Positions 1 to 64,000 of a DNA stretch of 64,000 nt are shown here, one piece after another; positions within the stretch are counted from its first letter, which is position 1, and each line of letters opens with the position of its first letter. Made by a program: the position numbers and the translations under genes. Origin of the DNA: Crossaster papposus (lineage: Eukaryota; Echinodermata; Asteroidea; Velatida; Solasteridae); assembly GCA_037893245.1 (NCBI GenBank), contig JBAIAA010000409.1, forward strand, positions 2,657,001 through 2,721,000. Reading direction: 5' to 3'. Under the pieces are notes generated by a model. It saw only the letters and a list, made by a program, of their open reading frames with translations, did not search any database and had not been told where the DNA came from.

Positions 1-594
1 TAGGACGAGTCCTAAATCAAAGATCGATCTTATTCTTGGCTAAGACGTGTCCTAAGATCGATTTCACTAAACCCATCTTAAGAAAGACGGATCGCTACCA
101 ATTTGATGGCTGTTTCATGTTTGTTTTTACCGCTAGAGGAAACGGTCGTTGAAAAGAAACACGCAAACAAACTTCTAGCGTGCGCGCGTGCATAGAACAC
201 AAAATATTGCTAATCTGCACATTACAATCACGTACGGTAGTTCTGCATGTTCTATTATACAACAGAGTCGACTAGTTGGCGTATAAATAATTAGTTTTTA
301 AAACTATACACACATAGCAAAATCTGTTTCTTCTTCGAAACTAAAACTCTAGGCCGACATTTGTCTTTAACGAGAAGATAATGCAATGGTTTTCAGACAA
401 TATACAGATTAGCGCACGTATTAATAAGACCCTCGGACCGATCCTAAGTTAAGAAGAGTTTAGCCGCGTTGCTATGGAAGATAGGACGTGTTGAACGCTT
501 CTTAACTTTGGTGAAATTGATCCTAGGACGAGTCGCGAGTTGGGACGAGTTACTCTTCCTAAGACGCGTCTTAGCGTTTCGTGAAATCAGCCCC
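1..594. repeat. Right part of a MITE-like element, left end outside window
   Basis: The right edge reads GTGAAATCAGCCCC at 581-594. The interior carries many copies, in both orientations, of short motifs such as CCTAAGACGCGTCTTAG, AAGATCGATCTT and GGACGAGTC. Subterminal motif clusters of this kind are usual in non-autonomous DNA transposons. A degraded relative sits at about 8975-9085. No coding sequence is visible. The superfamily is not assigned because the left end and target duplication are off the window. Confidence 0.55.
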
Positions 595-974
595 ATGAGT
601 ATTTTAACTGCAGAAAAAATAAAATAATTGAAAATTGTGTTCGTTAACCCTAACTAACCCCAAGCCCATCAAACTCCAACTGTAGGTTTTGTTAGGTTTG
701 GGCAGATTTGTTGTTGAACTTTGTTTGACTCAGTACGACAGGCCCATGGAGACCCTGTTGAATCATGCGAGGTTCAGGGCAGAAAGTCATGAGACTTGGG
801 GGAATGCACCTACATGTAGGCATTTATTCGTGGGTAAGCTCACGGCTCACGTAAGTCAAGTAAATTACAAGACCATTCTCAATTGCAGATGATTAGTACT
901 TTGTGATTTGACCCGTTCATTAAAATTCTCCTATGATTTAATAAGTCTAAAGTTATTTTTTATTTTTTATAAAG
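595..974. other. Intron or upstream sequence, no gene seen
   Basis: AT-rich sequence before the first visible NCKIPSD exon. It holds a TTAACCCTAACTAACCCC stretch near 645 that resembles the tip of the MITEs at 1491 and 5455 and may be a stub of that family. A pyrimidine-rich run precedes the splice acceptor at 973-974. Confidence 0.5.
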
Positions 975-1464
975 GAAGCTAATCGAGCATCGACAAATTG
1001 TGTTAAAAAAACAGACTGCGTCTGTGGACAGCCCGGCCACAGAGCCGGCTACAAGTTGTTCCACATCGCGGTCGTCAGTGAAGCATCGATCAGCACCAGC
1101 CCCACCCATACGAGCTAGTGACCCACAGGTGACCTCCCAGAGCCCACTGCCCTCATCAACCCAACCGGAGACAGAATCGAATCCGCCGAACAACAGAATT
1201 TCATCGCCCGTGCTCCATAACGACTCTGATGAACCGCTGCAGCACGCAGAGCCCACACCATCTTCACCCATTCGGGCTCTGTCATTGAATTCCGTGCCGG
1301 ATACCCTCGGCCAAGAGTTGGTGGAGCTCGTGCGCGTGAAGACTGGGCTGAGTTACGCCAAATGCACGACGGCTTTGAGTGCTGTCTTCAGTCATGTCAG
1401 GGATGTCATCCCCGCAGTGGCTCCGACAATGGACAAGATCCGTCAGTCTCTACAACAGACAACA
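975..1464 (+). CDS. NCKIPSD: NCKIPSD exon: Ser/Pro-rich linker and start of the leucine-rich domain
   Basis: The acceptor AG is at 973-974 (a second AG at 977-978 is possible) and the donor GTAAGT at 1465. The first 110 codons or so are low-complexity Ser/Pro/Thr, as expected for the linker after the SH3 and proline-rich part. Then [20 protein letters not shown] begins the helical domain. It ends in phase 0. Confidence 0.85.
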
Positions 1465-4400
1465 GTAAGTCAATGGTTTTGTGTCGCCTATTAACCCTAA
1501 CTCCCAACTTTCAATTTTTCTTACACATAACCTGAATCCTGCAAAATCCTGCAATTCCAAAGTGTTAAAACTTCATGTAACCTGCAGAATCCTCCAATAT
1601 TTATTACTGGTGACCACTGCCCAAATCCTGCAAAATTTTGCAGTGGGTTTACCATTGAGCTATCAAACATGGAACAAACAGCTGCTAAGTGCCCTATTAC
1701 AACAAGGGTCTGCACACATGACTCTTGCCAACGTTTCACCTTGACTGAAGCTCTTCCAAGTGACCTCGATCCTGCAAAATCCTGCCATTTACAAAGAGGA
1801 TTTTCTTCCTGTACTATAACCTAACCCCGGTAACCTAACGCTTACCTGAATGATTAAGAACAAATTTTAACAAAGAAACTGCCGTTTGAGCATGTAATGT
1901 TTGACTGTGTGAGTTGACAAGAGGCTGGCTGACTTGTGGTTGACGTGTGGTTGACGTGTGGTTGACGTGTGATTGACGTGTGATTGACGTGTGGTTGACG
2001 TGTGGTTGACGTGTGGTTGACGTGTGGGTGACTTGATACCAACTTGTGGTGACTTGATACTAACTTGTGGTTGACTTGATACCAACTTGTGATTGACTTG
2101 ATACCAACTTGTGATTGACTTGATACCAACTTGTGATTGACTTGATACCAACTTGTGATTGACTTGATACCAACTTGTGATTGACTTGATACCAACTTGT
2201 GATTGACTTGATACCAACTTGTGATTGACTTGTGATTGACTTGTGATTGACTTGTGGTGACCTGTGACCGACTTGTGGTAACCTGTGACCGACTTGTGGT
2301 GACTTGATACCGACTTGTGGTGACTTGTGACCGACTTGTGGTGACTTGTGACCGACTTGTGGTGACTTGTGACCGACTTGTGGTGACTTGTGACCGACTT
2401 GTGGTGACTTGTGACCGACTTGTGGTGACTTGTGACCGACTTGTGGTGACTTGTGACCGACTTGTGGTGACTTGTGACCGACTTGTGGTGACTTGTGACC
2501 GACTTGTGGTGACTTGTGACCGACTTGTGGTGACTTGTGACCGACTTGTGACCGACTTGTGGTGACTTGTGACCGACTTGTGGTGACTTGTGACCGACTC
2601 GATTACAACTTTGGAACTGACACAGCTTTTTTTTGCAAACAGAATTCTTCAGTGTCTGACGGCAAGTTGAACCTGCATGGCAGTAAGGACAAGGAGAGGT
2701 TGGAGGTCATCTTCTCAGAGCTGACGGACTGCAAGAACGACTCCCAGCAGAGGAGTTGGGCCTTGCACGAAGACGAGGCGGTCATCAGCGAGTACTTGGA
2801 GGAACTTGCGACAATCTTGGTAAGCCAGATCATGCATGTGTCTTGGGGCCATTTTAGATTGTGTGCGGTTTACATACGGTAACAGCCATGCAGCTAAATT
2901 ATTAGAAAAATGTTTTCAATGGGACAGCTTACGCGGTGCGAGTACACTAAGAAAGGGCATGGCCTTTAGCAGAATGTCATTTTAACAACAGATTTCCAAA
3001 ATCACGTCCAAATGCTCCCAAATTGCTTCAGCCGTTTTGAATCTGGAGAAAACTTTGCGTGTATGTACGTCCTCCGGCGCGAACTGGTTAATACACATCA
3101 TTTGAAATGATCAATCACGGTGTACCTAGCTGCAAAGCTACATGTCATCTACAAATATCTCCTACTTTCAGAGTGATGCCAACCCTGATCTGTGCAAAGC
3201 TGTCCTACAGAGAGACAACTATGAAGTCATCAACTCGCTGGTATTGTACTACCAAATGGTAAGAACAATGTGTTTTAGGGATGTGATGGTACATTATAAT
3301 TTAGTACTAGATTATTCTACGTGCAACAATGACCAGTGATGGAGGTCTTGAGAACTTGTCTCTGTCTTGAGAACTTGTCTCTGTCTTGATGAGACCATCT
3401 TGAAACCTCTTTTTTTATGTCTTGGTCTCTGTCTTGTCCTAACAAACTATTCTACATTGTAAATCCGCCAAAATGAATCTTTTTTTGTCGCGCACACAAA
3501 TGTTATGGTTAATGGCTGCTCAATATGGAGGTATCCTGAATTCGATCAGCACTACTGCTAGGCTTGCCATCTTCAATCCATCAAAATTCTCCCGTTTTCA
3601 ATATGGAGGTATATCCTGAATCCGCCAACATTTTCCAAAACAGGGGTACGGATTTTGATGGAGGTTGGGGTTACATTTGGTAGTATACACCTTTTGCAAA
3701 CATAATGAAAAAAAGACTTAATTATTATCAAATACTTTAGATGAATGTAAGTGAATAACGGTCTCAAGCATCCTGTGAAATGACGGCACCTGATGTGATG
3801 AAGTGGAATTTTGTATCAATTTTAAACGATTGATTGCCGACCGGCAATCGTTGTAAATACCTGACTATTTTAAAACACTGCCCCAATTTATTGAATTTGT
3901 CTAAAGGAAGTCGAGGAACCAGACTGCAAAAACAGCACTTTTTGTCTTGTTTTTCCTAGCTTCTATGAACACAAAACTTTTAACAGGCTAGCGTCACAAC
4001 ATTTACTATAAAATATGAATCTAAGGCCATAACCCACTCATTTTTGAAAATTACAGCAAAAGCAAATGGTGTACACTACCTTTAATGCTTGAAAACCCTC
4101 ATTTCAACTTCTGCCCAGTTCTGTCTCATTTTGCCAGAAGGCCTAAAAAAACCTGCTGTACCTCTTCCTCCCCAGGAGCTCCGCACCTCCCTACGTCTGC
4201 TCCTCCTCAAGGCCTTCGGTGTCCTGTGCGGTCTGGAGTCAGTCCTGCTCTCCCAGCTGCTCTGCTCGGTCCTCCTGGTGGAAATGGCCCGTGACATGCA
4301 GACGGACACCCAGTGTCTACAGAAGGTGTGCTTTTCCGCCCTAGTGGCCACTATGCTGTTGTCGTCCGGCCAGCCGCTGCCTTATACGCACTACGGTACG

Positions 4401-7400
4401 TTCAGGTTTAAGGTTGACAGGGTTCTCAGTAAACTGAGTTTGCCTGACTTTGCCTTTAACCAGGTCGCGCCGGGTTATTTTAAGATCACAAAGCTGATCA
4501 CGAAACTTGATTTGAGGCGGGTTCAAGCCAATGGTACCGGGCATTTTCGGGTCTTGCTCGCTGCTGACAGACATTTCCGGCCTTGCTCGCTGCTGACAGA
4601 CATTTCCGGCCTTGCTCGCTGCTGACAGACATTTCCGGCCTTGCTCGCTGCTGACAGACATTTCCGGCCTTGCTCGTGACGTGTTTATGCGTCATCCGTT
4701 TTGAATCTTGGGAAAACTTTGCGTGTATATACGTCCTCCGCTGCGAACTGGTCAAAGGTAAGATCAAACATTTGCAGACATCGAACATTTTTACTTTACC
4801 AAATTATTCAGAAATATCTATCTTATTTGAAAGTAAATAATGATTCTAGGGCATCCAGCAAAATGATTGCAGTAAATGTAGGTATCCTGTCATGGCTCCG
4901 AAAATAAAATCGCGATTGCCGGATGGCTGTCGCGAAAAATAACATAAATACAAAAAACAACTGCCCGACGGTTAAAAACGAAATAGGTTTTGCTTGTTTT
5001 GTTTTTCCTCGGCATCCATGATTGTAAAACTTCGTACAAATCAGTTACTATAAAATATCACCCTCCTCCGAATCAACCCATTCTTGATAATTCAAGCCAT
5101 TACCAATGGTGTATCCTACTTTTGAGTACATGACCTACCGGTACGTCTTCTTGGACTTGTAATCCTCCCTAACTTATACAATGGAGGTGGGTATAACAAC
5201 CCTTACCAAAACCCATTTCTATACCTGCTTTTTTGTATTCACCCTGTGTGAAGTCTTCTATTTTTATCTTGTGAAAATCTAGATCAGCTGAACGAAGAGT
5301 TTGTCTGCTTCTTGCTAGACAACGTTGAGGATCCACCACCAGAGGACGAATCGGATCAAATCCCAGATCTGTTTGTCAATCTTGTGCTGGCCTTCAATCT
5401 TCACTTTACAGGTTGGTTGTTGAGCAGAGGTTTGTTCACTTGTTGCTATTCTTTTAACCCTAACCACCCCAAATCCTCCAAATTTCTCTTTGCAAATTGC
5501 AGGATTGAGGTTACTGTAGAAGTTGATGCGTCGGGGTAATTTGCAGGATTGAGGGAATTTTTTTTGTTTTCGCTACTAGAGGATAATGCAGGATCCAGGT
5601 CATAAGGCCTAAACTAATGCTTGATGATTTGCAGGATTGAGGTTATTTGGTATTTATCAAAATGAGGATTTTGAAGGATTGAGGTTATTTGTCTCACTGC
5701 TACTGCTCTATGTACCTTCTCCATAGAGCTTCAGTCTAGGTGTAATTAGTTATGTGTCAAGGATAGGAAACGTTTGCATACCAATGGTCATGTGTGCAGA
5801 CCCTTGTTGCAATAGAACACTTACATGTAGCAGCTGTTTGTTCCATGTTTGTCTGCTTTATTGCTCAAGGTAAACTCATTACAGGATTTTGCAGGATTCA
5901 GGCAGTGGTCACCATGTAATAAATATCGGAGGATTATGCAGGATTCAGGTTACATAAAGTTTAAACACTTTGAAATTAAAGGATTTTCAGGATGTGTAAG
6001 AAAAATAGGGTAGGGAGTTAGGGTTAAAGTGACATCATACCATTTGTCGATTGTGCATTTTTATATATCGTTTGAAGCAGCAAAATTGATGAAAATATAA
6101 AGAAAGGTGCTTGACAAACAACCTGATGAAGATTTTAGCTCTGTGAATGCTGCATATTCCGAGATTTAAAGATTTTGATTTTAATTCAAAATTTGTCAAG
6201 TCAAAATTTAAATTGCAACCACAATCTGCAATAAAGGCACATACGTTCTTATCCAGCCAATTGCAGCTACTCGCGTGCCACACACAGAACAGACCAATAG
6301 TAGGGCCACTGCGTGCGCCGCGCGTCGTTCAAATACTTGCACGCACTATTTGTTAAAATGTCCAAAAGTGTGTCTCTGCGCAAATATTTGGAATTAGCAT
6401 TCTTCTGTTATTTTCTTCAAAATAACAGCATGCCAGATGGAATAATTTCACAAGGAAATAAGAATCATTAATATCTTTACAATATAAGTAAGCTAAAAGT
6501 GAACAAAGTTGGTAAGGCGAGACTCGAACCTGGGACCTCCGGAATACCGGACTGGCTCTCTACCAACTGAGCTACATGTATCTTGCCCTACCAGTATATT
6601 GGCAGTCTTCCAAATTGTCAGTATCTTTGTTTGAGGGCGCCAGTCAGAAGTCGTAAACACAAGAATGCCGTGAAGCCATGCATCATGTCCGATTTTTACG
6701 ATACAACCTTGGGAAGCAACATTGTGGGGATCGCTCAAGTCGTATCCTCATTAAGACAAGACTGTGTGTGTGTGGAAGCATTGCATTCACTGTGTGGATC
6801 TCTGAAGAAAAGATGTCTTACTTAGCGAGGTATCGACAAAGACGCTATGTGGACTTGCCCACACCCACACAATTAGCTTTACCTTTCATACGCACTGTGG
6901 ACATTTCTTTGTTTTCATGTAATAAGGAAAACAATGGCTAAATTCTCATTTTTCACGCTTCCCCCCAAAAAAATGTAATCTCAAATTTTGGGCCTCTCAC
7001 CTGTTCCTCTTACCTCTTCTATTTATAACCCTAACCCGTTTTTTCTCTAAAGCTTTTTTTTTAGAGAGGGCACAAGGGACTGTGGACCTGTCCAAGTCCA
7101 TAAATCGTAACCTCTTTCCGCATCCTGTGGATGTCAATTGTTCGGAGGTCCACAGTGCATATGAAACTAACTCACACGTGTGTAACCTTCCATCGTAGAC
7201 CCCTGTTGTCCCTCGTTTGTTTGTATCGTTTGGAAGGCCTCCCATAAGTTTTGCCAACGAATTTCAATCGTGGACGTTGTGTAAATCGTGGACTCTATTT
7301 TCCTTGATTGTTCTACGTCCACAGATATACACACTCAAGGTTAACCCCTCTCTGAAAAAAGGGTTTAGGACCTTAATAGGGCTAAGCTTATCTGTAGAGA

Positions 7401-9842
7401 AACACTTGAAGGTATTAAAAACTGTCCTAATACAGGAGAGATTCAATGACTAACTCTAGCCACACACACACACTACTTGACTCGGGAAATGAACCTGAAC
7501 CTCGTGAGTGATTAGCCCTTTATGCATTAGCCACCCATCAAACAGTTTGTGGATATAGACAATTTGTCTTTTAATTTTTTGTTTAAAGATTCATCAGCGA
7601 ATATGGTGATGAAGGTTCTGGCCAAGCGGAAGACGTCAAGAACTTTCAGCGAGAAGATTTTGATCCTGTTCAACCGCGAAGGTGCATATAAGAAAAATGA
7701 TTCAAGAGATTTCATTTGATTTGTCTATTTAAAACAATTTTTTGGACAACTAACCCTTTGAGAGATTTGTTGTCCTTTTTTTTCCAACGCTTTAAGCAGC
7801 AGTTCTTTTATAGCATTGAATTTGTAGTCGTGCGGGTAATTCTGCAGGTTGTGGGTTCGAACCCACCCTGCTACGCATAATATGGGTAGATGCATTATCA
7901 ATGCCTTGCAGTGGACTAGTTACCCATCCCAACCCTATGTTAAGAAGAGATCAGATTGTCTTTTGTCAATGTAAGGGGCTGGTTCTTCCATAGATCAATA
8001 CTTTCCTGTGAAGCCCGCACCTCAAGTGGCCTTTGGCCTTTGGCCTTGTGATAGGTGATTTGCATAACAAAAGAAGTTTCGAGTTTGATATTGTTTAATT
8101 CGCTCTCACAAACTGCTGTAAAACTTGAACAGTTCCTTGCGCTTCAAAATTTATGTCTGTGAAAGGCAGAAATTAATATGTTTCTTGAAATCACCGTGAA
8201 ACTTTTTTATGCCGCAGTCATCCCATTTTTACGGTGTAAAGTTGGCAAGGTCAGCAGAGATTCGTTTTTTTCATGATAATTTGTAATCGCCGTGAAAAAA
8301 CAAACAATTTTAGGCTCCTGTTGTTCAGAAATTCATAGTGTAGGAACGAATAGGAGGTAATTTTTTCCATTTTTTTTTTTTTTTCTATTTTCCATAATAG
8401 AGCCCACTATTTGTGGAAATCTCTGAGACGGATCTTTGAAAATGACATTCTTTGGTTATTTTCTTCAAGATGACACCATACCAGAAATAATAATTTCAAA
8501 GGGAGTTTAGAATGATTACATGTATTATCTTTATAACACGTACCTATTCAACAGTATTTTGGTTGGTTATTTTTTGGATAGCTAATTCTATACCATTCTC
8601 CTGTTTTCCCCCCACTGATTATTTTGACCCAGTTGACCCAGTGCATATGTTTGAGTACGAGCCCAAACCGCCAAACTCGCTAATCAAGTTCCTGCGAGAC
8701 ATCTTTTCCAGCGCCGACACGTCGTCCCTGTTTTACACTAATGACATGAACGTCCTGATTGACATCATCATTGGGCAGCTGACTGACAGATGTCCAGGAG
8801 ATAAGGTAGATAGTTCTTTTTGGAGAAAAAAGAAATGATTCGGTTTAAAGCGAATATACAACATTTGCAAACATCAAAAAACAAAACTACCAAATTATTA
8901 CGAAATTCCTTACTGGACTGTTGAATGAATGACAGTCTTAAGCTAATTGTACAATTATGGCACCTTTCACAAAACTTTTCTTAACTTAAGATCGATCTTA
9001 AAATTTAGGAAGAGTCCCAGCTTTAAAATCGATCTTACATAAGATGCATTCTGAAATCGATTTCACAAAACGTGTCTTAAGCGGGGCGTATCCTGAATAT
9101 AATAAATCGTAAACTATTTGTTGAACGAGGCTGAATTGGCAAGTTTTACGGCTATTTTATATTTATTGTAATGCGCTAACGAAACCGCCGTCGGGATCTG
9201 TGCACAAAGCAAATTAAAGATGGCTGATTGGCAAGTTGACGCTGCACAACTTGTTGGCGGTCATACTATTAAAGAAAGGAACCGTGCACTCTTAAAAGGT
9301 TTACTTTCACTTAATTTTTTTTAATCAACCTTTTTGTTAATTAAACCTGAAACTTTTTAAAATTTTAAATGATGTCATTATGATTTGCACTGGTGGACAA
9401 TACGGGCAAGAATAGATTTGAAATTGTTGGTTTTTACATAATATCAATGTATTCATGCCTCGGTTTAAACAAGCATAATTGGTGAATGGGATGTCCGATT
9501 GAAGTGCAACAAACAAACAAACAAGTACCCACAAACCCCCATTTGAACCTCGGCCCAGTTCTGTCTTGTGGGGTTTTTTTTGCCAGGAAACCTCACATTT
9601 TATCTTGTTTGTGTACATTGTTTTTATGTATTTTTGTTTTGCAGCTGAGGACGGAGTACCTGTTTCTGATTCACAGCATCCTCCAGATGTCAGTCTACTG
9701 GGAGCACAAGCACCGCCTGGACGACCTGAAGAAAAGCCTGGAGAAGATTGCCAAGGAGGAGGAAGCGGAGAGCAAGGAAGACAAGCAGATACTCATGAAC
9801 ATCCGCAAAGAGTGCAAGTTCAACTTCACCATTACGTTTTGA
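975..9842 (+). CDS. NCKIPSD: NCKIPSD/SPIN90 ortholog, C-terminal part (8 exons)
   Basis: Exons 975-1464, 2643-2819, 3172-3258, 4176-4395, 5283-5411, 7589-7681, 8633-8805 and 9645-9842 join with matching phases (0,0,0,1,1,1,0) into 521 residues plus a TGA stop at 9840-9842. I recognise the SPIN90/Ldb17 leucine-rich (armadillo-like) domain from motifs shared with vertebrate [71 protein letters not shown] and LRTEYL. In vertebrates the protein is about 720 residues, with an N-terminal SH3 domain and a proline-rich region, so roughly 200 residues are upstream of the window. The family (SPIN90/WISH/DIP, yeast Dip1/Ldb17) binds Arp2/3 complex and starts linear actin filaments at the cell cortex and on endosomes. 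All introns have GT...AG ends and are loaded with repeats. I see no in-frame stop in any exon, so the gene looks functional. Confidence 0.93.
1491..1833 (+). repeat. Intronic MITE with TTAACCCTAACTCCC tip, copy 1
   Basis: It starts with TTAACCCTAACTCCC and carries repeated AATCCTGCAAAATCCTGCA motifs. The right side ends near CTAACCCCGGTAACCTAACG. The same sequence lies in reverse complement at 5455-6027, where both tips show the AACCCTAAC motif, so this is a DNA-transposon derivative without coding capacity. It sits in the intron between exons 975-1464 and 2643-2819. Confidence 0.7.
1917..2605. repeat. Three-part minisatellite in NCKIPSD intron
   Basis: Three blocks of related units follow each other. 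About 1925-2035 holds an 11-base unit (GTGGTTGACGT). About 2035-2240 holds a 20-base unit (TTGATACCAACTTGTGATTG). About 2255-2600 holds a 21-base unit (ACTTGTGGTGACTTGTGACC), roughly 15 copies. All share a TTGTG(G/A)TTGAC-like core, so the blocks probably evolved from one another. The array ends only about 40 bases before the acceptor of the exon at 2643. The long open frames it creates are an artefact of repeat length and are not genes. Confidence 0.92.
2643..2819 (+). CDS. NCKIPSD: NCKIPSD exon with RLEVIF / QQRSWAL motifs
   Basis: Acceptor TTTTTTGCAAACAG at 2629-2642, donor GTAAGC at 2820; 59 codons, phase 0 at both ends. Contains [23 protein letters not shown] and YLEELATIL, which align with the vertebrate protein almost without gaps. 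Confidence 0.93.
2820..3171. other. NCKIPSD intron, no gene seen
   Basis: A segment at about 3030-3095 (GAAAACTTTGCGTGTATGTA, then CGTCCTCCG) recurs at about 4690-4750 in a later intron, so it is part of a dispersed repeat. Nothing else was recognised. Confidence 0.6.
3172..3258 (+). CDS. NCKIPSD: NCKIPSD exon, 29 codons
   Basis: Acceptor TACTTTCAG ends at 3171; donor GTAAGA at 3259. Phase 0 at both ends. The residues [12 protein letters not shown] and LVLYYQM match the equivalent helix pair in vertebrate NCKIPSD. Confidence 0.92.
3259..4175. other. NCKIPSD intron with repeat fragments
   Basis: About 3335-3440 repeats TCTCTGTCTTGAGAACTTG and variants. About 3690-4080 is a diverged copy of the dispersed repeat seen more clearly at 4757-5125 and 9980-10345: shared features are the GATTGCCG box, the TTTTTCCT...CATGA stretch, an ACTATAAAATAT box and a final AATGGTGTA. 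No coding potential. Confidence 0.6.
4176..4395 (+). CDS. NCKIPSD: NCKIPSD exon with [12 protein letters not shown] motif
   Basis: Acceptor CCTCTTCCTCCCCAG ends at 4175; donor GTACGT at 4396. 73 codons plus one base (phase 1). Encodes [28 protein letters not shown] and LPYTHY, the most conserved block of the SPIN90 helical domain, within the Arp2/3-binding part in characterised homologs. Confidence 0.95.
4545..4678. repeat. 30-base minisatellite, about 4.5 copies
   Basis: The unit GCTCGCTGCTGACAGACATT followed by TCCGGCCTT repeats with almost no change between copies, which suggests recent expansion. Located in the intron after the exon ending at 4395. Confidence 0.9.
4757..5125. repeat. Dispersed repeat, clearest intronic copy
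   Basis: Matches about 9980-10345 with the same order of blocks: TTTGAAAGTAAATAATGATT, GATTGCCGGA, AACTGCCCGACG, CTCGGCATCCATGATTGTAA and ATTACCAATGGTGTATCC. Weaker copies lie at about 3690-4080 and 8850-8960. No terminal inverted repeat or coding sequence seen; class unknown. Confidence 0.65.
5283..5411 (+). CDS. NCKIPSD: NCKIPSD exon with [14 protein letters not shown] motif
   Basis: Acceptor AAAATCTAG ends at 5282; donor GTTGGT at 5412. Enters and leaves in phase 1. Encodes [11 protein letters not shown] and [16 protein letters not shown], matching the vertebrate sequence at the same position. Confidence 0.93.
5455..6027 (-). repeat. Intronic MITE, inverted copy of the element at 1491
   Basis: Reverse complement of the 1491-1833 element over most of its length, with extra internal sequence here. 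Both ends carry an AACCCTAAC motif as inverted repeats (TTAACCCTAACCACCCC at the left, GGGAGTTAGGGTTAAA at the right). Repeated TTTGCAGGATT motifs fill the subterminal parts. The two copies flank three exons in opposite orientation. Confidence 0.75.
6345..6600 (-). repeat. tRNA-derived SINE-like element
   Basis: On the - strand, about 6596 down to 6510 reads as a tRNA-like head: TAGCTCAGTTGGTAGAG (box A) and GGTTCGAGTCTCGCC (box B), with possible acceptor arms GGTAGGG/CCTTACC. An extra stretch after the acceptor arm and a poor anticodon stem argue against a working tRNA. The body at about 6345-6480 recurs in the same orientation at about 8400-8540, without the tRNA head, which supports a dispersed SINE-type repeat. 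Confidence 0.55.
6601..7588. other. NCKIPSD intron remainder, no gene seen
   Basis: No repeat with clear ends and no conserved coding sequence. About 7070-7150 and 7265-7330 contain loosely similar GTGGAC/TCCACAG stretches that may be an old degraded repeat. Confidence 0.5.
7589..7681 (+). CDS. NCKIPSD: NCKIPSD exon, 30 codons plus split ends
   Basis: Acceptor TTGTTTAAAG ends at 7588; donor GTGCAT at 7682 (weak but GT). Phase 1 in and out. Encodes [13 protein letters not shown] and [12 protein letters not shown], matching the vertebrate helix that ends in LLLLNRG. Confidence 0.92.
7822..7885 (+). repeat. Degenerate tRNA-like box B (SINE remnant)
   Basis: GTGGGTTCGAACCCACC at about 7850-7866 is a perfect tRNA T-arm hairpin with a box B. 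The upstream half does not fold as a tRNA. Probably a remnant of a tRNA-derived SINE; too degraded to bound. Confidence 0.35.
8395..8540. repeat. Second copy of the 6345-6480 repeat body
   Basis: Shares GGTTATTTTCTTCAA, AATAATTTCA and the order of blocks with 6345-6480 in the same orientation, but lacks the tRNA-like head. Diverged dispersed repeat lying just upstream of the exon at 8633. Confidence 0.5.
8633..8805 (+). CDS. NCKIPSD: NCKIPSD exon with LFYTNDM motif
   Basis: Acceptor TTTTGACCCAG ends at 8632; donor GTAGAT at 8806. Enters in phase 1 and leaves in phase 0. Encodes [20 protein letters not shown], then [15 protein letters not shown] and CPGDK, matching the vertebrate sequence. 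Confidence 0.95.
8975..9090. repeat. Fragment of the MITE family seen at 1-594
   Basis: Contains AACTTAAGATCGATCTTAAA, AAAATCGATCTTA and GATTTCACAAAACGTGTCTTA, the same motif set as the window start. Located in the last NCKIPSD intron. Confidence 0.5.
9645..9842 (+). CDS. NCKIPSD: NCKIPSD terminal exon and stop
   Basis: Acceptor TTTTTGTTTTGCAG ends at 9644; 65 codons then TGA at 9840-9842. Encodes [33 protein letters not shown] and a short charged tail, matching the end of vertebrate NCKIPSD. I could not place a poly(A) signal with confidence. Confidence 0.92.
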   Translation: MRTEYLFLIHSILQMSVYWEHKHRLDDLKKSLEKIAKEEEAESKEDKQILMNIRKECKFNFTITF

Positions 9843-9979
9843 GATGGTGAAATCCACACATGAACAGTATTATTATGCAATCCAATTCACCAACTCTCGA
9901 TTTCAATTTTGTCAGGGAAAAAAACAATTCATACCGAAGGGCTGCATTCAGAGATCAAAATAGTCAATTCGATAAATGT

Positions 9980-10345
9980 CTAACTTATGCTATGTAAATT
10001 AGTCTAGTGTGTGATTGAATGTTAGGAAATATCTTACTTATTTGAAAGTAAATCATGATTCTAGGCATCTAGCAAAATGATTGCGCTAGATATATCCTGT
10101 CATTGTTCTGAACAAATGAATTTTATTTAAACAAATTACGATTGCCGGACGGATCCGGAGATTGCGGGGGAAAAAACCCAAAACAGGAACAACTGCCCGA
10201 CGCCGGTTGAAAACCAACGCCATTTTTCTTGCATTTTTCCTCGGCATCCATGATTGTAAAACAGGTCCGTTAAACGATATACAACCCCCCAAATCCACCC
10301 ATTCCTAATAAGTTCAAGCAATTACCAATGGTGTATCCTTTAACA
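9980..10345. repeat. Dispersed repeat copy downstream of NCKIPSD
   Basis: Same block order as 4757-5125, including ATTGCCGGACGGAT, AACTGCCCGACG, CTCGGCATCCATGATTGTAA and ACCAATGGTGTATCC. It may lie in the 3' untranslated region or just beyond it. Confidence 0.6.
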
Positions 10346-10589
10346 CAGTTTTAAATTAAGTCGATTTTGACCTGTGAATGCTGCCTTTCGGCAACAGCTT
10401 AAACGAATTTGATCTGTAATGACAAATATTTCTGAGACAATGTTCAAATAGAGTGACTAAAATTTGAAATTTAATGGTAAATGACCAAATTGGTTTGGCG
10501 AAAGCGGTTGATTTTTTATCTCGGACGAAAATAAATGTGAGAGTTGGTGAATTTAAATGAAAAATGTTTTAAAATAGCCGGGAAAACCT

Positions 10590-10855
10590 ATATTATTGTT
10601 ATTATTATAATTTTTCTGGTACTGAAACCAAGATTGCCCTAGATAGCCACTGTAAGCTCGCAACCCTGAAAAAACCCATACAGAAGACATTGAGAAGAAA
10701 TGTACAGTTTTAGAGGTGGGAGGAAAACCCATGGAATCGGGAAGGGACTTGAAAAAAAACCAATCCACTTGTGGACCAAGCCGGGAATCGAACCTGGGCC
10801 ACAGTGGTGGAAGGTGAGGAAAGTAACCACTACACCATCCTGACTTCCCTAGATG
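10590..10855 (-). repeat. tRNA-derived SINE
   Basis: On the - strand the head at about 10852-10760 has box A-like TGGTGTAGTGGTTA and box B GGTTCGATTCCCGG. A unique body follows (CATGGGTTTTCCTCCCACC and more). The 3' tail is a run of (ATA/ATT) repeats near 10593-10613, similar to the tails of the L2-like LINEs in this window. Layout and tail fit a SINE mobilised by such a LINE; the partner is inferred. Confidence 0.75.
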
Positions 10856-11794
10856 GCAGTGTTGTAGACAAAAGGGCTGCGTTTTACCCATGCAAATGTT
10901 CGCCAACGTTCACTTATTTTTTGTGCACGTCTAATTGAACATTTTCCATGTAGTTTTTGTAAATTGACTTAACCTTGCGACGTGCGGCCATTTTGTTTTT
11001 ACACGAACGAGTGTCCGTACTTTTTTCAAAGTCGGTTGTATTTCGTGTATAACCCTAATGCTGTGCGTTTTATGGCTTTATATGTCAACACAGTACTTTC
11101 CCATAGTGTCGGAATATATTCGATCCCAGCTGGTGTTGTTAAATGGGGCAAGGCAACAAGAGCATGATTAATTGCTTGGTCTGGTAAACCCAGACTTGAA
11201 TAGCCCCCTTTATGTAGACAAAGTAATGAGATACTCCTGGGGCAGCACTTTCCTTTGCAAAAAACTGGGTCATCAGCGGTTCAACCAGGGTTCAATCAGC
11301 ACTTGCCATGCTTTGAACAGGGAATACATGCAATATGACATTTTTTTTAAACAAATGATGAAAACAAATAAATTGTTTTTTTTACGGCGAAGCGACTTCG
11401 AAAAAAAGTGCGGTGGCACATTGATAGAGTTATTAATAAAATTTCATTGCAACATGCAAGTTGGGTGCTATCAAACTGTGCTACATGTTACCACATTATA
11501 TTGGATAACTAGCATACACGTTATAAGGCAAATGTACACTATAATTTAAATTTGTGATTATTTATTGTTTGTGATACATATGTATACTAGTATAACATTA
11601 ATAGTACCGGTACTTCAATGTATTTTCCCTCATATTTAGAATGCTATTTATACATTTATATATAATTATTTCCAACGACATATTCAATAACACTCCTATG
11701 GTTCGACAGCACAAATATCAACAGTACAAATATCAACAGTCTAGTCTTTTGCATGTGTTTCCTACATGTACATGGAACACAATTGTGCACAGCT
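10856..11794. other. Unassigned intergenic sequence
   Basis: AT-rich, with no conserved coding frame, no clear inverted repeats and no tandem array. Open stretches at about 10982-11549 show no recognisable motif and look like chance frames. Confidence 0.5.
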
Positions 11795-12215
11795 TCAGTG
11801 TATACAGTTGTTAGACAAAACAAAAAGACTGATGGTTTGTGCTGTTTTGGGTTGGATACCCTGTAAACTACAGTGGAGAGGGATTTTTCCAGGGAGATAC
11901 ACACATTTTGAACAAAAACAACACATCCTCATCACTACAGACGATTTACTGCACAATTATTCCCATGGAACATATTTCCATGGAACAGGGAAGCATAGTT
12001 TTTTATTCAGTACAAACAAAATGACTGACTGGTTGTGCTGTTTTGGGTTAGATACTACCCCATGGAGGAATTCTTCCATGGATACCCTGTGAAGTATAGT
12101 AGACAGATATTTTCCCAGGGAGATACTGTAAACACTATGCACAAAAACAGCACATCCTCATCACTACAGTTGATTTACTGCACAATTATTCCCATGGAAC
12201 ATATTCTCATACAAG
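11795..12215. repeat. Tandem duplication, unit about 196 bases
   Basis: Two copies offset by 196 bases share GTGCTGTTTTGGGTT, TTTTCCAGGGAGATAC-like and CACATCCTCATCACTACAG, and end with ATTATTCCCATGGAACATAT. The word CCATGG recurs six or so times. No coding role is evident. Confidence 0.8.
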
Positions 12216-12436
12216 TCCTTCAATTTTATTTAACAGAAGTGTACCAATTAAAATACCTATTTATAAAAATTTAGTTTTTACTCGATGACTGTCACAAAAT
12301 TATATCTCATAAATGTTCAACTTTGTATACAAGTGTTTCACGAGCCACATGTAGATTTTTGGAAGAGAGGGGTCAATTTTAGGCACGATATCTTGTTCAT
12401 CTCATTTCAGTTTCTATACATTAATATGCTATGGTA

Positions 12437-13085
12437 ACGATGTACCCCTCCCTTAGTACCCCTCCCTTAGTACCCCTCCCTTAGTACCCCTCCCTTAGTA
12501 CCCCTCCCTTAGTACCCCTCCCTTAGTACCCCTCCCTTAGTACCCCCCCCTTAGTACCCCATACATATACACTATCTAGACTATTGTTAAGTAACGCACT
12601 TCCCTTAAAAACCTAAAAAGAATTCCTGAGAAACCATAACATTCCGCAAGCACATTCCGCAAGCAAATTATTTGTTTAAACTCCGACTTTTACACACTAT
12701 TTTCCATATACCCAGCACGATATAAGACCGAGGTACCCCTCCCTTAGTACCCCTCCCTTAGTACCCCTCCCTTAGTACCCCTCCCTTAGTACCCCACCCT
12801 TAGTACCCCACCCTTAGTACCCCACCCTTAGTACCCCACCCTTAGTAAGTACCCCACCCTTAGTAAGTACCCCACCCTTAGTACGTACCCCTCCCTTAGT
12901 ACGTACCCCTCCCTTAGTACGTAGGCCTACCCCTCCCTTAGTACGTAGGCCTACCCCTCCCTTAGTACGTACCCCACCCTTAGTACCCCATACATATACA
13001 CTCTCTAGACTATTAAGTAACGCACTACCCTTACAAACCTAAAAGGAATTCCTGAGAAACCATAACATTCCGCAAGCACATTGAC
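12437..13085. repeat. 14-base CCTTAG-type minisatellite in two blocks with shared flank
   Basis: Blocks at about 12442-12560 and 12733-12988 repeat TACCCCTCCCTTAG, the second with variants (CCACCC, inserted ACGT or AGGCCT). After each block the same flank follows (ATACATATACAC, TAAGTAACGCACT, GAATTCCTGAGAAACCATAA, CATTCCGCAAGCACATT), so a whole segment of array plus flank was duplicated. Confidence 0.9.
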
Positions 13086-15059
13086 CACCACAAAAAGGGG
13101 AGGGGGGGTCCTCCGTTTCGTATCTTGTTTGATATGATAATGTCGACTTTTCTAAAAAGAATGAAGTCACAATAGCAGTTTACTACAAGGTTTATTAAAC
13201 ATGAGTAAAAACATGAGTAAACACTATCTCCGTCGACTTTCAGTTTCTCTGCTGCTACTGGCTGAAGCTGGTCCAGGGGATTTCTTTTTTTCGTCCAGGA
13301 AGTCCACACTCGTCAGCATATTTTTGGAAAGAATAATCGGAATCCCAATTCAAATCAGAAAAGTTTCACATGCAGCATATAGAAGAGCTAAACATTGCAC
13401 CGGTTCTCCATGTTCACGGTCAAATACACACCGCTATATTATTGGATTAATACAATTTATATTGATCTATTAGACTTGCATGCTTCATAAAACATTATTA
13501 AAATTGTTTTCTTTTCTGTTTTCACTAAGTTTCTCATTAAACTTTGATAAACTTTTACCAGCAATATAAAATAATGTATGATGAATAAATGAATAACGGT
13601 ATACCGCGCCTCCGCACAAACATACTTGGTTGTACGGGTGTGTAACGATACGCATTCTTTATTCACATATTATTCAAACAAGTGAAGTTGATTCGCGGTT
13701 TTCATCTTAGCTAAATTGTTACAATTACAAACCCACTTCAGTTATATTGGTCCTCAAAACTCCCCAGAGCTTGATTACGCGAGATCCTCGTGAAACTCCC
13801 TGCATGTTAATTACGCGTATAATATATTGGAAACTATACCATAATTCATGTCTTTTCACGTCCACTCAACTGGCTTCGCGCCTCGTAAATTCGTAATTAC
13901 GTAATTCGTAATATGTCACCACCCTATATAACAATTTGTTTTATTAAGAAAATACATGTGGTTGGCCGACATAAACCAAAAAGAAAACTTGTGACAGTCG
14001 CGTTAATGATGTATTACACATGCTCTTTATACGTTAAATCGTATACGTTTGGTAATAATTACTACAAAAACGAATGGTAATAACAACTTACTTGGTAAGA
14101 AGTACAGCAGCTTTGGATAGTATAATGCATTATAAGACACTTTTACTTCAAAGTACTGCGGTTATGAAAAAAGATATCACTTTTTATCCTCAAAAAATTG
14201 AATCTGAGAAGCGTTACTGCCGTGACGTTTCTCAGATTGTGTATTCCAATGCAGATGATTCTTCCTGCGTTGACATAACCGCTCTAGAAGTTCGGCAATA
14301 TCTCATATCTATAACAACTATATTGGATAGAAACAAACAGTGGGCCAATCACCAAACGTATACGATCCCTTTAAAAATACTATCATTAACAAAGTCTAGT
14401 ATAGTGTGTCTAAAAAATGCAAACACAATATAATGGAATGCCGCACGTAGAATGTGCAACCAACATAGATAATAAAGGTTTGGTTTGAAATATACATATG
14501 TTTACATCAAAATGAGACATCAAACGGCCAAATAATGATAATGTTTGACAGGGTTGTGGGTAATTTCCCAAGAGGTAACATTGACGGGACCAAGTTTTGA
14601 ATTTTAGGCATTTGGACACCGGTAGCCCTATGTTTGGACACCGGTAGCCCTATGTTTGGACAATTGCCTGGCCTACACTGCAAAATCTGCTTTTAGCGAG
14701 TAAACAAAATTCATGTTTAGTATGAGGATGTGTAGTGTTTAGCCATTGAACATTGGTGTTTAGAAAATAAACAGGTGCGTTTATCTGATAATCCATTACA
14801 AAGCTTTCGCCCTTTTTTATCGATAAAGCGATTCAGGGTATGGTAGGTATTGTAAAATTAGTTAAACAAACTACATATAAAGCGCGATATGTGGCAGAGA
14901 AAACCCCCCCTCTTTTGTGTTGACCATTGTGTTCCCGGAATCTCAGGAATTCCTTTTAGGTTTCAAGGGGGGATGGGTTAGGTTACAATAGTGTTGAGTG
15001 CGTAAAAAGTATAGGGATAAGAGGGGGGTACCCCTCTGCCACATATCGTGCTGGGTATA
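13086..15059. other. Unassigned sequence with small repeats
   Basis: GGACACCGGTAGCCCTATGT is duplicated in tandem at about 14614-14657. About 14890-15060 contains GAATTCCTTTTAGG and CCACATATCGTGCTGGGTAT, reverse-complement relatives of sequence at 12620-12730 beside the minisatellite, which suggests a dispersed element spanning both places. No gene was recognised. Confidence 0.5.
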
Positions 15060-16370
15060 ACAAACCAAGAAAACCTCCTACAGGCAGCCTCCTCATAGAG
15101 GTGGCAACACAAACCCAAAGCCAGAACATCAAAATAAAGCAGTTGGCTAACCGGTTACTGTTCAACCACACAAGACGTTGAACAGCAGCAAAGGTGTAAT
15201 AAAAACACGTGAATTAGACGACCAAACAGAGGATGAAATTCTGAGTTATCTAGCAACACAAAGTGTTAACGCTGTTAAAAGGATAACCATCAGGAAAAAA
15301 ATAATAACATTATTGCCAATGGCACATACATTCTGACCTTCAATACAACAATTCCTACGGAGTTCATCAATCTGGGATACCTCAGGATTAAAGTTGAGAA
15401 GTTTATTCCAAACCCACTGAGGTGCTTCCAATGTCAAAAGTTCGGTCATGGTCTACAGGCATGCAGAGGGAAACCCTATTGCTTTCACTGTGGTGAACCT
15501 GACCACAATGGACAAGACTGTCACAGAGATCCAAAATGCAAGAACTGTCAGGGTGACCATGGCTTCTTCAAGAGATTGTCCAGTGTGGAAAATGGAAAAA
15601 CAAGCTCAATATCTGAAAGCTATGAACAGCATCGGCTATTTAGAAGCTAAGAATATGGCTAAAGCTCACACATCTGACAAACCTACATAGGCTATGCAGC
15701 AGCAGCAGCAATAACGGCAACGACACGACTTAAAGAAACTCGCAATATGGAGTGCCAAACAAAGCTCACCTGGATTACAACTGAAAAGCCGGTTAACTAC
15801 ACACCAACCACAGAACAAAAACGACCTCCAACCAAATCATCCAGCTGCCAGACCGATCCAGTTAATCTGGAAAACCTTCAAACCAAAACACGCCTTACTA
15901 CTGATAAGACAACAAATCAACCATCTATCAGTATAGTAACACTAAGGAAAAACCGGAAAACCTCCAAACCAAAACACGCCCTGCCACTGATAAGACAACA
16001 AATCAACCATCTACCAGTAGTAACTCAAAGAAAAAACCATCAGGAAAACCCCCTAATAAGAAAACAAACCCTGAATCCAGTAACCGAACCAAAAAAGGCA
16101 ACAAAAACCCAACTAATCTACAACACAAATACAGTAGTCTAGATGATGAAGCCGAAGAGGACATGGATGTATACTATACGGAACGACAGCAAATATCTAC
16201 TAAATCAAAGAATAGAACAAGAAGTAGATCTCCCTGCAGATCTAATTTTAAATAAAATTTTCTCTGACATAACCAGCTGCATTACCCACAACTTAAATGA
16301 ACAAAACCAAAATTATTCAGCCTATACATTTTATTTTCACAATCTATATACATGTATTATAATTTACTAG
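15060..16370 (+). pseudogene. LINE ORF1 (gag-like, CCHC zinc knuckles), broken
   Basis: At about 15412-15580 the + strand encodes three zinc-knuckle blocks in a row: CFQCQKFGHGLQAC, CFHCGEPDHNGQDC and CKNCQGDHG. These follow a GYLRIKVEKFIPNPLR stretch and are followed, one frame over, by DCPVWKMEKQ and GYLEAKNMAK. This order is typical of ORF1 in I/Jockey-type LINEs of invertebrates. Downstream parts (SSCQTDPVNLENL, RTRSRSP near 16200) fit the acidic, Arg/Ser-rich end of such an ORF1. Several frameshifts and stops interrupt it, and the endonuclease/RT ORF that should follow is missing. Clade is uncertain. Confidence 0.7.
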
Positions 16371-16691
16371 ACAGTTAAACAGGGGGCCCTATTAGTCCTG
16401 GAGGACTGGGTCCGGTTGCACCAAACATGTCCTACATGCTTGTCGTAAGATAAGAAATTTAGGACAACCCTAAGACATGTCGTAACTGCGGTTGCACCTA
16501 AAAGCTTATAGGCTTGTCCTAAAATGCATATCTTACGACACGTCGTAGGACATGTCCTAGTGTATACTTATAACTGTATTGGGCCCGACGCAGGTCATAA
16601 TCCCGAAATTAGATAGAAACTGTACACAGCATGTTTCCAATCACTTATGTTTTATTCAGATAATTAGTGATTGTTTACAAATGCATATATG

Positions 16692-16860
16692 TCACCAATT
16701 CATTTCATCATAATTAAATTGGTTGTATTCCCAGGGTCCTTTGCTATGGTTACCGTCACTCTTCAATTTATCGATCTTTAAATTCATATAACGAAGCTTT
16801 GCATCTTGGACTTTTTTCTGAAGAGTGAGTAATTCCATATAGTTGCCTCGTGTTCCTTCC
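16692..16860 (-). pseudogene. Harbinger second ORF (Myb/SANT-type partner?), C-terminal tail
   Basis: Encodes KVQDAKLRYMNLKIDKLKS then GPWEYNQFNYDEMNW and a stop. The inverted copy at 19595-19795 preserves KKVQDAKLRYMNLK and FDYDEMNW. PIF/Harbinger elements normally carry a second ORF with a Myb/SANT DNA-binding domain beside the transposase. Position and orientation suggest this is its lysine-rich, helical C-terminus, but the Myb domain itself is deleted, so the assignment rests on context. Confidence 0.5.
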
Positions 16861-16869
16861 TGAACATTT

Positions 16870-17204
16870 CCAATTGCGAAGGAAATTGCAACAACCAGTG
16901 TCGAAAGATGCATTGGAGTACGAAAACGTAGGTGGGCATGTCTTCGACATCTAAGACTGCAGCCTATTGAAAAGATATGCCAGGTAATAGTTGTAACGGC
17001 TATGCTTCACAACTTCGCCAGACATTTGCCTCTTGAAGACGAAGATGGGCAGATGTGTGCAGAGCCAATGGATGAGCATCCCGACGACAACGAGTGGCCT
17101 GACAATGATGATGACCCAAATCATGAAGGGAATGCCCAAAGAAACCAAATTGTAGACTTATTGAGGGCTGAACGATTTCCCTATTTCAACCACGAACAGA
17201 AATA
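16870..17204 (+). pseudogene. Harbinger transposase, C-terminal third
   Basis: Reads SVERCIGVRKRRWACLRHLR, QVIVVTAMLHNFARHLPLED and an acidic tail to a stop at 17202-17204. ERxxGxxKxRFxxL with the third catalytic acid (E of VERC), followed by the AxxLHNFA block, is the signature of PIF/Harbinger DDE transposases (DDE_Tnp_4, HARBI1-like). The N-terminal two catalytic Asp residues are deleted. No frameshift is evident in the retained part. Confidence 0.85.
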
Positions 17205-17770
17205 ACAGTTAAAGAAATCAACCCAGATACATTTTTCTTAAAAAAATAATTAATTTTGATACACCAATCAAGCATGTCAATAAAGAGCATGTTCTCTCTC
17301 ACTCATTGTAAACAAAAACAGAATTACTTTCTTTTTGACTCGCCAATTTGTAGATTTAACAATTTCACTTTGTTGGACCCTGTTTTTGTTTTGTATTCAT
17401 TGCTATAATTGTTGTTTTTTAGTAGAAACAATTAAAGCATATGAACGAAATCTAAACAGTTAATCCCATGTGCAGTCTCAGAAAACGTCTTTTAAAATTT
17501 CTGTCTGGTTCTTCTTTTCCCTCAGCTACTGATTTTATGAAGGATTTCTTGATAACTTATTGCTTAGCCGTTTTTTACACGAAATTCGTGTTATCTAATT
17601 ACAAAAACTCTTCTAATGTGAAGCTAAATATTGTTTTTATAATTATTTCTTTCACAACCAAATGGTGATAAAACATGCAGAAGTATTGTTTTCAATCTTT
17701 TCCTTAACAGAATCCTAAACGACATTGTACTTCAACCTGAACATATTGCCGCGTATGGCTACCCTAACTA
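17205..17770. other. Harbinger 3' non-coding interior
   Basis: AT-rich sequence between the transposase stop and the subterminal repeats. It is retained in reverse complement in copy 2 (about 18720-19260), so it belongs to the element. No gene seen. Confidence 0.65.
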
Positions 17771-18474
17771 TTTAAGTCACCTCCCCACTAGACGTAATTT
17801 TATGTCGTAAATCCATGTCCTACTAATGCGTAAGTTGTGATGGTGCAACAGTTGTGTCGTAATGTCTTTCGGTTGCACGAAAGTTGTCTTACACCACACG
17901 TAAGTCAGAATGCGTACGGCAAGGAAGTTAGTACATGTCGTAAGACATCGATGGTGCAACCAATTTTCGTTCGTAACTTTAGTACAGCACTTAAGACCGT
18001 TGGTGCAACCGGCCCCAGACACTCGGTGCAATAAGCCATTTGCGCGTGACCCCGAGTTAAATTTGAATAACATCTGGTACACAGACTTGCTCACACAGCT
18101 TGGCACAGTTTAACTTTGAATTCTCCAGACCAAAGACGCTGTTGCTATATCACGTGATTCGGGGCAAGCCTTACGCGTCATGTCTTTTTGCCATTCTCAC
18201 CTATTGTAAACAATGTATTGGTGCTGAGCGTCTCTTACGTAACTATGCAAAAGTTTGCCCCGAATCACGTGATATAGCAACAGTGTCTTTGGTCTGGAGA
18301 ATTTAAAGTTAAACTGTGCCAAGCTGTGTTAACAAGTCAGTGTACTAGATATTATTTAAATTTAACTCGGGGTCACGCGCAAATGGCTTATTGTCCCCTC
18401 ATCGCCCGGAGGTATGTGGACCTGTGAAAATACCGGCGGGGTCCGGGCCCTTAAACTGCAAGGGAAACGGCCGG

Positions 18475-20027
18475 CCTTAAGTGCTGTACTAAAGTTACAA
18501 AAGAAAATGGGTTGCACCATCGATGTCCTACGACGTGTACTAACTTCCTTGCCGTACGCATTCTGACTTACGTGTGGCGTCAGACAACTTTCGTGCAACC
18601 GAAAGACATTACGAAACAACTGTTGCACCATCACAACTTACGCATTAGTAGGACATGAATTTACGACATAAAATTACGTCTAGTGGGGAGGTGACTTAAA
18701 TAGGTAGGGTAGCCATACGCGGCAATATGTTCGGGTTGAAGTACAATGTCGTTTAGGATTTTGTTAGGGAAAATATTGAAAACAATACTTCTGCATGTTT
18801 TATCACCATTTGATTGTGAAAAACAAAATTATATAAACAATATTTAGCTTCACATTAGAAGAGTTTTTGTACTTTGATAACACGAATTTCGTGTAAAAAA
18901 CGGCTAAGCAATAAGTTATCAAGAAATCCTTCATAAAATCAGTAACCAAGGGAAAAAAAGAACCAAACAAAATTTTTTAAAAGACGTTTTCTGAGACTGC
19001 ACATGGGATTAACTGTTTAGATTTCGTTCAAATGCTCTAAATGTTTCTACAAAAAAATAACAATTATAGCAATGAATACAAACTGAACAACAAAACAAAA
19101 AAAGGTCCAACAAAGTGAAATTGTTAAATCTACAACTCGGATTTGTTTTAATCGAAACGGAACACGGCGAGTGTTCTTTATGCTCTTTATTGACATGCTT
19201 GATTGGTGTATCAAAATTAATTACTTTTTAAAGAAAAATGTATCCGGGTCGCTATCTTTAACCCTGTACTTTTGAACTGTTGTTTCTGTTCATGGTTGAA
19301 ATAGGGAAATCGTTCAGCCCCTCAATAAGTCTACAATTTGGTTTCTTTGGGCATTCCCTTCATGATTTGGGTCATCATCAATGTCAGGCCACTCGTTGTC
19401 GTTGGGATGCTCATTCATTATCTCTGCATACATCTGTCCATCTTCGTCTTCAAGAGGCAAATGTTTGGCAAAGTTGTGAAGCATAGCCGTTACAACTATT
19501 ACCTGGCAAACCTTTTCAATAGGTTGCAGTCTCAGATGTCGAAGACATACCCACCTACTTTTCCATACTTTAATGCATCTTTCAGCACTGGTTCTTGCAA
19601 TTTTCTTCGCAATTGAAAATGTTCAGGAAGGAACACGAGGCAACTATATGGAATTACTCACTCTTCAGAAAAAAAGTCCAAGATGCAAAGCTTCGTTATA
19701 TGAATTTAAAGATCAATACATTGAAAAATGACGGTAACCACAGCAAAGGACCCTGGGAATACAACCATTTTGATTATGATGAAATGAATTGGTGACATAC
19801 TTGAATTTGTAAACAATCACTAATTATCTGAATAAAACATAAGTGATTAAAAACATCAGTTTCTATCTAATTTCGGGATTGTAACCTGCTTCGTTCCCAA
19901 TACAGTTATAATTATACACTACAGGACATGTCCTACGGCGTGTCGTAAGATATGCATTTTAGGACAAGCCTATAAGCTTTTCGGTGCAACCGCAGTTACG
20001 ACATGTCTTAGGGTGGTCCTAAATTGC
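18475..20027 (-). mobile_element. PIF/Harbinger deletion derivative, copy 2 (inverted)
   Basis: Same joined-tail structure as copy 1. On the - strand about 19600-19280 encodes AERCIKVWKSRWVCLRHLR and VVTAMLHNFAKHLPLEDEDG. On the + strand about 19610-19795 encodes the partner tail ending FDYDEMNW. The two copies differ by scattered substitutions and small indels, so they are not a recent hairpin copy. The inner terminal repeat is replaced by GC-rich sequence, and the outer one is cut off beside a LINE tail. Confidence 0.8.
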
Positions 20028-20380
20028 CAATTACGCTTATCTACGGAGTAATAACTTGCTTGCCACTATAATGTGGAGCCGGACGGGAATTTCCCCTTCT
20101 CTTCCCCCCCCCCCCCTAAGTTTTTTTGCGGGTTTTTGCCCATCTCGTAAATCAGAATTAGTATCAATGTTTTGTATTCCTGTCAATATCCTTGTATGTC
20201 TGTGAATATTCTGTTTGTAATTTTGTGTAAAAGTTGTTGTATTTATATGTACATGTATTTGTTATTTTATTTAATGATGTATGCAGGGTCCCAATGAAAA
20301 CCAGTTTTTAAACTGTTTGGGCACACCCTGGGTAAATAAATGGAATAAATAAATAAATAAATAAATAAACACTTGCTCAC
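20028..20380 (+). mobile_element. 5'-truncated LINE 3' end with (AATAA) tail
   Basis: GGGTCCCAATGAAAACCAGT, a short hairpin-like AACTGTTTGGGCACACCCTGGG and then AATAAATAAATAAATAAATAA form the typical 3' end of CR1/L2-group LINEs. Only the 3' untranslated part remains. It abuts the truncated outer end of Harbinger copy 2, so its insertion or a linked deletion may have removed that terminal repeat. Confidence 0.65.
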
Positions 20381-20732
20381 CAAACAAAATCACTCAACCA
20401 TAAATTCGCGACACCGTTTCATCGACCCATATTGTTCACGAAATATTTCATTTAAAAAAATCTTGTTTAACAATAAGGCTAAATCTTTTTTCTACTTCAC
20501 TTTTGAATAAAATTGTTGTTTTAAAGAAAATTATCGGACAAATTTCGAATTTTGGTGTCTAATCTCATAAATACCATTTTACTTAGAGAGTTATGCATAC
20601 GTAGCAAAATAGGGAGCACTTTTTTGAAGACTGCGTACTGACTGATGTAGGTTACACAGTCTACATATGGCATTACGTTATTATATATTTTGTTTGCATT
20701 TTTGTTTTGTTTTAGACACACTCTATTATGTA
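20381..20732. other. Short unassigned spacer
   Basis: AT-rich sequence between the LINE tail and the LTR. No gene or repeat border seen. Confidence 0.5.
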
Positions 20733-20736
20733 GTAC

Positions 20737-21889
20737 TGTGGCGAACGGCGCAGACTGGTATGCAAGTCTATTCTTTTTACTGTATTGTACATACATTGTA
20801 CTAGTGTAAATGTACGCGACCCACTGGGTTACGTCATTGGTTTTAGCCAATAGGGCAACAGTAAAAGCCATGTGCTAGCCTCGCGCTCCAACACATGGTT
20901 TAGGTAGAATTTGTGCCCGCTTCTTTATTGTATAACGTTAAAAAGAGGTAAGTATACGATTCTTGACTACTTGTGGGGATCACGTGGTTTTTGTGCTGGA
21001 AGCCGAACGATCAACACTGCTCGAGCTGAAAGAACGGATTGCCTGCTGATTGAGAGACAGGTATACGTTATAATCTAGTAAGTTATTCATTGTTCTCTAT
21101 TGCCAGCAAGAACTAGTTTATAATTTTTATTGTATTAATAATTTAGGGTTAACTCACATTGCTGTGTGCTTATCGTGTCCCTGTAATTTCGCTCGGTGCA
21201 AGCAGAGTACAGTGCCATTTTCATTATAAACCACGGGGTTGTTTATTTAGTGCTGGTCACATAATTTAGGGGGCTGAGAAATAGGATACGGGTTGAGCGT
21301 CCGCGTCTGTAAGAAGGCACCCTCAGAACGGAGTTCAGACGGATAGCGAAAGTAAGAGCTCTAATCCGTATCATTTCGGCCCAATTCCAATCAATTGTAT
21401 TATAGTTAGTCACCTCATGTGCGTTACCTATTGTGGGTTACCTCTTGTGGGTTACCTCTTGTGGGTTACCTCTTGTGGGTTACCTCTTGTGGGTTACCTC
21501 TTGTGGGTTACCTCCTGTGGGTTACCTCTTTTGGGTTACTTCTTGTAGGTTACCTCTTGTGGGTTACACTTGCGGGTTACCGATTTAACTAGTTTTTATT
21601 TTAGTCTATATTATTCTAAAAGCCAATATAAATCATGTAAATAATATAAGTCATTACGAGAGTGATTACAACGAGCATAAACGATTTATTGTTCCTTACC
21701 AGAAATGAACTGCCTCTTGTCCATAATTGTATCCTAATTATTGCATGAATCCACTGCTGGATTTCCAATCAACTACAAATCGGTGGCATATTGCTCCTAA
21801 CACGAATCCATGTTCTCGGGCCCTAGATCGCTCTGACGATCTCTGCAGTTCCGACAGGCATAACAAGGAGTCAAGGTAGATCCGCCACA
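20737..21889 (+). repeat. Long terminal repeat of a Ty3/Gypsy fossil (5' type)
   Basis: Begins TGTGGCGAAC and ends GATCCGCCACA, so the tips are inverted (TGTGGCG/CGCCACA). It is followed two bases later by a primer binding site. Length is 1,153 bases, including a 14-base tandem array (GTGGGTTACCTCTT) at about 21424-21580. A related copy of 868 bases lies at 43825-44692. The base quartet before it is GTAC. Confidence 0.85.
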
Positions 21890-21891
21890 AA

Positions 21892-21909
21892 TGGTGTCAA
21901 AAGTGGGAT
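21892..21909 (+). other. Primer binding site (tRNA-Leu type)
   Basis: TGGTGTCAAAAGTGGGAT directly follows the LTR. It resembles the complement of a tRNA-Leu 3' end (TGGTGTCAGAAGTGGGAT), used by many animal Ty3/Gypsy elements. Confidence 0.7.
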
Positions 21910-22967
21910 GGTTTGAGTTGATTAGGTTAATCTTTTGGAGAGTAAACTTGAGTAAGCCCTTATGCTGGTTTGGATAATTTCTGTGTTGTCAGTGTTAGTT
22001 TGATTGTAAGTTGTACAAGTGTTTGGTTGTTGCGTGGAGTCCGTGTGAAAGTGCGAGCTTGCGTAGATCCGCACGAGGGACCACACGAGGACACTGTTGA
22101 TAATTAACAGTGTACATAGCAGAACAGATGAGAGAGTTGCCCTGCAGAGTTTAGGGGAGAGATTTCCCGTAGTGCCAAGTGAGTCCGAGGTGCCAGAGTC
22201 ACCCAGCGGCCAGCGGCCGAGTTTATTACAGACCCTGTGAGTATAGTATGAGTGTATAATCCGTTGTTTATAGGAGTGCAACAACATGAGCAAACAAAGT
22301 TCTTCGAGTGTGGAGAAAGAGCTGCAGAAGATTAGATTGGAAGCCAAGTTCCTGCCATAAAAAGATGGGGAAACTTCCAAAAAAACAAGTGCACACGCAC
22401 CAAAAAAAAAAGGTGAACATGTAAGTCATCAAGTGGATTTAGAGGTTGACATTATACTACCAGATGTTAGTTCAGGTTATGCATCCCAGTTTGGAACGAG
22501 CAGTACAGCGGCGGTCGGGTGGTCGCCTGAATTACTTCCCGGAGTCGGAAAAAGAGTAGACTGTAGGGAAAGTACTCCTCTCGCAGTGGCGTGGTCAGAA
22601 CAAGTCTGGCCAAGTTGCTTCCTTTCTGTCAGGCTCTGGTGAGGTGGAACGAAAAGCAAAGAGAGGTAACCCTTTCCACGAGAGTGGCGATAATGTTACT
22701 ACAAAAGTGTCACACAGTAAGTTGATAAGTTTCGCAACCCGCCCAGCCGAAGTTGGAGGCAATGGTTTAGCTCCAAAGCAAGAGTCTCCACCAGTAGGCC
22801 TGTGGCCACTGGAGAGGGAGTCAAGAATGATTACAGAGGACGACAAAACAGTGTGACGATTGAATCATCAACCACACAATGATCCCGGATAGTGGGAAGG
22901 TGCTGTGGAAAGAGTACCACCAGCACTTTGAGTCGTGCCGGACAATTAATCAGTGGGACGAAGAGCA

Positions 22968-23210
22968 GGGGCCAATTTCATAGAGCTGCTAAGCACACAA
23001 ATTTGCTTAGCACCAAAAAGTCTTGCTTATTAAAAACAGGTTACCAGCCAAAATTCTACGGGTTTTTCATGCTAAGCCATAATCCAGCTGATTATCAATC
23101 GAAAACAATAAAGATCACGTGAAAATTTGGTCTGTAACCTTGTTTTTGCCAAGGACAAATTTCCATGCTAAGCAAATTCTTGTGCTTAACAGCTCTATGA
23201 AATTGGCCCC
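22968..23210. mobile_element. MITE with GGGGCCAATTTCATAGAGCT ends
   Basis: Terminal inverted repeats of about 28 bases: GGGGCCAATTTCATAGAGCT plus GCTAAGCACA at the left and the reverse complement ending CTATGAAATTGGCCCC at the right; 243 bases in total. Inner parts also fold (AAAACAGGTTACCAGCC against a related inverted stretch). Non-autonomous DNA transposon; superfamily not settled because no clear target duplication was found. Confidence 0.85.
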
Positions 23211-24143
23211 AGGCTGCAAGCTACTTAGTGGCGAGCTTGCAAGGTAATGCCCTTTGACCAACAGGTGGCGTGTCCATGAAAAGAAACAGGCATACATGAA
23301 ATTAGTAAAGATACTAGAGAGGAGGTTGGGCTCAGGTAGGCAGAGCGAAAACTTTCTCGTATAAGTGAGACATCGTCGGCAAGGTCCGAAGGAAAGCCTA
23401 CAAGAGTTGGCGCAAGCCATTCAGGAGTTATCGATCAAAGCGTACCTCAAAATGCAGGAGAATGCGCGTGGTCGCTTAGCGAGAAATCACTTCCTAGATG
23501 CGGTGGAATGCCGTTCCAGTCGGGAAGGAATAAATTGGGCCCGTCCACAGAGCTTGGGCGATAAACTGCGAGCTGCTTAAGAGACACCGCAGAGAATTTT
23601 GACAGAGGCTATTTGATGGTAAGCCTACAAAGATGGCAAGAGCAATATATACATGCATGTGTGGAACAGAGGGTTAGTAAGATAGAGACAGAGATTGGCA
23701 ACATAACGGGACCCTTGACACCGTTTTAAAAACAAGTCCAGGGCCAGGTTTGCAGACCTTGAGAAGTTGCTCAGAGGAGGGAAACTGCCAGGAAAAGGGG
23801 CACTTCGCCCGAGAGTGTAAGAAACCTAGAAGGAAAGTTTCCGTTCAGGGAAACACATGACAGCCGGCTGGTGGGCCTACGATCAGGCTGGAGAGTAGAA
23901 AGGGGCCAAGAAACGACGTAATAAGTCGGGGACAGTGGAAACTAGAAGAACAGCAAAGCCAAAGCAAAGAGCGGCCTAGCAACGTTGACCTTGCATGGAC
24001 ACAATATCTTCGAGGATTTGAGCTGTATTCCACCGGTAAACAACAGAATAAACAACAGAAAAAAGCTTTGCTACTGCACTGCACAGGGGTGGAAGTGCAA
24101 GGCATATTCTTCTACTTAGAAGAAGCAGAAGGAAACGACAGGT

Positions 24144-24534
24144 ATAATAATAATAATAATAATAATAAATTCTTATAGAGCGCCCTCCATAAAAATTATC
24201 TCAGGGCGCTTTACATATACAGTAAAAGCACATTAAAATACAGCACATTAAAAAGTACAAGAAAAAGAAACACAACAATAATAATTTAACAATTTTATAT
24301 CTTCCTAAAAAAATGTGTTTTAAGAGATCCTTTAAAAATTTCATATGAAACGGCACCACGCACTAACAGTGGCAGGGCATTCCAAAGTCTCGGTGCACAG
24401 ACCTGGAACGCCCTGTCACTGTAGTACTTGTTACCGCCAATAGGTTGGAACAAAAACAATTTTCCCTGAGAATTCGATCTCAAACATGATATAGCAACAA
24501 AAACGCTAAAGAACCATTGAGAGCCAAAGATCAA
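24144..24534 (-). mobile_element. 5'-truncated L2/CR1-like LINE, 3' end
   Basis: On the - strand it encodes YYSDRAFQVCAPRLWNALPL and FKGSLKTHFFRK, the conserved C-terminus of L2/CR1-group RT proteins, followed by a 3' UTR with TAAAGCGCCCTGAGAT and a (ATT)n tail. The same layout ends the long L2-like LINE at 58661. It is inserted in the Gypsy fossil in the opposite orientation. Confidence 0.85.
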
Positions 24535-25765
24535 TGTGCCATATGAACGGTATTGTTTTCGAAGCTTGGTTCAGAAAGATGACAAAACAGTAGAGCAGTT
24601 TATTGTTCGCTTGCGACAGCAGGCAGTGCCGTGTGATTTGCAGCAGGCTGAAAAGGAGATCAGAGGCCAAGTAATCGATAAATGCCGGTCACATAAGATT
24701 CGTACCAAGTTGCTACTCAAAGGACAGGACTTGCTGCAATTGCAAGTCCTGTCATAGTTCACAGACAGGCAAACAAGATGGATTCTAGACTCAACGGTCA
24801 AGTGAATGCGGTTCAGCATAAATATAACACAAACAAGCAAAACATGCCAAAATACGAAGGACGAGGCAGTACAACTGTACACTTAAAATACGGATATCAC
24901 CAGATTGATATTAGATGAAGAGTCGCGTGCGATCACAACTTTTGTGACCCACCAACTTTCACCAAGGGCTGTATCAATATAAACGGTTTATGTTTGGGAT
25001 TAATTCGGCACCGTAAAAATATCAGCATGTAATTTCCCAAGTGCTTAATAATTTTGAGGGTGTTCAGAATATTTCTGGTGACATTGTGGTGTATGGCCGT
25101 AACCAAGAGGAACATGACCGGAGATTGAAACAAGTTCTAGAGCGCTTGAAAGACAAATCGCTTACCCTGAATCCAAATAAATGGGAGTTGGGTATGAAAA
25201 TAATCACATTCATGGGTTACATTTTGTCGAAATGTGCCAACAGAAGAGCGTATCAAGGCAATGAAGAATGCTATAAAGCCAATGAATGCTGCAGAGGTGA
25301 AGAGTTTCCTGGGGTTAGTAGACTTTTCAGCAAGGTACATACCTGATTTGGCGACTGTGACAGAACCACTCCGTCGGTTGGTCCGTATTGATGTCCAATT
25401 TGTATGGAGAGAAGAACAACAAGACAGTTTTGAAAAGCTAAGAGATTGTCTGTCAAAAGCAGAAACGCTGGGATACTTCCGGCTGGATTATACTTGTACT
25501 CGAGTCATAACAGATGCCAGTAATGTTGGACTGGGTGCGGTCTTAGTGCAAGAATATCAGGGTGAAATGTGAATGATTTGTTATGCAAGTCGTCTGCTCA
25601 CAGATTGTGAAACAAGATATTCAACGACAGAAACAGAGGCTTTAGAAGTAGTGTGGGATTATTAGAAGTTCCACATTTATCTCTATGGAATTCAGTTTGA
25701 GCTTGTCACTGATCATCGACCATTGGAGGTGCTAGTCCAAAATCGAAGCCAAGTGCGAAAATTTA

Positions 25766-26160
25766 GCGATGGGTGGGGAAAGCCGGGCTAGTCCGCCCTA
25801 AGGTTGAGTCCGCTCACCACGTTATTTCCCACGACTACAGCCAATGGAGAAGTTTTAATGATCATTAAAACACTGTTTACACATCATTTAAGTAAACTTT
25901 TCTTGCATCAATAATTATATTGTATAAACCCTAAGACATAAACAAAGATGGTTTTAGTGGTTATGTCTTTTAGAAGATAATAGATTTGCCAAAATAAATA
26001 TGCAGTTATGAACTCGGTTTACTGCGTTGATGATGCATACGACTTGGTAAAACAAAATATAAGCCCACATGGGGCACTTTCGCCCTGTATAGAGTGGGGC
26101 AGGTTCGCCATGTGGCGGACTCGCCCCACGGTGGTGGGCGGACCTACGCCATCAAAATGT
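25766..26160. repeat. GC-box-ended repeat ending the Gypsy remnant
   Basis: Starts GATGGGTGGGGAAAGCCGGG and ends GGTGGGCGGACCTACGCCAT. Both edges carry AGTCCGCC/GCGGACTCGCC words in inverted orientation, but no perfect terminal repeat. It is probably a non-autonomous DNA element or recombination scar; the RT/RNase H sequence does not resume after it. Confidence 0.4.
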
Positions 26161-28284
26161 TATGTATATGCCTAAATATACATATTTTAAGGTGAAATAA
26201 ACAAGAAATATAGTGTAGCAAAATAGGTATTTCTTACATACAAAATTATTGTTGCTATGTCCGTTGACATTTGCTTTAAGAAAATTAGAGTTTGGCACTG
26301 CCCTGTTATTACATACAAAACGAGTAGGAATGGAATGTACTGGACTGTGTATAACAACAACCTGGCACATGCTGGCAAAATAATGTGGTGTATTGAGTTG
26401 TTGAGCCTATTAATAATTAAATCTGTAGGGTATATCAAAAGAGGGCGCACTTCACTTTTACTGGTCTCATAAAATAACTACACGGTTAAGGTTGTGAAAA
26501 GAACAAACCAAAAACATAGTCCTCAGGTCAATCTGATGTTTATTTAATGTTATATTCATTTCCAAACCAGCAATAATTACTTATAGTCATTAGGTAATTA
26601 TTTGATGTACATTTAACTTACTATTTATAGTATGACTTTCTTTATGTAACAAATACATCACTGTATGGCGTAGTAATATAGATCAAGTTATATGCCTGGA
26701 GTAAGTTCCGCGGGCTTTTCTCTAGACATGTCAAAGAGTACAGATGTGAGGAAAAGCATGGAGTAGTTTTAACTCTTTTTAGGAGAATGGACCCTGGACA
26801 TGAACACCTACGATAAAGTGTTAATTTAGAGAGGGTTACTGGAGGCTTGGTTGGTGAGTTTGATGTATTTTCGGTCATATAGAGGGTGTATTTAATGATG
26901 TTTTAAATGTACTTAATGTCAGGACAACGTGACACGAATCTGTGTGTGACTATGTAGTGTATTGATTATACATGTACATGTATGCACATCCCTGTGCTGT
27001 GTGTATTAATACAATATCCGTTGATTGAGTGACATAGGTGTATGTACATCAAGTTCAAGCATACACTGCCCATTTAAAAGATTTAGGTTGATTATAGATC
27101 ATTGCTATTTTGCAACAGAATAGACATGAATATGTAATAATATTAATGTAACGTTATGTTGATATTTTATTTGTGCCAGGTTTTTTTGTATGTGGACTGA
27201 AGAGAAATAAAACACCGTGATCACTGAAGCACCATAGCTCTTGTTCCCCAATGGCGTCAAGTCATTTCATGTCGTCAGACATTTGAAGAACAATATCACT
27301 TCAATAATAACAAACAAGTAGGAATAGAAATGGATAAAATGTACTGGACTGTGTATACAACAAACCTGGTGCGTGCCGCCAACATAATTATCATAACAAA
27401 ACAAGTAGGAATGGAATGGGAATGTGTTGGACTGTTTATACCAAAACTGGTGCGTGCTGACAAAATAATTATCATTACAAAACAATTAGAAATGAAATGG
27501 AATGTTCTGGATTGTGTATACAAAAAAACCTGGTGCGTGCTGACAACATAATTATCATAACAAAACAAGTAGGAATGGAAAGGTACATGTGTTGAACTGT
27601 GTATAAAAATCAGTGCCTCTGGCACTCACCAAGGACTTTAGAGCTGGTCACCCCGATGCGGTAGCCTAACTTGTTTCCTTTAGTTTGATCTGTGTTATTT
27701 TGATTCAGCACTTGGGGCTGATGTGGTGTCGTAAGTTTATACCTGTTTTTCTAATGTTGTACCTTTTCTCCACTCCAGTTGTGCCTCCCAATGTCTTTGT
27801 TATTTACTTACATTAGGTGTGTTGTATGACTGATGTGCTTACATTGCATTTGGCCGTTAATTTTGGTAGATGTTGATTTTTTGTAGAAAGGAAGTTGCTT
27901 GTCGGCATGGGGGTGTTTGTTCCCTTGGACTGCAACTATTATTTGGAATGGTTAAAATGTTGCCTTCAAAATTAAGTCATTGGCCAGCATTTACAGTGGG
28001 CGTAATAACATTATTTGCTTTAGTTATTTCAAGTCTTTTGAAATTGATACATGTATTTCATTCGGATGCGAGTTGTTAAGTCCGTACTGCCAGATTTATG
28101 TAAATACATGTTTATGAGACAGTGATAGATGCTATAGTAAAATAGCGGCAATCACAAGTATAAATCTTGTTTCTCTATTCGAATTTTAATTCTGTTGTGT
28201 TTCTCAAACTAACTGGTGAATCTCTATTGAAATTCGTTACAATATCCTTATATTTAATAATGCCACGTTGCAAAACCAGCACAC
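26161..28284. other. AT-rich region with a repeated 75-80 base unit
   Basis: About 27295-27610 holds four copies of a 75-80 base unit (AACAAAACAAGTAGGAATGG, GGACTGTGTATAC and CTGGTGCGTGC). A fifth copy lies alone at about 26310-26390. No coding sequence was recognised in the remainder. Confidence 0.7.
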
Positions 28285-28480
28285 GCTTAAAACTAAAGTG
28301 TTAAAACAACATTATAAGTCAGTGACTACTATTAACAATTTGAGATTCCATGCAGAAAACTGGTAAATTAAACACTTGCATTCATCAGTTTAATAGTTGA
28401 AATCCTATCTTTTAAAGAGTAGTCACTGACCGCACACCTGTAATGTTGTTCTAATACTTTAGTTTTAGGCGGGCACTCAC
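28285..28480. repeat. Inverted-repeat (MITE-like) element
   Basis: CTTAAAACTAAAGTGTTAAA with AACAACATTATAAGTCAGTG at the left is mirrored on the right by TAGTCACTGAC, AATGTTGTTCTAATACTTTA and GTTTTAGGC. The arms of about 55 bases are separated by about 80 bases. Not assigned to a superfamily. Confidence 0.6.
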
Positions 28481-28714
28481 ATCCATGCTAAGATGTTATA
28501 TATGAAACCATAATACTTTGATAAATCAAGTTTTAAAAAGGTCATGAACAACAGGTGAACAAATATTATAGGTTACCATGACATGTTCGGCAAGGCCATA
28601 GAGTAGGCTCATGTGACAAAACATCAAAATTGTAAACGCAACAGTTCATATGCCTGAATTGGCTAAGGCGCAAAGCCTACTAACACCTTTAAATGTAGGC
28701 TTATTCATTTTAGA

Positions 28715-29465
28715 ATGCGGGATTATAAAAGGAAAACGGTTCGTGGTAAAAGTGTGAAACCAGAGGTAATGAGAGATGCAATTGACCATTACCTTTCTAC
28801 AGATGACGGGAACATAACAACTGCCAAGTTGTTTCAAATCCCCCGATCAACACTGAGAGACAATATTGCTAAAGTGAACACATTACCAGAGGGTGGAAGA
28901 TCTTCAAAAAACATATCCCTTGGATATTCACGACGGACAGTTTTCACAGCAGATCAAGAAGAGAAACTAGCAAGTTATTTGATAAACGCTGCTGACATTT
29001 ACTTTGGCCTTTCCCCAAAAGACGTCAGAGTTCTTGCCTATCAGTGTGCCAAGAGGTTCAACGTTGCAGTTCCCAAATCCTGAAAATGAATGTGCAGGAA
29101 GAGACTGGTTTACTATTTTTTTTTAAGATAAACAATTTCTTGTATATCAGAACACCTGAAGCTACTAGTTTGGGAGGGCAACTGCCTTCAACAAAACAAA
29201 TGTCTCGCAGTGGTTTTTTTAACTATCCAAATGTTCTTGAAAAGCATGGCCCAACGCATCTGGAATGTAGACGAAACCGGCCCCACTACGGTGCAGAAGC
29301 CGTTAAAGGTTGTAGCAACCTGTGGGAATAAACATATTGGTTATATTACTTCAGGAGAAAGATGAGTACATGTACTTGTAACCGTCTGTGCAGCTGGATC
29401 TGCAACTGGTAAAACGATTCCCCCTTTTGTTGTGTTTCCACGTGTACACTACAAAGACCATTTCG
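28715..29465 (+). pseudogene. Pogo-like (Tc1/mariner) transposase, broken
   Basis: The first 122 codons are open: MRDYKRKTVRG, KPEVMRDAIDHYL, a psq-type helix-turn-helix (TTAKLFQIPRSTLRDNI), then FTADQEEKLASYL and DIYFGLSPKDVRVLAYQ. Downstream, in shifted frames, RIWNVDETG (first catalytic Asp of the DDE_1 domain), TVQKPLKVVATCGNKHIG and PPFVVFPRVHYKDHFV follow. At least three frameshifts or stops lie between, and the catalytic domain ends abruptly at about 29465, where a LINE piece in the other orientation begins. Established for the family: pogo elements cut and paste at TA sites. Confidence 0.85.
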
Positions 29466-29469
29466 TCAC

Positions 29470-29835
29470 ATACTTTGGTAAAACACAGTGATTACACTGG
29501 TCAATGTTCAACAGTTTGAGTTTCCTCAACAAATAAATCCGCTGGTTAGCCTTCGAGCTTATTTTTTGAGTGTTGATATCCCAGTTTAAACGATTATCAA
29601 TATGCGAACCCAGGTACTTGTGATCAGTGACGATTCCAATATCGATCTCCTTTCGATCGATCAATCTCCTTTCGTTTTTTTAGAAAATCATACACAATTT
29701 CCTTAGTTTTTCTTACACCAATGCACACACTTTTCAACTTCATTTATGTACCTGGTCTCATCATCATGACTAATGAATCATGTTAAGGAAGTATCGTCAG
29801 CATACTTTACCACATAACACATATCATTGCTACAT
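29470..29835 (-). pseudogene. LINE reverse transcriptase fragment (palm to thumb)
   Basis: On the - strand: KYADDTSL (RT active-site box), RYINEVEKCVHWCKKN, then YKYLGSHIDNRLNWDINTQK-like sequence and NQRIYLLRKLKLLNIDQ, with breaks between. Order and spacing are those of a non-LTR retrotransposon RT from the YADD box to the thumb. Clade not assigned. It is sandwiched between the pogo and Harbinger remnants. Confidence 0.75.
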
Positions 29836-30675
29836 CACTTGTATAAAGTGTAAACTACCACTTTCCTGGCGCAGGAAAGCCTGTAGTTATATATTATCTC
29901 TTCATTGTCTAGCCACAGAGACCGTTGGATCTCGGAGGGAAAAGACGTTGTTGCCGATAAAGAAATAGGGAACATCTTAGTAGTCATTGGGTAGAAGATC
30001 GGGGGCAGGGAATGTAATGGTACCGTCTTCAACACATTCCTTGATTTCACAGTGATTGTATGTCTAAGCGTCTGATGCTGATCCTGTACCACCGACGTCT
30101 GCCCAGATGAACTTGTACTCCGCGTTTACAAGAGCCATGGGTACAACAGAATATAATCCCTTGTAGTTGAAATATTAAGAACCACTCTTTGGAGGACACT
30201 TGCAGGCAATGTGTTTTCCATCTAGTGCATCACATGTATGGGGGAAGTTTCATTTATCGAGGAACTTGCCAGATATATGGCACGCCATTCCTCAGGACTG
30301 GTGGGGCAGGACATCACCTCAGGCATGTACTAATCAAGGATGGCTTGGCAAACCTCTCTGACGGTGATGGACTGGGTGTTGTGGGGGACCCTCCGTCCGT
30401 ACTGCATGATTGAGTACTTGCTTCCAGAGGCAAGGTGACGCAAAGTCAATGCAAGCTTCAAGCCATGCTCAGGGGGACCCCTGTACCAGGTGTGTTGTTT
30501 GGTGATCCTTGGACCCACTCTAGCTAGCAGCTTATAGAACATCTCGGAGGGGGGGGGGGGGGGGGGGATCCGCATGAAGTTCTTGAAAGATCTTTGTTCC
30601 TCGTTTTGGAGCTCCACTAGAAGCTGGTCGTAGAGACCCAACTGCCGTCGCCTGTCGATCCATAATCTCACCCAA
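29836..30675 (-). pseudogene. Harbinger transposase, N-terminal two thirds, broken
   Basis: Reads RLWIDRRRQLGLYDQLLVEL, FKNFMRI, LLARVGPRITKQ, LALTLRHLASG, then CDALDGKHIACKCPP (first catalytic Asp), VNAEYKFIWADVGGTGSASD (second catalytic Asp) and NEEIIYNYRLS near 29860. It stops just before the block that should carry the catalytic Glu. Several stops and frameshifts are present. It is complementary in extent to the Harbinger tails at 16-20 kb but is a different lineage. A G run of about 20 bases at 30548-30568 interrupts the N-terminal part. Confidence 0.85.
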
Positions 30676-30849
30676 ACTTCACGTCTTCTTCTTCCTTCTT
30701 CGGATTCTGTTTTGTTGGATCTGGTAAAGTGCCAAATCGATTAGATCATGCTGGTGTTGAAGAAGAGCTTCATCCTCTCTGGCCTGAGGTCAAAGGAGAA
30801 CTGAAGAAGAGCTAGAAATATGAGCCTATATGTACACTTTCTCAAAACG

Positions 30850-31295
30850 CTGGCAAAACGCTGGGGTTACGCTGGCCATACGCCAATAACACGCTAGTTG
30901 TACGCTAAATATGTTACTCAGTCGTCAGGCATAGGCCAAGATGTCTATATACGTTGCAGTTACGTCAGATACGTTAGAAGTACGTTACCCATACGCTACC
31001 AATACGCTAGCTGTACAGTAAACGTGCACGCCAACCTATGACAACTTATGTCCAGCGTACTCGGCCTATGCGTAACCTACGTCTAGCGTACCTCTGGCGT
31101 ATTCAGCGTTTGCCTAGCGTATAAACCATAAACAGGCATACGCACCAATTGTTTAAGCATGCTTAAACAATTAGTTCGGCTTCGGCGTATTTCAGCGTGT
31201 GTTAGCGTTTGCCACCGTGCTTGTAACGTATACAACCTATCCCTAATGTACCCCTACCGTATGCCAGCGTAGGCCTGCGTATAAGTGGTATTTTA
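30850..31295. repeat. Dyad array of degenerate TACGCT / AGCGTA words
   Basis: The left half (to about 31020) is packed with TACGCT-type words (ATACGCCA, TACGCTAG, TACGTTA). The right half (about 31050-31290) is packed with the complement AGCGTA (CAGCGTACTC, TAGCGTACC, TAGCGTATA). Between them sits a perfect 26-base palindrome at 31147-31172 (core TGTTTAAGCATGCTTAAACA). It could be the subterminal region of the neighbouring Harbinger or a foldback MITE. No coding sequence. Confidence 0.7.
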
Positions 31296-31606
31296 ATACG
31301 CAACTCATAACGCCTTTACGTATAGCTTAGTTTAACATGTTTAAAAAGCATGCCTATTTGCTTTGTTAACAAAAGAAAAACAGTTGTGAGTTTACCTAAA
31401 TTTCTAGAAGCTAAGTTTTACTTTTACTAAGTTTCGGAGGGAAACACTTTTGATGAAGGACGCACGCAATGTATTATCTTGAGACATAGGTTTTGTCTAA
31501 CAAAGGAAGGAGATGTAGTGTCTGAGATATATCCATGAGCGCATGTAATATGCTAATGTTGACCCCAGTTTGTTGACCTTATACACTGTAACTATTATAT
31601 GATACA
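31296..31606. other. Spacer before the Helitron array
   Basis: AT-rich, no gene recognised. It ends with the host T (A on the + strand at 31606) that abuts the 3' end of the first Helitron. Confidence 0.6.
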
Positions 31607-33161
31607 CTAGCGGGATGCTGCGCTTCGCGCGGCACCCGCTAGCTGGGTGGAATCGCAACTTATAGATTCACCTTGTTGACGTCCCCAAAACATAATGGAT
31701 TGTATGACAAACAAACCGCGAAACTTAGGGGGAGTAGAGTACCAGATAGGTGTGTGTATAAACTTGCTTGTTTGTCATTCCATGATGCTTTCTTTAAATA
31801 GACCATGGGCCACTACATACAGTGCAAAGTCATGCCGACAGGCAGCCTCCGGGATGTACGCCAATAATATTTCCATAGATGCAAAAAAGAGCCGTTTAGT
31901 GAAAAAAAATTAACAGTCGCGAATGCATTTAAATCTATAGTTGGGAAATGGCGAAAATATGTAGTTACCCGACCATGCATGACTTTCCAGATTTTAGTAT
32001 TTAAATTGTAATACCAAATTAGGTTAAAAGGGTATTGACAATTTTATAGGAATTTTATAGGATCATTATGTCCTTGGTCGTTAAATCATTTAGTTATAAA
32101 ATAGAATAGGCCTTTGGAAAATTATGTAGCTCTCGCAGGGTGGGTTTATATTAGGACGGCCCTTTTTTATGTGGTTCTCATTACCGATCGACCGTATTTT
32201 AGGGCTCCCGACCCAATAATTGTTTAATTTTATTTTTGTAATTTACTGGAACCCCATTCACCCAAACAAATTGCAAATAAACCCAAAATGGATAGTAAAT
32301 TAATTTTACAAATTTGCTCCGTGCATCGCTCCCCGAATTCAGTGATTTATCCAACGTCCGCAAAGCCAGGTTCACATGCACGATCTACACGGAATTTGTT
32401 TGGGGAGATGTCATTTTCTGCCATTTTCGTTTGAAAATAACACAATAAAACGCATGGGGTTCACAGACATATTTTTTCAAAAATTCAGTATATCACTGTG
32501 ACATCCTTTTTTAACGTATCCATGGAAAAAAAAATGTTGGTTCGAAGCAGGATTTTCCACAATTTATCGATTATTATTGCCCTTTTTAGGGGAGGTATTT
32601 GTTGACGTCGGTTGGGTATTTGCCCAGCACGAGTAAATGAGACACTTTGCGGTAAAAATGAAAATTGAGATTTTGATTTCATCATTTAAAGCTAAACAAG
32701 CTTTAAAGGATGAAATCAAAATCAAAATCTCAATCTCCACGTGCATCAACGGTACGTCAACGTAATTTTTTTTCGACTGCTTTTTTAATTTTCAATACAA
32801 TTGTTGTCATTGGATGATACAAATTAAGGTAAATAACAACCGTTTTTTAACTACAAAAGAAAATATGTTAAGATTGGATGCCAAAAACTCGTTATTTTTC
32901 GCATGAAAAAAGTCCCCCCCCCTATTTTGAGAATGGACGTTACCACAGCGTTTCGAAATCGCAGCCTCGAAGGGCCCCCACCCACCCCCTCCGCCTCCCC
33001 CCCTCGACGACCCCCCCCCCCCCCACCTGGAGTCGCCCGACCAAAAGCGCAGCCTCTTTCCAACATGGCGCCGCCCAGACGCCAAGATGGCGCGGCCCTG
33101 TGTTCCAAGATGGCGGCGCCCACGGGCGAGATGGCGCATTTTTCCTTCTTTATGGTATAGA
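31607..33161 (-). mobile_element. Non-autonomous Helitron, unit H0
   Basis: Read on the - strand, it starts TCTATACCATAAAG at 33161 and ends at 31607 with a GC-rich hairpin (GGGTGCCGCGCGAAGCGC and its partner) closing on CTAG, followed by T. The 5' 130 bases and 3' 140 bases match units H1 and H2; the middle is different and AT-rich, with a hairpin at about 32664-32742 (GAGATTTTGATTTCATC and its complement). No Rep/helicase ORF is present, so it is non-autonomous. Confidence 0.8.
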
Positions 33162-33310
33162 CTAGCAGGATGCCGCGCTTCGCGCGGCACCTGCTAGCTG
33201 GGTGAAATCGTAACTTAATATAGATACATCTTGTTGACGTCTTAAAAACATAATGGATTGTATGACAAACAAATCGCGAAACTTAGCGAGTAGAGTACCA
33301 GCTAGAAAGT

Positions 33311-33432
33311 ATTTCGAGCGCACGAAATTATTTCGAGTTCACGAACAGATATTCTTGGAGCGCAAGAAGTCATTTCGTGGCCACGACAACATTTCGAGCT
33401 CACGAAATAAGTTATTTTGAGTGCACGAAATA
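33311..33432. repeat. Cluster of six short palindromes in H1
   Basis: Imperfect palindromes of the form TTTCG-AGCGCA-CGAAA recur every 20-24 bases: ATTTCGAGCGCACGAAAT, TTTCGAGTTCACGAA, TTCTTGGAGCGCAAGAA, TTTCGTGGCCACGA, ATTTCGAGCTCACGAAAT and TTTTGAGTGCACGAAA. H2 has seven, one of them an extra TTTCGTGGCCACGAAAA. Confidence 0.85.
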
Positions 33433-34119
33433 AAATACTCAAATTATTTCGTAACGGTGATTTTTATTCGTCATATGTCCCTTTAGGGGCTCCGTAGAAG
33501 ACCATCGACTCTGAATAACAAACAATCTTTGTAAAAATACTTCTTGACTTCCGAACTAATAATACTCAATAGGCAGTCCATCTTCGCTTGCATGCTGCCT
33601 GCGTCTCGTGATTTTTTAACAGGAATCGTACGGGAAACAATACGAACCACTTCGGGATTTCTGTGTTTACATCATCGTGAAAATCCTGATTAAAAAACCC
33701 AACAGGCCGGCCATCTGACAGTGCGCCCTCAACTGACGTAATGCAGTCACGTTTCTAAATTTGCATATTCATATCCACCATCGCCATACAATTTCGCGAC
33801 ATTTTTGCGCGATCAAAGTTGAAATTGAGGCAATAGCGATATGTTTCGGAGTGTTTTGAGACAGATAATGTTGTAATATTTAAGTATCGACGATGTGAAG
33901 CAAAGACATTTGCCCCAAAAGCAACACGAAAGGAATAAATCATTTGTTAACGTTCCCAACCTGTGACTGAAACGTGGTAGACGCGCACGAATTCGAACCC
34001 GAAAACGAAGCCGGAGCTCAACTGGTACTATGTTTACTCCGCAGTAAACCAAGGTAACACCGTGGTCAAGTCGGAAGTTCTTCTACACCTTGTTTCCCTT
34101 GCAAATTTAAGGGTAACCC

Positions 34120-35748
34120 ATGAGTCTGGACCGGAAGAAAACCGTCACTCTGCACCTCTGCGAGGGGACAGCTCCTGGACAGATCTTCGAGGCCATTCAG
34201 AAAGTGGCCGGACGCAATGAGGTGGAATGCGTGCAGCAGCTGGGTCCAACCAAGTGGGCTGTTACTACTACGAGCATCATCACTGCCAACAAATTCATAC
34301 GGAGCGAGATGCAGGTGAACAAGAAGCCGGTGACGATCACATCAGCAGGCGGATCTTTCTCCTTCATCAACGTACGCAATGCGCCCGATGAAATGGACGA
34401 CGGGGTTGTTACGGCCAAGCTGTCTAACTACGGACGAGTCATCTCAAGCCGCCGGGGCCGTTGGCAAACTGTGCAAGAATGGAAGAACGGCACACGCCAC
34501 TACCGGGTGGAGCTGAAAACACCAATCCCCAGTTTTTTACGCATCGGCGGGTACCAGGTGCAAGTAAGCTACGAAGGGCAAATTCAGACCTGCCGAGCCT
34601 GCGGAGGAGAAGGCCACTTCGCGGCGGATTGCCCCAACATACCATGCTTCAACTGCGAACGAACCGGCCATCGAGCTGCCAACTGCCCCGAGCCTCGGCT
34701 ATGCAAGATATGCGGGGAACAGGGCCACTTTGCCCGCTCCTGCCCGCGTTCATGGAAGAATATGACACGGCAAAACGAAGAAACCACCGAGGCACGAGCC
34801 CAGCACACTCATCCATCCACCATGGCGTTCCCGCCGCCCACCAAGGGAGTACACAGCCCCAGAGACGACATCCCGGCCATCATCCCCGAAAACCCGCCAC
34901 AAAAGACAACCGAGAAGACACCCGCCAAGAAGACATCCGCCGAGAGAGCCCCTGGCTTCTGGGACCAGGCGGTGAGTAGCGGACGTATTCACCGTTCAGC
35001 TACCAACAAGGCCCCACACAGCAAGAGCAGCTCTCCCTCCAACCCGGTGCTTTTGAACACCCCCCGTCAATCCGCCAAGCCATCCCCACGTCAGGCCGCC
35101 AAGTCACCCCCACGTCAGGCCGCCAAGTCACCCCCACGTCAAGCCGCCAAGTCACCTCCACGTCAAGCCGCCAAGTCACCCCCACGTCAAGCCGCCAAGT
35201 CACCCCCCCGTCAAGCCGCCAAATCACCCCCCCGTCAAGCCGCCAAGTCTCCCCTCTGTCAAGCCGCCAAGTCACCCCGCCGTCAAGCCGTCGAGTCGCC
35301 CCCCATTAAGCCACCAAGTCAAGGCGCGACACGGCAGAAAACTGGGTCAGCCCCGTCCAGCCCCGCAACCGCCGCCCCGGCAGTGGACTACGAGGAAAAA
35401 TTGATTTTTACCCCCGAGGAGGCGTCTAAGTTGCGCACGCGAGAGTGGGCACAATCGGTGGTGACATCTAACCCCTTCGACGGGCTGGAGGACGAGTTGG
35501 CCCGGGAAGCGGCCGAGGTGTTCGACGGCGAGCCTGGGGCCCCGGACTTGGATTCGAGCTCGGATTCGGGCTCGGATTCGGGCTCGGGTTCGGACTCGGA
35601 CTCGGACTCGGACTCGGACTCGGACTCCAACGCGTCAACTTTCTCTGTCGCCAGCATGGTCAGCGCCGTAAGTAGTAAGCGGGGGCACTCCCCAGACGAA
35701 TATGACAGAAAATGGAAAATCAAAGGAGGAAAAATAAGAAAGAACTGA
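34120..35748 (+). CDS. Tx1 LINE ORF1: nucleic-acid-binding protein with three CCHC knuckles
   Basis: 542 residues, open throughout, starting at ATG in a fair context (AACCCATGAG). Residues about 1-145 form a folded N-terminal part resembling ORF1 of L1/Tx1 LINEs. Three zinc knuckles follow at about 157-208 (CRACGGEGHFAADC, CFNCERTGHRAANC, CKICGEQGHFARSC). Then comes a basic Pro/Ser-rich region with about nine copies of the octapeptide SPPRQAAK (24-base DNA repeat, 35085-35300) and an acidic Asp/Ser/Gly run (about residues 483-505). The protein is expected to coat the LINE RNA. The repeat and Asp-Ser tract look expandable and are unusual additions. Confidence 0.88.
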   Translation: MSLDRKKTVTLHLCEGTAPGQIFEAIQKVAGRNEVECVQQLGPTKWAVTTTSIITANKFIRSEMQVNKKPVTITSAGGSFSFINVRNAPDEMDDGVVTAKLSNYGRVISSRRGRWQTVQEWKNGTRHYRVELKTPIPSFLRIGGYQVQVSYEGQIQTCRACGGEGHFAADCPNIPCFNCERTGHRAANCPEPRLCKICGEQGHFARSCPRSWKNMTRQNEETTEARAQHTHPSTMAFPPPTKGVHSPRDDIPAIIPENPPQKTTEKTPAKKTSAERAPGFWDQAVSSGRIHRSATNKAPHSKSSSPSNPVLLNTPRQSAKPSPRQAAKSPPRQAAKSPPRQAAKSPPRQAAKSPPRQAAKSPPRQAAKSPPRQAAKSPLCQAAKSPRRQAVESPPIKPPSQGATRQKTGSAPSSPATAAPAVDYEEKLIFTPEEASKLRTREWAQSVVTSNPFDGLEDELAREAAEVFDGEPGAPDLDSSSDSGSDSGSGSDSDSDSDSDSDSNASTFSVASMVSAVSSKRGHSPDEYDRKWKIKGGKIRKN

Positions 35749-35838
35749 ACTGTAGGTTGTTTTCTTTTGGATTGATTTTCTTGAACTCTATTGTTTATGG
35801 ACTGCTTCAATGTTGCTTGTTTTGTGCTTGCCTTTTGT

Positions 35839-38800
35839 ATGGTTAATTTTAAAGTTGCGTCTTTAAATGTATGTGGTTTGAGGAAGCAGGCAAAGCGCCG
35901 TCAGGTCTTCGGTTTCTGCAACAGTCAGAATATTGATGTTCTGCTGTTGCAGGAAACTCACGTCTCTGGCTTTTCCGAAGCCAGGGCGTGGGCCCGTGAA
36001 TTTGACGGCGTTGGGTACTGGTCCTTTGGGACAACATCGAGTTGTGGGACGGCCATTTTGCTGTCTTCACGCCACTCGTGGTGCCCCACGGACTATTTGC
36101 GTGACAATAGAGGTAGGCTGCTTTCTCTCACGGTTTCAATGCCCAACACAAAAACAAAAATTCGTATTGTTAACGTTTATGGTCCAAATGATCCGACCGA
36201 CAGACGTAAGTTCTTTGAAAGTGAATTACGTAACCACACACGGGGTATGAGACATGTTATTTGGGGGGGCGACTTTAATTGCATTGAAAATTTGGTTCTT
36301 GATTCTAAAAGGGGGGTTACACAACACACTACGCGGGGGAATAAGGAAATCCAGAAAATCGTGAGAGAGAGCAGCCTCCTCGATGTATGGCGGGTTCAGA
36401 ACCCAGTAGAAAAAAGATATACTTGGCACTCCAAAAATAACCAAATTGCCTCTAGAATCGACCGCCTATACATTTCACGCGAATTGTCCGAGGGTGCACG
36501 TAGCGCAATCACTGCATGCCCCCTGTCTGACCACGATTTAATTTCTGTCGTTTTCACGAACCAAATCCAAAACGCTGGACGGGGTTTTTGGAAACTTAAT
36601 ACTTCTTTTCTGGGGAGGGATGATTTTAAACAAGCCGTTAGTTCAGAATGGAAAGATTGGGGTGCGCGAAAAGGGGATTTTGATAATTTAGTTGAGTGGT
36701 GGGACAGGGGAAAAATCCAACTAAAAAGTGCAGTGATTGTTTTTTCTGCTGGCGAAGCACGAAAACGTAGCTTTGAGCGTAAGGAACTCTTAAGAGAAAT
36801 CAATCTCCTGCAAAACAAAATTGATCACGGAGATCCTGCGTGCGTAGCCGATTTGCATAACTTAAAAACCCAATACAACACTCTGAATAATTCACATTTT
36901 TCTGTTCCCAACCCAGTGCCCTCTGCCGAAAAAAGTACTTTCCGGCCCAAGGAGCACGACTCGGACTTAAAACGCATGCAAGGCCTCCGTGATGGTTCAG
37001 GTCAACTGCACACGGAACCAAATCGTATGACCAACATTTGTAGGAATTTTTATAACGATTTGTATACAAAAACCGACACGGATGATAAAGAGATTGATTT
37101 TCTTAAGGGTTCTATTGACAGTTCACTGAGCCCTGACGAGCAATTGTTGCTCGAAGGGCCAGTGACTGTTAATGAGGTGAGGCGGGCTTTGTTCGATATG
37201 GCGGCGGGCAAGTCCCCGGGTTCGGACGGCTTGCCCGCTGAGTTTTACAAGACGTTCTTTAGTGATATGGGCCAAGATATTTGTGATATGGTGAATTGTG
37301 TCTTTCAAGAAGGTAGGCTTAGTCAAAGTCAAAGGTCGGGTCTGATTACATTGTTGTACAAGAACAAAGGAAGTCGTGAAGAGTTGGGTAATTGGCGGCC
37401 CATATCACTGCTGAACGTCGACTACAAAATCATTGCTAAAATTCTCGCCACCAGATTGCGGACCATTTTGCCTAGCATTGTTAATGAAGACCAGACTTGC
37501 TCCGTGGCGGGGAGAAGCATATCGGACAATGCTCACCTACTTCGCAACGTTCAGAGTTACGTAGATCAGAAAAATATGTGTGCTGTGTTTGTGTCGCTCG
37601 ACCAGCAAAAAGCGTTTGATAGAGTTGACTGGGGGTATCTTCAGCAGATCCTTGGGACCCTCGGCTTCGGTGAAAATTTTAGAAAATGGGTGGAAATTCT
37701 GTACACCGACATTGAAAGTAGTGTGATTTGTAATGGGCATATTTCTCGGCCTTTCTCGCTATCCCGAGGGGTTCGACAAGGCTGTCCGCTTTCGTCGTTA
37801 CTTTACATCCTTGCCCTCGAGCCACTCGGGTGTGCGATCAGGGCCGATCCCAAAATAAAGGGAGTTAAATTACCAGGGGGCACCGAAGCTAGGGTCTCGA
37901 TGTATGCTGATGATACCACCCTCATTCTAGCGGACGATAGGTCTATCGTCCGCAGCTTTGAGCTGGTCGAGAGATACGAGCGCGCATCGGGCGCTAAGCT
38001 CAACCAGCAGAAAACGAGTGGCGTGTTTCTTGGTCGATGGAAAAATCGACCAAATGGGCCGGTTGACATCTCTTGGGCGACTTCAGCTAAAATCATTGGG
38101 ATTTCTTTTGGTTATGGGAACATCCTAAACGATATGTGGGAAGATAAATTGAGAGAGCTGGAAAACTGTATTGGGGAATGGGAAGACTGTGGCTTTTCGA
38201 TTAAGGGGAGGGTTTCAGTAATAAATACTTTTGTGATTTCCAAAATTTGGTTCTTAGCTGAGGTCGCCCCGCCCCCCAAAAAGAAACTTAAAAAGATCAA
38301 CAAGTTGATTTTCGGTTTTGTTTGGGGGCACAAACCAGAGTATGTTGGCCGGGACACTATGTACCTCCCTCCATCCCAGGGAGGGATGGGGATGGTGGAC
38401 ATAGACAGCAAGATTGCCGCCATGCAGGGTGTTCATGTCGCCAGCATCTTATCAGGCAAACCCGGCAAGTGGCGGGTTCTCGCGCGCTACTGGTGCGGTC
38501 TGTCTCTACGTAGTGCAGACCCGTCATTGGCGCGTGAGAATCTGCCGCACTGCGACACACAGCCGGACTTTTATCGTTCCATTTTGTTTAATTTCCGTAA
38601 ACATCAAAGTTTAGTTCAAGACTGGCGACATATAAAACTCAAAGAACACCTTGCAACCATACTTCAGACCAAAGGATTGGTGCCGCGGGTACAACGCTCC
38701 CGCCCTGGTAAGGACTGGACTACGGCATGGTCACGCACGCTGTGTAGTAGCAAATTGTCTAATACTCAAACTTCGTTTAATTTCACAGTCGTGCACAACG

Positions 38801-39165
38801 TGCTGCCCACCGGTGACAGACTTCGTAAACGGTTCGGGTCAAATGACCCCGGTCTGTGTCCACATTGCGCTCGACTAGAGACGTTAGAACATGTTTTCGT
38901 CGAGTGTGGTGTGGTCAAGCCGGTGGGCAAATGGCTTGGTCACTACTTGGGCGGTCTGAACAACACGCGCGCGTACCCACCCGACACGGATACGCTAATT
39001 TTGTCTTTGTTTCCCAAACCAAGAACAAAAGCACTGGAACTTAAGACGGCACACAAATTAAGTATTTTTAGACGAACGATTTGGCTTGCAAGGAATGAAG
39101 CAAAATTTGATAAGAAAAATATTAATAGTCATGGTTTACTGTGCCGTCTAAAAAAGTACCTATAG
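35839..39165 (+). CDS. Tx1 LINE ORF2: AP endonuclease and reverse transcriptase
   Basis: The frame is open from 35791; the ATG at 35839 (MVNFKVASLNVCGL) fits family starts better. Endonuclease motifs: LNVCGL, LLLQETHV, NVYGPND, GGDFNCI, SRIDRLY and LSDHDLI (catalytic SDH). RT motifs: GKSPGSDGLPAEFYK, NWRPISLLNVDYKI, FVSLDQQKAFDRVDW, SRGVRQGCPLSS and MYADDTTLIL (catalytic box near 37902). A C-terminal zinc-type motif CPHCARLETLEHVFVEC follows near 38860. It totals about 1,108 residues, somewhat short for Tx1. The stretch around 36900-36980 (FSVPNPVPSAEKSTFRPKEH) fits the family poorly and may hold small compensating indels. Otherwise it looks capable of function. Confidence 0.9.
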   Translation: MVNFKVASLNVCGLRKQAKRRQVFGFCNSQNIDVLLLQETHVSGFSEARAWAREFDGVGYWSFGTTSSCGTAILLSSRHSWCPTDYLRDNRGRLLSLTVSMPNTKTKIRIVNVYGPNDPTDRRKFFESELRNHTRGMRHVIWGGDFNCIENLVLDSKRGVTQHTTRGNKEIQKIVRESSLLDVWRVQNPVEKRYTWHSKNNQIASRIDRLYISRELSEGARSAITACPLSDHDLISVVFTNQIQNAGRGFWKLNTSFLGRDDFKQAVSSEWKDWGARKGDFDNLVEWWDRGKIQLKSAVIVFSAGEARKRSFERKELLREINLLQNKIDHGDPACVADLHNLKTQYNTLNNSHFSVPNPVPSAEKSTFRPKEHDSDLKRMQGLRDGSGQLHTEPNRMTNICRNFYNDLYTKTDTDDKEIDFLKGSIDSSLSPDEQLLLEGPVTVNEVRRALFDMAAGKSPGSDGLPAEFYKTFFSDMGQDICDMVNCVFQEGRLSQSQRSGLITLLYKNKGSREELGNWRPISLLNVDYKIIAKILATRLRTILPSIVNEDQTCSVAGRSISDNAHLLRNVQSYVDQKNMCAVFVSLDQQKAFDRVDWGYLQQILGTLGFGENFRKWVEILYTDIESSVICNGHISRPFSLSRGVRQGCPLSSLLYILALEPLGCAIRADPKIKGVKLPGGTEARVSMYADDTTLILADDRSIVRSFELVERYERASGAKLNQQKTSGVFLGRWKNRPNGPVDISWATSAKIIGISFGYGNILNDMWEDKLRELENCIGEWEDCGFSIKGRVSVINTFVISKIWFLAEVAPPPKKKLKKINKLIFGFVWGHKPEYVGRDTMYLPPSQGGMGMVDIDSKIAAMQGVHVASILSGKPGKWRVLARYWCGLSLRSADPSLARENLPHCDTQPDFYRSILFNFRKHQSLVQDWRHIKLKEHLATILQTKGLVPRVQRSRPGKDWTTAWSRTLCSSKLSNTQTSFNFTVVHNVLPTGDRLRKRFGSNDPGLCPHCARLETLEHVFVECGVVKPVGKWLGHYLGGLNNTRAYPPDTDTLILSLFPKPRTKALELKTAHKLSIFRRTIWLARNEAKFDKKNINSHGLLCRLKKYL

Positions 39166-39960
39166 GTCCGTGTCGGGGCCTGTTTCCTCAGCCAAGGTTG
39201 TTTTGCAGTCCATCGTTTATTTTCAACTAATTTGAACAAATGAATACATATTGGTAGTCATCTTGTCAAACAAGCAAGTTATGGTGGTGGGTAATAACAG
39301 TTTTCCCATTATTTTGTTATAATAGACAAATCGATTTTTCAAATTTTAAAAAAGTGAGGAGTTCATGATTTAAAAGTTAGTAAAACGTATTGAAAACTAA
39401 GGCATTGAAAAGAAGTGTAACTTTTTAATTGTAAATTTGTTAATTGTATAATTGTATATTCTTCGATGTAGGTTTTTTTCGGAAGGAATAAACCATTTAA
39501 AGAAAGGAAGTATAAATCGGGGCACCAGCTCAAATAACACGTGACGGGGCCGCCCAATGGCGAATAACAAACTCGGCACCAACTCGGCCACCGCGCAAGC
39601 AAGGCGGATACAATCAATTTGCGAAGGCTTCGCGTAACGCATGTAGCCGCCGCTTAATCGCAAACAGCCAACAATTTGGCAACCGAGTTACGGTAGTACG
39701 ATTTCGGGAAGGCTTCGGCCCGAACTCCGGGCAAGGACAATGCAAAAATAACGCAATAGTTCACGCAAAAAGGCCCACAGACATCGACAGGCAATCGAAA
39801 AGCGATTACGCGTTTATCGGTAACGTCCGTTTCTTTTAAATCTCACTTCGGACGAATACGATTTTTTTTTAAATCTTATTCCCCGGGGGATTCCCCGTCG
39901 CGAACGATCCGGCACCCCGCCGCACCGACGCCGGCGGCACACACGCGCGGCGACGAGTCG

Positions 39961-40075
39961 CCCGACCAAAAGCCAACATGGCGCCAACCACGCGCCAAGA
40001 TGGCGCGGCCCTGTGTTCCAAGATGGCGCGGCCCTGCGTTCCAAGATGGCGGCGCCCAGGGACAAGATGGCGCAT
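39961..40075 (-). promoter_or_regulatory. Cluster of YY1-like boxes at Helitron 5' end (H1)
   Basis: On the - strand GCGCCATCTTG-type words recur four to five times within about 110 bases (on + as AAGATGGCG near 39997, 40020, 40043 and 40063, plus an ACATGGCG variant). AAGATGGCGGC is the YY1 consensus core, also used in the promoter of mammalian L1. The same cluster is in H2 (about 41466-41566) and H0 (about 33062-33137). A regulatory role is inferred, not shown. Confidence 0.5.
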
Positions 40076-40097
40076 TTGTCATCTTTTATAGTATAGA

Positions 40098-41592
40098 CTA
40101 GCAGGATGCCGCGCTTCGCGCGGCACCTGCTAGCTGGGTGAAATCGTAACTTATAGACACCTTGTTGACGTCTTAAAAACATAATGGATTGTATGACAAA
40201 CAAATCGCGAAACTTAGCGAGTAGAGTACCAGCTAGAAAGTATTTCGAGCGCACGAAATTATTTCGAGCCACGAACAGATATTCTTGGAGCGCAAGAAGT
40301 CATTTCGTGGCCACGAAAACATTTCGTGGCCACGACAACATTTCGAGCTCACGAAATAAGTTATTTTGAGTGCACGAAATAAAATACTCAAATTATTTCG
40401 TAACGGTGATTTTTATTCGTCATATGTCCCTTTAGGGGCTCCGTAGAAGACCATCGACTCTGAATAACAAACAATCTTTGTAAAAATACTTCTTGACTTC
40501 CGAACTAATAATACTCAATAGGCAGTCCATCTTCGCTTGCATGCTGCCTGCGTCTCGTGATTTTTTAACAGGAATCGTACGGGAAACAATACGAACCACT
40601 TCGGGATTTCTGATTTACATCCTCGTGAAAATCGTGATTAAAAAACCCAACAGGCCGGCCATCTGACAGTGCGCCCTCAACAGACGTAATGTAGTCACGT
40701 TTCTAAATTGCATATTCATATCCACCATCGCCATACAATTTCGCAACATTTTTGCACGATCAAAGTTGAAATTGAGGCAATAGCGACATGTTTCGGAGTG
40801 TTTTGAGACAGATAATGTTGTAATATTTAAGTATCGACAATGTGAAGCAAAGATATTTGCCCTAAAGGCAACACGAAAGGAATAAATCATTTTTTTAACG
40901 TTCCAAGCCTGTGACTGCAATGTGGTCGACGCGCACGAATTCGAACCCGAAAACGAAGCCGGAGCTCAACTGGTACTATGTTTACTCCGCAGTAAACCAA
41001 GGAAGTATAAATCGGGGCACCAGCTCAAATAACACGTGACGGGGCCGCCCAATGGCGAATAACAAACTCGGCACCAACTCGGCCACCGCGCAAGCAAGGC
41101 GGATACAATCAATTTGCGAAGGCTTCGCGTAACGCATGTAGCCGCCGCTTAATCGCAAACAGCCAACAATTCGGCAACCGAGTTACGGTAGTACGATTTC
41201 GGGAAGGCTTCGGCCCGAACTCCGGGCAAGGACAATGCAAAAATAACGCAATAGTTCACGCAAAAAGGCCCACAGACATCAACAGGCAATCGAAAAGCGA
41301 TTACGCGTTTATCGGTAACGTCCGTTTCTTTTAAATCTCACTTCGGACGAATACGATTTTTTTAAAAATCTTATTCCCCGGGGGATTCCCCGTCGCGAAC
41401 GATCCGGCACCCCGCCGCACCGACGCCGGCGGCACACACGAGCGGCGACGAGTCGCCCGACCAAAAGCCAAGATGGCGCCAACCACGCGCCAAGATGGCG
41501 CGGCCCTGTGTTCCAAGATGGCGCGGCCCTGCGTTCCAAGATGGCGGCGCCCAGGGACAAGATGGCGCATTTGTCATCTTTTGTAGTATAGA
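40098..41592 (-). mobile_element. Non-autonomous Helitron, unit H2 (uninterrupted)
   Basis: Read on the - strand it starts TCTATACTACAAAAGATGAC at 41592, preceded by host A, and ends CTAG at 40098 after a GC-rich hairpin, continuing into TC of H1. 1,495 bases. It gives the empty-site version of the Tx1 target at 41002/41003. No protein-coding gene inside; open frames on either strand follow the GC-rich 5' end and have no motif. Confidence 0.88.
40242..40380. repeat. Cluster of seven short palindromes in H2
   Basis: Same array as in H1 at 33311-33432 with one extra TTTCGTGGCCACGAAAA unit and one shortened unit (TTTCGAGCCACGAA). The difference in copy number shows the array is unstable between tandem units that are otherwise nearly identical. 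Confidence 0.85.
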
Positions 41593-43824
41593 TAGATGGA
41601 TACACGAGGCTTGCAATCATGGTTGTATACACTGGGACTGGTGTGGAGAACTGAGCACTAGAAAGGACTAGAAATACAGATTCAATTCGTGTCTGGTTTA
41701 ATCCGTTATGGAGTCACAAACACTTCAGGCACTACTCATCATTTCACAATGAGAAGATGCATGAGGTGGAAAAGATCCACCCAGAGCAGGAAAGAAACGA
41801 AGAGGGGGTTTTCCCAAGGAGGCATGGATAGGCGCGGGGCCTCAAGAGCCAGTGGAACCCACCGCGGAGACCAGAACCCCACCTCAGGCGATGACACCTA
41901 CACGCGAAAATGCAGCCAGAGATGAAGGTGATGTTGGGGTGCTGAGCCTATTTCCCTGCCCCATGTCTCCCCTGGTGGCCATCCCGTCCGTGGAGCATCC
42001 TCCACAAGTGGTGGCCGTCTCAAAGCCTATGTCAGGGAAGCCATTGGTTGCTAGCCATGGGTTGCTAGCCATGGCACCACCACCAAGTGCTTTACCGCCC
42101 ACATCCACAGCGTCATCCATGCCCGAACTGAGGGAGGACCCCGGTACAGTAGCTGAGTAGCCCCCATACCACAAGGTTAGACGCTCCGCCACCGTAAAGG
42201 TCTTCATCTGTACCCATATCCTTATGGAAGACCGCATCATTCGACGCACGGAGAAGACTGAGTGCTAGTATTATGAGTTTCGTCAAGAAAGAGGTTACAC
42301 AGGCCCAAGACTAGGTCAAGGTTAAGATTAAAGTGTTTATAGTTGTAATTATTAATGTAAAAGTCTAGCATTAGTTGTTATTAAGTAGTTATTAAACTGA
42401 TTTACGAATCATTGAACTTCCATTTGGAATATCCGCGCTAACTGTGAATTCATACTCGAAATTGTGTAAATGTTTTGATTGAACCAACATTATGCATTAT
42501 ACACCATTGTCACAGAGTGATATTTATTTTAGTTAAAATTACTCTAAAAATGTTAAACGCAAATTTATATTTATGTGGCCTAAATAATGATTTTCGTGAA
42601 ACCTACCTTTGTCGAAGTGGAGAAACAAAATTGTATTTTCTTGGAGCTGCCACGCCCAAGCATTTTTCAAACCATTGGACCATTTTAGAATGGTGTGATC
42701 TACGTTAGTTGATATGCCATTGGTTAGCACTTAATAATTTGCATAGATTTGAATAATAACTATTTGTTTTGTAATTTGAAGGTACATACCAACATTTTTC
42801 AACCGTTGTATGCGGTATTGCTATGATGTTTCTTTGGGGTTTACAAGTAAACGAATTTAGAATGCTAGAGGCATATGTCATTGAGATTCCGAGGAGAGAG
42901 CAGCAGCTAGCCTCGATGATGACTTGTATTTTACTTAGCTATTGAGAGCTTAACATTGTACAAAACTTGAGGCGTGATGAGTTACTGAGAACTCGCTGAA
43001 GTTACTGTGCGCCGATACCCGTGGTACTAGTAAGCCAGGAAACATCCATATCCTGCAAGTTGTATAATATGTATAATATGACTTATTTATGGCCTTTTTG
43101 TATAAATCTATCATGTAATAATCGTAAGATTTAGGAAACCGAAAAAAACTAATAGTCTTTATATTTTGGGTAAGGTGTTGTTAAAATGGTAAAACAAGTA
43201 TACTGGATGTAACCTCTAGTAGCATTTAATTTGGTTAAAATTCCAGGGTTCAAGGGTTGAGCTTCCACCTGACCAGTAGACGGTATGGCCGGACCGCAGC
43301 GGCGGACCTGAGGACCTGACAGCGTTACTGGCCTAAGGGACTGATGAGCCATCAATACTACCGAGCCACATTGAGTTTTGATTTTGATTGTATAATTTCT
43401 GTCAATAATTAGCAATGTGAATTGAATATTGGATATAGAAAGACGTCCTGATTGTTAAATGGAATCCTTGTAAATAAATTAAAATATTGTACAAACCGCC
43501 TTGACTAAAACAACTTTACTGAGTGTCGGTGTTAAAAAGGACTACACCGAAGGTCAATCTCTCGGGTGGAGCTACCCCGGAGATGTGACAACCATTTAAC
43601 AAATTCTACCGTTTACTCATTATCCTAATTTTAAACATGTACAATTAGGCTATATAACGTGTTGATAATTGAGGCAGAACAGATTTTCTTGCAAAGTATA
43701 TTCGTGCATATTTAATAAACCTCTACTTATTTTTGGTAATCCTGGTTAGACTTGCATAAGTCGCTTGTCGCTGTTATTATTTATGCTGATTGGATTATGG
43801 TCAGTCTAGCATAGCTCGGGCATG
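41593..43824. other. Region between Helitrons and LTR, no clear gene
   Basis: An open + strand stretch at about 41852-42160 is Pro/Thr/Ser-rich (EPTAETRTPPQAMTPTRENA). It could be the tail of a Gypsy pol product or chance; no domain is visible. GGTTGCTAGCCATGG is repeated in tandem near 42046-42075. The rest is AT-rich with no recognisable element. Confidence 0.4.
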
Positions 43825-44692
43825 TGTGGCGAACGGCGCAGACTGGTATGCAAGTCTATTCCTTGTTATGCATTGTAGTAGTGTAATACGCGACCCACTG
43901 GGTTACGTCATTGGTTTTAGCCAATAGGGCAACAGTAATAGCCACGTGCTGGGCTCGCGTTCCAACACACTGTGTAGGTAGAATTTGTGCCCACATCTTT
44001 ATTGTATAACGTTAAAAAGAGAGTAAATAATTCCTGAGTACTTGTGGGGGTGGTTTTTTTGCTGGAGGCCGAACAATCAACACTGTTTGAGCTAGAGGAA
44101 CAGATTGCCTGCCGATTGAGATACAGGTACCGTTATAATCTATTCTAGTAAGTTATTCATTGTTCTCTATGTAAGTTATTCATTGTTCTCCAACAAGAAC
44201 TTGTTTATATTGTAAAACTATTTTAGGGTCAACTCACATTGATGTGTGCTTATCGTGTCCTTGTAGTTTCGCTCGGTGCAAGCAGAGTACAGTGCCATTT
44301 TCATTATAAACCACTTATTTAGTGATGGTCGCATAATTTAGGAGCTGAGAAAATAGGATATATGGGTTGAGCGATACGGGTTACATTTGTTGGTTACCTC
44401 TTGTGGGTTACACTTGCGGGTTACCGATTTAACTAGTTTCATTGCCTAATATTTATTATATATTATTCCAAGAGCCAATATAAATCAAGTGATTACGAGA
44501 GTAATTAAAACAAGTATAAACGATATATTGTTCCTTAACAGAAATAAACTGCCTCTCCATAATTGTACCCTTATTTTTGCATGAATCCACTAGGTTACCA
44601 ATCAACTACAAATCGGTGGCATATTGCTCCCCCCCCAAAAAAATCATATTTTTCGAAAGGCATAACAAGGAATCAAGGTGAGATCCGCCACA
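43825..44692 (+). repeat. Second copy of the Gypsy LTR (solo or 3' type)
   Basis: Begins TGTGGCGAACGGCGCAGACT and ends GATCCGCCACA like the LTR at 20737, same orientation, 868 bases. It lacks most of the 14-base array. By eye the shared parts differ by perhaps 5-10 %. Four bases GTAC follow it (44693-44696), equal to the four before the first LTR. No purine-rich tract is seen just upstream, so a solo LTR is also possible. Confidence 0.8.
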
Positions 44693-45130
44693 GTACTCTT
44701 ACTACACTGGCCTATGAGAATCGTGTAGTATTTGTCATGGATGCCTATATGATGTTAGGGTTAAAGATAGAGTTTAAGTATGCAAGGCAGCTGGGCACAC
44801 ATCAAAATCGATAGTTTTCTTGAATATCACGGGTTCAAAACACGCACCGCACAAAGTCTGTATAATGTACGTCCCGTGTAAAGGCTGGTTCATCATAAAT
44901 GCAGTAGAGTTGGCAACAAACCGACAACGCCAGATGTACTCACAAAAACTGTTCCGATTGAATGCGGTTTACGGTATACTTTAACGATAATACTTGACCT
45001 CTTTGGTATAAGCTTACAGGTCGTATATTATAAATGGCCTCGAATCCAAACTAGTATGTATGTGAAATCTATCATTTGTTACCTAAAACATCTGCGGTGT
45101 GATCAAAGAGCGGATTTGGTCGTTGATCTT
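44693..45130. other. Unassigned sequence
   Basis: No gene or repeat border recognised. Confidence 0.5.
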
Positions 45131-45330
45131 AAGGCCTTGTCACACGGGGCAATTTAGGGGCAATCAGATTGCCGGCAACATTTTTGGGCAACCCCGAGGC
45201 AACTTTTGTTTACGCAATTTTCATGACAAACGCGGCAATTTTGAAGCAACGCGCGCGCAATTAAAATTGCACGCGCATCGACCAATCAATCAGTATAGGG
45301 AGTAAATAATTTTAAAAAGAAACGCAGCAA
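45131..45330. repeat. MITE end, GGCCTTGTCACACGGGGCAA type
   Basis: AAGGCCTTGTCACACGGGGC followed by repeated GGGGCAA/GGCAACTTTT words is the look of a Harbinger-like MITE terminus. I see no matching right end, so only one half is present or the element is truncated. Confidence 0.5.
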
Positions 45331-46260
45331 ACACACGTACTTGCAAACCTGTTGTATTCACCACGGGTGTGTCTCCACTGTTTTTTGATTCTCTATTCTC
45401 TATTCTCTGTTCTCTATTTTATTTCTCGGCAAACATCAACAAATACACAACAAAATTACAAAGAATACATAAAATGAAAGCTTTAGATAACAAAACATAA
45501 TAACCAAGACAAAGACAAAATACCATTCAGCTCCACAAGGATTACCCAAAAGAAACATTGTTCCTGTCGAGGGGTTTGAATGGGATACAATAAACAATGA
45601 TATAACAAGATTGTAATTATAATTATTTAAAAAAAAGTGAAATTTATTTAGTGAAAGTCAAAAAAAAATATATAAAAAAAAATAAAAATATTAAAACAAG
45701 AAATTATAATAATAAATAATAATAATAAATAAATAAATAAATATTTTTTTCTACTTTTCAAAATGGGTACTTTATTTCTGCTATCGTTCAACAACAGAAA
45801 CAGAACAATTAAATGGCTACAAAATCAAATGAATACATGTATATACAAAAATAAAAGATTAATTGACAGATGATATTTTGAATGATACGATAAATCAAAG
45901 AAAGTAAACTTTAGTCAAAAATGAAAACAAGTACCAATGCCGCCGCGACTAGCCTATTAGCTGTATACTACTGCCAACCCGGCCAGACACGGCGACAGCA
46001 CATGATTACATAATACAAAAAATGTAACACACAAAGGGAAAAATACATTTGTTATAATGGAAATAACAAGAAAAGAAAAACAATGATAACTTTATGAGGG
46101 TATGCAGGGGAGGAGGAAAAGGGGCATGGGGTTCTTGGCGTCAGGATGTGGGCAACGAGTGCTCACTACCAGTCGCCCATGCCGGCGTGGGTGATGGGTC
46201 CGGGTGATGACAAAAGTCATCGCGGTTCGCCTCTGGCTTTCGGCGAGTCCTACCCGAACA
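45331..46260. other. A/T-rich simple sequence and LINE 3' region
   Basis: About 45380-45760 is very AT-rich, with (AATAA)n and (AAATA)n runs. Read on the - strand this would be the 3' tail side of the LINE fragment at 46613-47095. A GC-rich stretch at about 46140-46260 (GCCGGCGTGGGTGATGGGTC) is probably its 3' UTR. No gene. Confidence 0.45.
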
Positions 46261-46264
46261 CCGT

Positions 46265-46738
46265 CAACCCAGGTAGGAGGGGTGGGGGATAAGGTTAAAC
46301 GATAAAAAGAAAATTGGAATTAATTAAACAAAAATATTAGATCAACCACGTAAGTTTAGTTTATTCAAGAGAAAAAAGGGTCTCGTTAATAGACAATTTA
46401 GTGAGGAATTTAATAAGGGTGTCATTACAATTATAATAATGATAATCCAGGATGACTTTAGCTTTTAGCCGGTGGGTCAAGATGATACACCGTCAACCCG
46501 ATACACCGAACACCGCCAACCCAGGTAGGAGGGGTGGGGGATACGGTTAAACGATAAAAAGAAAATTGGAATTAATTAAACAAAAATATTAGATCAACCA
46601 CGTCAGTTTAGTTTATTCAAGAGAAAAAAGGGTCTCGTTAATAGACAATTTAGTGAGGAATTTAATAAGGGTGTCATTACAATTATAATAATGATAATCC
46701 AGGATGACTTTAGCTTTTAGCCGGTAGGTCCAGATGAT
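46265..46738. repeat. Tandem duplication of about 220 bases, offset 252
   Basis: 46265-46485 and 46517-46738 are almost identical (CAACCCAGGTAGGAGGGGTG through CTTTAGCTTTTAGCCGGT), differing at only a few positions. The second copy includes the C-terminal codons of the LINE fragment on the - strand. Confidence 0.9.
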
Positions 46739-47095
46739 AAGGGGAGCAGTGAAATTGGTTGTTCGGTAGAGACAGAACATAACATTCTTGAGGCTAATAA
46801 TAAGGTAGTTTGCCAGGCACACGGCCTCCCTACGTCGACCCCGAGCGTGCGGAAACAGGCCCCAGTAGATGTCAAAGTCCAGCTTAACGTCAGGAAGAAG
46901 AGAGGAAAGGCGACGATGCAGGAGGTTGAGGATGGGCTGAATGGATGGACACAAGATGAAAATATGGTCTATTGTGCCTCTCTCGCTGCACCAACCACAA
47001 GAAGATGAGATGGCAGGATTCGGGTGATGAAGGACAGTAAGCGGCGAAAGAATATTGTGGAAGAGTTTGAATTCGAGGTCGGTGGTTGGTAAATG
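46613..47095 (-). pseudogene. Tx1-like LINE ORF2 C-terminus, 5'-truncated
   Basis: On the - strand: CGWCSERGTIDHIFILCPSI (C-terminal zinc-type motif), LDFDIYWGLFPHARGRRREA, VCLANYLIISLKNVMFCLY and a short tail to a stop near 46613. This is the post-RT region of Tx1/L1-type LINEs, comparable to the CPHCARLETLEH region of the 34-39 kb element but a different family. There is a frame change between the zinc motif and what precedes it. It abuts the unknown family gene at about 47095. Confidence 0.7.
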
Positions 47096-47434
47096 GACTT
47101 ATCATCAGGTGCCTGAGAACACAATTCCTCGGACAGGAAATGTGCAAGATCAAATTTATTATCAGGGAGCGACAGAAAGTTTGTCCAGTTTTTTGGGAAG
47201 AGGCACATCACTACCCTCAACAAGTCGTCTGATTGGTCGAGCTGCCTTCGTGCGTCGTGTCCTGGTACCACCCTTGATTGTCTCTTCTCTATATCTGTCG
47301 AACACAACTTCTACCCCTTGATAGTGAGAAACCTTCATTAGTACTGCTCTTACATAAATGTCGACCAAATCCCCAAAAGGTCACTGCCTTTTCAGGCTTT
47401 CCCAGAGCAACCACCAGTGCTTGTCCATCAATGG
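47095..47434 (-). pseudogene. Unknown multi-copy family gene, distal segment
   Basis: Encodes IDGQALVVALGKP, FGDLVDIYVRAV, VEVVFDRYREETIKGGTRTR, RPIRRLVEGSDVPLP and, nearby in another frame, FLSLPDNKFDLAHFLSEEL. I recognise these blocks as belonging to a large family of uncharacterised proteins present in many copies in cnidarian, echinoderm and lancelet genomes. Function unknown. It is separated from the preceding segment by the MITE at 47438-48678, and a LINE fragment cuts it off at about 47095. Confidence 0.65.
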
Positions 47435-47437
47435 TAA

Positions 47438-48678
47438 AGGCCCGGTCACACTTACACGACGCACGGCTCGCGCATTGAAAATTAATTTAAAATGAAAAAT
47501 GTGATCAGTGCGTCGTTGTGCGCCCAACTTTTGTCAGAATTTGGGAGAAGCTAGCGAGTTGACAACGAATGCACAGCGTGTTGCTAGCGCGCTGCGCGTA
47601 TACAAGGCGCATACAGAGCGCATACATAGCGTATACAGAGCGCACATGTTAAACAATCGAACACATGCACAACGTGTTGCTAGCGCGCGGAACGAATGGC
47701 ACGCGCATGCACCGCGCGCTCAACGCACAGCCAGCGAACGGCAGCGTTCACGTGAGAAGTGAGTCACGAAGACAGAGGAGAAGTGATGAGGAGTTGGGGG
47801 CAGGAACCGTTTTGCGCCTGTCACACATACACGACGCACGACCCGCGCACTGAAAAATTAGCAATTTTGGCCAGTGCGTTGTCGTTCGCTGGATGTGCGT
47901 AAGCATTCGTTACTCGTTCGTCGAGCGCGCTGGACCAACGCTATGCATTATTTGTAATTCGCTGTGTGCGTCGGGATTTTTGTGCATGCACAAAAATGTG
48001 CGCGGAGCTGGACGCATGAATGTACACGCCAGAAGAACGCCAGACACACGCGGAGCACACACACTTTGCATTCGTTCGATTTTGTAACATGTTTGCTCTG
48101 TATACGTTCTGTATGCAACTTGTATACGCGCAGGGCGCTAGCAACACGTTGTGCATTCGTTGTCAACTCGCTAGCATCTCCCAAATTCTGACAACAGTTG
48201 GGCGCACAACGATGCACTAATCTGATTTTTTGATCAGATCAGATCAGAATATTAAATTAGGATCAGTGCGTCGTTGTGCGCCCAACTTTTGTCAGGATTT
48301 GGGAGAAGCTAGCGGTATAGCTAGCGCGCTGTGCGTATACGGGGAGCATACATAGCGTATACAGAGCGCACATGTTAAAACATCGAACGAATGCACAGCG
48401 TATGCTCCGCGTGTGTCTGGCGTTGGTCCAGCGCGCTCTGCGCGTGTCTGGCGTCCTTCCAGCGTGTACATTCATGCGTCCAGCTCCGCGCACATTTTTG
48501 TGCATGCACAAAAATCCCGACGCACACAGCGAATGACAACTAATGCATAGCGTTGGTCCAGCGCGCCCGACGAACGAGTAACGAATGCTGACGCACACCC
48601 AGCCAACGACAACGCACTGGCCAAAATTGCTAATTTTTCAGTGCGCGGGTCGTGCGTCGTGTATGTGTGACCGGGCCT
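47438..48678. mobile_element. Harbinger-like MITE, 1,241 bases, TAA target duplication
   Basis: Terminal inverted repeats AGGCCCGGTCACACTTACAC / GTGTGACCGGGCCT with TAA at 47435-47437 and 48679-48681. The interior is a patchwork of related arms. 47505-47640 recurs inverted at about 48120-48225 and direct at about 48258-48400. A second terminus-like stretch at 47815-47893 (CACACATACACGACGCACGA) is the reverse complement of 48590-48672. Degenerate GCGCATACAGAGCGCATAC words fill the arms. No protein. Confidence 0.85.
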
Positions 48679-48681
48679 TAA

Positions 48682-50410
48682 GGCAAGACGATGAGTCGTG
48701 AACTTTAATAGCTTCAGGACAGACTATTATCTTCAGTTGACTTATCTGCCAGTAAAGACTTATTTCCACTGCGGAGTGTACCCTTCATTTCAGCAAGTGA
48801 TACATGAACTGACAGAAGCTCATGCTTTAGGGCAGCTGGCAGGTCAACTGGACGACCTGCTCATGGCAGTAACCATGCGTTGGAGGACATTTCTGTCTGC
48901 TTTTAGGATAGTTCTCTTGTCTTTGTCTTTAGTGTTTTTGGCCACTTCATATACAGAGATGCAAATGTTTTGGCCTTACTCCTGTGTAGAATTGCATGGA
49001 TTTGGACATTGTCACGTGGCTCATGTACAATCATCCTCTCCTTAACGAATGTATTCACTTCTTCTTGTTCGAGTTCGTTAGAACAAAGTAATGATTTTTG
49101 TATTGCCTCTGTTGCTAGGTCTTTTTGTGGCGAGATTTTGCAATGACCCTGGTGAAACTGATGCAAACACCTTGAAGCTATGGAAGGCTGAGAGCAATGC
49201 CATCTCATCGTCGTCCCGTTTTTGCCGTGACTTGGTCGCTTCTTTGTGAACACGTGTTTTTCTAGGACAGTGGTTGTACATTGAATGGGTTTCAGCTGCA
49301 ATGTGAGACCTCAGATTATACGAAAGGGTCCATCTACAAAGCGTTGATGTTGTCTTCGTGATGCCAATAATGCCACCTCCTTTCTTTCCTGTGCCATTTA
49401 CCCACTCCATGGCTTGGTCAGGATCTACTTGGTTAAACTTGTTAACAGAACGCTTGACAACAAAGTTACTACTTTGAAACTCCAATAACACAGGTTCTGG
49501 AAGCTGGTGCATCTCGGCTATATACACCGGGTCCCATCTTGCGTAGTCGAGGTGGTCATACCGCTTGAAGTATGGCAACGTCAGACTGCAGGCGTGGAGA
49601 TGAAGGTCACATATTCCATCACGTTGAGCTTGGGTGAATTTCAACAGTATTGAGACCATGTCCATGTAGTTCCACCAGAAGACGAAGTTTACATCATCAG
49701 ATTTACTTGCAAAGAAATCCTTCAGAAGCTTGTGAAACCGTTTCTGCTTCAGAAATGTTATCAGCTCTGGAATTCTTTTGGAATTGTCATCAGCAGCCAT
49801 TGCAGAAACTTCATCATGGCATTCCTTGTCTTGTCTGCAGCAAACAAGAGTAATGTTGGTAACAAAATCCGCCGCAGGGCTTGCAAGGTAAGTCTGTGAG
49901 CTCTAATAGCCTTGTTGAATGCTTTTCCTGGCAGGACAAGCTGCACAGCACCCTCTCCCAGCAATCCACTCTCCATCCAAACTTCAGCTAAACCAGATCC
50001 AGCCATGTGATCTCCTATTGCCTTCAGGAAGTTTGTCGCGGTATGAAGTCCACCAAGGCGAGGGGTTAATTTATTCCGGTATTCTTTGACGGACCACTTC
50101 AGTTCCATGAGTTACAGAATAGTGCTTGGTCCACTGTAATGCTCCTGGCCAAGATGTGAAGATATTGCAATGCACCTCTTTACAACTGTATTTAGCGTAT
50201 CTAACTCATGCGCCGGAGCAAGAATTATGGGCAAATATCTTACTGCTGTCTGCTCTGGTTCTTCTGATGAGACTGACTGATTGAATGCTGTCCAGGAAGG
50301 TTTTTGTGTCAGATTCTTGAGGTCGCAGGAAGAAAGCCATGTCCGTTGCTTGTGCTCGCTTTGCAAAATCACTGTCTTGTGATGTATTGTTTCATTTCTA
50401 CGAAACATAT
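48682..50410 (-). pseudogene. Unknown multi-copy family gene, middle segment
   Basis: In - strand order: WTAFNQSVSSEEPEQTAVRY, LDTLNTVVKRCIAISSHLGQ, GGLHTATNFLKAIGDHMAGS, EGAVQLVLPGKAFNKAIRAH, FVFWWNYMDMVSILLKFTQA, HLDYARWDPVYIAEMHQLPE, VVKRSVNKFNQV and GGGIIGITKTTSTLCRW. These are the conserved central blocks of the same multi-copy family (LGGxHTxxNFLxxIG, FNRAIRAHK-like and FxWxxYxxMVxxLLxFxxAxR patterns). Interrupted in several places. No catalytic motif I can name. It could be a domesticated or mobile-element-borne gene. Confidence 0.65.
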
Positions 50411-50441
50411 TAATAATTGGAATTGGGAGTGATTGTTTTGC

Positions 50442-51804
50442 TTAAACGGTGCATGAAGGCTCCAAGCTGAAATTTGTAAATGTCACCAACATTAAGAGTT
50501 TTATGAGTTTTGAATGTTCAAGCATACCAACTGAATTAATCACTCTAAATGCACATTTTTGTAGGTTAAAAAGTATGGTAATTCGACTAGCACAACAATT
50601 ACCCCATGCCAGAACCTCATATTTTAAATATGGCAGGATCAATGTATTATAAAGCATGAACAGTATGTCATGTGGGAAAAAGATTTTAAGCTTACAAAGA
50701 ACACCTACATTCCTTGAAATGATGAAACAAATATTATTAATTTGGATTTTCCAAGAAAAAGTAGGATCAATATACAAACCCAAAAATTTAACATAATTAA
50801 AATAATTCATAGTTATGTTATTAATATAAATATTAGGTAGGTGAGGCCATGATTTTTTTAGTGAACAACATACACGTAGTTTTTTTAATATTAAGGGACA
50901 ATTTATTTGCTTTGAGCCAATTAGATATTTTATATAATTCCCGATTGACTATATCTGCCAGTATGTAAATATTATTATGACTAAGAAATAAGTTACTGTC
51001 ATCAGCGAACATAATAAAAGAACTTAATTCTGAAGATTCGTCAAATAAGTTAAGAGGGCCTAATATTTCGATCTTAACAAGATCTTCTTCAGAGACATAA
51101 TGACCGTGTACACAAAACAAACATATATAGGGCAACATGCAGCATGATGTACATCATAGCTGACGGGAGAAACACAAAAGAAAAGCCTGTACAGAGTTAT
51201 GTGGAACAACAACAGGAGGATTAGGCTGAAGGGTTAAAAGAAAGGTCAGTGTGGGTAGGATCAAAGAAAGAACTAACAAATAAGTGTTAATAGAAGAAGA
51301 TTTGTGAAAATTATTTATGTAAATAGAGAACAAAAGTGGTCCGAGTATGGATCCTTGAGGAACTCCAAGAGAGATTTTTGGGAGTGAAGACTGATAACCC
51401 TCTAAATACACAAATTGATGACAATTTGACAGGTAATTTTTAAACCACTCCAGAGGAATGCCTATAATGGGCAAGTTTGGAAAAAATAATGTCATGAAAC
51501 CCATATTGGGTATCGGATATGATATTATGCTCATTACAAAACTTAGTGGTGCGGCTATAAACAATACGCTCAAGAGTTTTTGAAAAAGTTGTTGAAACTG
51601 CAATTGGCCTATAGTTGTTTACAAAATTCGAATTTCCACTTTAAAAAATAGGTGTAACCCTGGCAACCCAGGAAATATTCCTGTTGAGATCGAGAGATTC
51701 ACGATATGGGTCAAAGGCTTGAAAATAACCAAACTAATTTCCTTTACAATTGAACTGTTAATTAAATTATGACCTGCACTTTTTCTTGGGCAATTTAAGC
51801 ACAA
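50442..51804 (-). pseudogene. CR1-like LINE reverse transcriptase, broken
   Basis: In order: KSAGHNLINSSIVKEI, HIVNLSISTGIFP, GIPLEWFKNYLSNCHQFVYL, SLGVPQGSILGPLLFSIYIN, IMFADDSNLFLSH (catalytic box), ISNWLKANKLSLNIKKT, VKFLGLYIDPTFSWKIQI and LPYLKYEVLAWGNC. This matches CR1-group RT. The motifs are spread over three frames, so at least two frameshifts exist plus a damaged stretch near 51600. Confidence 0.85.
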
Positions 51805-52153
51805 TATCTATAACTTCTTGTTCAGTTACTGGGGCAAAGAAAACGGAATTCAGATTAGGATTATACAAATAGTCAGAAAAATTGCATGTGTTAGGGGGAT
51901 TTTATCGCTGAGGGTTTGACCAATTGTAGTAAAGTAATTATTAAAATGATCAGCTATAAGATGCTATTGATTATAGATTTTTGTTTACTGCTAATTACAT
52001 TATTTAATTTTTTGTCCATGAATTCCGGATATTATATTTATGTTGTTTAAACTGCGCAATATAATAGTTGCGTTTAGAGTTACGGTGAACATTAGTTAGA
52101 ATATTTTTATAACGCACATATATTGTTCTATTTGAATTATTAGGATGGGATAT

Positions 52154-53570
52154 CAGGCCCGTCAGATGGGGGGGGGGGGGGCGACGGTTGCGAACGCCCC
52201 CCCTTTGAAAATCTTTTTTTTTTTTTTTTTTTTTTTTAAGGTTAAGAGAATGATGGCGCTTTCCCATCCAGTGACATTCCTCTCTCTGTGACTTGTATGG
52301 CTTAATTTAAGCACGAAATAGTCTAGGCCCGTTATGTCCGAAATAAATGGAGTGGGCGAACACTAAAGACTAGATGACCGTATGGTATAAGATAAATCAA
52401 ATGTGATTTTATTTGGGGTGCGAGGGGAGAATTGTAATCGCAAATTCTCTTGTGTTAGCAATAGCAGTGTTTTCGTGTCTTTACTGTTATGACACTCGTC
52501 AGTTGCAGGTAGGTGATTCCATGGTAAGGAATCGGGTCTAACTCGCAAGGTGTGTGGGTTTGGTGTGGTTACAATCAATGAACGTGAATTCCAGGTATTT
52601 GGAACTTAGCCATATTATTTATATTGGGTCCGTATTATTTCTCTTGTATAGAGAGCAGTATGTTGGGTTACAACTGTGTTTTTTTACTGCTTGGTGTTTT
52701 AATTGTTACGGTCCGGTTGTTTATGGCTCGGTTGCTGATTGGAATTGGCGTTTTTGCGTTCGCATTTGCCAGAGAAGAGGTTTGATATTTGTTGGTTAAG
52801 TGATCTCATTGTTACCTTTTTTCGGTTTATTTCTTGCCATGGCTTTCCTATGCGGAAATTGTATATGAATATAATGAATATATTCGGATTGTGGGGCACA
52901 TTGTAGGCAAGAAAAACCGTTTGGTTTGTTTTGGTTGATGAGATGTTTTAGGAGGGATGTTTCCCTGGTTTTGTTGGTATTCGCTGGGGTATATATGTAC
53001 AGTTTGCGTACGTAAGATGGGTAGCGTGCAAAACGGCGTGGAAAGTTCCAACTAAGGGCTAGGCTGACGTCATTAATGCGCAAACAGACTACTGCGCATA
53101 CTTATTATGCACGAACGGACATGTGCTTTAGTGTTGCTACGACAGTTGATTTTTAACCCGGATTTTTAGTACTGATTAAGACATGGTTTTGAAACAATAA
53201 TCTGACATAACGGTGTTACTTAGTCTATTTATGCAAATCACGACTTGGAATTAAAAGGATAGAAGGGAAATAAACGGTGTTTTCTCATTTTCTTGTACAC
53301 TTATTTACACACGTGACCATGTTTTGTCACGTGATCACACGCTGCAACTCGTCAACGGACTGGTGGTGGAAGGTTGTTAAGATTGTTGTAGAATCATGTC
53401 AAAAACTAATTCCGGTATTTCTGTGCGTCGACCAACAAGAAAGGTAAACTATGACACCATAATGGAACATTAAAATAAGAGAATGAGCGTGTTTCCGAAG
53501 GAATTTTTTTTTTTTGACTTTTTTGTTGTTGAAAACGCCCCCCCTTTGAAAAAAGTGTCTTACGGGCCTG
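52154..53570. mobile_element. DNA element with CAGGCCCGT ends and GATAT target duplication
   Basis: Ends CAGGCCCGT (52154) and ACGGGCCTG (53570) are inverted repeats, flanked on both sides by GATAT (52149-52153, 53571-53575). Near each end is GAACGCCCCCCCTTTGAAAA or a close copy (in the same orientation), with G and T homopolymers. Length 1,417 bases. No transposase recognised. Superfamily is open: 5-base duplication and this tip do not settle it. Confidence 0.75.
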
Positions 53571-53589
53571 GATATGTACCTGCGATGGA

Positions 53590-54545
53590 GCTAATTTGTA
53601 TGATAAATTGATTTACAAATGCTAACAGTAACCCAAGGGGATTTAGGAATTGTTTTCCGGGAAGGAGGCTTCTTTTTTGCAGTGGGGACATGCTTGTCTA
53701 AACGTAAATTTAAAATGTCCATAAAATTATCAAAAGCAATGTCTGCATCTGATGCAGAGGAGACATTTATCCAGTCACAGGAATTCAATTCACTTTTGAG
53801 GTAATTTAGCGTGTGTATTTCCGAGTATAGATTAATTTGTGATTATAACTATTAGCCGTTAAAGGAAATGATGTAAATATTGGGAAATGGTCTGAAATAT
53901 CCGTCACTAAAAGACCAGCATCTGGAAATGGTAAAATGTTAGAAAAATATTATCAGTAAGAGTATATAGCTGATGTTTGGGTAACTCTGGTAGGTTTATT
54001 AATTAGAGGTACATAATATGATGAATAAATAGCGTCTAAACATTTCTGTGACTGGACATTATTATCAACATTCATTAAGTTTAAGTTAAAATCTGCGCAT
54101 ATCAAACATCATTTGTTTTCTTTTGTGATAAGTTCAACTATACTTTGATGGCAGGTAATGAACTGATTGAAATTGGCACTAGGAGGTTTATAAATCACAC
54201 CAAAGAACAAATTCTTACATTGGCGAGGGGTGAAGATTTCAACAAAATATGCATTCTAGAGAGTCATTACCGAGATCATTCAAGTCAGGCCTTCGGATAT
54301 ACTGGATACTTGTTGACAGATACAAAGCTACACCTCCTACCATTTTCCCCTTGCTATTTTGGTTTCAAGGATGTAACCAGGCATATTCAAATTTATAATA
54401 CAATTGGTTATAAGCCAAGTTTCACTTAGTCCAATGATAGACGAATTATGATTAAAAGAGTGTAAGCAAGTTTTTTAGATTATCAAAAGTTTTTGGTAAA
54501 CTTCTTATATTAAAATGTATGATGGAAGAATTTATCAGGGGCATC
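53590..54545 (-). pseudogene. CR1-like LINE endonuclease domain, broken
   Basis: From the - strand: SIIHFNIRSLPKTFDNLKNL, SSIIGLSETWL (catalytic Glu), VGGVALYLS, LFFGVIYKPPSANFNQF, ICADFNLNLMNVDNNVQSQK and LINKPTRVTQTSA. A linker follows with AFDNFMDILNLRLDKHVP and SPWVTVSICKSI. AP-endonuclease order typical of CR1/L2 ORF2, with several stops and frameshifts. Confidence 0.75.
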
Positions 54546-54732
54546 ATGGTTGAACACAATTTACAAACTGATCATGAGAATAATAATTTGTTATATTAAA
54601 TTGATTTGAAGAGTTATCGGGATCATCAAAGTGAGTTTGGCCAACAGAATCCTGAGTTAATTCTATAAGAGTTTCCAAATTGGTGACTATGTAATGGGTG
54701 TCTGTGGTAAAGTCAGATATTACTTGAGACAA

Positions 54733-54945
54733 TTAATTGGGGTCAAGACTGTTGAATGGTAACGCATTCATGATACATAGTGGACAGTACCATGAATCAT
54801 CATTTCCCGGTAGTTTAAAATAATCAGCCAGTGTTAATTTTTTACAGTTCAGATAGGTCCAACATTTACAAGAATCACAACAAATTGCATTTTGACTTTG
54901 TGTTACTGGGTTACTACACACATTACATGGGAATCTAATTGGCAT
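54733..54945 (-). pseudogene. PHD finger at the head of the CR1-like ORF2
   Basis: 70 codons: FPCNVCSNPVTQSQNAICCD, CKCWTYLNCKKLTLADYFKL, WYCPLC. The Cys4-His-Cys3 layout of a PHD zinc finger is visible, but the usual His position reads as Asn (WTYLNC instead of W.H..C). An in-frame TAA at 54733-54735 separates it from MSQVISDF and the endonuclease. PHD fingers occur at the head of some CR1-group ORFs. Confidence 0.7.
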
Positions 54946-55163
54946 TGATTAATTAATAATTACTTAACAAGAAACGGCAACATCGATAAACTAAACCAAA
55001 AGACAAGATGTAAACAAAGACCAGGACTGACACCTATCACCCAATATTGTATCCGCAGGAAATTCTAATAGTAATGCACCAGGACATGTAATAATTTTAA
55101 GCCTATTGTGATGGAGGAGAAACCTACTTCTGTCCGTTGATGAGAAGCTAGCCGTAGCGGAAT

Positions 55164-55503
55164 TTAACCTTCTTGCCGGCTTGGTAGTTTTTTTATGACG
55201 TCCTTGAGTCCTCGTTTCTTTTCTACGTCCGCGGTGGGAAGATCTTGTAAGATGAAAATCCCACAGCTTGCAAGGGTAGCCTTGGCTCGCGTCAGATTGT
55301 GAGATTCAACAGCTTGACGTTCAGGTCGGTAGATGAACTTAGCCAAGATATGTCTAGGCTTATCAGAAGGTGACTTGGGGGCCCGGCCAGATGGTGGGCG
55401 TTTTCAATTTCTGGTTTGAGGTCACAATTTTCTGCCAGAAGATGTTTGATCTGCTCATATTGTAGGATGAGGACTCATTGGGAAGTTCAGGGATGCAACC
55501 AAA
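55164..55503 (-). pseudogene. LINE ORF1 C-terminal (RRM/CTD-like) part
   Basis: Reads FGCIPELPNESSSYNM, LLAENCDLKPEIENAHH, then after one frameshift PRHILAKFIYRPERQAV, LASCGIFILQDLPTADVEKK and a stop at 55164. This is the C-terminal half of an L1-type (Transposase_22-like) ORF1 protein. It continues the N-part at 58662-59024 across the inserted L2-like LINE. Confidence 0.8.
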
Positions 55504-56904
55504 TTGCTACGTGCGAGGGAACGGGAGTGTCAGCGTCCTATACTTCCAGTAGTTGGTGTTTTCTCTCGCCAACTAAGACCGCAGTACCAAGACAGAATTC
55601 CAATACGTACCACGATTAAATGTACATCTCTGTATCATCTGTGCATGGGTTTGAATTTCACTCTATGGAATTCGCGTTCCATGGATGGAAAAATTAACTC
55701 AATCTGTGCTTCGATTTTAGAAAAACATACGGATTTGTTCATGATCTCAGAGTCATGGATAACAGACAAAAATGGATTGTACGTTGATGCAAATTTTTGT
55801 TCGTCAATTTCCGGTTTTACTACTCATCATGTACCACGATGTAACCGGAAAGGTGGAGGATTGGCTCTGCTTGCGAGATCCAACCTTAAAGTAGTGAGGA
55901 ATAGATGCAACACTTTTAAATCATTGGAGGTCATGGATTGCAATATTCATAGCGGTAGAGATCTGATGCGTGTGGTTTTGATCTATCGTCCCCCGTACTC
56001 GAATAAACACAAAGTTACTGTTAGCTGTTTTCTAACGGATTTTGGTAAACTAATGGAGTCTGTTTTGACTGCGCCAGGTCATCTTGTCGTTTTGGGAGAT
56101 TTAAATCTACATATGGATGATCCAGACTGTTCAGATGCAAGACAGTTTCGCGATTTGTATACATCACTGGGATTAGTACAACACGTAGTTGGACCAACAC
56201 ATGTGAAGGGTCATACACTTGATGTAGTGTTAACACGTGATGCTGATCCTTGGTTAACTGGTTTTGAGATAGATCACTCTATGCCCTCTGATCACGCAGC
56301 AGTACATTTTGTCTCTTCAATTCACCGTCCACCACCAGTAACAGTTACTAAACAGCGCCGCGTCCTCCAGAATCTCGACATTGCTGCAATGAAAGAGTCT
56401 CTATGTACTTCTCTGAGGGATATGGATAACTGTGCAGATGTGGATATTCTCACTTGTGGTTATAATTCAGCTCTAACTAGTGTACTGAATGAACATGCAC
56501 CGTGTCGTGAGAGGACATTGGTCGACAAACCGCGTGCTGTTTGGTTTACTACGGAGTTGACTTTAGAGCGAAGACTTTTAAGAAGTCTTGAACGAAAATG
56601 GCTTCGCACAAAACTTGAGGTTCATCGTCAGATTCATCGGGCAATGATGTATGGGTATAATACAATGCTTGATCATGCCAGGACTGATTTTCATCGGAAA
56701 CGCATCCGAGCAGCGGACACAAAACAACTGTTTTTCATTGTTGATCAATTATCCGGTGGCAAGAAGTCATCTCGTGCAGTTTTACCAGATTTATTAGGAG
56801 ACCCAGTTAAATTGTCAGATATTTTTGCTGATTTTTTTTCACAGAAAATCATTCATATTCGGTCGAGTCTCCATGTAGATTTGATGGAAAAGGAATTTGT
56901 TTAG
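55504..56904 (+). CDS. L2-like ORF2, endonuclease half, ends at in-frame TAG
   Basis: About 466 codons. The real start is uncertain; MGLNFTLWNSRS at 55645 begins the endonuclease. Motifs: LWNSRSMDGKI, MISESWITD (catalytic Glu), RKGGGLALLAR, VVLIYRPPYSN, HLVVLGDLNLHMDDPDC, GHTLDVVLTRD and PSDHAAVHF (catalytic SDH). A linker of about 200 residues follows. The frame stops at TAG 56902-56904 and carries straight on in the same frame into the RT half. Confidence 0.85.
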   Translation: MLRARERECQRPILPVVGVFSRQLRPQYQDRIPIRTTIKCTSLYHLCMGLNFTLWNSRSMDGKINSICASILEKHTDLFMISESWITDKNGLYVDANFCSSISGFTTHHVPRCNRKGGGLALLARSNLKVVRNRCNTFKSLEVMDCNIHSGRDLMRVVLIYRPPYSNKHKVTVSCFLTDFGKLMESVLTAPGHLVVLGDLNLHMDDPDCSDARQFRDLYTSLGLVQHVVGPTHVKGHTLDVVLTRDADPWLTGFEIDHSMPSDHAAVHFVSSIHRPPPVTVTKQRRVLQNLDIAAMKESLCTSLRDMDNCADVDILTCGYNSALTSVLNEHAPCRERTLVDKPRAVWFTTELTLERRLLRSLERKWLRTKLEVHRQIHRAMMYGYNTMLDHARTDFHRKRIRAADTKQLFFIVDQLSGGKKSSRAVLPDLLGDPVKLSDIFADFFSQKIIHIRSSLHVDLMEKEFV

Positions 56905-58539
56905 CCAGAATCTACACCTATGTGCCAATTTACATCTTTTGATTCATTGAATGTTTATGATGTTACTCAACTTGTGAAGAAAATGCCATCGAAAACATGC
57001 TCAAATGATCCAATGCCGACTAATTTAGTGAAGGAATGTCTTGATGTTCTGGCTCCTTTTTTAGTTCGCATTGTGAATTATTCGTTTGATTCTGGTATAT
57101 TTCCTCATCATTGTAAAGAGGCAATTATTCGACCTCTAATTAAGAAAGTTGGATTGGATACAAATGATTTGAAAAATTTCCGACCGGTGTCTAATTGTTC
57201 TTTTCTTGATAAGTTTCTTGAAAAGGCTGCATTAAAGCAATTACATTATTATTTTCAGGATAATTCATTGTATGGTAAATTTCAATCTGCCTACCGAGAG
57301 GGACATAGCACTGAAACTGCACTCTTGCGAGTGCATAACGATGTTATGTGTGCTCTCGATGGGCAGAAGGATTTGATTTTGGTTATGCTTGATTTGTCTG
57401 CTGCCTTTGACACCGTTGACCATGATATATTGATGCATAGATTGCATACCAGGTTTGGGATTGGTGGGAAGGTTTTTGATTGGTTGAATTCTTTTTTGAG
57501 AGGACGAACACAGAGGGTGCGTATTGGGTCAACGGTGTCGAAGGCACACGAGTTGCAGTTCGGAGTACCGCAGGGCTCTGTTCTTGGACCTGTTTTGTTC
57601 TCTTTATATATGGTGCCATTGGAGGACATCATAAATCATCATGGTTTAAATTCTGTTATTTATGCTGATGATTCCCAACTTTACGTTGCTTGTGATTCCC
57701 GAACGGACTTTACTGCTGTGTCTCGCATTGAGACGTGTGTCAATGAGATTCGTCATTGGATGCGAGAAAATATGCTCGCGATAAATGACGCCAAGACCGA
57801 GATTATCTGGTTCTCGTCGCGTTTCAAGAAACCCAGTTTTCGGGTTCTTGCAAATACACATGTTAAAGTTGGGAATGTTTGCATATCAACATCTGACACA
57901 GTGCGTAATTTAGGGGTCATTTTTGATTCGGCTGCAACTATGAATTCTCATATTACAAATGTGTGCAAGACTGCGTCTTATTCCTTGTGGCGGATTGGAA
58001 AACTTAGGAGGCTCTTGGACCAGTCTAGCACTGAAAAATTGATTCATGCATTTATTACATCGAAGCTTGACTATTGTAATAGTTTATTTTGGGGGTTGTA
58101 TGATTATCAGTTAAGGAGATTACAGCATATCCAAAACGCTGCAGCACGACTGGTTGTCAGGGGGCAGATAAGGCGACATGATGATATTACACCAGTTTTA
58201 TGTGAGCTCCATTGGCTGCCAGTTGTGGTTCGGGTGGAATTTAAAATATTGTGTATTGTCTTTAAATGTTTATATCATCAAAGGTCAGCTCCACATTACT
58301 TACTTGAATTGATTTCTGTATTTCATCCTATAATACACACAAAAAGCTGTAGTGGGGTAAAACTTCTGCATCCTAAACTTAAATCAAAACCAACTAAGGC
58401 TTATGGGGACCGAGCGTTCAGTAATTATGCACCAGTTCTATGGAATCGACTCCCTGGAGTCATGAGGGCCATTAGTGATTTTAATTTGTTTAAGCAAAAT
58501 TTGAAGACTTTTCTTTTTAAAAGGTATTATGTTTTTTAG
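56905..58539 (+). CDS. L2-like ORF2, reverse transcriptase half
   Basis: Same frame as the upstream half; first Met at 56920. Motifs in order: NLVKECLDVLAPFLVRIVN, LKNFRPVSNCSFLDKFLEKA, LVMLDLSAAFDTVDHDIL, QFGVPQGSVLGPVLFSLYM, VIYADDSQLYVA (catalytic box), VRNLGVIFD, SKLDYCNSLFWGLYDYQL, LHWLPVVVRVEFKI and AYGDRAFSNYAPVLWNRLPG. Stop at 58537-58539. 539 residues without a break, so a single TAG separates it from an otherwise intact ORF2. L2 clade of the CR1 group. Confidence 0.9.
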   Translation, partial: PESTPMCQFTSFDSLNVYDVTQLVKKMPSKTCSNDPMPTNLVKECLDVLAPFLVRIVNYSFDSGIFPHHCKEAIIRPLIKKVGLDTNDLKNFRPVSNCSFLDKFLEKAALKQLHYYFQDNSLYGKFQSAYREGHSTETALLRVHNDVMCALDGQKDLILVMLDLSAAFDTVDHDILMHRLHTRFGIGGKVFDWLNSFLRGRTQRVRIGSTVSKAHELQFGVPQGSVLGPVLFSLYMVPLEDIINHHGLNSVIYADDSQLYVACDSRTDFTAVSRIETCVNEIRHWMRENMLAINDAKTEIIWFSSRFKKPSFRVLANTHVKVGNVCISTSDTVRNLGVIFDSAATMNSHITNVCKTASYSLWRIGKLRRLLDQSSTEKLIHAFITSKLDYCNSLFWGLYDYQLRRLQHIQNAAARLVVRGQIRRHDDITPVLCELHWLPVVVRVEFKILCIVFKCLYHQRSAPHYLLELISVFHPIIHTKSCSGVKLLHPKLKSKPTKAYGDRAFSNYAPVLWNRLPGVMRAISDFNLFKQNLKTFLFKRYYVF

Positions 58540-58661
58540 TGTGTGGTAGCATATTTTTAATATTTTTAATTGTAAGTGACACTTTGTAAAGCGTTTTGAG
58601 ATGTTTTAATGTAAAACGCTATATTAAAAATGAATTATTATTATTATTATTATTATTATTA

Positions 58662-59024
58662 TCTCAAGTTAAAACTTCTTGAGTAACGCTCCATCCTCAG
58701 GGCAGATTCTTCAAGGTGTATAATTTTCTGTTCCGAGTCATCAGATTTGTTACAGAGGTCAATCATTCTGGTTTGCAGAGCTTGTTTTTTAGCTTGTGTT
58801 TCTTCCAACACCTGTGAAGAGTATGCGACCGACTTTTCGAGGTCTTGGTATTTTCGTTCAGCTTGGTCCATTCTTACCATCAAAGATTGCTGGTTGGACA
58901 TAACAATGTCGAGTTTGTCTTGAATTCCTACCCTCATCGTTTTGATATCTTGCTGAAGCACAGAATGGTCGGGACCGTCCACGTCACAAGAAGTGGAGCC
59001 CTTGCAATCGGATGATTCGGTCAA
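58662..59024 (-). pseudogene. LINE ORF1 N-terminal coiled-coil part
   Basis: About 120 codons starting MTESSDCKGSTSCDV, then heptad-like helices (LDIVMSNQQSLMVRMDQAER, IHLEESALRMERYSRSFNLR). A coiled coil followed by an RxxN-L-RF junction is the ORF1 layout of L1/L2-type LINEs. It is cut precisely after NLR by the L2-like insertion; the rest is at 55164-55503. The likely start is the ATG at 59024. Confidence 0.8.
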
Positions 59025-59230
59025 AGCTGGTTGTTTTTTTCTTTTCTGGGCGGCATACTAATTCCAGGATTAAACAGTTTATAAAGTTATCAATCCCGCT
59101 AACTAATGGCTAAAACTGGTAGTAACTCGGTTTGGCTAGGATGCGATGTTACTGGATTTCTAGCGATTCTTCAACAAATTTTGCGGAGCGAGATTAGATG
59201 TGGTGTCAGTCCATCGAACAGCGCCCTCAA

Positions 59231-60755
59231 TCTCCAATTGGCTCTAGCATCTCAAGTTCAGCATCTGCTTGTTGTCTCCGTTGCCATGTTGCCATTTGGG
59301 TTGCATGGAAAGTATTTTTGTCCATCAAGTGTCTCTTAACGAATGTTAATGTTATCCGTAGTGCATTTGATAAATTTGTTGGCTACAATGTTTGGTGGAA
59401 TAATGGCCCCGGTTGCTAATTGGTCCATAGATTTCAGGGTGTTCTCAGCTAAGGAAGTGTCTACTTGCAACACCTGTTCATAGCTCAAACAGCGACCTGC
59501 CTTGTTGAACAACTCCACCAAATCTCTAGATCGCGTGGCTTGATGTAGTGTATTGGCAAGACCACTATGTTTTGGAGTCCATTGTCTGCCCCCACTGACA
59601 AAGTAAACAAGATCCTGTGCTACACTCAGAACTCTGCTTCGGGCCAGATCTTCATTGTTTTCAGAACTGCCTTCTTCTAGCGCCTCTTGACCACCAAAGA
59701 TTAGTCTCAGTAGCATATATAAATTATCTGGAATGCATGGAATTCATCTTCACTTACAGAGACACCTTTGTGACCAGGAGTTTCCACCATGTCTCCACGA
59801 ATTTTCAGCGTTACGTGTACAAGTTAGTGATAGACAAATGTTATCCTGAAGCAAATATTGAGGCATTTCCTCGCTCTCGTCGATTTTCTTTATTTGCAAA
59901 ACTGCAGCATGCTGATTGTTTGTGAGATTCAACATGGTTGTTCTCTCAGATGCGCCTTTTGTCAAGAGGTGCGAAGAAGTAAAAAAATGTCTTCCAGCTG
60001 TGACTGCAACTTCTCCTTGAATGTTGTCCTTCTGCTGCAGTAATACGGTTGAATCGTGGTTGACGATTCTACAGTAAGCTCCTCATACCGTTCCCAGACT
60101 TCATTCAGAAGGATAACATGTCCTTTGTCTGCTGATTGATGCAACTTTTTGCATAGCCGATATACCATCGCGAGGTCGGTTTTGTCCGAGTCCTGCTTTG
60201 TTTTGGTGGTAGATCTGGTGAATGCCCTTAGACACGTCAAATGGTATTTGGCTTCAGCCGCAATTAAGTCCATCGCTCCGGCCAATCGAATACCAATGAT
60301 GTAATCGAGAGAGGAGGCTTGAATTATCTGATCACTCATTTGTTTTGACATTAGTGAGATCAGCCGTGATTTTGGCTTCACAACAACAGGTTGACAGGAA
60401 TTACATAATTTCCAGTTTACTGGTTCCACACGCCTTAAACGTCTGTTACCACTGCTGCTGCAACCTGCTTCTAGTTTTGAATCCACTGCCTGCGTCTTCT
60501 GCAAACGTTTAAGTTTACTTTTGTCCGTGAAGTGGGCATAGCACATGTTGTGCCACACAAGAGTTTGGGCTTCAGCAGAATCCAAAACATTCTGAAGGCG
60601 GTCGATCAAATCGATATTCTCAACGTCTCTAAATTTTCTTCTGGTACTGGCAGCAAGCCTGACTTTTGCGAGCCCATGGTCAATAGCTTTACTATGAATA
60701 ATACGTGGCTGCAGTTTGGCAGAATATGCACAAGCTGTAATCTACAGGCGAATGA
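59231..60755 (-). pseudogene. Unknown multi-copy family gene, proximal (N-terminal) segment
   Basis: From about 60755: SLCIFCQ, WHNMCYAHFTDKSKLKRLQK, VNWKLCNSCQPV, SLDYIIGIRLAGAMDLIAAE, KYHLTCLRAFTRS, LNEVWERYEEL and YYCSRRTTFKEKLQSQLEDI. After a break come SRVLSVAQDLVYFVSGGRQW, PKHSGLANTLHQATRSRDLV, GRCLSYEQVLQVDTSLAE and ATGAIIPPNIVANKFI, then a DNIN motif. Same multi-copy uncharacterised family as the segments at 47.1-50.4 kb. Paired CxxC and H/C positions suggest zinc binding. The CR1-like LINE begins at about 59230. Confidence 0.65.
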
Positions 60756-61937
60756 ATTTTTAGGTTAACTACTGGATCCATCATCGTCTGCAAATCAAAC
60801 AATTATAAATTATGGTAAGGCTTCAAAGTTGTCATTCAACATGGTTGGCGCCATCTTGGATTTTAGCAATTTGCCTATGATCACATGCTGGAGATTTTAC
60901 TCTCTCCAACAGCCCTTTGTTTTTGTAATCCCCTATTCTAAAACACTTACCAATATCCTTAAACCTTATAAATGACTCCTGTATACAATTGTTCAGAATC
61001 ACTGTGACAAGTTGAGTACTACTAAGCCAAGAGATGAACTCTCGAACACCGTGTATTGTAACAAAACACTCACTGGCTAGTATGCAATCATGGTTCTCAA
61101 CACCCATGGAAGAGCTACTGTGATTGGCTGATCTGTCGAACACATTATTCTGCTTATTTTGTTATAACTTTCCTGGATGTATAAAATGGTCAAACTAACA
61201 GAACAAATATAAAATAAATCTAGATTTTTTTTATTTTAAATATATGCGAATATTAACTTCTTCAAGCATGTGTAGGTGTGGTCATATGTAAAACAAGTTG
61301 GGATTGGCTGATTCACTGACCCAGTTTCTGGATTGATCATCTACCTATTTTTTTAAATACCTCTAACTAAGGCCTAATGTCGTTGCTGGGAAAAAACGTT
61401 GGTGGGAAATATGGTAATTAGTACAATTTAATTGATTTGTTTTAACTTTTTAAGGGTTATACCGCAAAATAAAGCATTTTTGTACTCCTCAGCATTTGAA
61501 ATATAAGAATTGGGAACAATCAAAAATTGAATGTGGAATGTCACATTTGAATGGGCGATTTATACCTTATCTCAACCATATTTCGATCCTGCCTAACACA
61601 AGAGTTAACCTCATCACCCACTCTGTAGTCTTATCTTCAAAACATAGGTCTAGACACTTTATTTGTCGTGTTTACTTGTCAAGTTACATACAAATTGGTG
61701 AACAATTATTTGTCTGTAATGGCGGCGGCTAATTTGCATATTTAAGAATAGGGTTATCGTTGATTACTTTAGAAGTGCATTTATCATATTCTCGGACACT
61801 CAAAATATAGATATAGGCACTTAATTTGTAATTTTTACTTGCCTGGTTACAGAGTTGTTGCAGAAAATGGTTCAAAAAGTGTCAAAAGTCTGGTTCCCAA
61901 CTGTTATCCCCAAATGCCCCTTTTTTCAGAACACTTC
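60756..61937. other. Upstream flank of the unknown family gene
   Basis: A - strand open stretch at 60832-61143 has no motif I recognise; whether it is a 5' exon or chance cannot be told here. The rest is AT-rich, with no repeat border seen. Confidence 0.4.
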
Positions 61938-62290
61938 TCTGACACTGATGGTGGCTTGCTTGACATAGGAGATAATATTATCCCAAATACCAGGCTCTGA
62001 CACTGATGGTGACTTGCTTGGGATGGTAGATAATAGTATTCCAAATACCAGGCTCTTAATACACTGATGGTGGCTTGCTTGGGATGGGAGATAATATTAT
62101 CCCAAATACCAGGCTCTGACACTACTTGCTCGGTATGGGAGATAATATTATTTCAAATACCAGGCTCTGACACTGATGGTGGCTTGCTTGGCATGGGAGA
62201 TTATTATCCCAAATACTAGGCTCTTACACTGATGGTGGCTTGCTCGGTGTGGGAGATAATATTGTCCCAAATACTAGACTCTGACACGGA
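61938..62290. repeat. Minisatellite, unit about 55-66 bases, six copies
   Basis: Repeats of CTGACACTGATGGTGGCTTG, CTTGG(G/C)ATGGGAGATAAT, ATTATCCCAAATACCAGGCT. Units vary in length and sequence. It lies just beyond, or within, the outer part of the Gypsy LTR that begins at 62461. Confidence 0.88.
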
Positions 62291-62476
62291 TTGTGGCTTG
62301 TGTTTCAAGCGCGGGTAGAGCACAAATAACAAATAATGACACGAGTTTGACACAGTTTCAGATCTTTCTAGAAGCAGCCATGTTGTTCAAGAATAGTGCT
62401 CGATACAGAGTAAACGCACAGCGCCCTCTAGTGGCTGAAGGGCGCCAGACATATTGTTACATCCTCCCCTTTTTGA
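62291..62476 (-). repeat. Ty3/Gypsy 3' LTR start with polypurine tract
   Basis: On the - strand a polypurine tract (AAAAAGGGGAGGA) at about 62462-62476 runs into TGTAACAATATGTCTGGCGC at 62461, the usual junction of internal region and 3' LTR. The LTR continues toward lower coordinates; its outer end is not clear and may involve the minisatellite. Confidence 0.65.
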
Positions 62477-64000
62477 GCTTTTGTGGAAAGATGCACAAAT
62501 ACAAAATGCTTTTCACAAATAGAACACTTGAAGCTCTTATGCATTTAAACAGTTTGGAGGTTTGAACAGTCTATTAAAATGAGTTCAAAGTTCAAGAGTT
62601 CACGGCGATACATCAGTCTGGAATGTTGATCTAGATTGCAATATGTTTTCAAAAACCTATTACTATGATCGTAACGCTTGTAATTAGGTAACAACAGCTG
62701 ATCAACGTAGAATTAGAGTAAAAGCAACAAGAGTAACACTGAAAGTTAAAACTTGTTTGCAAGAGCAGCAAGAGTATGCAAGAGCAGTTTTCACTTTTGT
62801 TAGGTAAACAAAATTGGGGTTTCATTTTCTAAAACTAGAAATCATTATTGAACATAATCTTCGAGCCTAAGTGGTTCACATCGATTGCGAGTGGATCGTC
62901 GCAGTGTGGGCTGTTTGGTGGAGGTGGTTCCTGGATCTGGGTTGTCCTGCGATGTTGGATTGTTGGAGTTTGCTGGCGGTATGATTGGACCAGGAATGGG
63001 TGGAACTGGTGTTGTGGCAGGTTGGATGAAGACTTCCTTATGTGTGCTAGTGGTGAAGTGCAGTGCGTCTTGAATACCAGAATATTTTGTGCTGGAGGTG
63101 GTTCCTTTGAGCTTTTCAGGTGTTCTCGGCTTCGTCGGTAGACCTGGTCACCTTGTAGTACTTCATAGGATCTTTCATAAAGTTTGCGCAGTACGAGCGC
63201 TTTCCTCCAACGGTCTTCTCCTAACCGGAAGGGTTTCATGCGCATGGTGTCACCTTGTATCAATGAGGGTAGGTCTTTAGTAGGGCGGTTGTAGTACTTC
63301 GCCTGTATCTTCTGGTTCAGATCTATCTGCTTCATTTCCTGTTTAGAGTCGTAACATCTGGCTTGTAATAGACGTTCTGATGTTGGCATTATGGTCTTTG
63401 TTCTCCGCCCAAGAAATCGTTGTGCGGGGCTGGAGTCCATGCCTTGGGTTGGTGTGTTTCTGATGTTCAGCAGGGCAAGGTTTTCATCTTCACCAGTGGC
63501 AAAGCATTTCTTCAGCATCTTTTTTTGCAGACTTGACTGCAGACTCGGCCTTTCCATTTGCCTTGCTGTTGTATAGGGAGATCGTGTTGTGCTTGATTCC
63601 CCACTTTCGTGTGAAATCGTCAAAGTCTTTAGAAGAGAATGGTGGACCATTGTCGCTTATGATAATGTCTGGTATGCCATATCTGCCAATGTTTCAGCTT
63701 GCTTATGACCGGTCTGGCAGATGTGCTGTGCAGACGATCCACTTCCCAAAAATTGGACTAGTAGCACACAGTGATGAGATAATCTTTCCCGTCATGGTGA
63801 AAAAGATCGTTACCAAGTTTTTTCCCAGGGTCGTTCTGATAAGTCGTGGGACATCAGTGGAAGTGTCTCACAGCATTCGATCCACTGTTTGATTTCATCA
63901 TTCATGCCAGGCCAGAAGATTATTCTCTCGCTCGTCTCAAAGTGCCTTCTACACCATTGTGGCATTATGACCTGTCTCATTGCTTTCGGGATCACTAGCC
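62477..64000 (-). mobile_element. Ty3/Gypsy element, 3' part of pol, runs off the window
   Basis: Integrase zinc-binding trace near 63810-63995 (ERIIFWPGMNDEIKQWIE). A core trace lies near 63600-63800, and a C-terminal integrase region at 62835-63650 includes LLNIRNTPTQGMDSSPAQRF, KYYNRPTKDL and YRRSREHLK. Mag-like by these blocks. It is broken in perhaps two to four places in the visible part but has a long open tail, so it looks younger than the fossil at 20.7-25.8 kb. Confidence 0.8.

Follow-up and report, generated by a model that had tools for sequence, protein, structure and literature searches.

Helitron arrays in the sea star Crossaster papposus that probably grow by insertion into their own 5' ends

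Background

In canonical Helitrons a hairpin lies some 10 bases before the 3' end, and elements of the Helraiser type start with TC and end with CTAG. Helentrons (Helitron2) insert between T and T and have no CTRR end. Tandem Helitrons are already known. PMC5876387 cites examples from plants and bats; a study of fungi lists bat, Drosophila, rice and maize as bearing tandem insertions and mentions tandem Helitrons of plant centromeres (PMC5148889); and Du et al. (2008) characterized a pair of unlike units in maize for which a target made of the host A plus a T was one of two options, and also reported the work of Pritham and Feschotte on Myotis (PMC2267711). Helitrons are also said to prefer insertion near other Helitrons (PMC12477314, citing Yang and Bennetzen). 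Both read-through and insertion models have been proposed for tandem Helitrons, and neither the maize nor the fungal report decides between overrun and repeated insertion (PMC2267711, PMC5148889); for FoHeli of Fusarium and a tandem of three copies in Metarhizium the choice is between 5'-end insertion and rolling circle (PMC5148889).

The family described here was found in a window (the whole stretch of DNA analysed) of 64,000 nucleotides from the sea star Crossaster papposus. It resembles canonical Helitrons of the HeliBat1/Helraiser type in its 3' hairpin, its insertion between A and T and its Rep plus helicase protein of around 1800 aa (PMC5876387), but the outer stem of its hairpin includes CTAG and, by count, more than half of its 5' ends follow the 3' end of another copy. 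Tandem Helitrons known from bats, maize and plant centromeres have the same exact CTAG/TC head-to-tail junctions (the slash marks the joint; PMC2267711, PMC5148889), but in the present family the junctions run into the hundreds and, together with base-exact self-insertions, permit counting. The FoHeli and Metarhizium tandems pose the same choice of mechanism, but they are Helitron2/Helentron-like, with other termini and another target (PMC5148889). None of the titles and abstract openings searched in the open literature reports such counts of tandem Helitrons; what is new is the extent of the arrays and the base-exact evidence for self-insertion.

Results

Three head-to-tail units in the window

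Three units that begin with TC and end with CTAG stand head to tail on the minus strand: H2, a non-autonomous Helitron at the 5' head of the array (40098–41592, 1495 bp); H1, a non-autonomous Helitron with a LINE inside it (33162–40097, 6936 bp); and H0, a Helitron of another subfamily (31607–33161, 1555 bp). The H2/H1 junction (40098/40097) reads GCATCCTGCTAG/TCTATACTATAA and the H1/H0 junction (33162/33161) reads GCATCCTGCTAG/TCTATACCATAA, with zero spare bases at either. The outer host bases on the same strand are A at 41593, where the flank before TC is ATCTA, and T at 31606. The initial annotation had proposed this head-to-tail order with exact junctions, as well as the A/T target, and both are borne out.

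Once the LINE was set aside by script, H1 and H2 agreed at 1448 of 1475 aligned bases (98.2%), and their heads have an identity of 0.988 over 600 bases. The near-identity noted by the annotation therefore holds for the Helitron part, but the LINE in H1 had been overlooked. H0 had been said to keep only the two ends around a different middle, which is correct: both of its ends align with H2 over 143 bp, with an identity of 76.9% on the 5' side and 89.5% on the 3' side, the alignment found no match between these ends, and the heads of H1 and H0 have an identity of 0.900 over just 120 aligned bases. No match to the middle of H0 was found among the genome loci fetched for comparison. The 3' hairpins lie on the minus strand at 40098–40133 (H2, closing on CTAG), 33162–33197 (H1) and 31607–31642 (H0). 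A hairpin abutting CTAG without a gap had been described as atypical; the outer stem, CTAGCAGG/CCTGCTAG, does take in CTAG, but the inner hairpin, GCCGCGC-GAA-GCGCGGC, stops 6 bases short of it; the whole 3' end forms a single long hairpin. The gapless description holds only in part, and the oddity was probably overstated.

The length of H1 results from a LINE of 5449 bp (34055–39503, plus strand, antisense to H1) that lies between two copies of CCTT (34051–34054 and 39504–39507). Its plus-strand frames, measured from stop to stop, carry CCHC knuckles (34117–35748) and an endonuclease with a reverse transcriptase (35785–39165). The genome has 15 instances of the Helitron/LINE junction of 39503/39504, 13 of them exact and two with one mismatch. 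The junction lies at offset 581 of the unit in the window and 557 on contig C22, and also at 557 on C17, provided that the unit there begins directly after the listed 3' end. BLAST of the fetched Helitron loci did not find the LINE. Either the LINE is aimed at one base of the Helitron, or the Helitron carries the LINE along.

The joined flanks of the array (161 bases) were matched across the joint at 18 of 21 places among the matches listed, at 78–84% and over query bases 1–156, 1–160 or 1–161; the other three are the two flanks of the window itself and one single-flank match. They match at 18 other places because the flanks belong to a dispersed repeat. Of these empty-site matches, 16 are 1–4 bases shorter than the query and two are 7 longer, the position of the joint being known from the alignment spans and not to the base. 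The comparison supports the view that the A and T of the window were once neighbours. The host repeat around the array occurs twice, around 4.78 kb apart, on each of four other contigs (C162, C713, C866 and C984), a spacing that would fit the two ends of an LTR element.

Copies and arrays across the genome

Besides the claims above, the annotation had proposed a genome search for copies with the same ends, a count of tandem versus single copies and a search for a Rep/helicase partner. Both strands of the genome (1.02 Gb in 1841 contigs) contain 1205 matches (567 + 638) to a 23-base 5' end and 1438 (672 + 766) to a 29-base 3' end, each with up to two mismatches, so that either end is present at more than 1000 places, and 698 matches (316 + 382) to a 30-base tandem-junction pattern with up to three mismatches. 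The same three patterns read backward gave no genome match, which rules out that the ends and junctions matched by chance. Tandem copies are in excess: 698 junctions per 1205 5' ends correspond to a tandem share of around 58%, an approximate value because the mismatch limits differ. Among 30 exact 5' ends that were read, 20 stand behind CTAG, nine behind A (two of these sharing one flank) and one behind G. Among the matches listed, 83 of 100 exact 3' ends fall into 23 same-strand chains of two to eleven, built by distance (gaps of up to 7 kb) and not from individual junctions. At the fetched loci there are 20 distinct non-tandem heads, 17 behind A (TCTA precedes four heads) and three not behind A. 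Non-tandem heads at loci L020, L022, L030, L037, L090 and L110 often stand behind TCTA, (TCTA)n or TCTATAC-like bases, which resemble the element start. Odd junctions were seen at L062, L065, L084, L092 and L093: in CTAG/TATACTATAAAA the neighbour is without TC only, and elsewhere short stubs, e.g. TCTATACTATAA or TCTTATA, lie between CTAG and the next TC. Some of these positions do not correspond to an A/T site in the known 5' end.

A Helitron_like_N search of the genome gave 150 scored hits from 273 candidates. The partner sought is represented by a 10,938-bp unit at C259:1494232–1505169, the single full autonomous unit read, which has the same ends as the window units and is tandem on both sides, lying directly after the CTAG of one copy and directly before the TC of another. 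Its open frame of 1847 aa includes Helitron_like_N (E 1.9e-62) and PIF1 (6e-73) domains, detected in two pieces of the frame. Another Helitron_like_N hit sits within a nested block on C17, described below. A second Helitron group, larger but with weaker scores (E values of around 1e-35 to 1e-33), accounts for 136 of the 150 scored hits and has open frames that reach 3470 aa.

The family thus has the canonical Helitron termini (5' TC and 3' CTRR, here TCTATAC... and ...CTAG), a Rep and Pif1-like helicase partner with the same ends, and insertion at A/T without target duplication, since removal of the block from TCTA[block]TACT restores an intact 5' end. The three window units belong to one large family of canonical Helitrons. 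Genome copies, the same-ended partner and insertions with a base-resolved empty site all uphold the identity, target and order first proposed for them. Membership of Helentron/Helitron2 is ruled out by the A/T flanks and the CTAG end.

Blocks lying within 5' ends

Some blocks lie 4 bp inside the 5' end of a unit. Stub junctions, CTAG/TCTA/TCTATAC, number 19 in the genome, and remainder junctions, CTAG/TACTATAAAAG, number 31 with up to three mismatches, one of which (on C92, with three mismatches) is doubtful, while eight share one cluster on C549; the backward control was zero for both. At seven places the two types combine as TCTA, a block and then TACTATAAAAG, so that the block lies within the 5' end of its neighbour at A/T, without duplication. 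Seven of the 19 stubs accordingly have a same-strand remainder within 15 kb downstream, compared with five of 100 ordinary junctions, and the stub–remainder distances are 1458 bp (C68), 1460 bp (C164), 1457 bp (C730), 3460 bp (C275), 3548 bp (C271), 4479 bp (C474) and 14,789 bp (C17). On contigs up to C332, for which controls are listed, stubs exceed controls within 15 kb (5/13 versus 5/100; Fisher P 0.0017), 5 kb (4/13 versus 3/100; P 0.003) and 2 kb (2/13 versus 1/100; P 0.035); the 15-kb limit was chosen with the C17 pair already in view, and among the five controls that match, several share arrays with a stub–remainder pair. Within 15 kb, 12 of the 19 stub-type and 24 of the 31 remainder-type junctions are unpaired.

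For the blocks at C68:824463–825920, C164:3070965–3069506 and C730:13728–12272, each the length of one unit, the reading covered the two edges. The two parts of the interrupted sequence join up to the 5' end carried by about a thousand copies, with nothing duplicated or lost. On C68 and C164 the copy inside starts with GATGTTAAATTCGC and the one that it interrupts with GATGACAAATGCGC, which are the starts of different subfamilies; on C730 the inner and outer copies start alike. The block on C271 includes a pair of starts whose 5' variants differ, separated by a tandem junction; most simply, a second unit would have inserted immediately before the first. Random insertion at A/T, computed from the AT-dinucleotide frequency of the window, predicts 0.004 matches at a single such site for 1205 ends. 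A search for units set into the following A/T of the 5' end, TCTATACTA/TAAAAG, gave no genome matches with up to two mismatches.

Relationships between array neighbours

We gathered 101 heads and dropped one that was short; the first 700 bases of the remaining 100, which form 29 arrays and 51 successive pairs, were compared. Nearly all are exact 5' ends (the three of the window not all so), and 56 had been fetched for lying in clusters. Two pairs with fewer than 300 aligned bases were left out, namely H1/H0 of the window and one C271 pair (0.992 over 257). Of the 49 successive pairs kept, 14 reach at least 99% identity, compared with 160 of the 4488 pairs formed between contigs; 'successive' here means among listed ends, and an unlisted unit or short stub may intervene in some pairs. 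The remaining 35 pairs, below 99%, have a median of 0.966, as do unrelated pairs (0.966; KS P 0.986). Eighteen pairs outside the window are spaced by up to 2.2 kb, eight of them at least 99% identical and ten below. Near-identical and unrelated-like neighbours coexist, and therefore two processes appear to be at work. A trend towards younger units at the head was not significant along the arrays (25 pairs in favour, 16 contrary and 45 tied; P 0.21), nor between first and last units (nine in favour and six contrary of 27; P 0.22).

Discussion

We put at about three in four the probability that the arrays grow by insertion of units into the 5' ends of their own family, helped by local duplication. 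The Rep/Pif1-helicase of longer, same-ended copies, a partner that is presumably active, would move the units, each copy inserting between A and T. The host A and the leading T of the element then form a new A/T site on the 5' side; the 3' side, CTAG/T, offers none. New copies would land directly before the head unit and leave base-exact CTAG/TC junctions without overrun, in the window probably in the order H0, then H1, then H2. Copies would also land at TCTA/TACT, 4 bp inside the 5' end. The near-identical neighbours would come from another process, either the insertion of concatemers or unequal crossing-over.

The initial annotation had offered read-through and repeated insertion side by side, and an exact CTAG/TC junction alone cannot separate them. 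Rolling-circle read-through, in which the terminator is passed or a circle recopied and a dimer or concatemer inserted at once, would account for exact junctions and, like unequal crossing-over, is a likely source of near-identical neighbours, eight of whose 14 pairs are spaced by up to 2.2 kb; the related Helraiser had head-to-tail circles as donors (PMC5876387). As the main cause it is unlikely, although compatible with self-insertion: 35 of the 49 pairs resemble unrelated ones, H1 and H0 are of different subfamilies, and a unit placed 4 bp inside the 5' end of another is not expected from it. Near-identical neighbours could equally come from unequal crossing-over or other local duplication that enlarges an array after one or a few insertions. 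On C55 (1234454–1245731) the 3'-end spacings of 1732 and 2173 bp alternate as a higher-order repeat of 3905–3906 bp, and on C549 (106209–131886) there are eight CTAG/TACT junctions, with five of the seven spacings at 3201–3202 bp, although the unit behind each of these junctions has no TC start. Such duplication is also compatible with self-insertion, but yields neither unlike neighbours nor the first junction, and that it is the main cause seems to us a somewhat doubtful, if reasonable, alternative.

The junctions shifted by 4 bp might instead reflect imprecise 5' nicking at nearby A/T sites, without nesting. Two stub-type junctions lie 1737 bp from each other on the same strand of C275, and some shifted junctions may indeed have arisen by nicking 4 bp off, because most have no partner within 15 kb. 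As a general explanation this is improbable: stub and remainder lie one unit apart on C68, C164 and C730, and on C68 and C164 the 5' variants inside and outside differ. Insertion into a 5' end is accordingly the part of the earlier proposal that the sequence supports, at the A/T site 4 bp inside. Exact junctions between unlike units were probably made by the same self-insertion, which, judged from the sequences, best explains unlike neighbours such as H1/H0.

Conclusion

This family has enough junctions for rolling-circle overrun to be told from repeated insertion by sequence. It is an even bet whether the 5' end of the family, in which TCTA/TACT resembles host TCTA/T, is its own preferred target, so that arrays would grow in one direction like a ratchet, and whether the LINE may specialise on one Helitron base. 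The arrays show a simple route from a transposon to satellite-like arrays.
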